Below, piece by piece: positions 1-64,000 of a DNA stretch of 64,000 nucleotides. Numbering within the stretch: position 1 is the stretch's first letter; each line of letters begins with the position of its first letter. Under the pieces are notes generated by a model. The model saw nothing but the letters and a program-made list of their open reading frames with translations, did no database searches and was not told the origin of the DNA. Where the stretch lies: the NCBI GenBank assembly GCA_018267955.1, contig JAFDXL010000009.1:186001-250000 (forward strand), given 5' to 3'. This stretch comes from Bacteroidota bacterium. GTDB taxonomy: Bacteria; Bacteroidota; Bacteroidia; Chitinophagales; Chitinophagaceae. A program made the translations under genes and the position numbers.

Positions 1-843
1 GATTGTGTGCAGTACTTCCTTTATCAGTTTGGGCCTGCGGTTCAGGTCCAGGTGATGCAGGTAGCCTACTATATTGTCTATGTTGTTTTCATAGACCACT
101 ATTTTAGAAAGCTTGGTATCAATAAACTTCTTCTTTACGTCTGCAATAGGTGTATTTATGTCCACGGCTTCCACTTCATTCCTCGGCACCATGCACTTCC
201 TGATCTTTACATTTACCAGGTAAAGGGCATTTTCAAAAAGTTCGGTATTTACTTCCGCCGTATCTGTTTCGTGGCCATGCAGGCTTTGCTTTACAAATAC
301 TTCAAGATCTACACGGTTAAATACTTTTTGGTTTTCCTTTATGCGAACGTTGAATAGGTATTTCAGGATGAATTCAGAGATCGATACAAATATTTTTGCT
401 AGCCACGAAAGCAGGTAATAACTGATCTGCATGGGCACCGCAAATATGGTGAGCACTTGTTCTGCTTTGCTGCGGAATATGGCTTTGGGCAGAAACTCTG
501 CAAACACAAGTATGATCAGGGTAGCCAGTACGGTGTCTATTAATAGGTGCACATACTGAGAGTCGAACGGTGGCGGAAGCATATCCAGGTAGGGCTTCAC
601 CAATTGGGTCATCAGCAAGCCATAGATCACCAGCAGGATGTTTACACCCAGCAGGCTGGTACCGATAAATTCGGCGGGGTCTTCCATGAATTTAGACAAG
701 ATGCGGCCCGACATAGTGCCTTGCTTCTTGCGCAATTCTATATTCAGTTTGTTTACAGAGGTGAATGCTATTTCAATACCTGCAAAGAATCCCATCAGGA
801 TAATGCAGCCAATGATATATAGTATTAAATGGGATGTATCCAT
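1..843 (-). CDS. CNNM/CBS-domain membrane protein (hemolysin C/CorC family), C-terminus beyond window
   Basis: The frame is open from an ATG at 843 down to base 1, so 281 N-terminal residues are visible and the rest lies outside. Residues about 5-27, 62-80 and 99-117 are hydrophobic membrane segments typical of the CNNM (DUF21) domain, and residues from about 215 on, beginning near the KCMVPRNEV motif, look like the start of a CBS pair. The family is linked to Mg/Co efflux, and its Bacteroidota members include the gliding-associated GldE; which subtype this is cannot be decided without the C-terminus. It starts 31 bp after gmk on the same strand, so the two are probably co-transcribed. Confidence 0.85.
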   Translation of the reverse strand, partial: MDTSHLILYIIGCIILMGFFAGIEIAFTSVNKLNIELRKKQGTMSGRILSKFMEDPAEFIGTSLLGVNILLVIYGLLMTQLVKPYLDMLPPPFDSQYVHLLIDTVLATLIILVFAEFLPKAIFRSKAEQVLTIFAVPMQISYYLLSWLAKIFVSISEFILKYLFNVRIKENQKVFNRVDLEVFVKQSLHGHETDTAEVNTELFENALYLVNVKIRKCMVPRNEVEAVDINTPIADVKKKFIDTKLSKIVVYENNIDNIVGYLHHLDLNRRPKLIKEVLHTI

Positions 844-874
844 ATTAAACCAAAGATAGTAAAAAGCTGCCGAC

Positions 875-1444
875 CTATGCGTTAAGGAATTCCTCTACAG
901 TTTGTATGAGTTCCTGCGTCGCTATTTCCAGGTCGTCATTCACTACTATACGGTCAAACTGTGGTGCAAATGTCAATTCATAACGTGCTTTATCCAATCG
1001 CTCCTGCAAGGTTTCCGGTGTTTCTGTATTTCTCGCCATCAGGCGCTCTTTCAATACTTCCAGCGATGGCGCTTGTATGAAAATAGTAAGCGAATTGTGC
1101 GGGTATTTTTGCCGTATAGACAAAGCGCCATGTACATCTATATCTACCAATGGTGCTTTCTCCAGGTTCCATATACGCTCTACTTCGGTTTTAAGTGTAC
1201 CATAATACTTGCCGGTATATACCATTTCCCATTCTACAAAAGCATCCTGTTTTATCAGGTCTTTAAATTCCTCTTCGCTGTAGAAATAATAGTCTTTACC
1301 ATGCTGTTCGCCGGGCCTGGGGCTTCGCGTGCAGGCAGATATGGAAAATGCAAGATGATGATACCGGGCAAGCAAACGTTTTACAAGCGTGGTTTTGCCG
1401 GAACCCGATGGTGCAGTAATGATAATGATCTTACCTTCTGTCAA
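875..1444 (-). CDS. gmk: Guanylate kinase
   Basis: A 189-residue protein of normal length for guanylate kinase, which phosphorylates GMP (and dGMP) to GDP with ATP in the cytoplasm. The P-loop APSGSGKT is at residues 11-18, followed by the GMP-binding stretch SISACTRSPRPGE near residue 35 and the DYYF segment. The start is a TTG at 1444; no ATG lies close to the P-loop, so TTG is needed to keep the N-terminal strand. It is followed 31 bp downstream by the CNNM/CBS gene, which probably forms a short operon with it. Confidence 0.97.
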   Translation of the reverse strand: MTEGKIIIITAPSGSGKTTLVKRLLARYHHLAFSISACTRSPRPGEQHGKDYYFYSEEEFKDLIKQDAFVEWEMVYTGKYYGTLKTEVERIWNLEKAPLVDIDVHGALSIRQKYPHNSLTIFIQAPSLEVLKERLMARNTETPETLQERLDKARYELTFAPQFDRIVVNDDLEIATQELIQTVEEFLNA

Positions 1445-1479
1445 GACAAATAATTAATGGGCTGCAAGATAATAATAAA

Positions 1480-1505
1480 AAAAGGTGCGCTCTTGCACAC
1501 CTTTT
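1480..1505 (-). terminator. Rho-independent terminator of the bacilliredoxin gene
   Basis: Inverted arms AAAAGGTG and CACCTTTT with an inner GC pairing; on the minus strand the stem is followed by a T run. It lies about 20 bp after the stop of the gene at 1525-1938. Confidence 0.75.
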
Positions 1506-1524
1506 CATCAATATCAAAAATTTA

Positions 1525-1938
1525 TTAGCAATACTCTTCGAAAGCCTGCATCAGGTTAGCCGCGATCATTTGCGCAGGGCGGCCTTCTATCATGTGGCGT
1601 TCTATCATATGAACCAGTTTGCCATCTTTGAAAAGGGCTATAGCCGGTGATGATGGCGGGTAAGGCAGTAAATAATGCCTTGCCTGTGCAACACCTTCCA
1701 TATCATAGCCCGCAAAGCTGGTATACAAATGATCAGGTTTTTTTGTGGCATTTTTTACAGCCAGCACCACACCCGGACGGGCAGTACCTGCAGCGCAACC
1801 GCATACAGAATTAATGAACAACAGGCTGGTGCCCGATTGCTTCATTGCGTTATCTGCATCAGCAGCAGTTTTTATTTCTTCAAAACCATTGCTTGTAACT
1901 TCAGCCTTCATTGGGGCCACTATTTCTGTAGGATACAT
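1525..1938 (-). CDS. Bacilliredoxin (BrxA/BrxB family, DUF1094)
   Basis: A 137-residue protein matching the YphP/YqiW family in length and in the redox motif Cys-Gly-Cys at residues 46-48 within NSVCGCAAGTARPG. Family members remove bacillithiol from oxidised protein thiols in the cytoplasm, so its presence suggests bacillithiol is used here (inference). The ATG start at 1938 gives MYPTEIV, as in characterised homologues. It is monocistronic, with its own terminator. Confidence 0.92.
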   Translation of the reverse strand: MYPTEIVAPMKAEVTSNGFEEIKTAADADNAMKQSGTSLLFINSVCGCAAGTARPGVVLAVKNATKKPDHLYTSFAGYDMEGVAQARHYLLPYPPSSPAIALFKDGKLVHMIERHMIEGRPAQMIAANLMQAFEEYC

Positions 1939-2104
1939 CTTCGATTAAAATTTGTTACGCAAAATTAAGATTTATGCGGCTAACTGTTGTGATTATACTA
2001 TAACGAAAAATGATACATCTTTTTTTTAATTCCCCCTATAAATAACCTTTTCAGATTAGTTTCACATCCTTATCTTTTCGTTCTTTTGTACCCAGCGCAC
2101 TTAT

Positions 2105-3868
2105 ATGAAGAAATATATATTATTTGCTGCCTGTATATTAACTATTACAGCTTGCAATCACAGGGAAAAAACTGATAATCGCAGTTCTTTTCAAAAGATA
2201 TTGGACAATTATTGGGAAGAAAGAATGCAGCTATTTCCGCTGGAGGCTACCGCTAATGGCGATAACAGGTATAACGATAGGATGACTATCACTATCTCTG
2301 AAAGTTTCCTCGATAGTCTCAGCCGTTTTTATCAAAAGCAATTGCATCTCATAGGCGCAGTAGACACGACCAGGCTTAATGAAGAGGAGAAATTGAGCTA
2401 TACCTTATTCAGTTACGAAATGAATATGAACCTGGAGGGCTTGAAGTTCCCAACACATTATCTCCCTATCAACCAATTTTGGTCGCCTACATTAGATCTG
2501 CCTCAATTAGGTTCCGGTAAGGGCAATCAGCCTTTTAAGACTGTTAAGGACTATAAAGATTTTCTGAAAAGGGTATCTGTTTTTCCGGCATGGGGCGATA
2601 CGGCTATCGCCAATATGCGGGTGGGCATTGCCAAAGGTTGGGTATTGCCTAAAGCCCTGGTAATAAAAATACTGCCACAACTAAAAGCAATGATCGTCAA
2701 CGATGCGAAAGAAAGTATTTTCTATGGCCCGCTTAATGATATGCCTAAGACCTTCTCACCGGAGGACAAGCAAAAACTGACGGCAGACTATGAAGCTGCT
2801 ATCTCGAACGAGATCATCCCTACTTATAAAAAACTGTATGATTTCTTTGAGTCCGAATATATGCCGAAGGCCAGGACAACCACAGGGGTAGGGGATTTAC
2901 CCGATGGTAAAGCATATTATGAATATTGCGCCCGCTACTGGACAACAACAAACCTATCGCCGGATAGCATATACCAGATAGGGCTTGCCGAAGTAAGCCG
3001 CCTCGAAGCAGAAATGAACAAGGTGAAAGAACAAACGGGTTACGCAGGCGATTTGAAAAGTTTCTTTCAATACACCACTACCGATCCTAAATTCTTTCCA
3101 TTCCATACACCACAGGAAGTGTTGGATAGCTTCTGGAATATTAAAAAGCAAGAAGATCCCCAGCTAAAACGTTTATTTAACCACACACCTAAAACACCAT
3201 TTACCATCAGGCAAACGGAAGCCTTCCGCGCAGCTTCTGCAAGTGCAGAATACAATCCGGGTTCAGAAGATGGTAGCCGTCCGGGTGTATTTTATGTGCC
3301 TATCCTTGATGCAACAAAGTACAACGCAGTAGGGATGCAAACGCTTTTTCTGCATGAAGCCATTCCCGGACATCATTACCAGATAAGCCTGGCGCAGGAA
3401 AATGAAGGATTGCCTAAGTTTCGCAAGTTTCTATGGTATGGAGCTTATGGCGAGGGCTGGGCATTATATAGTGAATCGTTAGGTAAAGAACTGGGATTAT
3501 ATAAAGACCCCTATCAATACTTCGGCCATCTGAGTGACGGCATCCACCGTGCTATACGCTTAGTTGTAGATGTAGGTATGCATACCAAAGGAATGACAAG
3601 AGAAGAAGCTATTGCATACATGTGCGCGCACGAAAGCATTGATGAAGCAGGGGCTATTGCTGAGATAGAAAGATATATGGCAATACCGGGGCAGGCACTT
3701 TCCTATAAGATGGGGCAGCTGCACATAGCCGCTTTGCGTAAGAAATATGAAGCGCAGCTGGGAGCTAAATTCAAGATTGCTTCTTTTCATGATGAGGTGC
3801 TGAAAGATGGCTGTCTGCCATTAGATGTGCTAACCGCAAAGATGGATAAGTGGGCTGCAAAGCAATAG
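2105..3868 (+). CDS. DUF885 family lipoprotein, putative metallo-hydrolase/peptidase
   Basis: A 587-residue protein with a lipoprotein signal peptide (ITAC, Cys17), so probably anchored in the outer membrane or periplasm. Near residue 417 it has HEAIPGHHYQ, the conserved metal-binding-like motif of DUF885, and further acidic motifs follow (GEGWALY, CAHESIDEAGAIAE). Some DUF885 proteins have been described as carboxypeptidase-like, but the substrate is unknown here. Length is normal for the family. It stands alone between a divergent redox gene and an envelope protein. Confidence 0.9.
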   Translation: MKKYILFAACILTITACNHREKTDNRSSFQKILDNYWEERMQLFPLEATANGDNRYNDRMTITISESFLDSLSRFYQKQLHLIGAVDTTRLNEEEKLSYTLFSYEMNMNLEGLKFPTHYLPINQFWSPTLDLPQLGSGKGNQPFKTVKDYKDFLKRVSVFPAWGDTAIANMRVGIAKGWVLPKALVIKILPQLKAMIVNDAKESIFYGPLNDMPKTFSPEDKQKLTADYEAAISNEIIPTYKKLYDFFESEYMPKARTTTGVGDLPDGKAYYEYCARYWTTTNLSPDSIYQIGLAEVSRLEAEMNKVKEQTGYAGDLKSFFQYTTTDPKFFPFHTPQEVLDSFWNIKKQEDPQLKRLFNHTPKTPFTIRQTEAFRAASASAEYNPGSEDGSRPGVFYVPILDATKYNAVGMQTLFLHEAIPGHHYQISLAQENEGLPKFRKFLWYGAYGEGWALYSESLGKELGLYKDPYQYFGHLSDGIHRAIRLVVDVGMHTKGMTREEAIAYMCAHESIDEAGAIAEIERYMAIPGQALSYKMGQLHIAALRKKYEAQLGAKFKIASFHDEVLKDGCLPLDVLTAKMDKWAAKQ

Positions 3869-3957
3869 TATTAATATCTTATTAATTCAGGAGCATGTAT
3901 TATGGCTTATACAATATCAGGTGCGCATTACCGTTATTTTCTAAAGCCTGAAAATAT

Positions 3958-4554
3958 ATGCGATACCTAATTGTTCCCGTTTTGCTGCTGTTATCAGCAA
4001 ATACGTTTGCACAAACCCATAATGCAGCTAAGAATGCTATAGCTATTACGGCAGCTACTTTAACTCAAACCACGCCATTGGGCTTCGGCGCCCAGTACGA
4101 CCGCTCTATTGATAAGTCCGGCAAATGGAACTTTACTGTGCCGGTATCTTATTCTTTTGGCAATAGCAATCCTTGCGACCCAACTATAAAAACAAGGATG
4201 TTCAGGGCTTACCCCGGTGTAAAATTTTATCCCGCCGGTAACGATCACAAGGTGAATTATGCGATCGGTGCATCCGCTGTAGTAGGCGTTGGCTCTTCTA
4301 ACTGCAATTGCGATGCTATTACTGATGATAAGCAAAAAACTCAGCTGGATGCCACGGCTCCGGCAAGCGATAAACAATTCTCTAAACGCACGGAAGCCGG
4401 TGTAATGATCAATAATGCATTGACGGTGCAGGCATGCAAGCATACCTTTATCGGCGCTGAATTAGGTTTGGGGAGTAATTATGTTAATTATAGATCGATT
4501 GCCGGCGCTGAATTCGCCTTCCGTTTCAGCTTTAATATTGGTTATAGATTTTAG
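3958..4554 (+). CDS. Secreted/outer-membrane hypothetical protein
   Basis: A 198-residue protein with a clear signal peptide (LLLLSANTFAQ, cleavage near residue 18). The mature part is rich in alternating hydrophobic and aromatic strands and ends with Phe (FRFSFNIGYRF), typical of small outer-membrane beta-barrels. No specific family is recognised. It ends in a bidirectional terminator shared with ftcD. Confidence 0.75.
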   Translation: MRYLIVPVLLLLSANTFAQTHNAAKNAIAITAATLTQTTPLGFGAQYDRSIDKSGKWNFTVPVSYSFGNSNPCDPTIKTRMFRAYPGVKFYPAGNDHKVNYAIGASAVVGVGSSNCNCDAITDDKQKTQLDATAPASDKQFSKRTEAGVMINNALTVQACKHTFIGAELGLGSNYVNYRSIAGAEFAFRFSFNIGYRF

Positions 4555-4571
4555 TCAATCTTTCTGTAAAG

Positions 4572-4602
4572 AAAAAGGCTACCTCGCAGGGTAGCCTTTT
4601 TT
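4572..4602. terminator. Bidirectional Rho-independent terminator
   Basis: AAAAAGGCTACC and GGTAGCCTTTTTT form a 12-bp stem with a 6-nt loop between two convergent genes, with A and T runs on both sides. Confidence 0.9.
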
Positions 4603-4618
4603 ATCTTTTATGGAGCAG

Positions 4619-6307
4619 CTATTTGATCTTACTTATTACGATCTCCATTATTTCTTTTTCACGTGCATCTGATGCTTCACTCATCGCTATCGCTTTTTCT
4701 ACAAGTGGTTTCACCTCAGGATGCTCTTTAAGGTCCTGGGCATTGATGATGACGTTCAGATAAGCTCCCTTTACCGCTGTTCGTGCGCATAATGCAGCTA
4801 CACCGGCGTCACTCACACTGTTAGGATTACCTTTCTCTGCCATTGCTTTGGCAAGATCGAAAGACTGGAACGCAAGCTCCATAGTGCGATAAGGTACTTT
4901 GATTGCTGTTATGGTAGCAGCTTCTATAGCCAGTTTACGTGCGGCTTTTTCTTCATCGTTTCCTTTGGGCAATCCAAATGCCGCCATGATCAGGTTAAAG
5001 GCATTGGTATCTTCATCCACCAGGGCCAGCATTTCTTTCATCATGGCCTGCCCGCGATCCGCATAGTCTGAAAACTCTTTCCAGCGTTCGTCCCAGCCTT
5101 TTTTATGAGAAGAAAGGTTAGCTACCATGGTACTTAATGCTGCGCTCAACGCACCGCAATAAGCGGCAATAGAGCCACCACCCGGCGCGGGAGATTCACT
5201 GGCAGTTTCTGCTGCAAAAGCAGTTACGGTCATGTCCACCAGCTTCTTCACATTTGTATCCTGCATTCGGTATTCGATGATCTTTTTCTGCGGGTCAAAT
5301 GGCGATAGCTCATCCAGTCCCATAGATTTAATGGCTATGCGTATTAGTTCTGCATCACCAACACCCACACTGCGCTTTTGTTTTTCCAGGAAGTACTTAC
5401 CTGCATCCAGCATAGCTTTTAGCGGTACCAGCCCCACCAGCTCACTGCCTGTAACACGCATACCTCTTGCTGTTGCTCGTTCGCAGGCAGTGTCAAATGC
5501 AATATGCATAGGTGTTACATTCATATTGGTAAGGTTCATAGATATCTGGGCAATACCATATTCTTCAATAAACCAGCCTATGCCTTTTACACTTTTCAGT
5601 AGTCCCGGCTCCCATACCGCTTCACCATTGGCATCTTTTACAGGCTTTCCTTTCTCATCTTTTTTCTGGCGGCCTTTTTCACGTATATCAAAGGCAACAG
5701 CATTAGCGCGCCTTGTAGATGTTGTATTGAGGTTTACATTATAAGCGATCAGGAAATCGCGAACGCCAATAACGGTCGCTCCGCTTTTTTCGTTGAATGC
5801 TGCAGTGCCATAATCCGGCTTCCATTCCGGTTTAGTGATCTTAGCTGCAAAGCCTTCGTATTCGCCGCTGCGTATATCTGCCAGGTTTTTCCTGTAGTCT
5901 GCAGATGCCGCGTATTCGTACAGGTAAACAGGTATGTTCAGTTCTTCGCCCACACGCTTACCCAGCATTTTGGCAAACTCAACGGTTTCTTCCATCGTTA
6001 TTCCGCTGATGGGAATAAGCGGACAAACATCGGTAGCGCCCATGCGCGGATGTTCGCCTTTATGGGTGCGCATATCTATCAGCTCGCCAGCCTTTTTTAT
6101 AGCCTGGTAAGCAGCTTCTACAACTGCATACGGGTTGCCAACAATAGTTACTACGGTTCTGTTGGTAGCCTTACCGGGGTCTACGTCCAGCAGCTTAGCT
6201 CCTTCTACCTTTTCTATTTCGTCGGTTATTTGCGTAATGATATCCATATTGCGCCCTTCGCTGAAATTGGGCACGCATTCTATAATGGCGTTTTTGAAGT
6301 CTTTCAT
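4619..6307 (-). CDS. ftcD: Bifunctional glutamate formimidoyltransferase / formimidotetrahydrofolate cyclodeaminase
   Basis: A 562-residue protein with both FTCD domains. Residues about 8-330 form the formiminotransferase part (IIECVPNFSEGRN at the start, TDVCPLIPISG near 90), and residues about 355-560 the cyclodeaminase part (SPAPGGGSIAAYCGALSAAL). It transfers the formimino group from N-formimino-glutamate to tetrahydrofolate and then releases ammonia, the last step of one histidine degradation route. No hut genes are adjacent in the window. Length agrees with full bifunctional enzymes. Confidence 0.96.
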   Translation of the reverse strand: MKDFKNAIIECVPNFSEGRNMDIITQITDEIEKVEGAKLLDVDPGKATNRTVVTIVGNPYAVVEAAYQAIKKAGELIDMRTHKGEHPRMGATDVCPLIPISGITMEETVEFAKMLGKRVGEELNIPVYLYEYAASADYRKNLADIRSGEYEGFAAKITKPEWKPDYGTAAFNEKSGATVIGVRDFLIAYNVNLNTTSTRRANAVAFDIREKGRQKKDEKGKPVKDANGEAVWEPGLLKSVKGIGWFIEEYGIAQISMNLTNMNVTPMHIAFDTACERATARGMRVTGSELVGLVPLKAMLDAGKYFLEKQKRSVGVGDAELIRIAIKSMGLDELSPFDPQKKIIEYRMQDTNVKKLVDMTVTAFAAETASESPAPGGGSIAAYCGALSAALSTMVANLSSHKKGWDERWKEFSDYADRGQAMMKEMLALVDEDTNAFNLIMAAFGLPKGNDEEKAARKLAIEAATITAIKVPYRTMELAFQSFDLAKAMAEKGNPNSVSDAGVAALCARTAVKGAYLNVIINAQDLKEHPEVKPLVEKAIAMSEASDAREKEIMEIVISKIK

Positions 6308-6425
6308 TGATAATTATTGGAGCATAAAAATAGAGATTTTACTGCTTGCTATATATTTTACTATTGTTATATGCGTGGCAAAAGCCTGTTAATGCTTGTT
6401 AAACGCTGGTTAACGGGTTGCAAAT

Positions 6426-6441
6426 GCAGGGTTAACCCTGC
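6426..6441. promoter_or_regulatory. Perfect 16-bp palindrome between divergent genes
   Basis: GCAGGGTTAACCCTGC is a perfect inverted repeat in the divergent intergenic region between ftcD and the gene at 6502, followed on the plus strand by a T run. It could be an operator or a terminator-like hairpin; the absence of a plus-strand gene upstream favours a regulatory site. Several GTTAA words precede it. Confidence 0.4.
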
Positions 6442-6501
6442 CTGTTTTTTCTGAAACATGCGCCTGGTGACGGATATTTACATCACCAAACAAACATACT
6501 C

Positions 6502-7032
6502 ATGAAAAGAATCATCTACATCGCCATCCTGCTCACCTTTACGGTGACGGGGGCTTTTGCCCAGGCAGCGGGGGCCGGTGCTTCGCAAACTACCAACTTG
6601 CAGTTGTCTGATGCCATCGAACTGAGCCTGTTAACCAGCAGCACCGTAGCGATGGAATTTAATACGGTAAATGACTATGCAAATGGGATCGAGTCTGATG
6701 AGCATACTTTCCAGATAAAATCAAATAAAAAATTCGTTGTTCGTGTAAAGGTGCAGTCTTCTTATTTTACTTATATGGGCTCATCTGCCGATCCTAAGAT
6801 GAAAACAAACTCTGTTCTGAAATTTAAAATTGCATCTAATCATACAGGCGGAACGCTCACATCCGGCTATACCAATTATAAAGCCCTGTCTACAAGCGGT
6901 TCTAAGGTGATCAATAATGGCGCAGCAGGCGGCAATAATACTTTCTCTGTAAAGTATAAAGCCACACCTGGTTTCACGTATCCTGCCGGTACTTATACTG
7001 TTGATGTAGTATATACAGCTACGCAATCCTGA
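6502..7032 (+). CDS. Secreted hypothetical protein, pilin/DUF4402-like fold suspected
   Basis: A 176-residue protein with a signal peptide ending at GAFAQ (about residue 21). The mature part is Ser/Thr/Asn-rich and predicted as all-beta; the C-terminal pattern TYPAGTYTVDVVYTATQ resembles the last strands of DUF4402 and spore-coat-U/pilin-like domains. No catalytic motif is visible. It has a strong terminator immediately downstream and is probably monocistronic. Function unknown; surface or periplasmic structural role is inference. Confidence 0.72.
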   Translation: MKRIIYIAILLTFTVTGAFAQAAGAGASQTTNLQLSDAIELSLLTSSTVAMEFNTVNDYANGIESDEHTFQIKSNKKFVVRVKVQSSYFTYMGSSADPKMKTNSVLKFKIASNHTGGTLTSGYTNYKALSTSGSKVINNGAAGGNNTFSVKYKATPGFTYPAGTYTVDVVYTATQS

Positions 7033-7052
7033 TCGGCACAAACTAATATTTA

Positions 7053-7081
7053 TTAAAGCCTGCTCAACGAGCAGGCTTTAA
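7053..7081 (+). terminator. Rho-independent terminator
   Basis: TTAAAGCCTGCTC and GAGCAGGCTTTAA make a perfect 13-bp stem with a 3-nt loop, followed by a T run, 20 bp after the stop codon at 7032. Confidence 0.92.
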
Positions 7082-7167
7082 TGTTTTTTAATTATCAAAA
7101 AAGACATTTCTTTAACCAGCGGCTAACAACATATTATTTTTTAGTGCTTTACATTTACGGTTGAATT

Positions 7168-7998
7168 ATGAGACGGATTTCATATTTGATCGTTCTGCCT
7201 GCGTTATCGTTTATTGTGAATACTGCTAATGCGCAATTTGCGGAAGAGGTACGTGCTTTGCGGCCCGGGCAAAGTGTTACACCGCGTACAGTAGGTGAAA
7301 GTTGTTTTCAACTGGGTGTTACGGGCGAAACAGGCTGGTCAGAGAAAAGCGACGATGCTGTAGATTCCTACAATAAATATCAGTCGGCAACAGGCTATCT
7401 GTACTTCGGTATTTCTCACAGGTTAGATGTGCAGGCACTGGGTGGTATGCGCAACGATAAATTCCTGGTCAATGGTGTCGATTCTAGGGTATCTGGCTGG
7501 AACCTGGCTGCCGTCGGTTTAAAGTATAATATCTTCAATACCACGTCAAACAATTTTGCATTGGGCCTGCAGGCGCTTGCTAAGATCCCCAACATATCTT
7601 CTGATTACCCGGCAGATAAAGTGGCACCTCGTGTATCATTACTGGCAGAGTATAACCCGGCCGGGCAGGTTTCATTATTGGCAAATGTGGGTATAGATTA
7701 TGATGGTGTCAGTAATGATCCCAAAGGTATATATGGTTTCCAATCGGCCTTTATGCTCAACGACTGGCTGGGTAGTTTTATAGAAACCTACGGTACCTAT
7801 CAATACCGTGTTTTCTATAACCATATTGATCTGGGTGTTTTTGCGCATGTAGCGCATCATTTTATGATACATGCATCCTGCGGCATGGGTGTCATTGGCA
7901 ATAGGCAGGATGAGGGCTTTTTTGCCGCCGGCCTCGCTTATCGCTTCTCCACCATCAGCAACCGCCACAGGTGGATATATGGCGAATACAAGGATTAA
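7168..7998 (+). CDS. Outer-membrane beta-barrel, MetA-pathway/transporter-like
   Basis: A 276-residue protein with a signal peptide (NTANAQ, cleavage near residue 22). The body shows repeated amphipathic strands with Gly and aromatic residues and an N-terminal RPGQSVTPRTV segment as in the 'transporter, MetA-pathway of phenol degradation' superfamily; the name of that family does not imply phenol metabolism here. Its last 4 bases overlap the convergent metallopeptidase gene. Confidence 0.75.
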   Translation: MRRISYLIVLPALSFIVNTANAQFAEEVRALRPGQSVTPRTVGESCFQLGVTGETGWSEKSDDAVDSYNKYQSATGYLYFGISHRLDVQALGGMRNDKFLVNGVDSRVSGWNLAAVGLKYNIFNTTSNNFALGLQALAKIPNISSDYPADKVAPRVSLLAEYNPAGQVSLLANVGIDYDGVSNDPKGIYGFQSAFMLNDWLGSFIETYGTYQYRVFYNHIDLGVFAHVAHHFMIHASCGMGVIGNRQDEGFFAAGLAYRFSTISNRHRWIYGEYKD

Positions 7999-8846
7999 AG
8001 GTCTTCGGCATCAAAGGTATTTCCCTGCCTGATATCGCCTGTTTCATAGCCTTTTTTAAACCACTTCATCCGTTGGGCCGATGTGCCATGTGTAAATGCA
8101 TCAGGTACAATATATCCCTGCGATTGCTTTTGCAGCCTGTCGTCGCCAATTGCCTGGGCTGCATTTAGTGCCTCATCAATATCCCCCGGTTGTACAATTC
8201 CTTTTGTCTCTGTGTAGTGTGCCCATACGCCGGCATAAAAATCTGCCTGCAATTCCAGTCGCACAGATAACTGGTTATACTCTTTTTCACTTAGCCTGCT
8301 GCGAAGCTGTTGCATTTGCTCTGATACGCCCAGGAGGTTTTGTACATGATGTCCTACTTCATGCGCCACTACGTACGCCATGGTGAAATCCCCCGGGGCA
8401 TGAAACCTGTTTTTTAGTTCATCATAGAACGATAAGTCTATATAAACTTTTTCATCTGCAGGGCAGTAAAAAGGGCCCATGCTGGCTACCGCATTACCGC
8501 ATGCAGATTCCACGGGATTATTAAACAGGGCTAACTTCGGCTTTTGATAAGTTTTACCCATCTTCCGGAATATATCTGTCCACACATCTTCGGTCTCTGC
8601 AAGCACTACGCTTACAAAATGGTGCGCTTCGCTTTCTGATTGTGTTTCCTGGTACGGTTCATCCTGGGTGGCTTTAGGCATAGTAGGACTTTCCTGCAAT
8701 ACCTGGCCGGGGTCGCCACCAAGGAAATACACAATAATAGCGATGATAATGGTACCGATACCTCCGCCGATCACCTTGCCGCCACTGCCGCCACTGCCAC
8801 GCAGGTCTTCTACATTATCGCTTTCTCTTCTGCCTTTCCAGAGCAT
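7995..8846 (-). CDS. Neutral zinc metallopeptidase, YpfJ/KPN_02809 family
   Basis: A 283-residue protein with an N-terminal Gly/Arg-rich cytoplasmic tail (MLWKGRRESDNVEDLRG), one membrane segment at about residues 30-43 and a periplasmic catalytic domain. The zinc site HEVGH is at residues 162-166. Length, the acidic N-terminal motif and the single anchor all fit the family. Its substrate is unknown. It converges on the gene at 7168, overlapping by 4 bp. Confidence 0.92.
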   Translation of the reverse strand: MLWKGRRESDNVEDLRGSGGSGGKVIGGGIGTIIIAIIVYFLGGDPGQVLQESPTMPKATQDEPYQETQSESEAHHFVSVVLAETEDVWTDIFRKMGKTYQKPKLALFNNPVESACGNAVASMGPFYCPADEKVYIDLSFYDELKNRFHAPGDFTMAYVVAHEVGHHVQNLLGVSEQMQQLRSRLSEKEYNQLSVRLELQADFYAGVWAHYTETKGIVQPGDIDEALNAAQAIGDDRLQKQSQGYIVPDAFTHGTSAQRMKWFKKGYETGDIRQGNTFDAEDL

Positions 8847-8926
8847 AAATAAACTGTTTAGGTAAAACTATAGGTTTTCAATTCATTGTTCAGATAGGGA
8901 ATCAATCAAAATTTCGTTCCATTGGC

Positions 8927-9481
8927 ATGAGTTTTAACGGCGATGTATATATGCAGTCCGAATTACCTAAAGTGAAGACCATAAAGCCTACGGGTTTTAA
9001 AAAGTACTTCAACAGCTTTGCCAATAAGGTAACAACAGCTACAGGTAGTCCCTGGGCATTTATTCTTGCTTTGATTACTGTTATACTTTGGGCAGTGACA
9101 GGACCTGTTTTCAAGTTTTCAGAAACCTGGCAACTGGTCATTAATACAGGTACTACTATTGTTACTTTCTTAATGGTATTTGTGATACAGCATGCGCAAA
9201 ATAAAGATACGGTCGCCTTGCATCTTAAGATGAACGAGCTGATAGCATCTACGCAACACGCCAGCAACAGGCTTATTAATATTGAAGACTTAACGGAAGA
9301 AGAGCTAATTACGCTAAAGCAATTTTACATCAAATTATCCGAGCTGTCCAAAAAGAATAACGACCTGTTTTCTACGCACTCTCTCGACGAGGCTGAAGAT
9401 AACAACGAAGAGAAAGCAGGTCATTATAATACCCGAAGGACGAGTAGAGCACCCAAACCTACTGGTTCAGATAACAGCTAG
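8927..9481 (+). CDS. Low-affinity iron permease family membrane protein
   Basis: A 184-residue protein whose residues about 18-105 match the Fet4-like/low-affinity iron permease domain (FNSFANKVTTATGSPWAF, two membrane segments, then VIQHAQNKDTVALHLKMNEL). The C-terminal 50 residues are charged and low in complexity. Bacterial members are about this size and their transport role is poorly tested. The ATG at 8927 is used; one at 8951 is possible. The 3' end overlaps the convergent lipoprotein gene by 23 bp. Confidence 0.88.
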   Translation: MSFNGDVYMQSELPKVKTIKPTGFKKYFNSFANKVTTATGSPWAFILALITVILWAVTGPVFKFSETWQLVINTGTTIVTFLMVFVIQHAQNKDTVALHLKMNELIASTQHASNRLINIEDLTEEELITLKQFYIKLSELSKKNNDLFSTHSLDEAEDNNEEKAGHYNTRRTSRAPKPTGSDNS

Positions 9482-9689
9482 TGTACACCAGGTATTGAGA
9501 ACCTGCGGGTGGTTGATAGCTATCATTCAATTCCTGGCATTTCTTCTTAGCATTCTTTTCTGTAATGTTCAGATAAGGTTTTTCTTCAACTATCTGGTTG
9601 TTCGATTTACATACGCATGTATAATCGTTATGCTGATAACAGGATGATAAACTGCAAATTGCCAGGGCGAAAAGTAAATAGCGGATCAT
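9459..9689 (-). CDS. Small lipoprotein, unknown function
   Basis: A 76-residue protein with a lipoprotein signal peptide (LAICSLSSC, Cys17) and five further cysteines in the mature part (CVC, C, C) that could form disulfides. No family recognised. It overlaps the 3' end of the iron permease-like gene by 23 bp on the opposite strand; the lipobox and cysteine pattern argue that it is real. Confidence 0.65.
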   Translation of the reverse strand: MIRYLLFALAICSLSSCYQHNDYTCVCKSNNQIVEEKPYLNITEKNAKKKCQELNDSYQPPAGSQYLVYTSCYLNQ

Positions 9690-9745
9690 CTTTTATTGTT
9701 TTGTATCCTAATATATGTAAAACAATAGAAAGCGCATAGTAATGC

Positions 9746-10279
9746 CTACACTTTTTTATAATGTAACTGTACCAGTCCCGATGGATAAGCAGTGGATGAT
9801 AATAGTTTTAGTTCTATCTCTGGCTTATCACTTGTTTTAAACAGGCGAATTCCTTGCCTTAGCAGTATAGGAATCATGGAAATTATGTATTCATCTACCA
9901 GGTTTTGCTGCATAAAGGCAGCAATTAGTTCAGCCCCGCCATCCAGGTGGATATCCTTACCCGGCTTTGTCCGCAGCTCAGCCACCAGCTTATCTATACC
10001 TGCGCTATAGAAATGCAAATTGTTTACGGAGGGCCTGGAATTACGGGTGATGACATACGTTTGCCTGTCATCGTGTGGAAATGCTCCGCCAAACGTCAAT
10101 ACTTTATCATAGGTTTTGCGCCCCAAAATGAAGGTGTCTGTCTGTTCTATCATATTGCTATATCCATAATCTTCACCGGGAGTGCTAACTATATCCAGCC
10201 ACGATATATCTCCGTCTTCCTTTGCAATATAACCATCCAGGCTGCACGCTATAAAAAGTATGATCTTGCGTTCGTTCAT
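9746..10279 (-). CDS. Dihydrofolate reductase family protein (RibD C-terminal domain)
   Basis: A 177-residue protein with the RibD_C/DHFR-like NADPH fold: KIILFIACSLDGYIA at the N-terminus, FILGRKTYDKVL near residue 50, HLDGGAELIAAFMQQNLVDE near 113 and ILLRQGIRLF near 138. Stand-alone members like this (YyaP/YwjB type) have no settled substrate. A second paralogue is at 17017-17589. It lies downstream of the T9SS cargo gene but is separated from it by a terminator. Confidence 0.88.
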   Translation of the reverse strand: MNERKIILFIACSLDGYIAKEDGDISWLDIVSTPGEDYGYSNMIEQTDTFILGRKTYDKVLTFGGAFPHDDRQTYVITRNSRPSVNNLHFYSAGIDKLVAELRTKPGKDIHLDGGAELIAAFMQQNLVDEYIISMIPILLRQGIRLFKTSDKPEIELKLLSSTAYPSGLVQLHYKKV

Positions 10280-10308
10280 AACTGCAAATATGAGGTATAT
10301 GTATGAAG

Positions 10309-10336
10309 TAAAACCATCCTGTTAAGGATGGTTTTA
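10309..10336 (-). terminator. Rho-independent terminator of the T9SS cargo gene
   Basis: TAAAACCATCCT and AGGATGGTTTTA form a 12-bp stem with a GTTA loop, 20 bp after the stop of the 10356-11117 gene on the minus strand. Confidence 0.88.
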
Positions 10337-10355
10337 CAAATAAGCAAGTATTGTT

Positions 10356-11117
10356 TTATTGTTTGATAATTGTGCCGGCGAAATTGCTTTCTGTTCCCCT
10401 GATGGTTAAGTAATATATGCCTGCCGCCCAGTCGCCGATCTCTACTACCGGGTTATGGTTGCCTTTAGGCAATTCCATTGTTTTTACAACATTGCCGGTA
10501 GTATTCGTAATGGTCATAACAGTGTTTTCTTCTGCCTGGTATTGTAGTTGCACTTGCGCTGTTGCAGGATTGGGATATATGCTTAACGGTTTCATTTGCG
10601 TTATGGTGCCAATACCGGTAGTACCTACCTGGCCGGCATTTATTTTACCGCCGGCTGAGTTATATGCCCATTCTTTAACGGTAAATGAAGAGGCTCCTGC
10701 CCCTACCGACATTTTTAACCAACCATAATACCATGTATTGCCACTGTTCTTAAAACGAAAGCCTATGTATTTGTCAGTTGCATTTGTTACCCAATTACCG
10801 GTGCCACCGCTGCTTAGCGCATCATAATCTCCGGCGATCCAATGCCCGGAGGGTGCTATGCTGTCGCCCGCATTTAGTTTTGCCGGCAGGGCCGATGAGG
10901 TCTCAAACAATATTTCTGCATTCCCATGGGTTTGTATCACCACTTCCGGCGAAGGGTGCCACCAGATAACGATATCAGTACTGCCGGGAGTTGGCTGTAT
11001 CACAAAGGCATTCCAGGTATTAACCGTTGTATCAGGGTTAATATCATGATAATTGATTTGTCCGAACGATATGGTTGCTAAAAGGACAAACAGTTGCGTA
11101 AAGAGAATTTTTTTCAT
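10356..11117 (-). CDS. T9SS type A sorting-domain secreted protein
   Basis: A 253-residue protein with a signal peptide (LLATISFGQ) and a C-terminal Por-secretion tail at about residues 178-253 (SIYPNPATAQVQLQY, then GIYYLTIRGTES, ending IIKQ). The central part (residues about 20-170) is an all-beta domain of unknown type with WKxx-like aromatic patches (NTWYYGWLKMSV). It is exported by the Sec system and then by T9SS to the cell surface or medium. No enzymatic motif is seen. Confidence 0.9.
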   Translation of the reverse strand: MKKILFTQLFVLLATISFGQINYHDINPDTTVNTWNAFVIQPTPGSTDIVIWWHPSPEVVIQTHGNAEILFETSSALPAKLNAGDSIAPSGHWIAGDYDALSSGGTGNWVTNATDKYIGFRFKNSGNTWYYGWLKMSVGAGASSFTVKEWAYNSAGGKINAGQVGTTGIGTITQMKPLSIYPNPATAQVQLQYQAEENTVMTITNTTGNVVKTMELPKGNHNPVVEIGDWAAGIYYLTIRGTESNFAGTIIKQ

Positions 11118-11285
11118 TGCTATTACTTTAATGATTTGAATGATTATTTATACCCAAAACACATATAATTCCCCCAAACCCCTATAAAGAATACCTTGAA
11201 ATGCAGCATATTTTGACGAATGCCTTTCATCAAAGATTTATCGTCACATACACGTCAAATATTTGGCATTTATTAACTTACGTAT

Positions 11286-12326
11286 GTGATTCAAAGAATA
11301 GCTGATAGCTTTTTATTGCGCAACCTCGTTATATGCTTTTTATATGTTAGCCCCGATATGTTTCAGGATATTGCAGCCCTGGAGCAGATGGGCATACCTC
11401 ATCTTGTTACCGATGTAGGCGGCCATATTGCGTTCTATATGTTCTTTGTTTTTCATAACAGGGTGCTGTACGAAAAACTGTTTGCCGCTAAAAAGTATGC
11501 TCTTTACCTGGTTGGATTCTTCGTTACTATGTTTGTATGGAGGGAGAGTACACAATATCTTTTTTGGTTATACACAAGGCCAGCCGGTGAAACTGTTTAC
11601 CAAATAGAAGAGCTCAGGAATTATAACTGGTTGTTCTGGGTGTTTATTTATTGGGCCGATTTCGTGTACTCATGGTTCGCGCTGGGCGTTTACCTGGCCT
11701 TTAAGTATTTTAAGGAACGTACCCGTTTCCTGCAGGTAGAAAACCTGAAAAAAGAATTGGAATTAAAGCAGCTAAACGAACAGTTAAACCCGCATTTTCT
11801 GTTCAATGCATTAAACAATATTTATAGCCATCTGCTCGATAATACCAACGATGGTAAAGAGCTCATCCTGAAATTAAGCGAGCTGATGCGCTATATCCTT
11901 GATAGCAGTAAGCATACAACTGTTTCGTTGCAAGACGAATTAAAGTTTATAGAGCATTATATTGCGTTCGAACGGGAAAGGCTGGGGGAGCGATGCCGGG
12001 TTTACTATACCAAATCTGTCAGCGCCAAAGATTTCAATATTGTTCCCCTCATCATGTTCAACTTTATCGAAAACGCTTTTAAGTACGGTGCCGCGTCTTT
12101 AAGCAGGTCAGATATTTATATTGATATTGCTGCAGATAATGATATGCTCAGTTTAAAAGTATCTAACCCGGTATTGAATAACAGCTCTGCGTCTATGCAG
12201 ATAGGTATGGATAATACAAAGAAAAGGTTATCATTGGTGTACCCCGATAAGTACGAGCTTAGGATTTCAGGAAACGAAAAAGAATATACCGCCATTCTTC
12301 AACTGCAAAATGTCAATAACGCTTAG
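11286..12326 (+). CDS. LytS-type sensor histidine kinase (His_kinase family)
   Basis: A 346-residue membrane kinase. Residues about 1-150 hold four hydrophobic segments, followed by a short coiled coil and the His_kinase box NEQLNPHFLFNALNNIY with the phosphoacceptor His170, and an ATPase domain with the N-box FNFIENAFKYG near 260. It phosphorylates the LytTR regulator encoded next, whose start overlaps its end by 17 bp, implying translational coupling. The signal is unknown. Confidence 0.93.
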   Translation: MIQRIADSFLLRNLVICFLYVSPDMFQDIAALEQMGIPHLVTDVGGHIAFYMFFVFHNRVLYEKLFAAKKYALYLVGFFVTMFVWRESTQYLFWLYTRPAGETVYQIEELRNYNWLFWVFIYWADFVYSWFALGVYLAFKYFKERTRFLQVENLKKELELKQLNEQLNPHFLFNALNNIYSHLLDNTNDGKELILKLSELMRYILDSSKHTTVSLQDELKFIEHYIAFERERLGERCRVYYTKSVSAKDFNIVPLIMFNFIENAFKYGAASLSRSDIYIDIAADNDMLSLKVSNPVLNNSSASMQIGMDNTKKRLSLVYPDKYELRISGNEKEYTAILQLQNVNNA

Positions 12327-13011
12327 CTGCATAATAGTAGATGACGAGCCTGGAGCAAGGCTTATACTGGAGAATTACATCAGTAAGCTACCGTATGTTT
12401 CCTTGCTCCATATGTTTAGCAATGCTGTAGACGCTTTCCAGTTTCTTAGAAATAACAAGGTGGATGTGATATTGCTTGATATTAATATGCCCGAGGTGGA
12501 TGGCTTTAGCCTCATAGATATGTTGAGCCATAAACCCATGGTCATATTTACAACTGCCTATTCAGACTTTGCATTGAGAGGGTTCGAGTATAATGCTATC
12601 GATTACCTGCAAAAGCCCATCCGTTTCGAGCGTTTTGTACAGGCCATAGAAAAAGCTGTAAGATGGAATAAAGCAGATAATACTACCGAACCCGAACCGG
12701 AATATATTACCGTTAAAGCCGATGGCATTACCCGGCGCGTATTGTTGTCAGATATATATTATATAGAAAGCCTCGGCAATTATTTAAAGATCTGCTGCAG
12801 AAACACAAAATACATGGTGCACATGACGATGGCCGAAATGGAAGCCCAGCTTCCACCCATGTCTTTTATTCGCATACACAAGTCTTATACGGTTAATACA
12901 AAACATATCGCATCAGCCGATGATGCACAGCTCCAGGTTGCAGATGTAACCTTGCCTATTGGTAAGACGTATAAAAAATACGTTACCGAAATGCTGAAGC
13001 GAATAAAATAA
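12310..13011 (+). CDS. LytTR-family response regulator
   Basis: A 233-residue protein with a receiver domain (acidic pocket VDDE near residue 10, phosphoacceptor Asp57 in ILLDINMPEVDG, Lys in DYLQKPI near 100) and a LytTR DNA-binding domain from about residue 133 (VKADGITRRVLLSDIYYIES, FIRIHKSYTVN). It is the cognate partner of the overlapping LytS-type kinase. It ends at a strong terminator. Confidence 0.95.
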   Translation: MSITLSCIIVDDEPGARLILENYISKLPYVSLLHMFSNAVDAFQFLRNNKVDVILLDINMPEVDGFSLIDMLSHKPMVIFTTAYSDFALRGFEYNAIDYLQKPIRFERFVQAIEKAVRWNKADNTTEPEPEYITVKADGITRRVLLSDIYYIESLGNYLKICCRNTKYMVHMTMAEMEAQLPPMSFIRIHKSYTVNTKHIASADDAQLQVADVTLPIGKTYKKYVTEMLKRIK

Positions 13012-13033
13012 AAACCACTCAATCGAGTGGTTT
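13012..13033 (+). terminator. Rho-independent terminator of the LytS/LytTR operon
   Basis: AAACCACTC and GAGTGGTTT, 9-bp stem with a 4-nt loop, directly after the stop codon at 13011. Confidence 0.85.
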
Positions 13034-13182
13034 AAAATATCTGGCCTAGCAAGTAAGAGTTGTATGCAAACATAGCACTTTTAGCAACGCTTAGTCATTG
13101 CCATTTTTTTGATTTTTACTTTTTCTATAAAATTCCGATCGTTTTGCGCAGCTCAATCGTCAAAAGATAAATATTTTAAAAA

Positions 13183-13986
13183 ATGAAGAATCTAAAAGAC
13201 AAAGTAGCTGTAGTATTTGCCGCATCCGGAGATATTGCCGGCGCAGTAGCGGAATCATTTGCAATGCATGGTGCAAAGGTATATTTGGCAGCAAAAAGTA
13301 CCGACAAATTACAGGCATTAGCTCGAAGAATTGAAGATGCTGGTGGCAATGCGGTAGTCGCCGCGGTAGATGCATTAAATGAGGACGAAATTGATGAGTT
13401 TTTAAACAAGGTGATCGCCGATAACAACCGGCTAGATGTGATATTCAATGGCATAGGCGCCAATTATGATGAGATGGGAGGGCGTCCACCTACCACTACG
13501 GCTACTTTCGATCAGTTTATGGCGCCAATGGAAAAGATTTGTGGTTCACAATTTCTTACATCAAGAGTAGCGGCAAAATATATGATCCGGTCCGGATCTC
13601 AAGGTACTATCTTGCTGCTTACCGCTGCCCTGTCAAGGTCAAAGTATCCGAATGTTGCTGGTATTACAGCTGCCAGTGCTGCTGTTGAAGGTATGACGAG
13701 AGTGATGGCTGCCGAATGGGGTGGAAATGGGATCAAAGTGATTTGTATTTGCCCCGGTGCTATAATGGAAACAAAAAGAATATCGGGCTGGATTGAAGAA
13801 TCTGCAAAAGAATATGGTATTCCGGTGGAGCAATTGGTTGCTCAATACAAAGCTTTCGATCTTATAAATGTAAGTCCAACATTAAAACATGTTGGAGAAA
13901 CAGCTGCATTCCTGGCTTCCGAAACAGGAGTTGCATTCAATAGTCATATTGTTGATGTGGATTGCGGCAAGATGAATATATTGTAA
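13183..13986 (+). CDS. SDR-fold protein lacking the canonical Tyr/Lys pair
   Basis: A 267-residue short-chain dehydrogenase/reductase-fold protein with the nucleotide-binding segment VVFAASGDIAGAVAESF near residue 10 and the NG(I)G motif at FNGIGA near 89. Where most SDRs have YxxxK, aligned by the following AAVEGMTR, this one reads I161-T-A-A-S165, so both catalytic residues are replaced. It may be an atypical SDR subfamily with another chemistry or a binding role. It ends at a hairpin terminator and is followed by a sigma factor gene 65 bp later. Confidence 0.9.
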   Translation: MKNLKDKVAVVFAASGDIAGAVAESFAMHGAKVYLAAKSTDKLQALARRIEDAGGNAVVAAVDALNEDEIDEFLNKVIADNNRLDVIFNGIGANYDEMGGRPPTTTATFDQFMAPMEKICGSQFLTSRVAAKYMIRSGSQGTILLLTAALSRSKYPNVAGITAASAAVEGMTRVMAAEWGGNGIKVICICPGAIMETKRISGWIEESAKEYGIPVEQLVAQYKAFDLINVSPTLKHVGETAAFLASETGVAFNSHIVDVDCGKMNIL

Positions 13987-13994
13987 GTATATTG

Positions 13995-14028
13995 GTGGCT
14001 GTAATCCCGTCAGAATGATTACAGCCAC
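13995..14028 (+). terminator. Hairpin terminator after the SDR gene
   Basis: GTGGCTGTAATC and GATTACAGCCAC form a 12-bp stem with a 10-nt loop; the following T content is modest, so termination may be partial. Confidence 0.6.
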
Positions 14029-14051
14029 TATACATTTGTTTTATGATTTGA

Positions 14052-14903
14052 ATGGAAAACGAAATTACCCTCAATGCCGCCAGGCGTGGCGATATCAATG
14101 CTTTTCAAAGCCTGTTTGCAGAATTCCAGCAACAGTTGAAGTCTTACTTGTATCGTTTGTTGACCGACAGAGATGATGTAGATGATATTACCCACGATAC
14201 ATTTATTAAAGCATTTGACAAGTTGGGAACATTCAATGGCGATTCCGCATTAAAAACATGGGTTTTTAAAATTGCAACTAATCTTGCCTATGATCATTTG
14301 CGGAAAAAGAAAAGATGGCAGGTTGATGCGCAGGACAGGGCAGCAGACCTTGCAATAGGATCAGAAGAAATCAGGCAGGTTTTTTGGATGGTCCATGATA
14401 CATCACCCGCAGGGGCCTATGAGATGAAAGAGCATATTGATTATTGTTTCACATGCATTTCAAAAACTCTACCCATTGAAAATCAGGTTGCATTGATATT
14501 AAAGAATGTATACGATTTCCAGGTAAAAGAGATTTGCCTTATTCTTGAAAAAACTGAAGGTGTGGTAAAACATTTGTTGAATGATGCAAGAACTACAATG
14601 ACCAATATTTTTGAGCATAGATGTGCTTTGATAAATCAGGAGGGGGTATGTCATCAGTGTAGCCACATAAACGAAATTTTCAATCCTAAGCAGCATCAGC
14701 AGGAAGCTTTAATGAAACTCGAATTAGTGAAAGCTTCCAAAAAATATAATAGGGAACAGCTTTTTACATTGCGAACATTGTTAGTAAAGTCAATTGATCC
14801 GCTTCATGCTTCCGGTACTGATTTTCATGAGGAAATAATGAGATGCCTTAGAACTGCCATTGGAGAATTGCCTGATTTTTTTGATAGGGACAAAAAGAGT
14901 TAA
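14052..14903 (+). CDS. Sigma-70 family (ECF-like) RNA polymerase sigma factor with C-terminal extension
   Basis: A 283-residue protein. Region 2 covers residues about 10-95 (LYRLLTDRDDVDDITHDTFIKAF, then TWVFKIATNLAYDHLRKKKR), and region 4 about 135-190 (VALILKNVYDFQVKEICLIL). Usual ECF factors end there at 170-200 residues; this one has about 90 more residues that begin with CALINQEGVCHQC, a possible zinc-binding Cys cluster, followed by a helical domain. No anti-sigma gene is adjacent, so the extension may itself control activity (inference). Confidence 0.88.
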   Translation: MENEITLNAARRGDINAFQSLFAEFQQQLKSYLYRLLTDRDDVDDITHDTFIKAFDKLGTFNGDSALKTWVFKIATNLAYDHLRKKKRWQVDAQDRAADLAIGSEEIRQVFWMVHDTSPAGAYEMKEHIDYCFTCISKTLPIENQVALILKNVYDFQVKEICLILEKTEGVVKHLLNDARTTMTNIFEHRCALINQEGVCHQCSHINEIFNPKQHQQEALMKLELVKASKKYNREQLFTLRTLLVKSIDPLHASGTDFHEEIMRCLRTAIGELPDFFDRDKKS

Positions 14904-15030
14904 GCTTGGTCAGTGTGTCAATACTTATTTATGTAACAGAATAAAGCCTACGAATGTTCATAACCATTAAGTATTTTTTTTGAATGCTATTCAGGCATAC
15001 AAATTGCTGTAAACAGAAAAAAATCTCACG

Positions 15031-15774
15031 ATGGAATTTAACCCCGCCAACAATGTTGTTAAGCTGTGCCTACAAGGTATGGCTATGGAAGAACAAGGAA
15101 AACATGCAGAAGCACACGGCCTGTTTCTGCAGGCATGGAATGAAGCTACAGACGATTTTGAAAAATTTACTGCTGCCCACTATGTAGCAAGGCATCAAAG
15201 CAATGCGGCCGACAAACTAAACTGGCACGAAACAACATTACAGTATGCACTAAGAGTGAATGATAATACAGTTAACAGTGCTTTCCCTTCTATATATTCC
15301 AATATTGCCAAATGCTACGAAGCGCTTGGCGATCTTGCCAATGCAAAGAAGCACTACGAATTGGAAGCATCGGCCACCGATAACATTTCCGATAATGGCC
15401 CGTTTTATCACGGCACTCGGGCTGATTTGCAGGTAGGTGATCTGCTTACTGCAGGTCGCCTTTCCAATTACCATGCAGATGTCATTATGAACCATATTTA
15501 TTTCACAGCGCAGGCCAATGGTGCGGGGTTTGCTGCCGCATTAGCCAAAGGCAATGGCCGCGAACGTGTGTATATAGTAGAGCCTACAGGTAATTTTGAG
15601 AATGACCCTAATGTTACTGATAAAAAATTCCCGGGCAATCCCACACGTTCCTACCGCACAAAAGATCCTTTAAAGATCGTAGGCGAAATAGAAGAGTGGG
15701 TGCGGCTGTCAGACGAAGACCTGCAGAAGTTCCGCGAAAAACTGGCACAGAGCAAAGGCGAGATCATTAATTAG
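15031..15774 (+). CDS. arr: Rifampin ADP-ribosyltransferase (Arr) with helical N-terminal domain
   Basis: A 247-residue protein. Residues about 122-245 match Arr, which inactivates rifamycins by NAD-dependent ADP-ribosylation: GPFYHGTRADLQVGDLL, MNHIYFTAQANGAGFAA, VYIVEPTGNFENDPNVTDKK and FPGNPTRSYRT are all present. Classical Arr is about 140 residues; here the first 120 residues form an extra alpha-helical, TPR-like region (LGDLANAKKHYELEAS). The ATG at 15031 follows an A-rich leader. Resistance is expected but not shown by sequence alone. Confidence 0.93.
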   Translation: MEFNPANNVVKLCLQGMAMEEQGKHAEAHGLFLQAWNEATDDFEKFTAAHYVARHQSNAADKLNWHETTLQYALRVNDNTVNSAFPSIYSNIAKCYEALGDLANAKKHYELEASATDNISDNGPFYHGTRADLQVGDLLTAGRLSNYHADVIMNHIYFTAQANGAGFAAALAKGNGRERVYIVEPTGNFENDPNVTDKKFPGNPTRSYRTKDPLKIVGEIEEWVRLSDEDLQKFREKLAQSKGEIIN

Positions 15775-15857
15775 CACCTTGTTTAATATAACATTAACGA
15801 TTTCTATATCATACTGATTACAAACAAAACGTAATTTTCTCAGTACACATCCTGTAT

Positions 15858-16919
15858 ATGAGATCAAGCACCATCCTGTTTTTCTGCGTTTTAATAGTAT
15901 TCAGCTCCTGCAATGGGCAGGATCAAAAAACGGTAACATCAAAGCTCGCCGCGGTTGCTGCATTTGCAACAGGCGATCCCGTTTCAGGTATTGGAAAAGA
16001 TAGTGATTGCATCTACCAGGATAGGAATGGCAACTATTGGTTTGCGAGTAATGGCGAGGGTGTTTACAGGTACGATGGGAAAACCATGATGCATATTACT
16101 GCTAAGCATGGTTTGTGCAGTGATTTTGTCTGGAGTGTTCAGGAAGATGTGAACGGAACCCTTTGGTTTGCCACACGCGATGGTATTTGCAGTTTTGATG
16201 GCATCGCATTCACCGATCATACCGATGCTATCAGGAATGCAAAATTCGGCAAGCTGTTTTACAAAAAGGGTGGACTGTTCTTTAACCACAGTGATGGCAT
16301 TTGCTTTTACGATGGTCGTTCGTTTACAAACTTCACCATAAGCCCGGCAACATACAAGCCGCAACTGAACAATGCCTATCGTCCTTATGATGTTTACTGT
16401 ACACTGGTCGATAGCACAGGTAAGGTTTGGTTGGGCACCCAGGAAAAAGGTGTAGGTGTTTATGACGGTAAGACAGTTTCATTCATTACGGGTAAAGACC
16501 TCGATGGCCCCGCTGTTCGTAGTATATACCGGGATAGTAAAGGCATTTTTTGGTTCGGCAACAATGGTGGCGGGCTTTATCGCTACGATGGCAAAACGCT
16601 TCGAAACATAACGGAGGAAAAGAATTTAGGCAACGAGGATTTTTTAAGGGGGCACAAACTGGTCGACAAAACAGGTTCGCTCGCGCGGGTATTTGCCATT
16701 AATGAAGATAGCGATGGCAATCTATGGCTGGGAACTGTTGATGCCGGTGTCTGGAAGTATGATGGAACTAACCTTACTAATTATACACCTAAAGACGGAC
16801 TCTCCGGAAACTCAGTAAATGTAATTTACAAAGACAAAAAAGGAGACCTGCTATTTGTATCTAATGGCGATGCAGTGAACCGCTTCGACGGACAGAAGTT
16901 TTCCAAGATCAATTTTTAG
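15858..16919 (+). CDS. Two-component-regulator-type beta-propeller lipoprotein
   Basis: A 353-residue lipoprotein (FSSC, Cys18) made of repeated propeller blades of the Reg_prop type, recognisable by the recurring pattern D..G..WFA(S/T).(G/D)G(V/I)..(Y/F)DG(K/I) (for example DRNGNYWFASNGEGVYRYDG and DSKGIFWFGNNGGGLYRYDG). In hybrid two-component systems these blades form the periplasmic sensor; here they stand alone without kinase or DNA-binding domains, so it is a free lipid-anchored propeller. Partner unknown. Confidence 0.9.
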   Translation: MRSSTILFFCVLIVFSSCNGQDQKTVTSKLAAVAAFATGDPVSGIGKDSDCIYQDRNGNYWFASNGEGVYRYDGKTMMHITAKHGLCSDFVWSVQEDVNGTLWFATRDGICSFDGIAFTDHTDAIRNAKFGKLFYKKGGLFFNHSDGICFYDGRSFTNFTISPATYKPQLNNAYRPYDVYCTLVDSTGKVWLGTQEKGVGVYDGKTVSFITGKDLDGPAVRSIYRDSKGIFWFGNNGGGLYRYDGKTLRNITEEKNLGNEDFLRGHKLVDKTGSLARVFAINEDSDGNLWLGTVDAGVWKYDGTNLTNYTPKDGLSGNSVNVIYKDKKGDLLFVSNGDAVNRFDGQKFSKINF

Positions 16920-17016
16920 CGCATTCTGCCCTCAATATTGTCGTATTTACCCCGCAACTGTATCTTATTTGTTGCCGAGATTTGTATTTTATAACAACTT
17001 AAAACAACCAAATTCA

Positions 17017-17589
17017 ATGAGAAAAATAATTTCCTTCATGCACATATCGCTCGATGGTTTTGTAGCGGGGCCCAACGGAGAAATGAACTGGATCAAAGTC
17101 GACCAGGAGATCTTCGATCACGTAGGCAAGCGCATTGGCGAAACCGATACTGCATTATACGGCCGGGTCACCTACGAAATGATGGAAAACTACTGGCCCG
17201 ATGCCGGCAGCAAGCCTAATGCCAGCAAGCATGATGTTGAACATTCCGCATGGTACAATAAAGCCCACAAGATCGTGCTGTCACACTCTATGAAGGGGCA
17301 GGCCTTGCCAAATACTACTATCATCAGTGATAACCTTGCCGATAACATCAACGAAATAAAACAACAACCCGGCAGCGAGATACTCCTTTTCGGCAGCCCC
17401 ACGGCTACACACGCGCTCATGCAGCAAAACTTAATAGATGGCTACTGGCTGTTTATTAATCCCATCATCCTGGGGCAGGGCATTCCCTTGTTTACAAACA
17501 TCAAAGACAAGGTAAAATTAAACCTGCTGAGCACGCAACAATTTACCAATGGCGTTACAGGGCTGTCCTATTCGGTAGATCGTCAATAA
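17017..17589 (+). CDS. Dihydrofolate reductase family protein (RibD C-terminal domain)
   Basis: A 190-residue protein starting at ATG 17017 (MRKIISFMHISLDG). The frame extends 16 residues upstream to 16969, but the N-terminal strand of the family begins with RKIISFMHISLDGFVAGPNG, so the shorter start is chosen. Other family motifs are ALYGRVTYEMMENYW and ATHALMQQNLIDGYWLFINP. It is paralogous in fold to 9746-10279 but diverged. It is followed by a strong terminator. Confidence 0.88.
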   Translation: MRKIISFMHISLDGFVAGPNGEMNWIKVDQEIFDHVGKRIGETDTALYGRVTYEMMENYWPDAGSKPNASKHDVEHSAWYNKAHKIVLSHSMKGQALPNTTIISDNLADNINEIKQQPGSEILLFGSPTATHALMQQNLIDGYWLFINPIILGQGIPLFTNIKDKVKLNLLSTQQFTNGVTGLSYSVDRQ

Positions 17590-17598
17590 CATGCATAC

Positions 17599-17624
17599 AC
17601 GCATCCCCTCGTCTGGGGATGCGT
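17599..17624 (+). terminator. Rho-independent terminator
   Basis: ACGCATCCCC and GGGGATGCGT, a perfect 10-bp stem with a 6-nt loop followed by TTATTTT, 10 bp after the stop at 17589. Confidence 0.9.
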
Positions 17625-17655
17625 TATTTTAAACAACGTATAAACAGATACAACC

Positions 17656-18108
17656 ATGGCAAAACATAAACTGCCCCTCATGCACAATATTGGCATCGTG
17701 GTAGCATCGATCGATGATGCGATCGCATTTTTTTCTGAACTCGGCATGACGCTCGAAGGCCGCGATACTATAGAGGGCGAGTGGGCCGGGCGTGTCACCG
17801 GGCTGGGCAATCAATGTGTAGAGATAGCCATGATGGCCACCCCCGATGGCCACAGCCGCATAGAGCTTTCACGGTTTATCGCCCCTGCTGTTATAGCAGA
17901 TCACCGCACTGCCCCTGTCAACTCCCTTGGCTACCTGCGTATGATGTTCACCGTCGAAGACCTGGACGATACCCTGGCAAGGCTCGCCAAATACGGCGCA
18001 CGGCTCGAGGGCGAAGTAATGGAGTACGAAAACATATACAGGCTCTGCTACATCCGCGGCATCGAAGGCCTGCTCATTGGCCTTGCGGAAGAGATGGGTG
18101 GTAAATGA
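17656..18108 (+). CDS. VOC (glyoxalase/bleomycin resistance) family protein
   Basis: A 150-residue protein with the paired beta-alpha-beta-beta-beta units of the vicinal oxygen chelate fold: HNIGIVVASIDDAIAFFSEL at residues about 10-29 and the second half from LRMMFTVEDLDDTLARL, ending in CYIRGIEGLLIGLAEEM. Likely metal ligands are His10 and the C-terminal Glu. Substrate cannot be inferred. Codon use is notably GC-richer than its neighbours. Confidence 0.88.
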   Translation: MAKHKLPLMHNIGIVVASIDDAIAFFSELGMTLEGRDTIEGEWAGRVTGLGNQCVEIAMMATPDGHSRIELSRFIAPAVIADHRTAPVNSLGYLRMMFTVEDLDDTLARLAKYGARLEGEVMEYENIYRLCYIRGIEGLLIGLAEEMGGK

Positions 18109-18120
18109 GTTTTAGAGGAT

Positions 18121-18138
18121 GCAAATCTCCCGATTTGC
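18121..18138. repeat. REP-like palindrome, family 2 copy 1
   Basis: GCAAATC and GATTTGC around a TCCC loop. The same palindrome with similar flanks recurs at 23822-23839 and 53401-53418. Confidence 0.7.
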
Positions 18139-18163
18139 AATGATCTTCAAATAAATAGCAATA

Positions 18164-18553
18164 TCATTTATCCGTTGAACCCATAGTTATGTATGGAGGA
18201 ATTTTTTCCCAGGTTCGTCCATTCAATGTTTTTAATGAGTCTGGTATAACATACCGGGGATAAAAATCGCATTCATCAGGATTGGATGAGAGAAATTTAA
18301 TTATAACATATTGACCAGTGTCAATCCCGTGTTCGTAAGTAATTCCGTCTATACGATGCAGTTTATTATTATACCAATGTTCGATGTACACTCTTCGGCC
18401 ATGTGCCACAGCTTGTATTCTAACAATTTTACCAACGCCATAAATTCCATTCCTATCTAATTCTTTCATGGAATAAAGGGAATAGACCGCCATGATAATA
18501 AGTATTAAAGCGGCCAGGCCAAGCACTTTTTTATTTGCTTTTTTTGTTGACAT
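18164..18553 (-). CDS. Small membrane-anchored hypothetical protein
   Basis: A 129-residue protein from ATG 18553 (MSTKKANKKVLG); the frame extends 14 residues further, but that part overlaps a palindromic repeat and lacks the usual Lys-rich lead to the membrane segment. Residues about 10-28 form one transmembrane helix, and the rest is a small extracytoplasmic beta-rich domain (KIVRIQAVAHGRRVYIEHWY). Similar in style to DUF3592-like proteins. Flanked by two different REP-like palindromes (18121-18138 and 18583-18601). Confidence 0.65.
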   Translation of the reverse strand: MSTKKANKKVLGLAALILIIMAVYSLYSMKELDRNGIYGVGKIVRIQAVAHGRRVYIEHWYNNKLHRIDGITYEHGIDTGQYVIIKFLSSNPDECDFYPRYVIPDSLKTLNGRTWEKIPPYITMGSTDK

Positions 18554-18582
18554 TTGACAAAACCTTATTAAGCATATTCTCG

Positions 18583-18601
18583 TCCTCGTTTGCAACGAGG
18601 A
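18583..18601. repeat. REP-like palindrome, family 1 copy 1
   Basis: TCCTCGTT and AACGAGGA around TGC; a second small hairpin (GCGTT/AACGC) follows at 18614-18626. Further copies are at 19496-19514 and 21245-21263, all preceded by ATTCTCG and followed by TGCA. Confidence 0.72.
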
Positions 18602-18669
18602 TGCATCGTCATAGCGTTTTCAACGCATGGAAGTAATTCTGGAATATACATTTATATCAATAAAGCGGT

Positions 18670-19155
18670 TTATTTATTATTTGATGGATGAACCGCTTCA
18701 TATGTCCAGGCACTAACAAATAGCATCACCTTCGCAAGGTCATATTCCCGGTTATCTATTAGAAAGCTATTATCCTGTGTATGAATACGTCGCCCGCTGT
18801 CATCTAATATCACAAATACCGGAAACCCAAATCTATCCGGGTATTCCAAGGTTTTCATCAATTCACTATTCTTATTTTCCTTACTATAGTTTACGTACAC
18901 TACTTCGTAGCTTTTATGTATATAGCTTTTTAAAACCGTGTTAGATTCAATAAAATTGTGAAATGCCAGGCACCATTCGCACCAGTTGCCGCCAATTTGT
19001 ATTAATACATGTTTCTTTTCTTGCCGGGCTTTGGCTATAGCCTCATATACATCTTTTTTAGCGTCCGCATTAGGATTATAGACTTGGTTCTCTTCTTGCG
19101 AAAAAGCAGTTGCAGCAAGAAGACAAAGCACAATAATGAAGATCCTTCTTTTCAT
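18670..19155 (-). CDS. Periplasmic thioredoxin-family protein
   Basis: A 161-residue protein with a signal peptide (LLAATAFSQ, about residue 20) and a thioredoxin-like domain with the redox motif Cys59-Glu-Trp-Cys62 in IGGNWCEWCLAFHNF. The cis-Pro segment is FGFPVFVILDDSG. It resembles DUF255/thioredoxin_7 type proteins acting on disulfides in the periplasm. The upstream 75-residue membrane protein ends 5 bp before it, so both are co-transcribed. Confidence 0.88.
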   Translation of the reverse strand: MKRRIFIIVLCLLAATAFSQEENQVYNPNADAKKDVYEAIAKARQEKKHVLIQIGGNWCEWCLAFHNFIESNTVLKSYIHKSYEVVYVNYSKENKNSELMKTLEYPDRFGFPVFVILDDSGRRIHTQDNSFLIDNREYDLAKVMLFVSAWTYEAVHPSNNK

Positions 19156-19160
19156 TTGAT

Positions 19161-19388
19161 TTAAATCTTTCCTTTCAGCGTATCGTGTCCGTTGGCATGA
19201 TTAAGTGCTTGTAATACCTCTTCAGAAGAGACACCCTGCTTTTCTGCCATTCGCGAAAGAAGAAATAGTTGTGCACGCTGTATATTGATTCTTTCTGTTA
19301 ATCTATGATAGACGCCAGTAAGGAAATATCCAAGAACCAAAGCTATCGCAGCAGCGATGATGTAGATAAGTAGTGAGGGAGATTCCAT
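19161..19388 (-). CDS. Small single-pass membrane protein
   Basis: A 75-residue protein with one hydrophobic segment at about residues 6-26 (LLIYIIAAAIALVLGYFLTG) and a charged helical cytoplasmic tail containing SSEEVLQALNHANG. Located 5 bp upstream of the periplasmic thioredoxin gene in the same direction, which supports it being a real gene. No family recognised. Confidence 0.6.
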   Translation of the reverse strand: MESPSLLIYIIAAAIALVLGYFLTGVYHRLTERINIQRAQLFLLSRMAEKQGVSSEEVLQALNHANGHDTLKGKI

Positions 19389-19495
19389 AGTTAATGTTGT
19401 TGTTTAAGTCGTTTACGTGTTTATAAATATACATCACCTGTTATGTAATTCAAGTGGTTATTATTACATCGTAAATGAGAATTTTCCCATTCTCG

Positions 19496-19514
19496 TCCTC
19501 GTTTGCAATGAGGA
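19496..19514. repeat. REP-like palindrome, family 1 copy 2
   Basis: TCCTCGTT/AATGAGGA around TGC, one G-T wobble relative to copy 1, with the same ATTCTCG and TGCA flanks. It sits between the genes at 19161 and 19569. Confidence 0.7.
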
Positions 19515-19568
19515 TGCACCGTCACAGTGTTTTTTAAGTTCGGCATAGTCTTTCAACCAATCAACCAA

Positions 19569-21152
19569 CTAAAGGGCAACTTGCAGTTTAATGCCATAGC
19601 TGCCTTGCGTTCCTAATACCTGTAATAGATATTGCCCCGATGTCACATTGTTATTGAGCACCAATGCATCTTTATGTTTGCCGGCACTTTTTCTTTGCTC
19701 CTGCTCAAATACCTGCACCGTACGTCCGCTCATATCAACGAGCTTAAAGGTCAATATCTCTTCTTTCTCAGTTTCGTAGGCAATATTTATAACGCCTGAT
19801 ACCGGGTTGGGGTACACCACAGGTTTGTTTTCTGCTGCCAGGTGCAGGATGCCCAGTTCCAGGCCCGATAAGTATCGTAGCAATGTAAAGTCGTACGTTA
19901 GGTCTACAGCCCAGTCCGAACTATAACCTCCTACTACAATACTACGGTTGGGGGTTATGGTAGCCGCCTGTCCTACTGACTGGCGGCCAACGTTAGTGGT
20001 ATCTTTCCCATTTACCCCGAAAGTATTGTCTAAAATGCCGTCTTTAGTATATCGGGCTATAGCAAATGTATTAGCCTGGTTGCCGGCGCCGGGGCTGGCA
20101 TATCCTGCTATGTATAGTTTATCATCGTCCTGCACCAATAGCTCCTGCGCCCAGCATTGAGCACTGCCGAAAGTAGTGATCATATATCCGTCATTACCAA
20201 AAGAACTATCGGTGGTTCCATCTGTAAGCAGCCTTGTTAAGTAAAAGAACGAACCTGTTCCGCTATCGCACGTAGCACTTACCACTATCTTATTATCAGA
20301 CTGTAGTCCTATACCCGTCACCTCTCCAATATATTTTTGGTTTGTGGTCAGCAGTACCAGGCCATCTTTGCCAAAGCTGCTATCCACATCTCCATTTGAG
20401 GTGTAGCGCGTAACAGCCATGCGTGTATCAGGGTTCGTTGGCCATATATATACATACCCGCCTGCAAGTACTTTACCATCCTTTTGCAACGCTATTGTAT
20501 GGGTGATTGCAGAAAAACTATCCTGCCGCCTGGATGCATTGCCGGTAATGCCAAAGCTGCTATCGATCTGTCCGTTTTGCAGGCAGCGGATCACGTCAAA
20601 TTTGGCAGCTGTATCATTGAGTGTGGCCATCAATATCTTTTGGTCTGGTGCTATTATCATCTTAAAAAGATAATGATGAAGTATCACCGCATCACCGGCA
20701 GTACCAAAGCTGGTATCCTTAGTGCCGTCGGGTTTATACCGGTTCGCAACGATATAAAAAAGATAGTTCGAATCCATACGGTAATCTGCCAGCAGGATGT
20801 TTTCTATACCCGATAATTTCTGAATACTTACTAAACCCGTCTTAGAAATCCCTATACCGGGGTAAGCCGTTTGTACATTACCGTTATTTCCAAAAGTCCT
20901 GTCAATACTTCCATCGGTATTATACCTTAACATCACCGAACGCGTACCCGGTGTAACAGAGCCAAAATAACCGCCAGCTATTATCTTCCCGTCCGATTGG
21001 CAAGCTAATGAGATTACCTGTTCACCGGCTCCATACCGGATAGTGGTTACTACTTTCCCTTTTTGGCCGAAGTTCATATCCAGCCCGTTTCCCTGTGCAT
21101 AGCAATAACCGGCTGCGGATATCATCAACATGAAGGCTACAATTTTTTTCAT
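19569..21152 (-). CDS. Delta-60 repeat secreted protein with T9SS type A sorting domain
   Basis: A 527-residue protein with a signal peptide (SAAGYCYAQ) and about seven delta-60 repeats, each with the pattern QSDGKI(I/V)..G......RY...G..D..FG..G (for example QKDGKVLAGGYVY). They form a propeller-like domain over residues about 22-430. The C-terminal 80 residues are a Por-secretion tail (VVYPNPVSGVINIAY, GQYLLQVLGTQGSY). It is therefore exported by Sec and then T9SS. Ligand unknown. Confidence 0.92.
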   Translation of the reverse strand: MKKIVAFMLMISAAGYCYAQGNGLDMNFGQKGKVVTTIRYGAGEQVISLACQSDGKIIAGGYFGSVTPGTRSVMLRYNTDGSIDRTFGNNGNVQTAYPGIGISKTGLVSIQKLSGIENILLADYRMDSNYLFYIVANRYKPDGTKDTSFGTAGDAVILHHYLFKMIIAPDQKILMATLNDTAAKFDVIRCLQNGQIDSSFGITGNASRRQDSFSAITHTIALQKDGKVLAGGYVYIWPTNPDTRMAVTRYTSNGDVDSSFGKDGLVLLTTNQKYIGEVTGIGLQSDNKIVVSATCDSGTGSFFYLTRLLTDGTTDSSFGNDGYMITTFGSAQCWAQELLVQDDDKLYIAGYASPGAGNQANTFAIARYTKDGILDNTFGVNGKDTTNVGRQSVGQAATITPNRSIVVGGYSSDWAVDLTYDFTLLRYLSGLELGILHLAAENKPVVYPNPVSGVINIAYETEKEEILTFKLVDMSGRTVQVFEQEQRKSAGKHKDALVLNNNVTSGQYLLQVLGTQGSYGIKLQVAL

Positions 21153-21516
21153 GATCTCGGATTTTTAGCTGTGTGCAATCTATAAATATCATGGAAGAGT
21201 ACAAAACAACGTTATTACTCCACCAGTCCATCCGCCCATTCTCGTCTTCGTTTGCAGCGAGGATGCAAAATTTCGCTCGATGCCAGGCTCCATAATCATT
21301 ATAGAAACTTGATGACACATACTCATAATCAGCCTGTTTAAGAAAGTGAAGCTGCATACTTAGCCAACTAAGTTCTAAGCAGTATTAAAACCGTATTGTC
21401 ACAAAAAAATTACATACCGACCAGATAGGTGACGGAAAGTGGCATGGTTTATGGTCAAAGAAACTTATGTGTTTGATTTGATAGGCTAGATAGTACATGC
21501 TATAAAAACTAAAATC
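21153..21516. other. Intergenic region between divergent T9SS cargo genes
   Basis: A 364-bp gap between two divergently transcribed secreted-protein genes. It contains REP-like palindrome copy 3 of family 1 (21245-21263). Short reading frames here have no start context or recognisable content. Promoters for both genes are expected but no clear TAnnTTTG pair was found. Confidence 0.5.
21245..21263. repeat. REP-like palindrome, family 1 copy 3
   Basis: TCTTCGTT/AGCGAGGA around TGC, preceded by CCCATTCTCG as in copy 2 and followed by TGCA. It is less symmetrical than copy 1. Confidence 0.62.
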
Positions 21517-23778
21517 ATGCGAGTTTTTTTACCCCTTGTGATGTCGTTGATGTCATTAATCAGTCTTGCGCAACGGAACAACACCCATTGGTGTTTTGGA
21601 CAAAATTCAGGCTTGTTATTCCAAGGGAATACTTCTGGCGCGGCTCCGGCTAATATTTTCGGGCCAATAAAATTTTATCCTGTTATCAATACTTCAGGAG
21701 GAAGTGCAACTGTAAGTCATACAAGTACAGGAAATTTGCTTTTCTATTTCAATAAGGGAGATCTGTATGACAGGAACTATAAACCTATGCCTAATGGTAA
21801 AGGTATTAGTGCAGATACAACAGGTAATACTACACAAGGTGCATGCATTGTGCCTGTTGTTCATGATCCCAGAAAATTCTATGTTTTTACATTGGGGGGT
21901 GCAAATGGCTTGCTCGCATATTCAGTCGTTGATACAACATTACGCAGCGGTTTGGGTGATGTAGTCGCCGGTCAAAAGTTTATCAATATCGATAGTGGTT
22001 TTTCTGAAGCCATGACGGTTACAGAAGGGTGTAAAGGTTATTGGCTTATTGTCTACAATAAACTTAACTCCAATTTTTACGCCTATAAAATTGCTTCATC
22101 CGGTATTAATTTTAGCCCTGTTGTCTCAGTTGCTACGTATCCTAAACCACCGGGAAGTTCAATGTCAATCAAATTATCACCTGATCGACGGTTATTGGGA
22201 CTGGCAGCTATAAATGGCAGTTTTGTTGCAATGCATAATTTTGACGCGAGAACCGGACGGATCACTAACGCAAGGTTGATAGATACCAGTATGAGCAGCG
22301 CTGCCGGGTTTTATGGATGCGATTTTTCATCAGATAGCCGACGATTTTATGCAACTGCACCTAATAGAAAAGATATTTATCAATACGATCTCACACAGGC
22401 TACCACTAATGCTATAATCGCTTCAAAGAACATTGTTCATCATGATACGCTTGCGCCCGGCGGTATGCAGTTAGGACCTGACGGAAACGTATATGTGGCA
22501 TTGATCAATACGCAAAGAGTAGATAGAATTACTAATGCTAATGATTTGTTTCCGGGTTGTGCATATAGCCAGGTGTCACCTTATAATCCTACAAGTACTG
22601 TACTATGGGGCCTCCCTCAAAGAGTACCGCGTGCAATATTTCAAAGAGCAGATAGTGCCTTTGTTAGTATTAAGGATAAAACAGATTGTCTAAATCCGTC
22701 AACTGTGATATATGGCCCGGAGGGCATGGCTTGGTATAAATGGCAGGATGGGAGTATGAATGATAGTTTTGTAACAAATACATCTGGTGTCTATTGGGTT
22801 ACTGCGTACGATGGATGCGCGACTTTTATTGATAGTATTTCGGTGGGAGGTTTTTCGTCTTATGAAAATCATACCGTAAATGATAGTATTTGTCCGGGTA
22901 AATCTTTGATCCTTTTTCATTACAGAGATCTGGATCAATCTGGTGCTAATTGGCTTTGGAATACAGGCAGCATCAACGATAGTCTTACCGTTTCGGCCGC
23001 GGGAAAATATTGGGTTGTTATGAAGAACAAAACATGCCATTTGTCTATAGATACATTCAATATCAAAAGCATATTTACAGATTATACCTTAGCGCCAGAT
23101 ACCATTATCTGCCCAGGTGACACCATAAATTTACTTGCCGGTAGCTTCCCCCAAAACACGAAAATAGTTTGGAGTGGCGGAGATACAGGAGTAGTTACTA
23201 AAGTGTATAATAGAGGCAATTACTTTTTTGATGCTATGTATGACGGGTGTAAGATTAGTGATACTATTGGAGTTACCGAGTACGCTACACCTAGAATAGA
23301 ATTAGGAGACGACAGAGAAATATGTTACGGAGAATTATTGCTTCTTCCTGTAAACGACACATCTGCAAATGGAGATAAGTTTATTTGGCAGGATGGCAGC
23401 ACCGAGAGGAGTTTTACTGTAGCAGAAACAGGTACCTATTATGTAGAAGTAGTTGGCCGTTGTCAGACGGTTAGAGATACCGTAGAAATAACAGTAAACC
23501 CATGTAATATTTTCTTTCCATCGGCATTTTCACCAAATGGTGACGGAGAAAACGATATTGCTCGTCTTATTGGTGATATAGCGAATGTCAAAAACTTCGA
23601 AATACATATTTTCAATCGCTGGGGACAGGAAGTATTTGTCAGTACAGATGTATATTTTGGTTGGGACGGAACGTTTAAATCAAAACCAGCTGAAATGGGA
23701 GCTTATTACTATTACATGAAATTCAAGTACCGTGACAAAAATGAAATGATAAAAAGTGATATAACTTTGATAAAGTAA
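21517..23778 (+). CDS. Large secreted protein with T9SS type B (gliding-motility C-terminal) domain
   Basis: A 753-residue protein with a signal peptide (LMSLISLAQ). Residues about 25-370 look like a WD40/propeller-type domain (HWCFGQNSGLLFQG, LSPDRRLLGLAA, QLGPDGNVYVAL). Residues about 390-660 contain Ig-like repeats with the pattern W.DGS...(S/F).(V/T)...G.Y(W/Y)V. The last 90 residues are the gliding-motility-associated C-terminal domain (FFPSAFSPNGDGENDIARL, FNRWGQEVF, GAYYYYMKFKY), the type B signal for T9SS. Function is probably surface attachment or binding. Confidence 0.92.
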   Translation: MRVFLPLVMSLMSLISLAQRNNTHWCFGQNSGLLFQGNTSGAAPANIFGPIKFYPVINTSGGSATVSHTSTGNLLFYFNKGDLYDRNYKPMPNGKGISADTTGNTTQGACIVPVVHDPRKFYVFTLGGANGLLAYSVVDTTLRSGLGDVVAGQKFINIDSGFSEAMTVTEGCKGYWLIVYNKLNSNFYAYKIASSGINFSPVVSVATYPKPPGSSMSIKLSPDRRLLGLAAINGSFVAMHNFDARTGRITNARLIDTSMSSAAGFYGCDFSSDSRRFYATAPNRKDIYQYDLTQATTNAIIASKNIVHHDTLAPGGMQLGPDGNVYVALINTQRVDRITNANDLFPGCAYSQVSPYNPTSTVLWGLPQRVPRAIFQRADSAFVSIKDKTDCLNPSTVIYGPEGMAWYKWQDGSMNDSFVTNTSGVYWVTAYDGCATFIDSISVGGFSSYENHTVNDSICPGKSLILFHYRDLDQSGANWLWNTGSINDSLTVSAAGKYWVVMKNKTCHLSIDTFNIKSIFTDYTLAPDTIICPGDTINLLAGSFPQNTKIVWSGGDTGVVTKVYNRGNYFFDAMYDGCKISDTIGVTEYATPRIELGDDREICYGELLLLPVNDTSANGDKFIWQDGSTERSFTVAETGTYYVEVVGRCQTVRDTVEITVNPCNIFFPSAFSPNGDGENDIARLIGDIANVKNFEIHIFNRWGQEVFVSTDVYFGWDGTFKSKPAEMGAYYYYMKFKYRDKNEMIKSDITLIK

Positions 23779-23821
23779 ATATTCCGCTCAGCCTAGTCTC
23801 CTCAACTACGCTGTGCAGGAA

Positions 23822-23839
23822 GCAAATCTCCCTATTTGC
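23822..23839. repeat. REP-like palindrome, family 2 copy 2
   Basis: GCAAAT and ATTTGC around CTCCCT, with right flank AATAAT like AATGAT in copy 1. Confidence 0.62.
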
Positions 23840-23948
23840 AATAATGGCTGCCAATAGCAACCTAGGTGCCGCTCAAGCTTCATCACTTTTGATTTTTGAC
23901 TTTTTACTTTTGAATTTGAAAACGCTTTCACTTTAAAACACTTTTTAA

Positions 23949-23981
23949 TTTTGATTTTTGACTTTTGAATTCCTACCTTTG
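23949..23981 (+). promoter_or_regulatory. Bacteroidota-type promoter before the terminase-like gene
   Basis: TTTTG at 23949-23953 (-33) and TACCTTTG at 23974-23981 (-7, consensus TAnnTTTG) are separated by 20 nt, the expected spacing. Transcription would start near 23988, which rules out a start codon at 23958. Confidence 0.7.
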
Positions 23982-24008
23982 TACAAATGTTCAATAAATC
24001 CTATACAC

Positions 24009-24578
24009 ATGACACCTTTTATCAAAACGATCCTCGCAGAGGAGGATCCCGCCGCGCGCGACAAAGCCTACAACGAGGCGGTTAAAGATTACAAAAAACT
24101 TTCTCCCCGCAAGCAACTCTTCATCGACCAGGTCATCCTTCATGGCAACCAAACCGCCGCTTATCAGACCGCTTACCCCAATTGCACCGCCGCAGCCGCA
24201 AAATCGAGCGCCAGCCGCCTCATGGCCGATCCTGTTATTGCAGCTTGTATTACCAAGGGCCGCAACAAAGCCCGGGTAATGGTGGCCGAGTTCCTGCGTC
24301 AGCGATGCCTGGCCAAGTTTGCCGATATATCGGAGAAGCGTGCCGTACTCACCCGCATCATCCGCGGAGATATTATGATCGAGAAAGAAGTGATCGACAA
24401 GTTTGGCGAAAAGCAGGTGGTAAAAGTGAAACCCGATCTCGATGAGCGCATTCGAGCCATTAACGCAGATGAAAAACTCGAGGCCAAATGGGAACGTCAG
24501 CTACCCCAGCTCATGAACATCTTCAATATCCTCGATGATCCGTATCAAACCCTCGAAGACTTTGATTCCTTAGATTAG
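24009..24578 (+). CDS. Orphan terminase small subunit-like protein
   Basis: A 189-residue protein from ATG 24009 (MTPFIKTILAEED); a longer frame to 23958 would begin upstream of the promoter. Residues about 35-110 fit the phage terminase small subunit (KKLSPRKQLFIDQVILHG, NQTAAYQTAYPNCTAAAAKS, ASRLMADPVIAACI), the DNA-recognition part of phage packaging motors. No large terminase, portal or capsid genes are nearby, so it is a remnant or a domesticated DNA-binding protein. Codon use is GC-rich relative to its flanks. Confidence 0.82.
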   Translation: MTPFIKTILAEEDPAARDKAYNEAVKDYKKLSPRKQLFIDQVILHGNQTAAYQTAYPNCTAAAAKSSASRLMADPVIAACITKGRNKARVMVAEFLRQRCLAKFADISEKRAVLTRIIRGDIMIEKEVIDKFGEKQVVKVKPDLDERIRAINADEKLEAKWERQLPQLMNIFNILDDPYQTLEDFDSLD

Positions 24579-24720
24579 GTTAACAAAGGTTAGCAAAAGA
24601 TAGCAAACGTTATCAAAGGTTAGCAGTAGGGTAGCCGCGATGCTGTACGGATGGGCGCCCCGCTGCTAACCTTCAGGTCAGCAACCGGTCAGCAGCAGGT
24701 TAACAAAGGTTAGCAATTCA
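24576..24720. repeat. Degenerate GTTAGCAAAG iterated region
   Basis: Repeated words of the form GTTA(A/G)CAAAGGTTAGCA occur at 24578-24625 and 24698-24716, and related (G)TCAGCA words lie between them. They start just after the terminase-like stop codon. The pattern resembles protein-binding iterons or slipped-strand duplications. Confidence 0.6.
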
Positions 24721-24760
24721 GTCAGCAGGCTACAGTTTGCAGTAAGCAGTTTGCAATTGG

Positions 24761-24836
24761 TATCCAGTATCAAGATCTAGTATCCAGAATCAAGCATCCA
24801 ATATCCAGAATCCAGCATCCAGTATCCCGCATCAAG
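24761..24836. repeat. Heptanucleotide tandem repeat (11 units)
   Basis: The tract divides into 7-bp units of consensus (T/A/C)ATCCAG: TATCCAG, TATCAAG, ATCTAG (6 bp), TATCCAG, AATCAAG, CATCCAA, TATCCAG, AATCCAG, CATCCAG, TATCCCG, CATCAAG. It ends 7 bp before the -33 element of the pyrR promoter. Confidence 0.82.
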
Positions 24837-24842
24837 CAACCA

Positions 24843-24874
24843 TTTTGACTTTCCACCCCGAAACACTATTTTTG
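24843..24874 (+). promoter_or_regulatory. Promoter of pyrR-pyrB
   Basis: TTTTG at 24843-24847 (-33) and TATTTTTG at 24867-24874 (-7) with a 19-nt spacer. Transcription would start about 24881, only some 12 nt before the TTG start of pyrR. Confidence 0.7.
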
Positions 24875-24892
24875 CTAAAATCCCACGTACAG

Positions 24893-25426
24893 TTGAAGAC
24901 CCTGCTTGATAATAAGCAACTCGACATTACTCTGCAACGCCTGGCTCATCAATTAGTTGAGAACCACCTTCAATTTAAAGATACTGTGATCATTGGCATA
25001 CAGCCCCGCGGCATCTGGCTATCAGACCGTATCGCAGCCATTGTATCCCGTATCACCAAAGAGAAGAACATCCCATACGGCAAGCTGGATATTACCTTCT
25101 ACCGCGACGATGTGCACCAGGCAGGCCAGGAAATGAACGTACCCTCATCTACCGATATAGATTTCAGCATAGAGAACAGGAACGTGATACTGGTAGACGA
25201 TGTGCTGCATACCGGCCGCACCATCCGCAGCGCTATGGATGCCCTGATCGATTTCGGCAGGCCCAAAAGCGTAGAGCTGCTGGTACTGATAGACCGCCGC
25301 TTCAGCCGCGAGCTTCCTATACAACCCGATTACGTAGGCCAGACGGTAGACACTATCATCACCCAGAAGGTAAAAGTGCACTGGAAGGAAAAAGACGGTA
25401 AAGACGAAGTTGTATTGATCGATTAA
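24893..25426 (+). CDS. pyrR: PyrR: pyrimidine operon regulator / uracil phosphoribosyltransferase-like
   Basis: A 177-residue protein from TTG 24893 (reading MKTLLDNKQLDIT), the usual PyrR length. A further upstream TTG at 24845 lies inside the promoter -33 element and would put the start before the transcription start. The PRPP-binding loop is VILVDDVLHTGRTIRSA at about residues 98-114, with IGIQPRGIWL near 43. In other bacteria PyrR binds UMP and attenuates pyr transcription; no attenuator hairpin is evident here because the leader is very short. pyrB follows 11 bp later. Confidence 0.94.
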   Translation: MKTLLDNKQLDITLQRLAHQLVENHLQFKDTVIIGIQPRGIWLSDRIAAIVSRITKEKNIPYGKLDITFYRDDVHQAGQEMNVPSSTDIDFSIENRNVILVDDVLHTGRTIRSAMDALIDFGRPKSVELLVLIDRRFSRELPIQPDYVGQTVDTIITQKVKVHWKEKDGKDEVVLID

Positions 25427-25437
25427 AAAAAGTTGAA

Positions 25438-26367
25438 ATGTCGCTATCTGTAAAACATCTGTTAGGTATTAAAGAACTGCAGCCGGGGGATATCCAGACC
25501 ATCTTCCGCACGGCAGATAATTTTAAACAGGTATTACAAAGGCAGATAAAGAAAGTACCTACACTTAGGGATACTACTATAGCCAATATATTTTTTGAGA
25601 ACTCCACCCGTACCCGCATCTCTTTTGAGCTGGCAGAGAAAAGGCTCAGTGCAGATGTGGTCAATTTCTCGGCCTCGGGTTCTTCGGTATCCAAAGGGGA
25701 AACCCTCATAGATACCGTTCATAATATCCTCGCCATGAAGGTGGATATGATCGTGATGCGCCACTCGGCGAGCGGTGCACCTTGGTTCCTGTCCAACCAT
25801 ACAGATGCCAGCATCATCAACGCAGGCGATGGTATCAACGAGCATCCTACACAGGCCCTGCTCGATGCCTTCTCTATACGCGAGCGCCTTGGCGAGCTGA
25901 AGGGAAAGCGTATCGCCATCATCGGCGACATCATGCACTCCCGCGTGGCGCTGAGCAATATATATTGCCTGGGCAAGCTGGGGGCAGAGGTAATGGTGGC
26001 CGGCCCGCCAACACTGATACCTAAGCATATAGAAAAGATGGGCGTGAAGGTAGAGTATGATGTAAAGAAAGCCCTGAAATGGTGCGAGGTAGCCAACGTA
26101 TTGCGCATCCAGCTGGAGCGCCAGCACAAACCATTATTTTCAACACTTAGGGAATACTCATTATACTACGGTATCAATAAACAAATGCTGGATGACCTGC
26201 AGAAAGAGGTACTCATCATGCACCCCGGTCCTATCAACCGTGGGGTAGAGTTGAACTCAGATGTGGCCGACAGCAAGCAGTCCATCATCCTCAACCAGGT
26301 AGAAAATGGCGTAGCCATCCGTATGGCTGTAATCTACCTGCTTTCCGGTAAAAGAGAGCTGGAATAG
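25438..26367 (+). CDS. pyrB: Aspartate carbamoyltransferase catalytic subunit
   Basis: A 309-residue enzyme joining carbamoyl phosphate and aspartate to carbamoyl-aspartate, the committed step of pyrimidine synthesis. The carbamoyl-phosphate loop is FFENSTRTRISFELAEKR near residue 55, the HPTQALLDAF segment near 136, and HPGPINRGVEL near 263. Length and motifs are those of the class with separate or no regulatory subunit; pyrI is not in the window. Co-transcribed with pyrR. Confidence 0.97.
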   Translation: MSLSVKHLLGIKELQPGDIQTIFRTADNFKQVLQRQIKKVPTLRDTTIANIFFENSTRTRISFELAEKRLSADVVNFSASGSSVSKGETLIDTVHNILAMKVDMIVMRHSASGAPWFLSNHTDASIINAGDGINEHPTQALLDAFSIRERLGELKGKRIAIIGDIMHSRVALSNIYCLGKLGAEVMVAGPPTLIPKHIEKMGVKVEYDVKKALKWCEVANVLRIQLERQHKPLFSTLREYSLYYGINKQMLDDLQKEVLIMHPGPINRGVELNSDVADSKQSIILNQVENGVAIRMAVIYLLSGKRELE

Positions 26368-26406
26368 TGGGTTACCCACATAGCTTTCCGCTTTGCGTAC
26401 AAATCG

Positions 26407-26414
26407 TATCTTTG
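26407..26414 (+). promoter_or_regulatory. -7 element before accD
   Basis: TATCTTTG matches TAnnTTTG, 61 bp before the accD start; the -33 region has only TTT at 26385-26387 (spacing 19). Confidence 0.5.
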
Positions 26415-26474
26415 TAACCGTTTTGCCGTTTTTTTAAGATTGTCAGAACTTATTTTTAACTAATATCAACAAAC

Positions 26475-27332
26475 ATGTCCTCTACCTGGTTTCGTCGTAT
26501 TAAGAAAGGCATTCTTACCAGTACGCATGAAAAGAAGGAAGCTCCGGATGGGGTATGGCACAAATGCCCCGAGTGTAAGGTAACCATCACGGTTAAGGAA
26601 TTACAGGAACACCTGTACGTTTGCCCCAAATGCAACTATCATAACCGCATCAACGCTCCCGAATATTTCGATATACTTTTCGATGACGATTCTGCTGAAC
26701 TCCTGTTCGAGAATATAGCGCCTAAAGACAAGCTGGGCTTCGTAGATCTGAAGCCTTACGCGGTAAGGCTGAAGGATGCACAGCGCACTACCGGCCTGCT
26801 CGATGCTATGACGGTAGGCGTAGGTGATATAGAGGGTCGCAAGATCGTTATCGCCTGTATGAACTTCAACTTTATTGGTGGTTCTATGGGTAGTGTGGTG
26901 GGGGAAAAGATAGCCCGCGGCATTGAATACGCTATAGAGCACAAGCTGCCATTTATGATCATCTCCAAGTCTGGCGGTGCCCGTATGATGGAAAGCGCCT
27001 TCTCGCTGATGCAGATGGCAAAAACCTCGGCGAAGTTAACAAGGTTAGCAAAGGCTGGCCTTCCTTATATATCTTTTATTACAGACCCTACAACGGGTGG
27101 TGTTACCGCATCCTACGCCATGCTGGGCGATATCAATATTGCAGAGCCAAAAGCGCTGATCGGTTTTGCAGGCCCGAGGGTTATCAAAGAAACGATCAAG
27201 AAAGATCTTCCACCGGGTTTCCAGCGCTCAGAGTTCCTGCTGGAACATGGTTTCCTCGATTTCATAGTACAGCGTCAGAATCTGAAAGAAAAGCTGACTA
27301 TGGTGATTGATTGGTACGTGAAGAATAAATAA
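26475..27332 (+). CDS. accD: Acetyl-CoA carboxylase carboxyltransferase subunit beta
   Basis: A 285-residue subunit with the N-terminal zinc ribbon (CPECK and CPKC pairs at about residues 33-56) and the crotonase-like carboxyltransferase core ([44 protein letters not shown]). With AccA it transfers the carboxyl group from biotin to acetyl-CoA to make malonyl-CoA. It is followed 23 bp later by smpB. Confidence 0.97.
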
Positions 27333-27355
27333 ACTATTATAAAACCTACCCTCAC

Positions 27356-27814
27356 TTGGCCCAGGACAAAGTATATATTAAAAATCGTTCTGCTACTTTC
27401 GAGTACGCGATAGAGGACAAACTCACTGCCGGTATGGTACTTACCGGCTCCGAGATTAAGTCTATCCGTGCCGGTAAGGTGAGCTTTAATGATAGCTATT
27501 GTCTTTTTAGTCATGGAGAGCTTTGGGTAAAAAGCCTGCATATATCAGAATATGTGAATGCAGGTTATGCCAGCCATGATCCTACCCGTGAACGCAAACT
27601 GCTGCTGAATAAGCGAGAGCTGCGTAAATGGGAAACTAAGATAAAAGAAAAAGGTTATACGATCGTTCCCCTTGCTGTTTTTATCAACGAAAATGGCTTT
27701 GCAAAGATAGATATAGGCCTGGGCAGGGGTAAAAAGCTGCACGATAAACGCGAAACCATCAAATCTCGTGATGTGGACCGCGAAATTAAAAGGGAGCTGT
27801 ACAAAAAACGCTGA
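27356..27814 (+). CDS. smpB: SsrA-binding protein SmpB
   Basis: A 152-residue protein from a TTG start (MAQDKVYIKNRSATFEY). It binds tmRNA and directs it to stalled ribosomes. Conserved features are the OB-fold segment AGMVLTGSEIKSIRAGKVSF and the C-terminal tail GRGKKLHDKRETIKSRD. Length and motifs are standard. The tmRNA gene (ssrA) is not seen in the window. Confidence 0.96.
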   Translation: MAQDKVYIKNRSATFEYAIEDKLTAGMVLTGSEIKSIRAGKVSFNDSYCLFSHGELWVKSLHISEYVNAGYASHDPTRERKLLLNKRELRKWETKIKEKGYTIVPLAVFINENGFAKIDIGLGRGKKLHDKRETIKSRDVDREIKRELYKKR

Positions 27815-27847
27815 TAATCAATCTGCGATTTTAACCGCTGATTAGTT

Positions 27848-27887
27848 TTGGGCAATTCACATTAAAATGTGTGAATATCATGCCCAA
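27848..27887. other. Nested inverted repeat downstream of smpB
   Basis: Outer arms TTGGGCA/TGCCCAA (27848-27854, 27881-27887) enclose inner arms ATTCACA/TGTGAAT (27855-27861, 27870-27876). There is no T run, so it may act as an RNA processing or weak termination structure. Confidence 0.45.
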
Positions 27888-27976
27888 ATAGTTGAAAATA
27901 AAAACTAATCATTTTATTTTTATCATACAATATTGTGTTAAATTTTGAGCGGCTTCTGCTGCTTGTGTAACCGCGT

Positions 27977-30900
27977 ATGATGAGACTTAAACCCTTATTA
28001 TTTTTTATTGTAGCGCTCTTATTGGCACAAGGCCATCTTGCAGCGCAAACTTTTACTTGCCCGTCCAATATAGATTTTGAGTTAGGTAATCTTAATAATT
28101 GGGACCTATACACCGGCAGTTGCTGTCCTATCAGTACGCCTACTCCCGGCGCAGTCAGCTGGAGGCATACCATTACCTCCGGTACGGCTACAGACTACTA
28201 TGGTGGTTTCCCGGTTGTATCTCCGGCGGTAGGTTTATATTCCATGATGCTTGGTAATGCCGCTGCAGGTGCGGAAGCAGAAAGAGCCAGGTACTATATA
28301 CATATACCTTCTAATGCCAATAACTATAGTGTTTTTTATCGCTACGCAGTAGTATTCCAGGATCCTAATCACACTCCGGCACAGCAGCCCCGCTTCGAGG
28401 TTTCTGCCTTTGATTCTGCTACAGGCACGCCAATACCGTGTACTGTGCGTAGTTATGTTGCATCAAGTAGTCTTCCGGGCTTTACACAATCAACCGTAGA
28501 TGCTACTGTTTGGTATCTGCCATGGACTATTTCTTCACTCAACCTTTCCGGCAGTGCAGGTAAAACCATAGCCGTAGATTTCGCTTCAGGCGACTGTGCA
28601 CTTGGTGGACACTTTGGCTATGGATATATAGATATTAGCTGCGGCCTTTTTTCTATTAGTAACCAGGAGTGTAATCTTGGTGGCAATACAACCCTTTCTG
28701 CCCCTCCCGGCTTCAGGCTCTATACATGGATGGATTCCAGTTTTACAACCACTATTGCAACCGGGCAAACAATCTCTATCCCAACGCCGAGTGTCACTAC
28801 AAAATATAAGCTTATCCTTACGCCGTATCCGGGCTTTGGTTGCGCAGATACACTTAGCAGTGTAATCACAGTATCAGATCTTGCTATTAAGGCTCCGAAC
28901 GATACGATGATCTGCCGGAATGCTTCCATCAAACTGATGAGCAACCATACCGGTGGTATAGCGCCATACTCATTTTCCTGGACGCCTTCCGCAACAGTAA
29001 GCTGTAGCAGTTGCGATACCACAAATGTTACTCCGGTAGCACCTACGGATTATTATATAACCGTTACTGATAGTACAGGCTGCTTCCGTAAGGATACGGT
29101 ACATGTAGTACCATCGCCTTATGTTACCTTAACCAAGCAGGATGTCGGTTGCTTTGGGGATTCATCGGGTAGTGTAACTGCCCATGTGCAGGGCATCACA
29201 CCATTTACTTATAGCTGGAATACGAGCCCTGTGCAGACAACAGCAACAGCCTCTAACCTGAAGATAGGCAACTACACAGTTATTGTTACAGACAGTATTA
29301 ATTGTAAGGATACGCAGACGGTTGCGATAACTGAGCCCACAGCACTGTCCATTTCAACAACAAAGGTAGATGTTACCTGTCACGGACTGAATAACGGCTC
29401 CATCAATGCAACGGTAGCCGGTGGCACGCAGCCTTATACTTATAGCTGGAATACCACACCGGTTCAAACTACCGCAAACATTACCGGTCTTTATGAAGGG
29501 GTATATACATTAACCGTTACTGATGCTCACGGATGTGTTGCAATACATGTTGATACGATCTCAGGCCCGCAGGTTTTGACGACAGTCAACCCCGGCATCA
29601 CCCATGTTAGTTGCCATTCAGGTAACGATGGAGCTTTGATTGCCGGTGCTACCGGTGGCACGGCGCCATATAGCTATAGCTGGAATACAGTACCCGTTCA
29701 AACAACAAGTAGTATTAGCGGATTAAGAGCAGGTAACTATACGGTCACAATTACAGATGACCATGGATGTGCTGTGAGTGCCACTTATACGGTTACTGAA
29801 CCGCCATGGCTCACCACAACAATTACCTACAAAAAGAACATCGATTGCTATGATTCCAGCACAGGTATGGCCGTAGTAGTGGCTACCGGTGGCACAGGGC
29901 CTTATACCTATATTTGGAATAGCACCCCAGCCCAAACAACAGATACTGCAAAAAAACTCCATGCAGGTTTCTATAATGTTACAGTTACAGATTCAAAGGG
30001 CTGCACTAATTCTAATGGATATGTTACTTTAAATCAAAATAGCAGAATTACAATAACGCCAACGGTAACTGATGCGAATTGTTATGGAGAAAATAATGGC
30101 GCTATTAGTACAAGTGTGTCAGGCGGTGTGCCCGGCTACACCTATAGCTGGAATACCAGCCCAACCCGTACCACTGCTAATATTAATAACCTAACTGCCG
30201 GTACTTATACATTAACCGTAAGAGATAGTTTATCATGTACAATGTCGCAAGCTGTTGCTGTTGGCCAACCTCCGTTATTAACCGTAGCAATTGCAAAGAC
30301 AGATGTAACCTGCAATGGAAAGGGAGATGGTACAGCTACTGCAAATGTTACTGGGGGTACCGCAGCATATACTTATAGCTGGAATACAACTCCTGTTCAG
30401 ACGACGCAAAATATCACCAGCCTTGTTCCGGCATCCTATACTGTTTCTGTAACGGATAATCATGGTTGTACCGCATCCGCCAGCACAACTATAGCAGAGC
30501 CTGCCGTACTCAGAAGTTCTATTTCGCATACCAATGTCAGTTGCTACGGTGGATCGGATGCTACAGCTACGGTAACACCTACAGGTGGTAATAGCCCTTA
30601 TACCTACCGGTGGAACTCATCACCCGTGCAAACGACAGCTAATGCCAATTCTCTGAATGCAGGGCCATATAATGTTATGGTAACCGATAGTAAAGGGTGT
30701 ACTTACCAGGATACGGTAACGATAGGCCAGCCAACAGCCCTGGCTGTTACGCCGTCAACAATTAAGAATATTAGCTGCTATGGCCGGACAGACGGTTCTA
30801 TAGTCATAACAGCATCCGGCGGTACTTCTCCTTATAGTTATCTGTGGACAACTATTTCGCCACTTAATTTTACTGCTACAGCTACTAACCTGGCAGTTGG

Positions 30901-32656
30901 TACTTACCCGGTGAAGGTTTCCGATGCCAAGGGCTGCAACCTTATAGTATCTGTGCCTATTACCCAGCCGGCACAGCTCACCTCAAGTGCCACAAGTACC
31001 GATGTCACCTGCTTTGGAGCCAATAATGGTACTGCCTCTGTAACAGCAAGTGGCGGTACTACGCCGTACAGATATTCCTGGAATACATACCCCGTACAGA
31101 CATCCGCAAATCCTTCGGGTATAGGACCCGGCTCTTACACCGTGACCGTTACCGATACGAATGGTTGTACCAGTACTTCGAGGGTGAACATCACACAACC
31201 TGCGGTACTTGTAATTGCAGATAGCACAAAAAGCATTAACTGCTATGGTGGAAATGACGGTTATATCAATATCAAAGCATCGGGAGGGGTTGCACCATAT
31301 ACTTATTCCTGGAACACGATACCGCCGCAAACCACAACTACACTTACCAGTTTGAAGAGCGGCTCTTATACCGTAACACTAACAGATGCCAACAATTGCA
31401 CATTACTGAAGAGTTATAGCCTTACACAACCGGCCAAACTATCTGCCATAGTTCGTGCAGATAGCGGTACCTGCCGCGAGAACGCAAATGGATCAGGCTA
31501 TGTAAATGTTTTGGGAGGTGTAAAACCCTATAAGATAACCTGGAGCGATCCGGCCAATTCTACCACCTCTGCTATTGCAAAACTAAATGCAGGAAAATAT
31601 GGGGTTGTGATAACAGATTCCAATGGCTGTGTACTGAAAGACACATTGACGATACCATTGCTGCCATCACCTGTATTATCTATTAAACTATCAGATACGG
31701 TGATATGTGCCGGTACGGCAGTAGTAATGACAGCGAGCGGAGGTATACGCTATAAATGGGCGCCGCCTGCAGATCTGCTATGCGACACTTGTGATACGAA
31801 TGTATTTACATTGCCCAATACCGCTACTTATACACTTACCGGTTATAATACATTCGGCTGTAAAGACACTGCATCGGCCACTATAAAAGTAATAAACCGG
31901 TCAGCCGCTTCAGTTGGCGATGAAGTGAAAATATGTATAGGCGACAAAGCGCAGTTGAGTGCCAATGGAGGTATTTCCTATAACTGGAATCCTGCGACAA
32001 CCCTAAATGCGCCGGATAGCAGTAGTCCCATTGCCAAACCGGATAGCACTACCATTTACCAGGTGGTCATTAAAGAGAATAAATGCTTTACAGATACCTT
32101 GCAGCAACAGGTTACTGTTTATCCTTATCCGACAGTAGATGCTGGCCCAGATGTGGTCGGTGTTCCCGGCGCCACTATGCAGTTTACAGCCACAGCTTCT
32201 GACGCAGAAAGATATGAATGGACACCCAATACATGGTTGAGTTGCGCGGATTGCCTGGATCCTTCTGTAACACCTAAAGCTATGCAGAAATATACTTTGA
32301 AGGCTATAAGCCCCGGTGGATGCTATGCCACAGATACCGTGACCGCACGAATAGCCTGCGATGGTAATACTGCATATTTACCCAATACGTTTTCACCAAA
32401 CGGTGACGGGCAAAATGATATATTCTATCCAAGGGGTGATGGGTTTACAACCATCATGAATTTCAGGGTAATTGACAGATGGGGCGAAATGCTGTTCTCT
32501 GCAAACAATTTCATGGCGAATGATAAGGCATTTGGCTGGGATGGAACCTATCATAACACACCGGTAGCGCCGGGGGTGTATGTATATGTGCTGGAGATCG
32601 GATGCCCGAATAACACTACAAGTATTATTAAAGGAAACATTACTTTATTAAGATAA
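27977..32656 (+). CDS. Giant SprB-repeat adhesin with T9SS type B C-terminal domain
   Basis: A 1559-residue secreted protein. Signal peptide ends near residue 23 (GHLAAQ). Residues about 25-300 form an N-terminal Ig/lectin-like domain (SNIDFELGNLNNWDLY). Residues about 383-1231 are 11 SprB-type repeats of roughly 77 residues with the core GG(T/S)xPYxYxWNTxPVQTT...G.Y.V.VTD..GC. Two further Ig-like modules follow, and residues about 1459-1559 are the gliding-motility-associated C-terminal domain (YLPNTFSPNGDGQND). SprB proteins are cell-surface adhesins moved by the gliding motor. The PorP/SprF gene begins 3 bp downstream. Confidence 0.95.
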   Translation: MMRLKPLLFFIVALLLAQGHLAAQTFTCPSNIDFELGNLNNWDLYTGSCCPISTPTPGAVSWRHTITSGTATDYYGGFPVVSPAVGLYSMMLGNAAAGAEAERARYYIHIPSNANNYSVFYRYAVVFQDPNHTPAQQPRFEVSAFDSATGTPIPCTVRSYVASSSLPGFTQSTVDATVWYLPWTISSLNLSGSAGKTIAVDFASGDCALGGHFGYGYIDISCGLFSISNQECNLGGNTTLSAPPGFRLYTWMDSSFTTTIATGQTISIPTPSVTTKYKLILTPYPGFGCADTLSSVITVSDLAIKAPNDTMICRNASIKLMSNHTGGIAPYSFSWTPSATVSCSSCDTTNVTPVAPTDYYITVTDSTGCFRKDTVHVVPSPYVTLTKQDVGCFGDSSGSVTAHVQGITPFTYSWNTSPVQTTATASNLKIGNYTVIVTDSINCKDTQTVAITEPTALSISTTKVDVTCHGLNNGSINATVAGGTQPYTYSWNTTPVQTTANITGLYEGVYTLTVTDAHGCVAIHVDTISGPQVLTTVNPGITHVSCHSGNDGALIAGATGGTAPYSYSWNTVPVQTTSSISGLRAGNYTVTITDDHGCAVSATYTVTEPPWLTTTITYKKNIDCYDSSTGMAVVVATGGTGPYTYIWNSTPAQTTDTAKKLHAGFYNVTVTDSKGCTNSNGYVTLNQNSRITITPTVTDANCYGENNGAISTSVSGGVPGYTYSWNTSPTRTTANINNLTAGTYTLTVRDSLSCTMSQAVAVGQPPLLTVAIAKTDVTCNGKGDGTATANVTGGTAAYTYSWNTTPVQTTQNITSLVPASYTVSVTDNHGCTASASTTIAEPAVLRSSISHTNVSCYGGSDATATVTPTGGNSPYTYRWNSSPVQTTANANSLNAGPYNVMVTDSKGCTYQDTVTIGQPTALAVTPSTIKNISCYGRTDGSIVITASGGTSPYSYLWTTISPLNFTATATNLAVGTYPVKVSDAKGCNLIVSVPITQPAQLTSSATSTDVTCFGANNGTASVTASGGTTPYRYSWNTYPVQTSANPSGIGPGSYTVTVTDTNGCTSTSRVNITQPAVLVIADSTKSINCYGGNDGYINIKASGGVAPYTYSWNTIPPQTTTTLTSLKSGSYTVTLTDANNCTLLKSYSLTQPAKLSAIVRADSGTCRENANGSGYVNVLGGVKPYKITWSDPANSTTSAIAKLNAGKYGVVITDSNGCVLKDTLTIPLLPSPVLSIKLSDTVICAGTAVVMTASGGIRYKWAPPADLLCDTCDTNVFTLPNTATYTLTGYNTFGCKDTASATIKVINRSAASVGDEVKICIGDKAQLSANGGISYNWNPATTLNAPDSSSPIAKPDSTTIYQVVIKENKCFTDTLQQQVTVYPYPTVDAGPDVVGVPGATMQFTATASDAERYEWTPNTWLSCADCLDPSVTPKAMQKYTLKAISPGGCYATDTVTARIACDGNTAYLPNTFSPNGDGQNDIFYPRGDGFTTIMNFRVIDRWGEMLFSANNFMANDKAFGWDGTYHNTPVAPGVYVYVLEIGCPNNTTSIIKGNITLLR

Positions 32657-32659
32657 CCC

Positions 32660-33733
32660 ATGAACAAAGTGAACATGAAAAGGCGAGTATTATCTATTAG
32701 AACAGTCCTGGGCGTATTGCTATTTATAATAAGCGCACAGGTTCGCGCGCAGGACCCTTATTTTTCCCAGTTTTATCAAACGTCGTTATACAGAAACCCG
32801 GCATTGATTGGCGTGCTGGGAGGTTCGTACAGTGCGGGTGTTATATATCGTTCCCAATGGAATAGCCTGGGTACTGCGTTCAATACTATCATGGCATCGG
32901 CAGAAGGGAAGGTAATGATCAATAAAGAAGTGCATGATTATCTAAGCTTTGGCTTATGTGTGAACAGTGATAAAGCAGGTAGTATTGATTACAGCTCAAC
33001 GGACGTATATGCAGGCATTAACTATAACAAATCACTTGAAGACAGACACCATTCTTTCTTATCAATGGGATTTACGGCAGCCTATAAACAAAACTCCTTC
33101 GACCCTAGCAAAATGACTGTTGACAACCAGTTTATCAATGGTGGGTTTGATAATAGCCTGATTTCGGGTGAAAACTTTACTAGCAATAAGATCTCTTATA
33201 TAGACTTGAGCGCCGGGATGAGTTATAATACATCTTTTGGTGCCAAAAATGAAAATGCCTTTTATATTGGTGCTGCAGCGTTTCACCTGCTAAGGCCATA
33301 TTCCAGTTTCTATTCTAATACTGCAGTAAAAAGAAGCGTTCGCTGGTCGGCTAACCTGGGTTTTGTAGGGCGCATTACCGAAAGGGTAGGGTGGCTTTAC
33401 CATACAGATGTGCAGATAGAAAATCCGCATCAACAAATTGTAACAGGAGGTATGCTTAGCTGGGTAGGGTATAAAGACGGGGGCGATAAAAAGATGATAT
33501 TCTCAGCAGGTGCTTTTTACAGGTTCCAGGATGCGATCATACCAACTATTAAAATCGACTATAGCCATTGTGCGGTGACCTTCTCTTACGATTATGCATC
33601 ATCCGCCAAAATATTGCACTCCGGCACATTTGCTTCTTACGAGATATCGTTCTATGTGAACGGTAACAGTAAAAATATACCTATAAGCAACGGGCTTACC
33701 TGTCCGCGCTTTTCTAATTTCGACGACTATTAG
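32660..33733 (+). CDS. PorP/SprF family type IX secretion membrane protein
   Basis: A 357-residue outer-membrane beta-barrel protein with a signal peptide (IISAQVRAQ) followed at once by the family signature DPYFSQFYQTSLYRNPALIG. SprF-type proteins are usually encoded next to a type B cargo and are needed for its secretion or anchoring; the 3-bp gap to the SprB-like gene fits that. An alternative start is the internal ATG at 32675. It is convergent with the saccharopine dehydrogenase-like gene, 7 bp away. Confidence 0.95.
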   Translation: MNKVNMKRRVLSIRTVLGVLLFIISAQVRAQDPYFSQFYQTSLYRNPALIGVLGGSYSAGVIYRSQWNSLGTAFNTIMASAEGKVMINKEVHDYLSFGLCVNSDKAGSIDYSSTDVYAGINYNKSLEDRHHSFLSMGFTAAYKQNSFDPSKMTVDNQFINGGFDNSLISGENFTSNKISYIDLSAGMSYNTSFGAKNENAFYIGAAAFHLLRPYSSFYSNTAVKRSVRWSANLGFVGRITERVGWLYHTDVQIENPHQQIVTGGMLSWVGYKDGGDKKMIFSAGAFYRFQDAIIPTIKIDYSHCAVTFSYDYASSAKILHSGTFASYEISFYVNGNSKNIPISNGLTCPRFSNFDDY

Positions 33734-33740
33734 AATTACG

Positions 33741-35066
33741 TTATTCTACGTCTTCCACGAATTCAATACCATGATGTCTCAGTTCTGTTAACACAGGGCG
33801 GTACACCGATGGCATATTGGGAATATGAACACCGACCGGGGGGACTACCTTGCCGGTAAGTACAAAGCGTGCAAGGATAGCCATGGGCAGGCCTACCGTC
33901 TTTGCCATAGCGCTATGATGCCTGCTTTCGCCTTCCAGCACCATGCTGCTTGTTAGTTTTATCCGGCTACCTTTGCGCATATATTCCACCTCGTGCTGCA
34001 TTACTACCATATCCTTGTCATGAGGTTTCATTTCCCATTTTTGTAATAGCAGATCCAGCAGGATGTCCGGAGAAGAACGGAGATCATCCTTAATTGGTGC
34101 ATTATCGAAAAGCCCTAGCCATTCCAGCATAGGGATGATCTTATCATCTTCCAGCTTCAGGAACCTGGTGATATGCTCTTTAATACTTATGGAAGTATCG
34201 GTATAACCGGTTTTATATTTGATCCAGTCTTCGTAAGTAAGATGGCCATTTGTCAACTCATCAGGTTGTGTAAGCCCCATTTGTATAATAGCCTGCCACC
34301 CCCTGCAAAATATAGGGTGCCTTAATGTAGCGCGGATGAAAGTCTTGATCTCGGGCACATCATACAATTCCAGGTAGCGGAGGGAATCGCGGTTGGGATA
34401 GTAGGCAAGATTGCCAAGCCCCTCTACCTTTATTTTTTTACAATTGTCGAAGATGCTTTCATACGGTACAAACACCTCTTTGCCATTTAGCAAATAGTGA
34501 GCCCCGCCCTGGCCTGCAGTAACAATATTCTTTGGGTTCCAGCTAAATTTATAATGCCATGGATTATCATCCGATCCCGGAGCTATGAGCCCTCCGCAAT
34601 AAGATTTGAACGAAAGAATACTGGACGCTACTTTCTGAATGCTATGAATGATCTGGTTGGCAGTCATATGATCTATTCCGGGGTCCAGACCCATTTCGCA
34701 CATAAACATCAAACCTGCTTCTTTCACCTCCTTATCCATTGCCTTTATTTCCGGAGAAACATAGGAGGAAGTAATAAGATTTTTTTTGTGTTTCAGGCAG
34801 TCGTGTGCAAGATGAATGTGAAGATGCGGCGGCATTAGCGACACAACTATATCTGCGCGCTTTACCAATGGTTCGCGTTCTTCTATATTGGTGATATCTA
34901 TAACCGCAGTTTCTGCGTATGGGCTATTATTGGTTTTCTCTTCAATTGCTTCTTTGCTTCCGTCCGCTACAATTACTTTCCATTTGTGTTTAGGCGCGTT
35001 GTTTATCAGATACTCAATAAGGTATATTGACGACTTGCCAGCGCCGGCCACTAAAATTGTCTGCAT
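33741..35066 (-). CDS. Saccharopine dehydrogenase-family protein
   Basis: A 441-residue protein with an N-terminal Rossmann fold (TILVAGAGKSSIYLIEYL, NAD(P)-binding GxGxxS at residues about 6-12) and the saccharopine dehydrogenase C-terminal domain (CEMGLDPGIDHMTANQ near residue 143, SYCGGLIAP near 182). The family includes the glutamate-forming enzyme of lysine catabolism and carboxynorspermidine synthase-like relatives; the LPMAIL and DPGIDH pattern is closer to Lys9-type enzymes. No other lysine genes are adjacent. Confidence 0.88.
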   Translation of the reverse strand: MQTILVAGAGKSSIYLIEYLINNAPKHKWKVIVADGSKEAIEEKTNNSPYAETAVIDITNIEEREPLVKRADIVVSLMPPHLHIHLAHDCLKHKKNLITSSYVSPEIKAMDKEVKEAGLMFMCEMGLDPGIDHMTANQIIHSIQKVASSILSFKSYCGGLIAPGSDDNPWHYKFSWNPKNIVTAGQGGAHYLLNGKEVFVPYESIFDNCKKIKVEGLGNLAYYPNRDSLRYLELYDVPEIKTFIRATLRHPIFCRGWQAIIQMGLTQPDELTNGHLTYEDWIKYKTGYTDTSISIKEHITRFLKLEDDKIIPMLEWLGLFDNAPIKDDLRSSPDILLDLLLQKWEMKPHDKDMVVMQHEVEYMRKGSRIKLTSSMVLEGESRHHSAMAKTVGLPMAILARFVLTGKVVPPVGVHIPNMPSVYRPVLTELRHHGIEFVEDVE

Positions 35067-35187
35067 AACCCCGAAATATTAAACCCGTAATAATGTACTT
35101 TCAACCTCAAAAGTAATATGAAAGTTGGTATATACAAAGATTAATAAATATATATTTGACCAATAATTATTTAATTATCATTAGATT

Positions 35188-35622
35188 ATGTCTGCAATCT
35201 GGAAACAATATGGAACAACCATTGAGATACTTAACGCACGCAGTATCAATACAATGGCAGAAGTATTAGATATACAGTTTACCGAAATAGGCGACAATTA
35301 TCTGAAGGCTACCATGCCGGTAGATAGCAGAACACATCAGCCCTATGGATTACTACACGGCGGTGCATCTGCAGCCCTTGCCGAAACGGTAGGCAGCGTA
35401 GCCTCTTCTTTGTGCATAGATATAGAAAAGCAGATATGTGTAGGTATCGAGATCAACTGTAACCATATACGCGGTACCAGGCAGGGTATGGTAGTGGCTA
35501 CTGCAGAACCCCTGCATATAGGCGCTACAACACATGTGTGGGATATAAAAATACATGATGAAAAACAGCGCCTGATATGCGCCAGCAGGCTTACCGTTGC
35601 GATATTGAAAAAGCCTGTTTAA
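35188..35622 (+). CDS. Hotdog-fold acyl-CoA thioesterase (EntH/MenI-like, PaaI superfamily)
   Basis: A 144-residue single hotdog domain. The active-site segment is YGLLHGGASAALAETVGS (residues about 52-69), with the catalytic Glu of the LAE motif as in EntH/YdiI-type enzymes. Start context ATTATG at 35188. YdiI-like members hydrolyse 1,4-dihydroxy-2-naphthoyl-CoA in menaquinone synthesis, but no men genes are nearby, so the substrate is left open. Confidence 0.87.
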   Translation: MSAIWKQYGTTIEILNARSINTMAEVLDIQFTEIGDNYLKATMPVDSRTHQPYGLLHGGASAALAETVGSVASSLCIDIEKQICVGIEINCNHIRGTRQGMVVATAEPLHIGATTHVWDIKIHDEKQRLICASRLTVAILKKPV

Positions 35623-35705
35623 AAAGATTATCCACAATTTGTTGTAAGATGTTAAAAACCTTGATTTACAAGCTATTTCACCCAAAAACTTCCACCCCAA
35701 AAACG

Positions 35706-35713
35706 TATATTTG
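35706..35713 (+). promoter_or_regulatory. -7 element before gyrA
   Basis: TATATTTG matches TAnnTTTG and lies 24 bp before the gyrA ATG. No good -33 element was found at the expected spacing. Confidence 0.5.
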
Positions 35714-35737
35714 CCATTCTATTTTCAATAGCCAGAT

Positions 35738-38383
35738 ATGGATCAAAACAACGGCGAATTAACACCGCAGGACGGTAGCCAGGAAACCAATAAGATCATC
35801 CAGGTAAATATCGAAGAGCAAATGAAAACGGCCTACATCGACTATTCGATGTCCGTTATCGTTGGCCGCGCACTGCCGGATGTAAGAGATGGTTTGAAGC
35901 CCGTACATCGCAGGGTGTTATTTGCAATGCATGAATTAGGCATCAACTATAACAAACCTTATAAAAAGTCTGCCCGTATCGTGGGTGAGGTGTTGGGTAA
36001 ATACCACCCGCACGGCGATAGCTCTGTATATGATGCAATGGTGCGTATGGCCCAGCCATGGAGCATGCGTTATATGATGGTAGATGGCCAGGGTAACTAT
36101 GGTAGCCAGGACGGTGACGGACCGGCCGCTATGCGTTACACAGAAGCACGCCTGCAGCGCCTTGCGGAAAGCATGATGGAAGACCTGGACAAAGAGACCG
36201 TTGACTTCTCCCTGAACTTTGACGACTCTTTGCAGGAACCTACTGTAATGCCTACTCGCATACCGCAATTGTTACTGAACGGTTCCTCCGGTATTGCCGT
36301 AGGTATGGCAACCAACATGATGCCTCACAACCTGTCAGAAGTAGTGGATGGCTGTATCGCGTATGTAGATAACAGGGACATCACTATTGATGAGCTGATG
36401 AAGCATGTGAAAGCTCCCGATTTTCCTACAGGTGGTATCATATACGGTATAGACGGCATCAAAGCCGGCATGCATACAGGCAGGGGACGTGTAGTATTGC
36501 GCGGCCGTGTGAATGTAGAAACTACCAAGAGCGGTAAGGAAATGATCGTGATAACGGAAGTACCTTACCAGGTGAGCCGTGATGCACTGGCGGAAAAAAT
36601 AGGCTACCTCGTAAATAACAAGATCATTGAAGGCATCACACACGTTGCCAACGAATCTAATAAAGACGGTACCCGTATTGTGGTAGAACTGCGTAGGGAT
36701 GCGGTGGCACAGGTTATCATCAACCAGCTATATAAATACAGCGAACTGCAAACTTCTTACGGTATCAATAACGTAGCGCTGGTAAATGGCCGCCCGCGTA
36801 TATTGAACCTGAAAGACCTGATATCTGAGTTTATCATCTTCCGCCACGAAGTAGTGGTGCGCCGCACCCAGTTTGAATTGCGTGAAGCAGAAAAACGCGC
36901 CCATATACTGGAAGGTTACCTGATAGCGCTGGATCACCTGGATGAAGTGATTGCACTGATACGCCAGTCGATCAACCCGGAAGAAGCGAAGACTGGCCTG
37001 ATAGAAAAATTCGGTATGACCGAGATACAGGCAAAAGCAGTATTGGAACTGCGCCTGCAACGCCTTACCGGTATGGAGCGCGATAAGATACGCGAAGAGC
37101 ATGCGGAGCTGATGAAGCTGATAGGCCACCTGAAAGAGATACTGGCAAACGAAGGCATGCGCTACGACATCATCAAAGAAGAGCTGCTGGATGTGAAGAA
37201 GAAGTTTGGTGATGAGCGTAAATCAGAGATACAATACCTGGCCAATGAAATGCGTATTGAAGACCTGATAGAAGAGGAAGATGTGGTGATCACTATCTCG
37301 CACCTCGGGTATATCAAACGTACATCTGCCGCAGAATACCGTTCGCAAAGGCGCGGTGGCCGTGGTGCTATGGGTGGCCGCACACGCGACGAAGACTACC
37401 TGGAGCATCTGTTCATAGCATCTACGCACCATACGCTGATGTTCTTTACAGAAAAAGGTAGATGCTACTGGCTGAAAGTGTACGAGATACCTGAAGCAGA
37501 TAAAAATGCTAAAGGACGCGCGATACAAAACCTGATACAATTACCACCGGATGATAAGATACGTACGGTGATAGATATACCAAACCTGGAAGATAAAGAG
37601 TATATAGAGAGACATAATATAGTACTCTGCACCAAGAAGGGTATCATCAAAAAGACTTCTTTAGAAGACTTTAGCCGGCCACGTACCAATGGTATCAATG
37701 CCATTACCATACAAGACGGCGACCAGTTGCTGGACGTATCGCTCACAGATGGCGAAAGCTATATTATGATGGCAGTACGCAGCGGACGCGCTATATGCTT
37801 TGAAGAAAACAAAGTGCGTACTACAGGTCGTGGTGCTATTGGCGTATTTGGTATAGAGCTGGAAGGCGATAGCGACGAAGTAATAGGCATGATATGCCTG
37901 CCGAAAGAAGATGTATCTAAACAGATACTGGTGGTTTCTGAGAAAGGCTTAGGAAAGCGTACCCAGTTCCTGGAGCCATTGAGCGAAACAGCGAGTGAAG
38001 AAGATAAAGCGAAAGCCATCCGCCTGAAGGATGAAGAAGGTAACGAGCAATTGTTTGAGCTGTCTTACCGTATCACCAACCGCGGTGGTAAAGGTGTAAG
38101 GACCATCAACATTACCGAGAAGACCGGCGCGCTGGTAGGCTTGCTGGCTGTAGAAAAAACAGATGACCTGATGATCACCTGCAAATCAGGTATCACCATC
38201 CGCATGAAGGTGGAAAATATACGTGAAGCGGGTAGAGCTACACAAGGCGTAAGGCTGATAAACCTGGATGAAGGCGATGAAATAGCAGCAATTGCACGTA
38301 TCGAAGAGCAGGAAGATGAAGGTGAAGATCAGGTAGATACAGATAATGCAAATGATGCAACTGAACCTGCGCCAGAAGCATAA
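35738..38383 (+). CDS. gyrA: DNA gyrase subunit A
   Basis: An 881-residue subunit that breaks and rejoins DNA to introduce negative supercoils. The catalytic Tyr is in [10 protein letters not shown] near residue 133. The quinolone-resistance-determining stretch [17 protein letters not shown] near residue 90 keeps Ser and Asp at the positions equivalent to E. coli 83 and 87, the susceptible state. The C-terminal domain carries the GyrA box QRRGGRG, which separates it from ParC. The tail is acidic ([14 protein letters not shown]). Confidence 0.97.
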
Positions 38384-38410
38384 ATTGTAAATGAAAAGCA
38401 ATATTAACAT

Positions 38411-38445
38411 TAAGAAACGCCCGAAATTATCTTCGGGTGTTTTCT
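38411..38445 (+). terminator. Rho-independent terminator after gyrA
   Basis: CCCGAA and TTCGGG pair (extended by AAACGC/GTGTTT, partly wobble) and are followed by a T-rich tract, about 30 bp after the gyrA stop. Confidence 0.7.
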
Positions 38446-38484
38446 TTTAAATAACTTCGCATAAATTTTTAAAAAAGTAACTGA

Positions 38485-39783
38485 ATGAAAAAGATCATCC
38501 TGGTTGCAGCGGTTTTTGCCTTTACTACTACAGCGTTTGCACAAAAGCAAAACATCCAGACTGCAAGTAATTATCTGAATGATAAGGATTATGACAAAGC
38601 TGTTGAATACATTAACATGGCTGTCAATGATCCTTCTACAAAAGATAATCCTAAAGCATGGTATGTAAAAAGCCGTATTTACATGGCTATGCAACAAGAT
38701 GCATCCAAGAAAGCAAACAATCCGTATCGCGAGGCTGCTACATCGCTGATGAAAGTAGTGCAGCTGGATACCAAATATGAAAAAGAAGATGTAAATACAG
38801 CTTTGACCATCTGCGCCTATAATTTTTATAATGATGCGGTGGCTAACTATAATAAGAAGATGTATGATGAAGCATACACACTTGCAAAAGGAACCGTAGA
38901 TATACACGACCTGGAAGGTGGCAAACGATTTGCCGGCAATAAATCTTTTGATACGGTAGCAGCGCAGGCAATGATCATGGAAGCATTCAGCGCCTACTAT
39001 GCCAAGAAGTATGATGAAGCACAACCTGTACTGGAAGCGTTGAAGAATAGCCCTATAGGCAAGAGCGCAAATGTGTACCTGACACTTTCTGATATATACA
39101 GCAGGCAAGGTAAGCCAGATCAGCAGATAGCGATGCTGGAAGAAGGCCGCACGCAGTTTCCTGATAACGCTAACCTGAGAAACGAAGAACTGAACTATTA
39201 TATACGTACAGGCAAGCAGGATGTGCTGATGAAAAAGCTGGAAGAAGCTGCCGCAAAAGAACCTAACAATGCCGAACTGCAGTTTAACCTTGCCAATGGA
39301 TATGCTAATATGGCAATACCTAAAGATGCGAATGGTAAAGAGCTGCCAAAGCCTGATAATTACACAGACCTGTTAGCTAAAGCAGAAGCCGCGTATGCTA
39401 AAGCGATAGCGATAGATGCTAACAACGGTGGCTATAATTATAACGCAGGCGTGCTGTATTATAATGAAGGTACGGAGCTGAATAAGCAAATGAATAAAGA
39501 GGCTGATCTATCTAACAGCGCGAAGGTGGCTGCAGAAAAGAAAAAGCATGAAGATGCCTACAATAAACTGACTGCACAAAGAGATGTGCTGTTTGATAAG
39601 GCGATACCTTATTTTGAAAAGACAGTAAGTACACTCGGTGCTAATGTAGGTTCACTGAATGCAGATGATAAATTTTCTTATCAATCTTCATTAATAGCGT
39701 TGAAAGAAATTTATGCACGTAAGAACCAGCTGGACAAATCTGAAGAAATGAAAAAGAAGATTGAAGCGCTGAGGAGTAAATAG
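38485..39783 (+). CDS. Periplasmic TPR-repeat protein
   Basis: A 432-residue protein with a signal peptide (AFTTTAFAQ, about residue 19) and tandem tetratricopeptide helices over most of its length (SNYLNDKDYDKAVEYINMA near residue 27, LSDIYSRQGKPDQQIAMLEE, NGGYNYNAGVLYYNEG). TPR proteins act as scaffolds; the partner is unknown. Lys/Glu-rich C-terminus. Its own terminator follows. Confidence 0.9.
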   Translation: MKKIILVAAVFAFTTTAFAQKQNIQTASNYLNDKDYDKAVEYINMAVNDPSTKDNPKAWYVKSRIYMAMQQDASKKANNPYREAATSLMKVVQLDTKYEKEDVNTALTICAYNFYNDAVANYNKKMYDEAYTLAKGTVDIHDLEGGKRFAGNKSFDTVAAQAMIMEAFSAYYAKKYDEAQPVLEALKNSPIGKSANVYLTLSDIYSRQGKPDQQIAMLEEGRTQFPDNANLRNEELNYYIRTGKQDVLMKKLEEAAAKEPNNAELQFNLANGYANMAIPKDANGKELPKPDNYTDLLAKAEAAYAKAIAIDANNGGYNYNAGVLYYNEGTELNKQMNKEADLSNSAKVAAEKKKHEDAYNKLTAQRDVLFDKAIPYFEKTVSTLGANVGSLNADDKFSYQSSLIALKEIYARKNQLDKSEEMKKKIEALRSK

Positions 39784-39811
39784 TTATAACAAGTAATTCT
39801 GGTTTTTTTAT

Positions 39812-39845
39812 AGAGCAGTCGTTATTACGGCTGCTCTTTTTATTT
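39812..39845 (+). terminator. Rho-independent terminator
   Basis: AGAGCAGTCG and CGGCTGCTCT (one G-T pair) with a 7-nt loop, followed by TTTT, 30 bp after the TPR gene. Confidence 0.88.
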
Positions 39846-39885
39846 GTTAATATTGGTGTGGCAGATATATGATTATTCTCATACA

Positions 39886-41037
39886 ATGCAAAAAAATCAT
39901 CATAATAGTTTAAATTCGCAAAAAATATTTTTGCAATTGTCACAAATTAAAAAGCTTGATATAGTACGCTTTGCACCGCGTAATGGTGAAGGATTTTACG
40001 ATACTCTAAAAAAGAAAGTAGACGCTTATTTTACCGAAAATAAAATTGATCCGCATGGTAATGCTTCTATGGTAATGAAGACCGTTGCCATGGTATCTAT
40101 GTACCTGTTGCCTTACCTGGTAATGGTATCGGGTGTGGCTACCAACCTGTGGGTATTCTACGGGCTGTGGCTGATGATGGGTGTAGGCATGGTAGGTATT
40201 GGCTGCTCTGTAATGCACGATTCTAACCACGGATCCTATTCGGATAACAAAGTGCTGAATAAATACCTGGGCAAGATCATTGCTATGGTGGGTGGCTATG
40301 AAGTAACCTGGAAGATACAACACAACATACTGCACCATACCTACACTAATATAGAAGGACTGGACGATGATATAAACGCAGGCGTATTTCTTCGTTTTTC
40401 TCCGCACTCAAAGAAATACAAAATGCACCGCTTTCAGCATTGGTATGCATGGTTCCTTTATGGACTGCTGACACTGCAGTGGGCTACTATCAAAGACTTC
40501 CGCCAGGTGTATGATTATCATAAAAAAGACCTGCTGAAAAAGGAAAAGCTCACATTGCGCCAGGCAATGCTGCAATTAAGCTTTTACAAAGTATTGTACT
40601 ATATCATGCTGTTTGTAATACCGATAGCTGTTACCGGTATAGCATGGCAAAACGTACTGATAGGATTCCTGATGATGCACTTTGTTGCCGGGCTGGCATT
40701 ATCGTGCATCTTTCAGTTGGCGCATGTTATAGAAGAATGTGAATTCCCTATGCCGTCTGACGACAGGAAAATGGAAAATAACTGGGCTGTGCATCAGTTG
40801 ATGAATACGGCGAACTTTTCACCAAAGAGCCGCATTATGAACTGGTTTATCGGTGGACTGAACAGGCAGATAGAACATCACCTGTTTCCGCATATCTGCC
40901 ATGTGCATTATAAGAAGATAGCCATATTGGTAAAGCAGACAGCGTATGAATACGGACTGCCTTACCAGGAGCAAAAGAACTTTGTATATGCGCTCATCAA
41001 CCATGGCAAAATGCTGAAAAAGTTAGGAACTGAATAA
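39886..41037 (+). CDS. Membrane fatty acid desaturase
   Basis: A protein of about 383 residues from ATG 39886. The three histidine boxes of acyl desaturases are visible: HDSNHGS, HNILHHT and QIEHHLFPHICH, with four or more membrane segments between them (MVSMYLLPYLVMVSGVAT, LYYIMLFVIPIAVTGIA). It inserts a double bond into acyl chains using di-iron and an electron donor; no fused cytochrome b5 domain is present. A -7-like TATTTTTG lies at 39926-39933, so an in-frame TTG at 39937 could be the real start. Confidence 0.92.
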   Translation: MQKNHHNSLNSQKIFLQLSQIKKLDIVRFAPRNGEGFYDTLKKKVDAYFTENKIDPHGNASMVMKTVAMVSMYLLPYLVMVSGVATNLWVFYGLWLMMGVGMVGIGCSVMHDSNHGSYSDNKVLNKYLGKIIAMVGGYEVTWKIQHNILHHTYTNIEGLDDDINAGVFLRFSPHSKKYKMHRFQHWYAWFLYGLLTLQWATIKDFRQVYDYHKKDLLKKEKLTLRQAMLQLSFYKVLYYIMLFVIPIAVTGIAWQNVLIGFLMMHFVAGLALSCIFQLAHVIEECEFPMPSDDRKMENNWAVHQLMNTANFSPKSRIMNWFIGGLNRQIEHHLFPHICHVHYKKIAILVKQTAYEYGLPYQEQKNFVYALINHGKMLKKLGTE

Positions 41038-41112
41038 AAAATATCGTAAGTATTTGATTATATTTATGAAATATTACCTTTGGGTATAATTAATCTTTAA
41101 ATTTCATTTTGA

Positions 41113-41319
41113 GTGCAAACACAAAAATTAACGGGAACTGTAAAGTTCTTCAATGAAGGCAAGGGATTTGGCTTCATTAAACACGACGACTCTAACCAGG
41201 AGACTTTTGTACACGTGACGGGACTGAAAGAGCAGGTTAAAGAAAATGATCGTGTAGAGTTTGAATTACAGCAAGGAAGAAAGGGCATGAACGCGGTGAA
41301 CGTTCGTGTTATACGATAA
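41113..41319 (+). CDS. Cold-shock-domain protein
   Basis: A 68-residue protein from a GTG start, with the nucleic-acid-binding motifs KFFNEGKGFGFI (RNP1) and ETFVHVT (RNP2-like). The length is typical of Csp RNA chaperones, which melt RNA structure. It has a 94-bp AT-rich leader from the previous gene and a strong terminator. Which Csp paralogue it is cannot be told. Confidence 0.95.
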   Translation: MQTQKLTGTVKFFNEGKGFGFIKHDDSNQETFVHVTGLKEQVKENDRVEFELQQGRKGMNAVNVRVIR

Positions 41320-41341
41320 GTAAAAGAGTTTCAGATTGCAA

Positions 41342-41368
41342 AAAGACCGTCCTGTACGGTCTTTTTTT
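41342..41368 (+). terminator. Rho-independent terminator of the cold-shock gene
   Basis: AAAGACCGT and ACGGTCTTT form a 9-bp stem with a 5-nt loop followed by a run of T. Confidence 0.92.
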
Positions 41369-41392
41369 ATTTTTGCACCTTCATAGTTTTTC

Positions 41393-41995
41393 ATGAGCAC
41401 TTCAGACAATTCTATACTGGGCTTAAAAATGCCTACAGACCCGAGATGGGTAGATCTTGCATCTATATCCCTGGAAGAAATACTTACCGACCATGCTTTT
41501 TGTGAACAGAAGGCGGCTACCCAGTGCATATCGTTAATACAGCGCTACCCTGATAAGCCGGAGCTAGTGAACGCATTATCACCCATTGTTACCGAAGAGT
41601 GGGGGCACTTCCGTATGGTATGGGCAGAGATGAAGAAGCATGGCTTCTCGCTGGGTAAGCAACGTAAAGATGATTATGTGAACCTGCTACTGCAAAATGA
41701 ACCTAAAAACATACCGGGCGATAAAAAGCTGCTGCATAAGCTGATGATCTGCGCATTGATAGAAGCACGAAGCTGCGAACGTTTCCGCCTGTTGTCTGAG
41801 AACCTGGAAGATGAAGGGTTGCGAAAATTTTACTACAAATTCATGATATCAGAAGCGGGCCATTACCGCCTGTTTATAGACCTTGCTAACACTTATTACC
41901 CTGAAGAAGAAGTAAAAGTGGCCTGGCAGCAATGGCTGAAAACAGAAGAACGGGTATTGCAAGAGCTGGCTCCACGAGGTGATCGCATGCATTAA
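41393..41995 (+). CDS. miaE: tRNA 2-methylthio-N6-isopentenyladenosine hydroxylase
   Basis: A 200-residue ferritin-like di-iron enzyme that hydroxylates the isopentenyl group of ms2i6A37 in tRNA. Iron ligand motifs are EEWGHFRM near residue 63, EARSCERF near 122 and SEAGHYRLF near 153. The N-terminal LGLKMPTDPRWVDLA is a family signature. Length fits. Neighbouring miaA/miaB are not in the window. Confidence 0.94.
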   Translation: MSTSDNSILGLKMPTDPRWVDLASISLEEILTDHAFCEQKAATQCISLIQRYPDKPELVNALSPIVTEEWGHFRMVWAEMKKHGFSLGKQRKDDYVNLLLQNEPKNIPGDKKLLHKLMICALIEARSCERFRLLSENLEDEGLRKFYYKFMISEAGHYRLFIDLANTYYPEEEVKVAWQQWLKTEERVLQELAPRGDRMH

Positions 41996-42180
41996 TATTT
42001 CATATCTGTAAGTAACTGGTACACTTTCCCCTATAGTCAGATAGTGGCGGAAGCCGCTATAATACTGTTATATATTTAATTATTTTAATTAAATATTTTA
42101 TCTATTTGCATTTCTTTATGCATTATGGCACCAATTTATTTGTAGTTAGTTGACAATGTTTGATTGACGAACTAAAAAAA

Positions 42181-42186
42181 GGAGGA
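42181..42186 (+). promoter_or_regulatory. Strong Shine-Dalgarno site
   Basis: GGAGGA directly after an A run, 3-4 nt before ATG 42190. Such canonical sites are rare elsewhere in this window and fix the start of the next gene over the TTG at 42160. Confidence 0.7.
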
Positions 42187-42189
42187 GTT

Positions 42190-42594
42190 ATGAATGCAAG
42201 GACATTGAGGGTAGGTAACTACATTAAAGCTGGTGGATTTATCAGCGAGGTAGTTGCTATATCCAAAGATGAGATCAGTTTTGTTCACGTGAGGAATCAT
42301 ACCAATGATATCCTTACGATACCAGCAAACGAAATTGAATCTATCTCCTTGAACAAAAATGTGCTGATAGAATGTTGTGGCTTTGGAACGGACAAGCGGA
42401 TTGCAGCAAAGGATATGTTTCTGCAATACACACCGGAAAAAGACAACTACATCATCCTGGAAAATGCGAAGCGCGAACAGCTGATACATTTCTGGGACAT
42501 CAAAGCACTACACCAGTTGCAAAACCTGTACTTTGCTTTGGCAGGTATAGAAATGGTAATAGCGCTGGACTGTCTTGTTAGTGTTATTAAATAG
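42190..42594 (+). CDS. Phage/mobile-element-associated hypothetical protein
   Basis: A 134-residue protein (MNARTLRVGNYIKAGG). It resembles a common small protein of Bacteroidota prophages and conjugative elements: LRIGNYV at the start, a middle LI..CGF motif (here NVLIECCGFGTDKR) and a C-terminal LHQLQNLYFALAGIEM. That family has no known function. The classic SD and the motif pattern suggest phage or element origin; no other phage gene is next to it. Confidence 0.75.
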   Translation: MNARTLRVGNYIKAGGFISEVVAISKDEISFVHVRNHTNDILTIPANEIESISLNKNVLIECCGFGTDKRIAAKDMFLQYTPEKDNYIILENAKREQLIHFWDIKALHQLQNLYFALAGIEMVIALDCLVSVIK

Positions 42595-42618
42595 AATACA
42601 ACGAGAACGGATAGATGG

Positions 42619-42641
42619 CGGCTGCATTATATATGCAGCCG
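42619..42641. terminator. Bidirectional terminator-like hairpin
   Basis: CGGCTGCAT and ATGCAGCCG around TATAT, between convergent genes ending at 42594 and 42649, with short T runs. Confidence 0.7.
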
Positions 42642-42648
42642 TTTATCT

Positions 42649-43341
42649 TTATCGCTGGTTGGGATAAATGGAAGGTATAGCACTGGCCTTCATCATCTGG
42701 TAGCCTGCGTGCATCAGGCATATGCCAATAAACTCTGTAAGATATAATACCTGTATATAACCAAACTTGGAAGCAGTACCGCCAATGCCGGGAAGCAATG
42801 CCCCAATGGCTATGAGTATATTTCCCCATGCGCGGCTCTTATCTATCATGGTACGGTAGTATAGCACTGCAGAATAGATAGCCCCACCACAAAGAAATAG
42901 AAAAGCATAGATATTGATAAAAGGTACAATGGCCCTGATGAAGCCCCATTCCAGTATCTGGCCACTGAGTTTCGCATCCGGATCTGTAACAGGTCTTAAA
43001 GGAGAGAGCAGTATCAATACCGCGCCTGTTATTATTGCTAACCCTACAATAACCGATAAAATATTGGCCATACGCCGTGATAATAATAGATACACGGTGC
43101 CCTGCGCTAATGGTGCACCGCCAAGTAACGCACCGAAAATATACCACAACCTGAAATTGAGCGGAATGTAACCTGCAACTGCATGTATGCTTTCTGTAAT
43201 GGTACCGGCCCCATAAAAGAAAATCCCCACCATCCACCAGAGAATATGTGCGGAATTGGGGGTATTACGCCAATGCTGCCATAATTCTATAAAGAAGAAG
43301 GCAGAGAATAAAGTGGTTGCTATGGGTAAAAAATAAATCAA
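42649..43341 (-). CDS. Seven-segment hypothetical membrane protein
   Basis: A 230-residue protein with about seven hydrophobic segments (MIYFLPIATTLFSAFFFIEL, ILWWMVGIFFYGAGTI, ILSVIVGLAIITGAVLILL and four more). A basic loop YYRTMIDKSRAW precedes the sixth segment. No transporter or enzyme motif is recognised. Small monocistronic gene; function unknown. Confidence 0.75.
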   Translation of the reverse strand: MIYFLPIATTLFSAFFFIELWQHWRNTPNSAHILWWMVGIFFYGAGTITESIHAVAGYIPLNFRLWYIFGALLGGAPLAQGTVYLLLSRRMANILSVIVGLAIITGAVLILLSPLRPVTDPDAKLSGQILEWGFIRAIVPFINIYAFLFLCGGAIYSAVLYYRTMIDKSRAWGNILIAIGALLPGIGGTASKFGYIQVLYLTEFIGICLMHAGYQMMKASAIPSIYPNQR

Positions 43342-43527
43342 AAAAACAGCCTTTCTATAAAGTTATAGAATGCTGCAGCTAAGGTCATAAGGTGATTGTC
43401 ATACTTACGTCAATTAAGTATTATATCTCCATATCCTGGATGTGTTGAATAGTAAATGTCACCGAGCTTACGAATATCCCTATCAGCAATGCAAGTACCA
43501 TACACCTTGATTTAAAGATAAAAAAAT

Positions 43528-43565
43528 GAAAGTGTGCCATCTGATAAACAGAACAGCACACTTTC
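43528..43565 (-). terminator. Rho-independent terminator
   Basis: GAAAGTGTGC and GCACACTTTC form a perfect 10-bp stem with an 18-nt loop; on the minus strand it is followed by a T run and lies 31 bp after the gene ending at 43596. Confidence 0.75.
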
Positions 43566-43595
43566 TGTTATAACCGAAAACCGGATCATTAGATT

Positions 43596-43826
43596 TTAGA
43601 TACCGCGGCCGGGCGTCTGAGAAGGATTCGGATTTTTGCTGTCGTTGCTTTCTTCCGTATTTAGTTCCCTTTGTTCCCTGTTCACCTCCTGTTGTTCACG
43701 TTCAGGATCGTATCCGTTAGCACCGCCTGCAGCCTGTGTTGATTGGTCAACGCCTTCCTGGCGGGATGGTGCTTGCTGTGGTGTGTTTTGTTGCTCTTGC
43801 TGTGATTGATTCTTTTGATTTTCCAT
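43596..43826 (-). CDS. Small Gln/Asn/Glu-rich hydrophilic protein
   Basis: A 76-residue, highly charged and glutamine-rich protein (ENQKNQSQQEQQNTPQQAP, then REQQEVNREQRELNTEES) ending in TPGRGI. It is probably intrinsically disordered, like stress-related hydrophilins, but this is inference. It has its own terminator downstream, which supports expression. Confidence 0.55.
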   Translation of the reverse strand: MENQKNQSQQEQQNTPQQAPSRQEGVDQSTQAAGGANGYDPEREQQEVNREQRELNTEESNDSKNPNPSQTPGRGI

Positions 43827-44187
43827 AACGGTTCTGTTTTACAGATAATCATTAAAATGATGTGCCAGCAAGTGCAAAATGATATAACCTACGCTGCATT
43901 AAGTGTTTGCAGTGTGGCTGAAATATGACGACGTACAATATTACTGCGTGAGAGCTCCATCGAAGCAGTTAAAAGTGTAGAAAGGTCTGCTACTGCTGCG
44001 TTGCAAAAAACTTTTAATGCGCGATTTTTTTTGAAATATGCAAGTGTTCTCTTTTTCATAACTATCGGTTTTGACTAGGCTAAAATTAAAACCGTGCCAT
44101 GCGGGCGGAAAAACGAAAAAAAATTATTTATGCTGCTGGTATTGTTTTGTAATTGGCTTTAAAATAAGCAATTATAAAACAACGTAC
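43827..44187. other. Intergenic region with a small ORF
   Basis: A 361-bp gap between divergent genes. It holds one plausible short minus-strand frame (43889-44059, listed separately) and an AT-rich leader for the AI-2E transporter gene. Upstream in-frame codons 44071-44187 of that transporter frame show no family similarity. Confidence 0.5.
43889..44059 (-). CDS. Possible 56-residue basic small protein
   Basis: An ATG at 44059 opens MKKRTLAYFKKNRALKV and runs 56 residues to a TAG at 43889. It is basic at the N-terminus and has a Leu/Ala/Ser-rich remainder. The two ATG-like features are the K/R-rich lead and a clean frame; there is no family match that I recognise, so it may be chance. Confidence 0.35.
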   Translation of the reverse strand: MKKRTLAYFKKNRALKVFCNAAVADLSTLLTASMELSRSNIVRRHISATLQTLNAA

Positions 44188-45309
44188 ATGCAAAAAAAAT
44201 ATCCCTTCTATATCCAGGCTACCACCGTATTGTTAGGCCTCACCTTATTTGTGCTGGCATTAGTGACCCTTCGGGAGGTATTGGTGCCTCTTTCCCTATC
44301 GCTGGTGCTGGCAATATTATTAAACCCGCTGGTGAACAGATTTGAAAAATGGCACCTGTCAAAAATATGGGCTATTGTGGTATCCTTGTTATTGTCCTTT
44401 ATCCTGCTTAGTTTAATAGGTTACTTTTTCACAAAGCAGATAGCCAGCTTCAGCGACCAGGCACCTGTCCTGAAGCAACAACTGGCAAAATCTTCCAACG
44501 CATTTCAGAATATGCTATCGAGAGAAATGCATATCAGCCGCCAGCAACAGCATAGTGTGATACAACGCGCACAGGGAAACGTGGAACCAATGGCCACACA
44601 TGCGGTGGGTACGGTGATAGGTTCTATTGCCATGATATTTTTGCTGCCGGTGTACACCTTCCTGTTCCTCTTCTACAAGAACCTGATCCTTAATTTTCTC
44701 TATGATGTATTTGATAATAAAAAATCGGCGGCGGTAACGGAAGTGCTGGTAGAAACAAAATCGGCCATACAAAGCTATATGGTAGGGCTGCTGCTGGAAG
44801 CATTGCTGGTAGCCGTGCTGAACTCTACCGCTCTGCTCATATTGGGTGTAAAATACGCGATACTGATAGGCGTGCTGGGGGCTTTGCTAAATATGATACC
44901 CTATATAGGTGGTATCGTAGCTATTGCTATGCCCATGATCATGGCCCTGATAACCAAGGGTGGCTATGAAGTGCAACTGGGTATATTAGGATCTTACGCG
45001 GTGATACAGTTCATAGACAATCACTTTTTCGTCCCTTATATCGTATCATCAAAAGTGCGCATCAATGCCTTGATGTCTATCGTGATCGTGTTCCTGGGAG
45101 GTATGGCATGGGGTGTATCCGGTATGTTCCTGTCTATACCTTTTATTGGTATCTTAAAAATCGTGTTCGACCGGGTAGATGAGCTGAAACCCTGGGGCAA
45201 GCTTTTAGGAGACCAGGTACCTACCCGGCACAAAGGGCAATTGTGGTATAGGCGCATTAAAAAGCCAGGTGCTGTATCTGAGAAGATTGTGGGTGACAAA
45301 CAGCCTTAG
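44188..45309 (+). CDS. AI-2E family transporter (PerM/TqsA-like)
   Basis: A 373-residue membrane protein from ATG 44188 (MQKKYPFYIQATTVLL); the 39 codons upstream to 44071 lack any family feature. It has about eight membrane segments, the soluble region near residues 90-150 and the conserved NMIPYIGGIVAIAMPM and FLGGMAWGVSGMFLSIP motifs. Family members export various small molecules or act as antiporters; AI-2 export is only one member's role. Confidence 0.92.
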   Translation: MQKKYPFYIQATTVLLGLTLFVLALVTLREVLVPLSLSLVLAILLNPLVNRFEKWHLSKIWAIVVSLLLSFILLSLIGYFFTKQIASFSDQAPVLKQQLAKSSNAFQNMLSREMHISRQQQHSVIQRAQGNVEPMATHAVGTVIGSIAMIFLLPVYTFLFLFYKNLILNFLYDVFDNKKSAAVTEVLVETKSAIQSYMVGLLLEALLVAVLNSTALLILGVKYAILIGVLGALLNMIPYIGGIVAIAMPMIMALITKGGYEVQLGILGSYAVIQFIDNHFFVPYIVSSKVRINALMSIVIVFLGGMAWGVSGMFLSIPFIGILKIVFDRVDELKPWGKLLGDQVPTRHKGQLWYRRIKKPGAVSEKIVGDKQP

Positions 45310-45317
45310 ATGTACTT

Positions 45318-45340
45318 TTGTGCAAAATTAATTTGTACAA
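45318..45340. promoter_or_regulatory. Candidate operator upstream of the Y-family polymerase
   Basis: Arms TTGTGCAAA and TTTGTACAA (8 of 9 pairs) around ATTAA. The right arm overlaps a possible -33 TTTG (45332-45335) whose -7 partner would be GTAATTTG at 45353-45360. An SOS-type repressor site is a natural suggestion but unproved. Confidence 0.5.
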
Positions 45341-45360
45341 TTGTCTAAAATGGGTAATTT

Positions 45361-45389
45361 GCCATAACAAACAAGCGTAGCGTTATGGC
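45361..45389 (+). promoter_or_regulatory. Hairpin covering the dinB start codon
   Basis: GCCATAAC (45361-45368) and GTTATGGC (45382-45389) are perfectly complementary, and the right arm includes the ATG at 45385. In mRNA this could hide the start codon. Confidence 0.5.
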
Positions 45390-46821
45390 ACTGATGAACC
45401 AAAATACCTCGGAAAGCGGCATTGAAGCAGCCATCATGTATGTGGACATGAATAGCTTTTTTGCCAGTTGCGAACAGCAGGAACGTAAAGAATTGAGGGG
45501 AAAGCCAATCGGGGTGATTACCCATCCCAGCGATTTTGCCTGTGTGATTGCCCCGTCTGTAGAAGCAAAAAGACGTGGCGTGAAAACCGGCATGCGACTC
45601 CCTGAATGTAAAGCCGTCTGCCCGGAGATGATACCCGTTGTGGCCCGGCCCTATATATACAGGCTTTACCATGTACGGATACTGAATGTACTGAAAGCTT
45701 ACTGCGATGATGTAATACCAAAGAGCATAGATGAGGCGGTACTCAACTTTACCACTTACAGGCTGGTATATAAAGACCTGAAAGAAGTAGCCCTGAAAAT
45801 AAAGGCTGATCTTGCCGATACAGAAAAAGGTTGCGGGCCTTTCGTAAAATGCAGCATTGGCATAGCGCCTAACTCCTTCCTTGCGAAACTGGGCACCGAG
45901 ATACAAAAACCGGATGGCCTGGTAGAAATAACACGCGACAATATTGATGGTTACCTGAAGAACATGAAGCTGACCGACCTGCCGGGCATAGCGCGTGCCA
46001 ATGAGCGCCGGCTGCAGATGATAGGCATCAAAACACCCTATGATATGCGCCATTCGTCGGAAGCGCTGTTACGTAAAGCATTTGGGGGTGTGGTAGGTAA
46101 TTACTGGCACCGCAGGCTAAACTTCAGGGAAGTGGATTTTTACCAGAGCGATTACAAAGCCATGAGTGCCACGCGTATGGTATCGCGGCTGCAGCGCGAA
46201 GATCCGCAGGCATTAGAATCATTGTTTATATCTCTGTGCACCAGGCTGGAGCAACGGATGGTGAAACAAAATGTGTATTGCAAAACAGTGAGCTTCTACA
46301 TGCGCTATCATGATATACCTACGTGGGAAACCACCATCCACCTGAACGATGCTACACAGGATGCTGTGGAGATGCGCCTGTATATTATGCAGCAGGTAGA
46401 TCAGTTTGAGCAATCAAGAAACTTTAAAATTTTCAATAATAAAGTGCAGAGCATGGGCGTCATCATATCGGGCTTCATCAAAGGAGACCGGGTACAGTAT
46501 AGCCTTTTTGATAATAAGATAAAACAGGATAAAGCCCGGAAAACGCTGTATCATATAAAAGATAAATATGGCCGCGATGTAGTGCGTAAGGCATCAGAAA
46601 CAATACGGGCACATGAGATGCGCGATGCAATTGGCTTTGGATCTGTGAAAGATTTTAATGGAGTAGTAGGTGCGCCCGATGCCGGTCTTATGAACCAATA
46701 CCTGTTGGAAAATGATGCGCCGAGGCCTGTTCCTAAACACGTACTGGAGATAAGAGCACGAAAACAAAAACAAAAAATAGCAGAACAATTAATACAAACC
46801 GGCCATGATCATACAGCATAG
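45385..46821 (+). CDS. Y-family translesion DNA polymerase (DinB/UmuC type)
   Basis: A 478-residue polymerase. Catalytic carboxylates are in YVDMNSFFASCEQQ near residue 18 and in KSIDEAVLNF near 115; the PxIARANERRLQMIGI stretch near 200 is the helix-hairpin-helix region, and the little-finger domain covers about residues 255-375. The protein is longer than classical DinB by about 100 residues and lacks a clear beta-clamp motif at the extreme end. It overlaps the radical SAM gene by 17 bp, a pairing that suggests a DNA-damage operon. Confidence 0.92.
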   Translation: MALMNQNTSESGIEAAIMYVDMNSFFASCEQQERKELRGKPIGVITHPSDFACVIAPSVEAKRRGVKTGMRLPECKAVCPEMIPVVARPYIYRLYHVRILNVLKAYCDDVIPKSIDEAVLNFTTYRLVYKDLKEVALKIKADLADTEKGCGPFVKCSIGIAPNSFLAKLGTEIQKPDGLVEITRDNIDGYLKNMKLTDLPGIARANERRLQMIGIKTPYDMRHSSEALLRKAFGGVVGNYWHRRLNFREVDFYQSDYKAMSATRMVSRLQREDPQALESLFISLCTRLEQRMVKQNVYCKTVSFYMRYHDIPTWETTIHLNDATQDAVEMRLYIMQQVDQFEQSRNFKIFNNKVQSMGVIISGFIKGDRVQYSLFDNKIKQDKARKTLYHIKDKYGRDVVRKASETIRAHEMRDAIGFGSVKDFNGVVGAPDAGLMNQYLLENDAPRPVPKHVLEIRARKQKQKIAEQLIQTGHDHTA

Positions 46822-47878
46822 TAATGAGCGATTTGAAAAAGGAAGAGGAGCACAGTTTAACCCAAAGAACAAATTTCTGAAAGGCGAATATGTGCAGGAG
46901 CATGTGGAAGGTATAGACGATTGGGAACAGGAGGAGCGGAAGACCGAATATATATATGATGAGAGCAAGACCCTTGTAAATAAGATAACCAGCCCCGATG
47001 TGGGCATGATGTACAGCGCCAACCCCTACCAGGGGTGCGAACACGGATGCATTTATTGCTATGCACGCAACAGTCATGAGTACTGGGGTTATAGCGCCGG
47101 GATAGATTTTGAAAGCAGGATAGTGGTGAAGAAAAACGCGCCTGCTTTGCTGAAGAAATTCTTTGAAAACAAGAACTGGGAGCCTGCGGTAATATCCTTA
47201 TCGGGTAATACAGATTGCTACCAGCCGATAGAACGCAAAATGAGGATTACCAGGAAGCTGCTGGAAATATGCCTGGAGTACCGTAACCCGGTAGGCATAC
47301 TTACCAAGAATGCACTCGTATTAAGAGATACAGATATATTACAGGAACTGAACAAGCACAACCTGGTAAGGGTGTTTTCGTCCATCACATCGCTGGATGA
47401 AGACCTGCGCAGGGTACTGGAGCCGCGGACGGCATCTTACCGCAGCAGGCTGAAGGTACAGGAGACCTTATCTAAGGCGGGGATACCTACCGGCATTATG
47501 AATGCCCCCCTGATACCGGGGCTGAATGATACCCACATGCATGATGTATTAAAGGCTGCATCAGAAGCAGGGGCTAAATGGGCGGGGTACACCGTAGTGC
47601 GGCTGAACGGTGCGATAGGTGGAATATTTAAAGATTGGTTATATAAGACCTATACCGACAGGGCCGAAAAAGTATGGAACCTGATCAGTGATTGCCATGA
47701 AGGACATGTGAACGATAGCCGTTGGGGAAACCGTATGACGGGTGATGGTAAGTTTGCGGCGCTGATTAAGACCCAATTTGCTATTTATTGTACGAAATTT
47801 GGTTTAAATGAGACCACTAAACCATTGAATATTAACGACTTCAGGAGAATAAAAAATGGCCAATTACCCCTGTTTTAA
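46805..47878 (+). CDS. PA0069-family radical SAM protein (spore photoproduct lyase-like)
   Basis: A 357-residue protein with the SAM iron-sulfur motif CxxxCxxC at YQGCEHGCIYCYARNSHEYW (about residue 80) and the Rossmann-like remainder (VISLSGNTDCYQPIERK, AGIPTGIMNAPLIPGLND). This family is related to the SplB repair enzymes but its reaction is unknown. It overlaps the upstream polymerase gene, which supports a DNA-repair role by context only. Confidence 0.92.
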   Translation: MIIQHSNERFEKGRGAQFNPKNKFLKGEYVQEHVEGIDDWEQEERKTEYIYDESKTLVNKITSPDVGMMYSANPYQGCEHGCIYCYARNSHEYWGYSAGIDFESRIVVKKNAPALLKKFFENKNWEPAVISLSGNTDCYQPIERKMRITRKLLEICLEYRNPVGILTKNALVLRDTDILQELNKHNLVRVFSSITSLDEDLRRVLEPRTASYRSRLKVQETLSKAGIPTGIMNAPLIPGLNDTHMHDVLKAASEAGAKWAGYTVVRLNGAIGGIFKDWLYKTYTDRAEKVWNLISDCHEGHVNDSRWGNRMTGDGKFAALIKTQFAIYCTKFGLNETTKPLNINDFRRIKNGQLPLF

Positions 47879-47969
47879 GCGATAGGTAAGACAGATTGTC
47901 AGTATGTGTATTTATTGATAAGATAGAATTGTTTAATGTTTTGATAATCAGATTTTAATAACAATAAAT

Positions 47970-49796
47970 CTATGGTTTTGGAACCTGTATAGTAACTACT
48001 GTTCCTTTGCCGGGAGAAGAGTCCCATTCTACCGTTCCTTTAAGATATTCTACCCGGGTGCGGATGTTTTGTAAACCTATGCCGTCGTATTTGGATCTGT
48101 CCCGGGTATTAAATCCCTGCCCATTATCTTCGATGGTGACACTGATACCATCCTCGTCTTTTATAAGGGAAATATCTAATTGGTTAGCTCCTGAGTGTTT
48201 GATCACATTATTGACGCATTCCTGTATCACCCGGTAAAGAACGGACTCTGTATTCCCTTCCATGCGGTCGTTAATACCCTCGGTAAAGAGGTTTACCTGC
48301 AGCACCCGGTGATCTATCTTATCAATAAACTCGCGAATGGCAGATGCCAGTCCTGCCTTCAGCAACGCATTAGGCATAATGTTATGTGATACGGTTCGTA
48401 CCTCCTTGCAGCCTTCATCTACCAAAGCCATTACCTTATCGAATGACTGCTTTTGCTGTTCGTCAGTAAAAGGCAGTTCATTACCTATGACAGATAGATT
48501 GAGCCGGGCAGCGCTCATCAACTGGCCCACGCCATCGTGCAAGTCGCCGGCAATACGTTTACGTTCCTTCTCCTCTGCATCAATAACGGCCTTGGTAGCG
48601 AGCTCCTGCTGACGGATGATCTCTTTTTGTAATACAGATTGTTGCTTTAACCTGTAACGGCGATAAGAGGATAGGCCTAATAGCAAGCCTAAGGCCATTA
48701 AGCCGCTAACACCACCTATGATATAGTTTTTACGAGTAATGTCTGCCTGCTGCAGTGCTATCTTTTGCTCCTTCTTGCTGGTTTCATACTTTGTCTGTAG
48801 TTCTGATAGCTGCTGCTGGGTATCCTCATTGAGAATGGAATCCTTAATAGCCATGGATAAACGTTGCAGTTCGAGCGCGTGTGGATAGTTATGTCTTTTC
48901 TCTTCTAAAACCGCCCAGCGATAAGTGATATCTACACGTTCGCGCCTCAGATTTTCTTTGATAGCTATGCGGTCGGCAGAATCCATGTACAAGGCAGCCT
49001 CGTCTGCTTTTCCTAAAATATCCAAGGCTTCCGCTATATGAAAGTAGGAGGCAGTCATGCCATAGAAATCTTCATTTTGTTTATCATAGCCCAAGCAGCG
49101 TTTAAATATCTGTAGCGCCTCCGGTACACGTCTAGTATTCATATAGCAATCGCCAATATTTGTGAGCAGGGTAGCAAGCAAATCGGGCTCCTGTAGTTTT
49201 TCCGCCACTGCGAGTCCGCGGTCAAGATTGACTGTAACAGAATCCCACATTGCTTTTTCTTCGTAAATGGTACCGATATTGTTATAAGTATTTGCAAGTG
49301 CGCGGGCGTTGTTTAGCTTTTGAGCGAGAGCGTTCGATTTTTTATAATACATCAGCGCCTCATCCCAGCGTTTCATTTTTTTGTACACGATGCCGATGTC
49401 ATTATAAGAACTTAGGAGGCCCTTTTCGTCATGAAATTTTTCTTTTATATCCTTGCCTTTTAGGTGATAATCCAGCGCCTTGGCATAGTTTCCTTTGTTC
49501 TTCTCGATGACACCCAGTATGCCATAATCTTCTGCCAGGTATATAGGCTTATTATATTTTCGGGCATAAGGCATAGAACGCTGCGCATACATGCCCGAGG
49601 AGTCTGTAGATATATGCAGATATTCTTTAGCCAGGCGATAATAGAGGTAGGGGAGGCCACTATCTGGAACCGGCTGTTTCAATACTGTTAAAATGCTATC
49701 TATGATGCGGCGTTGCGCAAATGTTTTTTGAGGGCTGCATACTTGTAGTAACAATAGAAGTAGGGGCATATAATGCCTGGTGCTGAGACGTAACAT
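47970..49796 (-). CDS. TPR sensor histidine kinase (HisKA_3, NarX/DesK-like)
   Basis: A 608-residue protein with a signal peptide, a periplasmic TPR domain over residues about 50-330 (repeats such as ARALANTYNNIGTIYEEKA), one membrane segment near 350-368 (YIIGGVSGLMALGLLLGLS), and a HisKA_3 dimerisation box ERKRIAGDLHDGVGQLMSA with the phosphoacceptor His, then an ATPase domain (SVTIEDNGQGFNTRD, GIGLQNIRTRVEYL). Such kinases partner with NarL-type regulators, but none is adjacent here. Confidence 0.92.
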   Translation of the reverse strand: MLRLSTRHYMPLLLLLLQVCSPQKTFAQRRIIDSILTVLKQPVPDSGLPYLYYRLAKEYLHISTDSSGMYAQRSMPYARKYNKPIYLAEDYGILGVIEKNKGNYAKALDYHLKGKDIKEKFHDEKGLLSSYNDIGIVYKKMKRWDEALMYYKKSNALAQKLNNARALANTYNNIGTIYEEKAMWDSVTVNLDRGLAVAEKLQEPDLLATLLTNIGDCYMNTRRVPEALQIFKRCLGYDKQNEDFYGMTASYFHIAEALDILGKADEAALYMDSADRIAIKENLRRERVDITYRWAVLEEKRHNYPHALELQRLSMAIKDSILNEDTQQQLSELQTKYETSKKEQKIALQQADITRKNYIIGGVSGLMALGLLLGLSSYRRYRLKQQSVLQKEIIRQQELATKAVIDAEEKERKRIAGDLHDGVGQLMSAARLNLSVIGNELPFTDEQQKQSFDKVMALVDEGCKEVRTVSHNIMPNALLKAGLASAIREFIDKIDHRVLQVNLFTEGINDRMEGNTESVLYRVIQECVNNVIKHSGANQLDISLIKDEDGISVTIEDNGQGFNTRDRSKYDGIGLQNIRTRVEYLKGTVEWDSSPGKGTVVTIQVPKP

Positions 49797-50087
49797 ATAA
49801 GGGGCAATGTTTTACGTTGAACGATTTTTCGAATATAAAAAATCTGTTTTTTATTGTCTAACAAGCGTCAAAAATTTCTTAGAAATGTCATAAAATTTTA
49901 ATAAAAAAAATTTGCTAATGAGTGAGTTTAGACTTAGATTTACATACATACACAGACGGCGTTTGGGATAGATAAGAATAAGGGATAAGAACAAATCACA
50001 TACAGTTTTATTGCTATTAGTGAATCATAGTTTATGTGTATGAATATTACTATTCGATTACAACAAACTATAAAAAACTTTCCTGTT

Positions 50088-50381
50088 ATGAAGAGCTACC
50101 AAAACAAATTGGACAGATTTCGCAGTATTGCGAAGAAACTGGTGGATGAGCATTCTGCTGAATACTTCAGCAACCAGCAGGTCTATAACGATCTTGGAGT
50201 GGATGATACCAGCGCGGCTTATAAAAGCCACCTGGATAGCTTAAGCAAACAACTGGAAGAGCAGGCGCAGTACTTTATGATGACGGCACGTGCCGGTGCA
50301 GAAGCAATTAAGCAGGAGATATCGGGGCTTTGCCGTAAATACATGGACCAATTTGCACAAAGAAACCAGCCAACTTATTAA
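50088..50381 (+). CDS. Small hypothetical helical protein
   Basis: A 97-residue protein from ATG 50088 (MKSYQNKLDRFRSIAKK); the frame extends to ATG 50034 and 50040, but those 16-18 residues look unrelated to the helical body. The rest is amphipathic helix (SHLDSLSKQLEEQAQYFMM). No family recognised. It has a clean terminator downstream. Confidence 0.6.
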   Translation: MKSYQNKLDRFRSIAKKLVDEHSAEYFSNQQVYNDLGVDDTSAAYKSHLDSLSKQLEEQAQYFMMTARAGAEAIKQEISGLCRKYMDQFAQRNQPTY

Positions 50382-50444
50382 AGACGCTTATATACCACAC
50401 ACCACGGAAGCAGCAAGCTCAACCACAAACGAATAAACAATATT

Positions 50445-50473
50445 AAAGGGCTATACGGATTGTATAGCCCTTT
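50445..50473. terminator. Strong bidirectional terminator
   Basis: AAAGGGCTATAC and GTATAGCCCTTT form a perfect 12-bp stem with loop GGATT, between the convergent gene at 50088 and lepB at 50495. Confidence 0.9.
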
Positions 50474-50494
50474 GTCATACGCACCCGTGCGCAA

Positions 50495-51688
50495 TTAGTT
50501 TTCTAAAGCATGTATGCCTCTTAGCAGGCGTTTCCAGCGCATATCGGTGAACATGCCGCCATCTCCATAACTGAACCAAACCATCCAGGCCTTGCCCACC
50601 ACGTGGTCTTCCGGTACAAAACCCCAATAACGGCTGTCTAAGGAGTTATCGCGGTTATCGCCCATCATAAAGTAATAGTTCATCTTAAAGGTGTAAGTAT
50701 TTGTTTCTGTATTGTTTATAGATATTTTACCATCCTTTTCTGCAAGCGTATTACCCTCGTAACTGGCAATGATGCGGCGATAAAGAGCTATATTCTGTGG
50801 GGTGAGCGTTATGGTTGTTCCGGCTTTTGGGATGGTAAGCGGACCGTAATTATCGCGGTTCCATTTGTAGTGGACTGTATCTAACGGGAAAACCCAATTA
50901 GCAGGTTGCTGCGGAGCCTGACCTTTATTTTCTGTTAAATAAACATTTGCAGACAACACATTGCCAGCATGTTGTACTTCTGATACCTGATCTTTCTCCA
51001 GGTTGTATATATAGGTGCTATTGTTGATCATTTTCAGTAATTCGAGGTCGTCATCTACCATTGGTGCCCTGCCGTTGGTGACTACCAGGTAGTTTTTCTT
51101 TGTATGCGGATAATCTGTTTCCGGCTGGCCATTAATGTATACCCGTGCATCTTTGATCTCCAGCACATCGCCCGGAACAGCCACACAACGTTTGATGAGG
51201 TTCTCTTTTTTATCTACCGGATGTGTAACAATGGTATAATTGCTTAATATGACATCACGCCCATAAGCACGGCAAGTCTGGTAGTAATTCAGCTCGGGGT
51301 TCTCCGCAATAGCAGTGTCTCCATCAGGTCCGTTGAATACTACCACATCATTGCGCTGTACAGATCCGAAACCAGGCAGGCGATGATAACCCCATTGCAC
51401 CGCATCGGTATAAGATTTACCACCTATCAGCGGCAGGGTATTGTGTACAAATGGAACTGCAAGGGGTGTATTGGGAATGCGCGGCCCATAGGCCAGCTTG
51501 CTGACGAATAGGTGATCGTTGATGAGCATACTGCCCTCCATAGAACCGGAGGGGATGGCGTAGGCCTCTAATATAAAGGTGCGCAGCAGGGTGGCAGCGA
51601 TCACTGCAAACAGCCCGGCATCGAGCCATTCGCGCAGCAGGGATTTCTTTTTCCGTTCTTCTTTGGGTTTCTTTTTGCGAAAAAACAT
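50495..51688 (-). CDS. lepB: Signal peptidase I
   Basis: A 397-residue Sec signal peptidase with an N-terminal membrane anchor (residues about 22-42), the catalytic serine in AYAIPSGSMEGSM near residue 50, the catalytic lysine in KENLIKRCVAVPGD near 163, and the terminal GDNRDNSLDSRYWGFVPEDH box. It is longer than E. coli LepB, with an insertion at about residues 210-310 as in other Bacteroidota. It releases Sec-exported proteins in the inner membrane. Confidence 0.96.
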   Translation of the reverse strand: MFFRKKKPKEERKKKSLLREWLDAGLFAVIAATLLRTFILEAYAIPSGSMEGSMLINDHLFVSKLAYGPRIPNTPLAVPFVHNTLPLIGGKSYTDAVQWGYHRLPGFGSVQRNDVVVFNGPDGDTAIAENPELNYYQTCRAYGRDVILSNYTIVTHPVDKKENLIKRCVAVPGDVLEIKDARVYINGQPETDYPHTKKNYLVVTNGRAPMVDDDLELLKMINNSTYIYNLEKDQVSEVQHAGNVLSANVYLTENKGQAPQQPANWVFPLDTVHYKWNRDNYGPLTIPKAGTTITLTPQNIALYRRIIASYEGNTLAEKDGKISINNTETNTYTFKMNYYFMMGDNRDNSLDSRYWGFVPEDHVVGKAWMVWFSYGDGGMFTDMRWKRLLRGIHALEN

Positions 51689-51796
51689 AGTTGTACTATT
51701 GATATAATACTATTAGTAGAAAAAATCATTATTTAATCACATCACGGTGCTATGATTCTACAATAAGATTTCTTAAATTGGTATAAAGCTTATTTT

Positions 51797-51988
51797 ATGG
51801 CAAGGTTTATAAAAATTCCTAATACAGAAGAGTATCTGAATGTGGATGCTATAGCAACAGTGAAGGCTTATAAGACCCGCCATTTAGTGGGCACTATGAT
51901 ACAACTGATAGGCCAGGAAGAACCCATCGTAACTGAATATCCATTTGAAGATTTCCTGGAAATGATTGGCGTGTTCCAGCATCACTAA
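51797..51988 (+). CDS. Small hypothetical protein
   Basis: A 63-residue protein (MARFIKIPNTEEYLNVDAIA) with an N-terminal beta-strand pattern and no signal or membrane segment. It has a good ATG and a reasonable AT-rich leader. No family recognised; the function is unknown. Confidence 0.55.
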   Translation: MARFIKIPNTEEYLNVDAIATVKAYKTRHLVGTMIQLIGQEEPIVTEYPFEDFLEMIGVFQHH

Positions 51989-52094
51989 ATAGTGGTTATT
52001 CATAAAATGAGTAAAGTAATTACTGAAGTTATTATTTCGGTAAATAAATCTTATTTACTGTAAACCAGTAAAATGCAATTTTCCATTCCGCACC

Positions 52095-52223
52095 ATGCTA
52101 CAAATTGATTTTGATCCCTTTCCCATACTTACTACCGAACGACTGGTACTGCGACCGCTGAAAATTACTGATGCTGAAGAGATATTATTACAAGGAGGTG
52201 GCAGGGAGATAGGGTTGCTGTAG
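52095..52223 (+). pseudogene. Truncated GNAT acetyltransferase (N-terminal fragment)
   Basis: An ATG opens 42 residues, MLQIDFDPFPILTTERLVLR then PLKITDAEEIL, the characteristic N-terminus of RimJ/RimL-type GNAT acetyltransferases. It stops at 52221-52223; the acetyl-CoA-binding core is missing downstream. The break coincides with the left copy of a 27-bp direct repeat, so an insertion or recombination event probably destroyed the gene. Confidence 0.72.
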
Positions 52224-52240
52224 TTATTATCGCAAACCCC
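52214..52240. repeat. Left copy of 27-bp direct repeat flanking the PKD gene
   Basis: Shares GTTGCTGTA and TATTATCGCAAA with 53383-53409 in the same orientation, with about four mismatches in 27 nt. It contains the stop of the truncated GNAT frame. Confidence 0.65.
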
Positions 52241-52303
52241 AGTGAACGTTACATATAATATATGGCATAATTCTTGGTTGCTATGATATATCCAAATATT
52301 TCT

Positions 52304-53236
52304 ATGAACTCTAAATATATATACCTCTTAGTGATTGCTTTGTATGCCACAATCAATACTAGTTGCCATAAAAAACATAATAATACTACACCTTCAACAA
52401 ACAGTACACCTTCATTTGATTTCAATTGGTCGGCATTTCCGGTATCTATATCTATTATAGATTTCAACAGTACTATTACCGATACGGTGAATAATACTTT
52501 TCGCTGGGATTTTGGTGATGGCAAGATGTCCACAGAGGCGAGGCCGCAACATTATTTTGGTAGTACAGGCAGCTACCAGGTAAGCCTTACCATCAACGGC
52601 GATTTTGACCATAAACTAACCAAAACCGTAGAAGTAAAATACCCAGTAAGATATAAAGGCACAGGTACCATGGTGGAAGGGGATACCGTTTATTTTACAC
52701 AAGATGCCGATCCTGGAAATACCTTTGTGTGGAATTTTGGTGATGGCACCACTTCTACAGAATGGAGTCCCAAACACATTTATAAGAAAGCAGGTACATA
52801 TAATACAAGCCTGCGGGTGAATGATAAATATGATGCATATATCGCATCATACTATAGCAATACAATGGTGATATTCAAAGATCCTCAAATAGCTGCCGTT
52901 ACAGGTAACAGGAGCTGGGATTTTATAGAACGGTACCAGGATCTACAGTTAGGTGTTGATTCAACCAGTTCGTTGCAAGGGGAGCAAATAACTATTAAGT
53001 ATATTGATAAGGTTACGGTTTATTGGCCGGGAAGCAAATTCTCTATGGGCGATGACCTGCGGTACGATAATACGCAGTCAAAAAATAACCTGCTTGTTTT
53101 TGTATCAAAAAGTAATGAACGCCTGGTTTATGACCGGGTGGCAGATACAATGCACTTCACATATATTCATGGTTATGTTGGTGGCCAGGGTGTGCCCGCA
53201 AATATTAAAATATCTGCAAATGGCACCACTAAATGA
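52304..53236 (+). CDS. PKD-domain lipoprotein
   Basis: A 310-residue protein from ATG 52304, with a lipoprotein signal (YATINTSC, Cys21). Two PKD domains of beta-sandwich type are visible: FRWDFGDGKMSTEARPQH followed by GSYQVSLTI, and FVWNFGDGTTSTEWSPKH followed by GTYNTSLRV. The C-terminal 120 residues are an all-beta domain of unknown type. PKD domains mediate binding on the cell surface. The frame extends to 52274 but the lipobox decides the start. Flanked by direct repeats. Confidence 0.85.
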   Translation: MNSKYIYLLVIALYATINTSCHKKHNNTTPSTNSTPSFDFNWSAFPVSISIIDFNSTITDTVNNTFRWDFGDGKMSTEARPQHYFGSTGSYQVSLTINGDFDHKLTKTVEVKYPVRYKGTGTMVEGDTVYFTQDADPGNTFVWNFGDGTTSTEWSPKHIYKKAGTYNTSLRVNDKYDAYIASYYSNTMVIFKDPQIAAVTGNRSWDFIERYQDLQLGVDSTSSLQGEQITIKYIDKVTVYWPGSKFSMGDDLRYDNTQSKNNLLVFVSKSNERLVYDRVADTMHFTYIHGYVGGQGVPANIKISANGTTK

Positions 53237-53382
53237 TTCTATACTAACATTATCTTTTCTCGTTTTGCCGGGATATTCAAAGATATAGAGTTTGCCTTTA
53301 GTTGGCGCAAGTATGCGACATGGGTTAGTGGGTAGGGCTTGTATTATTGGCTATTTTTCGATAGAATAGTTAACGTGATAAT

Positions 53383-53409
53383 GTTGCTGTACCTATTATC
53401 GCAAATCCG
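53383..53409. repeat. Right copy of 27-bp direct repeat flanking the PKD gene
   Basis: Same words as 52214-52240 (GTTGCTGTA, TATTATCGCAAA), running into the family 2 palindrome copy 3 at 53401-53418. Confidence 0.65.
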
Positions 53410-53418
53410 GAGATTTGC
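53401..53418. repeat. REP-like palindrome, family 2 copy 3, with an adjacent second hairpin
   Basis: GCAAATC and GATTTGC around CGGA; 12 nt later a second hairpin CGTAGTC/GACTACG (53431-53447) follows, a pairing of two stems typical of REP-type elements. Confidence 0.65.
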
Positions 53419-53464
53419 TACTTTGTATGACGTAGTCGGAGACTACGCCGAGCGGGCGAGAGAT

Positions 53465-53474
53465 GTTAGCCGCC
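53465..53474. repeat. Left arm of inverted repeat around the 211-residue membrane gene
   Basis: GTTAGCCGCC, exactly complementary in opposite orientation to 54120-54129. It covers the stop codon of the gene at 53466. Confidence 0.6.
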
Positions 53475-54101
53475 GTTAGGGGTAATAGCTTTGTGCGTAT
53501 TCATAGTAGTAGAGACAAAGTTTACAACCATATGTCTTGCCCTGTTCCAAAACACAAAAGTAAAAAGCAAACTAAGCCAAAAGTCAAACCATCTAAAGTG
53601 ATATAAAACAAATAATAGCCAACAAAACGAAACTAAGGTTAAGCCTTTGAACAAATCATTCATCAAATTCCAGTATTCGGCTTTTTCAAACTTTCCATCA
53701 TATTGAAGTCGACTGACTTTAACCCAGAACTCGTTCGGAATAATGCCTTTTTTGTTAAGCATACCGGTTACTCTATATCCGTTTAAAATGAGGACTAGGA
53801 AATTTACAATCCATAGTACTTTAAACTTTTTTAATTTAGTCGAATAGCTTGACTTTAAATCCCAGAAATACCGGCCAAGTTTAAATAACACCAAATCTAA
53901 CCCGTGTATGAAATGTCCAATAAGGTAGAGTCCAGGCAAAAGTAAAAATATAACCAATGCTTCATTATCTTTTATGTCTGACTTTTCAATATTGAAGAAC
54001 TTAAGAAGAGTATTATCAAACGTTCGGAGAAGAACAAGAAGAAAAAAGAGCCCGGTTGCGAAATACACCAAGAAGTCTCGTAATGTGAATTTGTCTTCCA
54101 T
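53466..54101 (-). CDS. Hypothetical membrane protein bracketed by inverted repeats
   Basis: A 211-residue protein with four to five hydrophobic segments (FLVYFATGLFFLLVLLRTF near residue 10, ALVIFLLLPGLYLIGHFI, VLWIVNFLVLIL, LVSFCWLLFVLYHF, FWLSLLFTFVFW). Arrangement and basic/aromatic loops resemble no family I know. Codon use is markedly AT-rich. The gene is framed by GTTAGCCGCC/GGCGGCTAAC at 53465 and 54120, suggesting acquisition as a unit. Confidence 0.7.
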   Translation of the reverse strand: MEDKFTLRDFLVYFATGLFFLLVLLRTFDNTLLKFFNIEKSDIKDNEALVIFLLLPGLYLIGHFIHGLDLVLFKLGRYFWDLKSSYSTKLKKFKVLWIVNFLVLILNGYRVTGMLNKKGIIPNEFWVKVSRLQYDGKFEKAEYWNLMNDLFKGLTLVSFCWLLFVLYHFRWFDFWLSLLFTFVFWNRARHMVVNFVSTTMNTHKAITPNGG

Positions 54102-54119
54102 TTAGTGATTGTTGATTGT

Positions 54120-54129
54120 GGCGGCTAAC
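54120..54129. repeat. Right arm of inverted repeat around the 211-residue membrane gene
   Basis: GGCGGCTAAC, perfect reverse complement of 53465-53474, 18 bp before the start codon of that gene. Confidence 0.6.
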
Positions 54130-54345
54130 TCTTAAATATACACATGTCCAACAAAAAATCAAATACAAGCTTTAGAAAGTGCCCTCTGACAATCAAGAGG
54201 TATTAAGCTATTTCAATGGGGAATGCGTATTGTGTATTTTGCATTGAAACTACTAAATCACTATCTCATCAATACAAAATGTGCAATAGTATATCCTGAT
54301 TGCTTGAAGCAAGTTACTGTTCTGCTGGTTACCATTCTAATACCA

Positions 54346-54420
54346 TGTGATCTGGATTGGATTCGAACCGATGACCCTTAGATCTTAGCAACATGTAGTA
54401 ACATATGCTACCCTTAAAAA
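54346..54420. repeat. tRNA-like direct repeat, copy A (75 bp)
   Basis: On the minus strand it contains a T-arm (GGTTCGAATCC) with an imperfect stem, followed by an acceptor-like CCAGATCACA. About 89 percent identical over its first 44 nt to 55853-55926, in the same orientation. No tRNA 5' half is next to it. Confidence 0.7.
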
Positions 54421-54547
54421 TTATTTGATATAACATACATAATAAAAGTATCTTTTATATTCGTATAACACACCTCTTTAAGCAGATTTGTTAAACAAGG
54501 AAATCAAAAGTCGTGTGTAATTAACCATTCAACTTCATACCCAGCTT

Positions 54548-55747
54548 ATGTCGACTGAAAAGGACTTTTTGCAATGGCTTACCCAAAAAAACAAACTTTA
54601 TCACAGATTTAATGAACTGGCAAATATATTTGAGAATTTTCTAACAGACTATATCTTAGTTTCTAAGGAAAATGCTGACGAGATTTCCGTTCGCTTAGAG
54701 GATATGTTAGGTAAATGTAATATTCCAAATATATACGAGAAAGGTCAGGCAGTTGAAACATATTCAATGTTGCATTTTCTAGAACGCTATCGTCGATATC
54801 AGCTTGTTTATTTGCAACTTTTGGAAAATCAATTAATTCCTTTTGCGACACTAATAAAACATTTAGATATTGGCACTGGACCAGCCCCTTCAATATTTGC
54901 ATTTTCAGATATTATTAAATTTTACAAAGAATTTTCTCAAAAAGAAGAACCTCGAGAATTTTTTGAAATTGAATATTTACCAGATTATGTCGAAAACAGC
55001 GATAGTTTCAGAAACTGGCTTCATCATTTTACTGAATATGCTAATTACAAAAACTATTCTGGCGGATGGGAAGTCCCTTATCATCACGGTACTTTTCGAG
55101 ATTTTGAAAGTTTAGATTTTAAAAAACTCAATTATAATAAAGCTCTTTGGCAAAAAGAAAGGGTTTACGAAGCCTTTGGCGCGAATCCCAATTATATCAT
55201 ACTCGAAACATCAAAAGAAATAACGGTTCATGGTCGAAATTTTATTTCAGGTCAGCTATTGGATAAAAAGAAAAATGGACATCGCTACGACGTTATCTCA
55301 TTTTCCTATTTTCTAACACTTCTCGAGCAAACAAAACAATTTAAAAAACAAATCAAAGGTTGCGCATTCGCTCTTAGAAATAATGGCATTATTATTAATA
55401 TTGGCTCTAACAACGATGACTATTTCCAAATCGCAAAATACATTCGGAGAACAATACAACGCTATAAATCTGTAAACAAAGAATTTAATGTAAGTTGTCG
55501 TGAGGTATTAAATGAAATAATATCATACAATACTCATGATGTTTTTAGTAAACGAATAAAGCAATCATATGAATTTATTATAAATAATTTGGAACTCCTC
55601 TCTGAAAAACAAAAAATTCCTCAGAAAATAAAGAAAGATTTTGATAAGTATATTAACTCAGGACAAGAAGAAAACATAAAAGATTTTAGACTACAGGTTT
55701 TTCAAAAAAGAATAACGTCAACAAACAATGATCAGCATACTGGTTAG
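54548..55747 (+). CDS. Putative class I SAM-dependent methyltransferase, AT-rich cargo
   Basis: A 399-residue protein. The segment LIKHLDIGTGPAPSIFAF (residues about 103-120) fits motif I of class I methyltransferases, and RYDVISFSYFLTLLEQ (about 246-261) followed by LRNNGIIINIGSN fits motifs IV-VI. The N-terminal 90 residues (FNELANIFENFLTDYILVSK) and the C-terminal 120 are helical and unlike known enzymes; distant similarity to Rsm22-like proteins is possible. The gene is much more AT-rich than the surroundings and sits between two tRNA-like repeats, so it looks acquired. Confidence 0.7.
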   Translation: MSTEKDFLQWLTQKNKLYHRFNELANIFENFLTDYILVSKENADEISVRLEDMLGKCNIPNIYEKGQAVETYSMLHFLERYRRYQLVYLQLLENQLIPFATLIKHLDIGTGPAPSIFAFSDIIKFYKEFSQKEEPREFFEIEYLPDYVENSDSFRNWLHHFTEYANYKNYSGGWEVPYHHGTFRDFESLDFKKLNYNKALWQKERVYEAFGANPNYIILETSKEITVHGRNFISGQLLDKKKNGHRYDVISFSYFLTLLEQTKQFKKQIKGCAFALRNNGIIINIGSNNDDYFQIAKYIRRTIQRYKSVNKEFNVSCREVLNEIISYNTHDVFSKRIKQSYEFIINNLELLSEKQKIPQKIKKDFDKYINSGQEENIKDFRLQVFQKRITSTNNDQHTG

Positions 55748-55821
55748 ACATACTAAAACTTGATTGTATTCGAATCAATTCAAATTGAAAATCAAATCGT
55801 CAGAAATCAGAGATAATATTA

Positions 55822-55845
55822 AAAGCCACTGAAATCAGTGGCTTT
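55822..55845. terminator. Rho-independent terminator of the methyltransferase gene
   Basis: AAAGCCACTGA and TCAGTGGCTTT, perfect 11-bp stem with a 2-nt loop and flanking A/T runs, so it could act in both directions. Confidence 0.85.
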
Positions 55846-55852
55846 CATATTT

Positions 55853-55926
55853 TGTGATTTGTATTGGATTCGAACCAATGAACCTTAGATATTAGCGAAC
55901 ATATGGTACATACCCACCCTTAAAAA
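55853..55926. repeat. tRNA-like direct repeat, copy B (74 bp)
   Basis: On the minus strand it contains a perfect T-arm (ATTGG, TTCGAAT loop, CCAAT) followed by ACAAATCACA as an acceptor-like 3' end. It matches copy A (54346-54420); the pair lies 1507 bp apart and brackets a single gene. Confidence 0.72.
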
Positions 55927-56195
55927 CTTCCCCCTCCCGCAGCTGATAAGCTGCAAAGGCGATAGCCGTTTTACTTGGATGAAGTTTCTTTTTTAAGATC
56001 TTTCTTTATACCTTATTGTATACCTTTATTAATATCTTATTTAAGCTGCTGTAGTGTTGCGCTTAGTATCGAAATGCTTAAAGCAATAGACTGAAAATGC
56101 AGGTTGAAACGGAATGTGCTATTGCTTATTTAAGCTGTCGTTATGTGCTCTTTAGATAAGGCTGCTGGTACAAGTGTACCTCGGGCAACAATGCA

Positions 56196-56801
56196 TTATA
56201 ATTGAGTTAATAGTATCTGCAGCAAGCCTATTATAAAGCCCAGCACACCGCCGATTATCTCTACAAAGCGGAATTCTTTGCTCATGATGGCTACCAGTAT
56301 CTGCTCCAGTTTGTCTGACGAGAAATTAGCTACCTTTTCCGTCACCATCTTTTCAATATCTACTTTCTCCGCAAGGCCCTCTGTATATTTCCCAATTACC
56401 TGTGGCAGCAGTGTATTGATCTCTTCCATCATGCCTTCCTTCAGCTGGCCAATGGTTTTTTCGCCCACAAACATGGCTATCATAGGTATCTTCTCGGCAA
56501 GGCGAACCCTCAGGAAAGTATCGATATGAGTTTCTATTACCGGGCTCACCGCAGCTAACTGTTGCGGGTCTTTTAGTTTACTTGCGATCTCATCAAAATG
56601 TATCAGTTCGCTCGCCACCAACATCCCCAGCTTTTGGGCAAACTGTTGTTGCCTCTTGGGAAAGATGCCTTGTATGGTGAACCCAAGGACCTTCACCGGG
56701 TTCCTTGGGTGGAACAGCATTTTGATGGCTATCCAGTTAGTAAACCAACCAATGAAGGCCGAGATTATTGGTAATAATAAAAGCTTCAGGTCAAAATCCA
56801 T
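56196..56801 (-). CDS. DUF445-family membrane protein
   Basis: A 201-residue protein with an N-terminal membrane segment (LLLPIISAFIGWFTNWIAI), the family motif IKMLFHPRNPVKVLGF and FPKRQQQFAQKLG, and a C-terminal hydrophobic helix (GVLGFIIGLLQILLTQL). DUF445 proteins are inner-membrane proteins of unknown function. Adjacent rmlA starts 22 bp upstream, so they may be co-transcribed. Confidence 0.9.
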   Translation of the reverse strand: MDFDLKLLLLPIISAFIGWFTNWIAIKMLFHPRNPVKVLGFTIQGIFPKRQQQFAQKLGMLVASELIHFDEIASKLKDPQQLAAVSPVIETHIDTFLRVRLAEKIPMIAMFVGEKTIGQLKEGMMEEINTLLPQVIGKYTEGLAEKVDIEKMVTEKVANFSSDKLEQILVAIMSKEFRFVEIIGGVLGFIIGLLQILLTQL

Positions 56802-56823
56802 TACTAGTAAACTGTTATGTTGA

Positions 56824-57690
56824 TTATTGTTCTTTGGCTATCATGGAGAGGTAGGCACCGTATCCGCTCTTCATATATTTATCGGCAAGGCCCAGCAGTT
56901 GTTCCTTATTAATATAGCCCATGCGGTAGGCGATCTCTTCGATGCAGCCTATCTTCAATCCCTGGCGTTTTTCTATTACTTCTATGAAGTTGCCTGCTTC
57001 CTGCAGGGAATCAAAAGTACCTGTATCGAGCCAGGCGGTTCCCCTGTCGAGCACGCCTACTTCCAGCTTACCTTTTTGCAGGTATATCTTATTCACATCG
57101 GTGATCTCCAGTTCGCCGCGCGGAGATGGTTTCATCGCCTTAGAAATAGCTACCACCTCGTTATCATAAAAATATAAACCCGGCACCGCGTAGTGCGATT
57201 TTGGCTTTTCCGGTTTTTCCTCGATGCTGAGCACCCTGAACTCCTTATCAAATTCTACCACGCCATATCTTTCGGGATCGTGCACCTGGTACGCAAATAC
57301 TACGGCGCCATCGGGATTCACTTTTTTCTGTAACAAAGTGCCCATGCCGGAGCCATAAAATATATTGTCGCCCAATACCAGGGCTACACTATCGCTACCT
57401 ATAAATTCCTCACCCAGGATAAATGCCTGTGCCAGTCCTTCCGGCTTTGGCTGTACTACATATTCAAACCGGCAACCGATCTGGCTGCCATCACCCAGCA
57501 GCTTTTTAAAACCTGCCTGGTCTTCCGGTGTAGTTATGATCAGTATCTCGCGGATGCCTGCCAGCATCAGGGTAGACAAAGGATAATAGATCATTGGTTT
57601 GTCGTACACCGGCATTAGCTGCTTGCTTACAGCTATAGTAAGTGGATACAGGCGTGTACCGGATCCACCGGCAAGGATGATTCCTTTCAT
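56824..57690 (-). CDS. rmlA: Glucose-1-phosphate thymidylyltransferase
   Basis: A 288-residue nucleotidyltransferase that makes dTDP-glucose from dTTP and glucose-1-phosphate, the first step to dTDP-rhamnose and related sugars. The nucleotide-binding loop [11 protein letters not shown] is at residues 8-18, with [12 protein letters not shown] near 31 and the [11 protein letters not shown] segment near 105. Length is normal. The gene is 6 bp downstream of rmlB. Confidence 0.96.
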
Positions 57691-57696
57691 AGTATA

Positions 57697-58749
57697 TTAA
57701 TGTGCGTATTGCTTTTGGTAATATGATTGGTAGTTTCCGCTTGTTACATGATCCAGCCATTCCTGGTTGTTTAGATACCAATCAATGGTAATATCAAGGC
57801 CTTGTTCAAATGTAACAGATGGTTCCCAGCCAAGCTCGGTTTTAATTTTGGTAGCGTCGATAGCATAGCGCCTGTCGTGGCCGGGGCGATCTTTAATATA
57901 GGAGATCAGTTGTGCGGATGTACCCGGTTCACGGCCCAGCTTTTCATCCATTTTGGTGCAAAGCAGCTTTACCAGCTCAATATTCTGCCACTCGTTGAAA
58001 CCGCCTATATTATAGGTTTCGCCGTTTTTACCGGTATGGAATACCATATCTATAGCACGGGCATGATCTACCACGTATAACCAGTCGCGGGTGTATTTAC
58101 CATCGCCATAAACAGGCAACGGTTTATTGTTGCGGATATTATTAATAAATAAAGGAATCAGCTTTTCCGGAAAATGGTTAGGGCCATAATTATTAGAGCA
58201 ATTGGTAAGCACAAAAGGCAAGCCATAAGTATTACCATAAGCCCTTACAAAATGATCTGATGCAGCTTTAGAGGCAGAGTAGGGCGATTGGGGATCGTAA
58301 GGCGTAGTTTCCAGGAAAAAACCTGTTTCGCCCAGTGAGCCATAAACCTCGTCTGTAGATACGTGGTAGAAGCGCTTCCCTTCAAAATTGCCCTTCCAGC
58401 TTTCTTTCGCAGCATTCAGAAGGTTGGCCGTACCCATTACATTGGTTTGTATAAATGCATTAGGGTCAGTGATGGATCTGTCCACATGGCTTTCTGCTGC
58501 CAGGTGAATGACGCCATCTATGTTATATGTATTAAATATTTTATTTATTCCCGCAGCATCTGTGATGTCGGCTTTTATGAAGGTGTAGTTAGGTGCGTTT
58601 TCTATATCCTTCAGGTTCTCGAGGTTGCCCGCATAAGTAAGGGCATCCAGGTTTAGTATCTGGTAATCAGGGTATTTGTTTACAAACAGGCGCACTACAT
58701 GCGATCCGATGAAGCCGGCGCCTCCTGTTATCAGCAGTGTTTTCTTCAT
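57697..58749 (-). CDS. rmlB: dTDP-glucose 4,6-dehydratase
   Basis: A 350-residue extended SDR with the NAD-binding motif TGGAGFIGSHVV at residues 8-19 and the catalytic YSASK (YxxxK) near 155. It converts dTDP-glucose to the 4-keto-6-deoxy sugar. Together with rmlA it gives the shared intermediate for surface sugars; rmlC and rmlD are not in the window. A -7 element lies only 4 nt before its ATG. Confidence 0.96.
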   Translation of the reverse strand: MKKTLLITGGAGFIGSHVVRLFVNKYPDYQILNLDALTYAGNLENLKDIENAPNYTFIKADITDAAGINKIFNTYNIDGVIHLAAESHVDRSITDPNAFIQTNVMGTANLLNAAKESWKGNFEGKRFYHVSTDEVYGSLGETGFFLETTPYDPQSPYSASKAASDHFVRAYGNTYGLPFVLTNCSNNYGPNHFPEKLIPLFINNIRNNKPLPVYGDGKYTRDWLYVVDHARAIDMVFHTGKNGETYNIGGFNEWQNIELVKLLCTKMDEKLGREPGTSAQLISYIKDRPGHDRRYAIDATKIKTELGWEPSVTFEQGLDITIDWYLNNQEWLDHVTSGNYQSYYQKQYAH

Positions 58750-58753
58750 GGCG

Positions 58754-58761
58754 CAAAAGTA
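58754..58761 (-). promoter_or_regulatory. -7 element immediately before rmlB
   Basis: On the minus strand TACTTTTG matches TAnnTTTG and ends 4 nt before the ATG at 58749, predicting a leaderless or nearly leaderless transcript. A -33 candidate is only a TTTT stretch. Confidence 0.5.
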
Positions 58762-58872
58762 GCTTAATAGTTCTAAAAATGCAGAGGCGTACCGTTATTG
58801 ATATGTCAATGTTTCTATTTTGTTAATGCTTTTTTCACATGCGTAAATTTTCCCATTTTGACAATATTTACT

Positions 58873-58880
58873 TACCTTTG
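58873..58880 (+). promoter_or_regulatory. -7 element before fusA
   Basis: TACCTTTG matches TAnnTTTG, 46 bp before the fusA start codon; TTTTG at 58856-58860 is too close to be a standard -33. Confidence 0.5.
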
Positions 58881-58926
58881 CCGCTCATTTGAAGAAAACT
58901 AATAGTATAATTTATAATTCTTAACA

Positions 58927-61077
58927 ATGGCAGACTTACGCTATCAGCGCAACTTCGGTATTGCAGCGCACATTGATGCGGGTAAAACCACCACAACAGA
59001 ACGTATTCTTTATTACACCGGCGTAAACCACAAAATTGGTGAGGTACACGAAGGTGCTGCTACCATGGACTGGATGGCGCAGGAGCAAGAGCGTGGTATC
59101 ACCATCACTTCAGCAGCTACAACCTGCTTCTGGCAATTCCCTACGGTACAGGGTAAGCCAACACCTGATGCTAAAAAATACAAATTCAACATCATTGATA
59201 CTCCGGGCCACGTGGACTTTACTGTAGAGGTAGAGCGTTCTATGCGTGTACTGGATGGCCTTGTAGCCCTGTTCTCTGCGGTTGACGGTGTAGAACCTCA
59301 ATCTGAAACAGTATGGCGCCAGGCAAACCGTTACCGTGTACCACGTATCGGTTTCGTAAACAAAATGGACCGTATTGGTGCTGACTTCCTGATGGTAGTA
59401 CAGCAGGTGCGCGATATGCTGGGTGCAAAATCTGTACCGCTGCAATTGCCTATCGGTGCTGAAGACAGCTTTAAAGGTGTGGTTGACCTTATTACTATGA
59501 AATCAGTAATATGGGATGATGCTACACAGGGTATGACCTATACTGAAGGTGAGATCCCTGCTGATATGGTAGAGGAAGCTAACCACTGGCGTGCACAACT
59601 GGTAGAAGCTGTTGCTGAATATGACGATAAACTGATGGAGAAATTCTTCGAAGATCCAAACAGCATCTCTGAAGCAGAAATCCACGAAGCAGTTCGTAAA
59701 GCAACTATCGACCTGAGCATTATCCCAATGCTTTGCGGTAGCGCTTATAAAAATAAAGGTGTACAAACTGCCCTGGATGCAGTTATCCGTTACCTGCCTA
59801 GCCCGGTAGATATCGAAGCTATTAAAGGTACAGATCCTGATACAGGTGATGAGATCATCCGTAAACCTGATGCAAAAGAACCATTCGCTGCGTTGGCGTT
59901 CAAGATCATGACCGATCCTTTCGTAGGCCGCCTGGCGTTCTTCCGTGCATACTCAGGCCACCTGGATGCAGGTAGCTATGTACTGAACGTACGTTCTGGT
60001 AAGAACGAGCGTATCAGCCGTATCATGCAGATGCACGCTAACAAGCAGAATCCTATCGACTTCATCGAAGCTGGTGATATCGGTGCTGCTGTTGGTTTTA
60101 AAGATATCAAAACAGGTGATACTCTTTGTGATGAGAAACACCCGATCGTATTAGAGAACATGTTCATCCCTGAACCGGTAATCTCATTAGCTGTGGAGCC
60201 TAAAACTCAGGCAGATGTTGAGAACATGGGTAAGGCTATTGCTAAACTGGTAGAAGAAGATCCTACACTTCGCGTTAAAACAGACGAAGATACAGGCCAG
60301 ACTATCCTTAGCGGTATGGGTGAATTGCACCTGGAAATCATCGTTGACCGTATGCGTCGCGAATTTAAGGTAGAAATTAACCAGGGTGCTCCCCAGGTTG
60401 CTTATAAAGAAGCATTTACGCTGAAAGTAGAACACCGTGAGATATTTAAAAAGCAAACGGGTGGTCGTGGTAAATTCGCCGACGTTCAGTTCGAGATCGG
60501 ACCTGCGGATGAAGAATTCTTGAAAGAAGGTAAAGGCAACTTCCAGTTTATCAACGATATCTTTGGTGGTTCTATCCCTAAAGAATTCCACTCTTCTATC
60601 GCAAAAGGTTTTGAAACTTCAATGACTACCGGCGTTCTTGCAGGTTTCCCTGTAGAAAGCATGAAGGTGCGTATATTCGACGGTTCATTCCACCAGGTTG
60701 ACTCTGATGCGATGTCTTTTGAATTATGTGCTAAATCAGGTTATCGTGAAGCAGGCCGTAAGGCTAAGCCGATCATCCTGGAGCCGATCATGAAAGTAGA
60801 AGTAGTAACTCCTGACCAATACATGGGTGACGTAACAGGTGACTTGAACCGTCGTCGCGCTATGCTGGAAGGTATGGATAGCCGTAACAACCTGCAGGTG
60901 ATCAAAGCTAAAGTTCCACTGAGCGAAATGTTCGGTTATGTAACTCAGCTTCGTTCTCTTTCTTCAGGTCGTGCATCTTCTACCATGGAATTTAGCCACT
61001 ATGCTCCTGCTCCTCGTAACATCGAAGAAGAAGTAGTAGCAAAAGCTAAAGGCGGTAAGAAAGTTGGCGCTGAATAA
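58927..61077 (+). CDS. fusA: Elongation factor G
   Basis: A 716-residue translocase GTPase. G1 is AHIDAGKTT at residues 13-21, the G2 region [10 protein letters not shown] near 60, G3 DTPGHVDF near 95 and G4 NKMD near 149. Domains II to V follow in standard order ([12 protein letters not shown]-type domain IV stretch near 555). It moves tRNAs and mRNA through the ribosome. The strong codon bias is typical of a highly expressed gene. It is not in a str operon here. Confidence 0.97.
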
Positions 61078-61101
61078 TTAGCAATAACATACTGATAATA
61101 G

Positions 61102-61126
61102 TAATGCCCGGTTTTGCCGGGCATTA
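61102..61126 (+). terminator. Rho-independent terminator after fusA
   Basis: TAATGCCCGG and CCGGGCATTA form a 10-bp stem with a 5-nt loop, 24 bp after the stop codon. The T content that follows is modest. Confidence 0.8.
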
Positions 61127-61151
61127 TTCATTTTAACAAGATCGATCAGTA

Positions 61152-61469
61152 TTACCAATATGGTTCCATCATGTCTCTGAGCATGGTTACCAATTCCTCA
61201 TCCATGTATTCGTATTCATCTGGTATATCCAGTATCACTATGGCCTTGTCTGCGAGCAAATCGCCAAACTGGTAGATGAGTTTATCTCTATGTACCTTCT
61301 CCATTACAAAGATCATATCTGCACGGGAGATCATTTTTTCGCTTACCCGCACAACGGCATTGGCCTCTGTGCCTGCAGACCATACCTTGTGGCCCGGTAC
61401 ATCACGAAATATTGTTTCCGCAGTGCGGCTGCGTTTCTTGTTCCTGCTGCAGATAAAAAGGATATTCAT
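61152..61469 (-). CDS. Low molecular weight protein tyrosine phosphatase-like protein
   Basis: A 105-residue protein that keeps the CX5R loop at its N-terminus (LFICSRNKKRSRTAE, Cys7 to Arg13) and a C-terminal ILDIPDEYEYMDEE where the general acid Asp would lie. It is shorter than the 150-residue LMW-PTPs, and the loop sequence differs from the canonical C.GN.CRS, so the substrate could differ. It is 12 bp downstream of the gene at 61482. Confidence 0.8.
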   Translation of the reverse strand: MNILFICSRNKKRSRTAETIFRDVPGHKVWSAGTEANAVVRVSEKMISRADMIFVMEKVHRDKLIYQFGDLLADKAIVILDIPDEYEYMDEELVTMLRDMMEPYW

Positions 61470-61481
61470 GAACGCGGGGGA

Positions 61482-61985
61482 TCAACATAATTTAGGATCC
61501 ATGAAGAAAGGCTTCCTTGGGTTTTCTTTCATATTTTTCTCAATACGTTCTGCCAGCCATTGAAAGTATTCTCCCAGGTAAGGATCAGGCTGCTTAACGC
61601 GTATATCCTCGAACATAGCTTTGTACTTATTCCAGGTAGAGGTAACGAAGATGCCCAGCGTTTTATCTACCAGGTCCATATTAATATGCCGTTCGGCAAC
61701 CAGCATACCCAGCGCTTCCATTTGCTGCGCAAACTGGAAAAGCATCACCTGCTCATTAACAGGCAGCGCACGCATACCTTCCTGTGTATCGGGTAGTGTA
61801 GTGGTATTGATATAGAGGGCTATCTCCGAAAACTCGCGTGAATCAAAAGTCCGGAGTGTTTCCAGTGTCAGCCTTTCCCGCCGGTCCCTTTCAGCGGTCT
61901 TAACTTGTGCTATACCAAAGATCAAAGCAACAATAAAAGAAAGTGTAAGCGCCACATTGGCGATCATTGTAATTAACTCGGTCAT
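61482..61985 (-). CDS. Hypothetical protein with N-terminal membrane anchor (DUF4760-like)
   Basis: A 167-residue protein with one transmembrane helix at about residues 7-27 (MIANVALTLSFIVALIFGIA) followed by a charged helical cytoplasmic domain (VKTAERDRRERLTLETLRTF). The pattern resembles DUF4760-type proteins, with moderate confidence. It is the first gene of a likely two-gene operon with the phosphatase-like gene. Confidence 0.75.
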   Translation of the reverse strand: MTELITMIANVALTLSFIVALIFGIAQVKTAERDRRERLTLETLRTFDSREFSEIALYINTTTLPDTQEGMRALPVNEQVMLFQFAQQMEALGMLVAERHINMDLVDKTLGIFVTSTWNKYKAMFEDIRVKQPDPYLGEYFQWLAERIEKNMKENPRKPFFMDPKLC

Positions 61986-62071
61986 ATAGATGCAGGTTTG
62001 TGAATGTTAAAGATAATGACAGATAAGATTAGTCAAATAATTGCCGGGTATCTTATTTATATTAAACAACA

Positions 62072-62093
62072 AAGCCGGGACTATGCCCGGCTT
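62072..62093 (-). terminator. Terminator of the repeat protein gene
   Basis: AAGCCGGG and CCCGGCTT with a 6-nt loop. On the minus strand it lies 25 bp after the stop at 62119 and is followed by T-rich sequence. Confidence 0.75.
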
Positions 62094-62118
62094 GTTTATT
62101 TTTTTAACTAACTACTAA

Positions 62119-64000
62119 TTATTGTGTTACTACTTTATACCAACTTGAAACCCCATCAGAAACCATCCTTATGCCTGTAGCTGCGCCTAAAGAAAGGCTA
62201 CTCATAGAAGAGCCATTAAAATTCAGAGCATAATATGATGAACCGGAAGACGTTATTACCCAGGTTGGATTTGCCGTGATGTATGCTGTTGCACTGAAGG
62301 ATAATATTGTACCTGCAGGGTAGCTAGCTGCTGACGGTATTGTAATATTAATAGTTGATGATCCACCGCTTGAACCGCCAAAACCTACAAGCACAGTTCG
62401 AACAGTTAGATCGGATAGTGTTTGTGAAATTGTACCACCGCTAACACCTGTATAAACAACCATTCCTCCTGCACTTGCAGTTGGAGTGCCCCATGCAACA
62501 CTAGAACCATTGTAAACAAGTGACTGACCAGCCGTAGCGCCTGAAGTATTGATGTGGCGTGGCAGTACAGCACTACTTTGCAGATGTACCGGGCCTACCG
62601 CATTTGTGAGGAGTTTCAAGCTTGAAATAGCACTATCTGCCATTTTAGAAGTTGTAACGGTACCATTCGCCACTTTAGATGTAGTGACCGCATTGGCTAC
62701 GATATCTGCATTCTGGACGCTGTTGGTCAGGCTCAATTTAGAGTAAGGGATACCAGCAGCAGCTACGATATCTGCATTGGTGATTGTACCATCGGCAATT
62801 TTAGCAGATGTAATTGCACCGTTTGCAACTGTTGGGTTAGGATAAGTACCAGTAAGATCACCACCCGCAGAGCCGCTTGGAGCTCCTCCACTAGGGGTAG
62901 CCCATGCAACATTTGTACCATCAAAGATAAGAGCTTGTCCTGTCGCTGCGCCGCTTGTGTTGATATGAATCGGACCTACAGCACCTGTAAGTAATTTAAG
63001 CCCGGATATAGCGCTATCTGCCATTTTAGAAGTAGTAACTGTACCGTTAACCACTTTAGATGTAGTGATAGCATTTGCAACGATATCAGAATTCTGGATG
63101 CTGTTGGTCAGGCTCAGTTTAGAGTAAGGGATGCCAGCCGCTGCAACGATATCTGCATTAGTGATTGTACCATCCGCTATTTTAGCAGAAGTGATCGCAT
63201 CATTGGCAACAGTAGGGTTGGGATAAGTACCTGTAAGATCGCCACCGGCAGCACCGCTTGGTGCGCCACCTGGTGTAGCCCAGGCAACATTTGTACCGTT
63301 GAAAATCAAAGCTTGTCCGGTTGCTGCGCCTATCGTGCTTATATGTACAGGACCTACAGCACCTGAAAGAAGTTTTAAACCGGAGATTGCGCTATCCGCC
63401 ATTTTTGAAGTAGTAACCGTACCATTTACCACTTTAGAAGTAGTGATTGCATTTGCTACGATATCAGAATTCTGGATGCTGTTAGTCAGCGTCAATTTAG
63501 AATAAGCAATAGCGGCTGCCGCACTTACGTCTGCATTGGTAATTGTACCATCAAGGATCTTTGCAGAAGTAATTGTGCTGCTTGCAACAGTAGGGTTAGG
63601 ATAAGTACCTGTAAGGTCTCCACCGGCAGCACCGCTTGGTGCGCCGCCTGGTGTAGCCCAGGCAACATTTGTACCGTTGAAAATCAAAGCTTGCCCGGTT
63701 GCCGCGCCTACAGTGCTTATGTGTACAGGACCTACAGCGCCTGAAAGTAATTTAAGCCCGGATATAGCGCTATCTGCCATTTTAGAAGTAGTAACTGTAC
63801 CGTTAGCAACTTTAGAAGTAGTGATAGCATTTGCAACGATATCAGAATTCTGGATGCTGTTGGTCAGGCTCAGTTTAGAGTAAGGGATGCCAGCCGCTGC
63901 AACGATATCTGCATTAGTAATAGTACCATCTGCTATCTTAGCAGAGGTGATCGCATCATTAGCAACGGTAGGGTTAGGATAAGTACCTGTAAGGTCTCCA
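62119..64000 (-). CDS. Repetitive surface/tail-fibre-like protein, 5' end beyond window
   Basis: The frame stays open to base 64000, so the gene is partial; 627 codons are visible. An ATG at 63780 is internal to a repeat and is not the start. From about 62630 to the edge it consists of 126-residue (378-bp) repeats, at least three full plus a part, each with GGAPSG(A/S)AGGDLTGTY then PNPTV, ITSAKI.DGTITNAD and SIQNSDIVANAITTSK. GDLTGTYPNPTV is common in phage tail-like and long adhesin proteins. The last 130 residues are a distinct Gly/Ser-rich beta domain (GFGGSSGGSSTINITIPSA). No T9SS sorting domain is visible. Confidence 0.85.
   Translation of the reverse strand, partial: GDLTGTYPNPTVANDAITSAKIADGTITNADIVAAAGIPYSKLSLTNSIQNSDIVANAITTSKVANGTVTTSKMADSAISGLKLLSGAVGPVHISTVGAATGQALIFNGTNVAWATPGGAPSGAAGGDLTGTYPNPTVASSTITSAKILDGTITNADVSAAAAIAYSKLTLTNSIQNSDIVANAITTSKVVNGTVTTSKMADSAISGLKLLSGAVGPVHISTIGAATGQALIFNGTNVAWATPGGAPSGAAGGDLTGTYPNPTVANDAITSAKIADGTITNADIVAAAGIPYSKLSLTNSIQNSDIVANAITTSKVVNGTVTTSKMADSAISGLKLLTGAVGPIHINTSGAATGQALIFDGTNVAWATPSGGAPSGSAGGDLTGTYPNPTVANGAITSAKIADGTITNADIVAAAGIPYSKLSLTNSVQNADIVANAVTTSKVANGTVTTSKMADSAISSLKLLTNAVGPVHLQSSAVLPRHINTSGATAGQSLVYNGSSVAWGTPTASAGGMVVYTGVSGGTISQTLSDLTVRTVLVGFGGSSGGSSTINITIPSAASYPAGTILSFSATAYITANPTWVITSSGSSYYALNFNGSSMSSLSLGAATGIRMVSDGVSSWYKVVTQ

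Follow-up and report, generated by a model that had tools for sequence, protein, structure and literature searches.

We report a 1.5-kb stretch of this Bacteroidota genome that is probably a gene cassette without an integrase of its own, one of a family of CIME-like satellites, each with a single gene or a small number of genes, that a tyrosine integrase working in trans would have set at mimics of the tRNA-Arg 3' end; the present unit would be an old and diverged member. The window, by which we mean the whole 64,000-nt stretch analysed (C10:186001-250000 of a 4.18-Mb genome in 10 contigs), contains two direct repeats that we read as putative right-end, attachment-like sites mimicking the T-arm and acceptor of tRNA-Arg(TCT). 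Together with a terminator/T-arm-like module beside copy 2, these repeats would bound a cassette with one gene and no recombinase. Judged from sequence, the carriers of the cassette family are Chitinophagaceae and bacteria related to them, and Mucilaginibacter has sites that are similar.

The initial annotation had described two tRNA-like direct repeats of 75 nt bracketing a single gene, and its particulars were reproduced throughout. The starts of the repeats lie 1507 bp apart, positions 54346-54389 match 55853-55896 at 89% identity (44 nt), and a gapped alignment of the two copies gives 84% over 76 columns (E 2.7e-14). Both copies run in the same orientation and carry GGTTCGAATCC on the minus strand, where each reads as a T-arm followed by an acceptor-like tail at its end. 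With the shorter ORFs inside it treated as spurious, the 399-aa gene stands alone between the copies, and the annotation was equally right that no integrase is found there. It was right, too, that no intact tRNA adjoins them, ARAGORN and Rfam at its gathering score finding no tRNA in the window; a whole tRNA at the repeats, intact or degenerate, was likewise rejected, a permissive Rfam scan of 53200-56200 giving weak unrelated matches only. The features are collected in Table 1.

Table 1. Features of the proposed cassette and its neighbour (positions within the window)
Feature	Position	Strand	Remarks
211-aa orphan gene	53466..54101	-	possibly cargo of next cassette; own right-end site not recognised
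Promoter-like leader of 211-aa gene, TATATTTAAGAGTTAGCCGCC	54120..54140	-	a related motif, TATATTTGAGAGTTGGCGGC, stands before the 346/363-aa cassette gene of G010
Copy 1	54346..54420	-	putative right-end (attachment-like) site of 399-aa cassette; core GGTTCGAATCCAATCCAGATCAC; tRNA-Arg(TCT) 3'-end mimic
Proposed single-gene cassette, 1,507 bp	54347..55853	- (tRNA sense)	from just behind copy 2 TCAC to copy 1 TCAC
399-aa orphan gene, putative cassette cargo	54548..55747	+	sole gene between repeats; no relative found
Putative left-end module, type LE2, of 399-aa cassette	55737..55851	-	terminator hairpin, then T-arm-like motif TTGATTCGAATACAATC; overlaps last codons of gene
Bidirectional terminator-like hairpin AAAGCCACTGA..TCAGTGGCTTT	55820..55847		directly behind copy 2 TCAC
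Copy 2	55852..55926	-	core GGTTCGAATCCAATACAAATCAC; counterpart at orthologous place in G010 is L061 12330-12352

When copy 1 was searched against the whole genome its best match was copy 2 (E 2.7e-14), and further matches were the 3' end of tRNA-Arg(TCT) at C10:380403-380442 (88%, E 8.5e-8) and a place at C1:45973 (E 4.4e-5), so that the similarity between the repeats lies above chance. The annotation had proposed a search for a complete matching tRNA elsewhere in the genome, and this tRNA-Arg(TCT), which occupies C10:380368-380442, ends in GGTTCGAATCCAATCCGGATCAC and lies 138 kb from the repeats with a tyrosine integrase just behind it, answers the description; the 23-nt core of copy 1 differs from it by one mismatch.

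Beyond what the annotation described, positions 55737-55853 hold a terminator-like hairpin and a second T-arm-like motif, and no terminator-like site was found behind copy 1. An nhmmer model built from one left end each of two relatives (G010 and G005) and run over the fetched loci matches the window at 55851-55737 (E 9e-6); the limits proposed for the cassette rest on this match, on the spacing of the repeats and on the TCAC-to-TCAC units with an HbpS-like gene found in relatives. The right boundary of the unit would be the TCAC of copy 2, or alternatively the place where homology to G010 stops, at the T-arm-like motif of 55757-55780. The two left ends behind the model share a module about 380 nt long, 64% identical across 379 aligned columns, and the proteins encoded behind them give no blastp match to each other. 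At E 1e-5 or better, all ten distinct matches near the start of the model lie directly behind TCAC, counting the two from which it was built, the window itself and one behind the tRNA-Arg of G011; at E 0.1 the figure is 15 of 25, the ten misses being short (28-52 positions) and for the most part hits to the opposite strand of the hairpin, which is palindromic. The matches in the window and behind the G011 tRNA-Arg tie the unit to insertion at tRNA-Arg. Its tie to the family through the right ends appears weaker than through the left end: the 28-nt right-end model searched in the window alone finds the two copies as its best, weak matches (E 0.04 and 0.7), and searched over all loci it does not match the window at E 0.5.

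The closest relative, G010, is 87% identical to the window over 48001-51969 and 86% over 55821-57690, with short matches only between. In place of the 399-aa gene it carries three others (186, 152, and 363 or 346 aa), with more genes to their left, separated by a hairpin and GTGA-N6-TTGGA-(1 or 6 nt)-TCGAACC, and the right-most of these sites is orthologous to copy 2. Five further genomes of the genus (G002, G004, G006, G007 and G008) match the locus on its DUF445 side only and lack these sites. The annotation held that its reading would suffer from many copies scattered without genes, or from a repeat absent as a unit from relatives; what we see is few copies, and in G010 the counterpart of the right-hand repeat, in orthologous position and next to different genes. 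The 399-aa gene itself has no relative anywhere we searched.

That gene is an orphan by every measure applied. Its product has no match in Pfam, PADLOC or NCBIfam at E 1, its best PHROG match is at E 0.15, and nothing among solved structures compares with it by sequence below E 0.05; a tblastn-type search found no relative of the gene in 98 other genomes, plasmids or phages, nor did a seed search, which reaches close relatives only, in viral or genome contigs. The structure predicted from the single sequence has a mean pLDDT of 38 and is unusable. A methyltransferase-like stretch, DIGTGPAPS, noticed by eye, is backed by no profile and was set aside, and a role for the orphan cargo in defence or competition would be a guess. 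GTTAGCCGCC, which brackets the neighbouring 211-aa gene, was considered as an integron box and rejected: among 59 genomes the leader pattern is present a single time in each of G000 (the genome described here), G010 and G023, and we therefore read GTTAGCCGCC as part of a promoter-like leader. A longer alignment of the leaders of the 211-aa gene and the G010 gene is weak, its score being reached by 5 of 300 shuffles. Separately, dispersed intergenic repeats (GATAATGTTGCTGTACCTATTATCGCAAA; CGTAGTCGGAGACTACGCCGAGCGG) are common to the window (53298-53405 and 52205-52237) and to locus L061 of G010 (7262-7402, 8079-8159 and 8991-9061).

The family as such, its junctions and the order of its arrays can be seen directly in the genomes compared, as can loci that are differently occupied, one cassette in several places and one left end with different genes. 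Its sites follow, in the sense of the tRNA, the pattern GGTTCGA-(1 or 6 nt)-TCCAA-N6-TCAC. A loose pattern for the site matched 65 times, in 38 of the 59 relatives and often at tRNA-Arg itself, against 7 for a reversed control; the 28-nt form, in which the T-loop is five bases longer than in the tRNA, was present in 16 of 294 family genomes and absent from the control. A narrower 28-nt pattern was found in 30 stretches of genome contigs, and the titles of contigs with 28-nt sites name Chitinophagaceae, Flavipsychrobacter, Paraflavitalea and Mucilaginibacter. We gathered 41 distinct 28-nt sites, many of them solitary in intergenic spaces near the 3' ends of genes. Two that fall within ORFs (L174, the one hit among viral contigs, and L165) were dropped as chance, leaving 39, some of which overlap short ORF calls. 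Of these 39 right-end sites, 36 have a hairpin of -9 kcal/mol or lower within the 50 nt after TCAC; neither of the dropped two does, making 36 of 41 in all, and the figure for control stretches is 20 of 115.

Neighbouring 28-nt sites within 15 kb of each other, entered by hand from the site listings, are arranged head to tail in 7/7 pairs from six genomes. With the G118 and G276 pairs left out, a single gene lies between the sites in three units of G010, in the window unit, in the HbpS unit and in the second unit of G056; there are two genes in the first G056 unit and five or more in G005, and one pair in G103 is only 146 bp apart. The genome described here has a second array (L097, G000:C10:603000-621000) with sites at C10:608542, 612449 and 615925 and with two and three ORFs between them; tyrosine recombinase matches lie at 594314 and 635067.

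The HbpS-like unit recurs in four further genomes (L107/L157, L109/L150, L161 and L170). All six pairwise comparisons give 598-781 nt at 97.8-99.2% identity, ending at TCAC with an offset of 0, and beyond TCAC none of the six gives a match at E 1e-8. In L150 and L161 the left end of the unit directly follows an intact tRNA-Arg(TCT), in L170 it follows another site, and L157 holds the unit without its left end. An 82% copy, in which PF03928 is recognised, lies behind a cassette right end in the G010 array, and the unit is absent from the plasmids searched. G056 likewise has two units behind tRNA-Arg; a site closes each of them, that of the second unit with one mismatch.

As for a likely source of the integrase, a tyrosine integrase at C10:380601-381914, in which PF00589, SAM-like and arm-binding domains are recognised, lies about 160 bp behind the tRNA-Arg(TCT) of the genome itself, and 56 kb beyond that tRNA its end recurs as a 21-nt copy accompanied by a terminator. 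We infer that the two delimit one element, at both ends of which are arm-like repeats AATCGAGCAATTAATCGAGCAA. Also behind this tRNA (L198, G000:C10:380000-396000, and L303) are Type I restriction-modification genes and a gene for an AAA/AbiEii-like ATPase. Compared with the 21-nt repeat of this resident element, copy 1 has one base different and copy 2 three; arm repeats of its type are absent from 53-57 kb of the window, which counts against this particular integrase as the mover of the unit. Relatives of the resident integrase at E 1e-60 amount to 28 copies in 19 of 147 family genomes (its own included), 11 of them behind intact tRNAs (3 Arg-TCT, 4 Asp and 4 Cys). A pair of candidate tyrosine recombinases adjoins the G005 site. 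In L111/L145 a left end with integrase fragments stands behind a 28-nt right-end site, so that one kind of site serves integrase elements and cassettes alike; left ends resembling it follow tRNA-Arg in L198 (355 nt, 68%) and in L210 (155 nt, 81%).

Turnover at the 3' end is not special to tRNA-Arg. Among 20 orthologous tRNA pairs of G002 and G006, chosen from 29 and 33 tRNA matches, synteny is lost directly at the tRNA 3' end in 8, tRNA-Arg included, and two more keep part of it (L246-L285). Behind nine other tRNAs in these genomes (17 loci of 9-16 kb) there is no mimic of the same tRNA, save one plain exact repeat 15 kb off (L295).

A mechanism consistent with these observations would run as follows. 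In the sense of the tRNA, a unit would open with a terminator hairpin and left-end module, continue with its gene or few genes, which may face either way, and close with a right-end site whose last bases are TCAC. Insertion of a further cassette would take place immediately after the TCAC of tRNA-Arg or of a right end already present, and arrays would presumably grow head to tail in this manner. We infer that an element targeting tRNA-Arg supplies the tyrosine integrase, which acts in trans via a circular form, with the crossover within the tRNA-like core that ends in TCAC, and that some cassettes may be mobile at present; the terminators may insulate neighbouring cassettes from each other. 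The window unit looks old and may no longer be mobile. Counted against this reading are the 16% divergence of the two copies, the missing terminator-like site behind copy 1, the many solitary right-end sites, and the fact that the 399-aa unit is unseen elsewhere, no relative of its gene having been found. The weak matches of the right-end model in the window count against it too, as do the between-site stretches with several genes, the left-end matches away from TCAC at E 0.1, the L157 unit without its left end and the loss of synteny at tRNAs other than tRNA-Arg.

The annotation itself had named as explanations a satellite element, or a decayed island, flanked by tRNA 3'-end repeats, and alternatively a dispersed family of tRNA-derived repeats. 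Its satellite idea is largely right, strengthened by the match to tRNA-Arg, the differently occupied G010 locus and the like units behind intact tRNA-Arg; the units may, as it also proposed, be mobilised in trans. Of the repeat family, what stands is the existence of the 41 distinct 28-nt sites, many solitary near gene 3' ends. One could suppose that these are 3'-UTR- or terminator-linked repeats without site-specific mobility, between which genes are swapped by homologous recombination; the hairpin that follows 36 of 39 sites would suit this, as would the fact that synteny breaks are common at tRNA 3' ends generally. We nevertheless think it unlikely, for in all four genomes the HbpS unit stops precisely at TCAC, the DNA that follows being unrelated, and in two of the four it lies directly behind intact tRNA-Arg, while one left-end module accompanies different genes and has its good matches behind TCAC.

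Alternatively, the unit might be what is left of one or more larger integrative elements at tRNA-Arg that lost the integrase and most cargo, its one-gene size being an accident of deletion. Integrase genes do adjoin the same tRNA-Arg end, one of them in this genome with a repeat 56 kb off, and the repeat match at C1:45974 adjoins another integrase; the copies in the window are diverged, and several between-site stretches hold two to five genes. Against this, one-gene units with both ends recur (three in G010, the second of G056, and the HbpS unit in L150, L161 and L170), and we regard an origin by deletion as quite improbable. Still harder to credit are cassettes of an unrecognised integron with attC-like sites and an IntI-type recombinase. 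Orphan genes do stand head to tail in tandem units with one direction of insertion (the G010 array; 7/7 pairs), and imperfect palindromes surround some junctions; however, no integrase passes the TIGR02249 cut-off in any of 15 genus genomes, the place of entry is a tRNA gene, and the core ends in TCAC without GTTRRRY. In the genome described here none of the 13 TIGR02249 matches listed falls within the window, and the 41 sites, themselves chosen by the pattern GGTTCGA-N6-TCCAA-N6-TCAC, showed by eye none of the RYYYAAC/GTTRRRY boxes of attC as these are generally known. A bolder variant of the preferred cassette reading is a dedicated integron-like system of Bacteroidota, with entry at tRNA-Arg(TCT), tRNA-mimic right ends, terminator-bearing (and in some cases promoter-bearing) left ends and a specific tyrosine recombinase family that carries genes, singly or a few together, from genus to genus between the tRNA and secondary arrays; we hold this to be possible but rather doubtful, given that several between-site stretches contain more than one gene.

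The family would belong with the elements that are anchored at tRNAs and lack an integrase (CIMEs), as a new form of them that behaves like a gene-cassette array without being an integron. As in CIMEs, the repeats derive from the target of integration, matching the tRNA-Arg(TCT) 3' end, and the window unit lacks recombinase and transfer genes of its own, its one gene having no such profile match; an autonomous tRNA-targeting element would have an integrase between its repeats, where the 399-aa gene alone is found. Tandem accretion is shared with the ssrA islands of Dehalococcoides, which are reported to lie in tandem at one RNA gene, with a copy of its 3' end as the limit of each, 16 having an integration module and 15 lacking one, the latter perhaps moved with their neighbours (PMC3146451). 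The integrases seen here are tyrosine and not serine recombinases, and the present cassettes differ further in often having one gene with a shared terminator-bearing left end, in the five extra T-loop nucleotides that most sites have relative to the tRNA, and in the many sites away from that tRNA. Use of the tRNA 3' end with a displaced fragment at the far end is likewise a trait of tRNA-targeting ICEs, IMEs and genomic islands (Islander, PMC4383910); unlike these, the window unit is 1.5 kb and without integrase.

Integron cassettes are mostly orphan genes arranged head to tail, each having a recombination-like site at one of its ends, and in these respects the units described here are alike. 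They are unlike in that no IntI passes the cut-off, no attC core motif is present and tRNA-Arg takes the place of attI, and also in their terminators in the left ends, their genes in both orientations and their sometimes several genes per unit. Tycheposons are tRNA-anchored carriers of cargo as well, larger than the cassettes here, and are not known to form arrays of one-gene units with tRNA-mimic ends such as these. In the literature searched, mostly at the level of listings and abstracts, the cassette system is undescribed.

Gene-by-gene capture is known mainly from integrons, and the cassettes may be a route by which these bacteria swap one or a few genes at a time. A second capture system, if true, this one based on imitation of a tRNA 3' end, would help to explain how orphan genes enter the genomes of environmental Bacteroidota and would provide a short sequence pattern for cataloguing such cassettes. 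Some of the lone tRNA 3' fragments in bacterial genomes may then be cassette ends, not scars.

Two minor observations were made along the way. Antisense to the right-end sites runs an ORF of 20-25 codons that starts at the GTG of GTGAACC and reads V-N-x-I-G-x-F-S-N-Q.., and it is conserved in a codon-like manner, its pairwise differences at codon positions 1:2:3 being 3311:2511:3904 (permutation p about 0.005; 35 non-redundant sites). We do not claim a peptide encoded there, since one frame of the other strand is also open in 34/35 and the open frames listed were of at most 72 aa. The other observation concerns tandem copies of tRNA-Arg(TCT) in three genera, L208 (G003), L214 (G021) and L217 (G208), between which lie ORFs of 83-86 aa. 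No description of such an arrangement was found in the literature searched. Those tested (G003 and G021) match the GIY-YIG nuclease family (PF01541), and in G003 and G208 a palindrome of about 20 nt (CCTGCCTGCC..GGCAGGCAGG type) is inserted in the upstream tRNA copy; the GIY-YIG ORF with its tRNA copy looks like a homing-type element that carries a copy of the tRNA.
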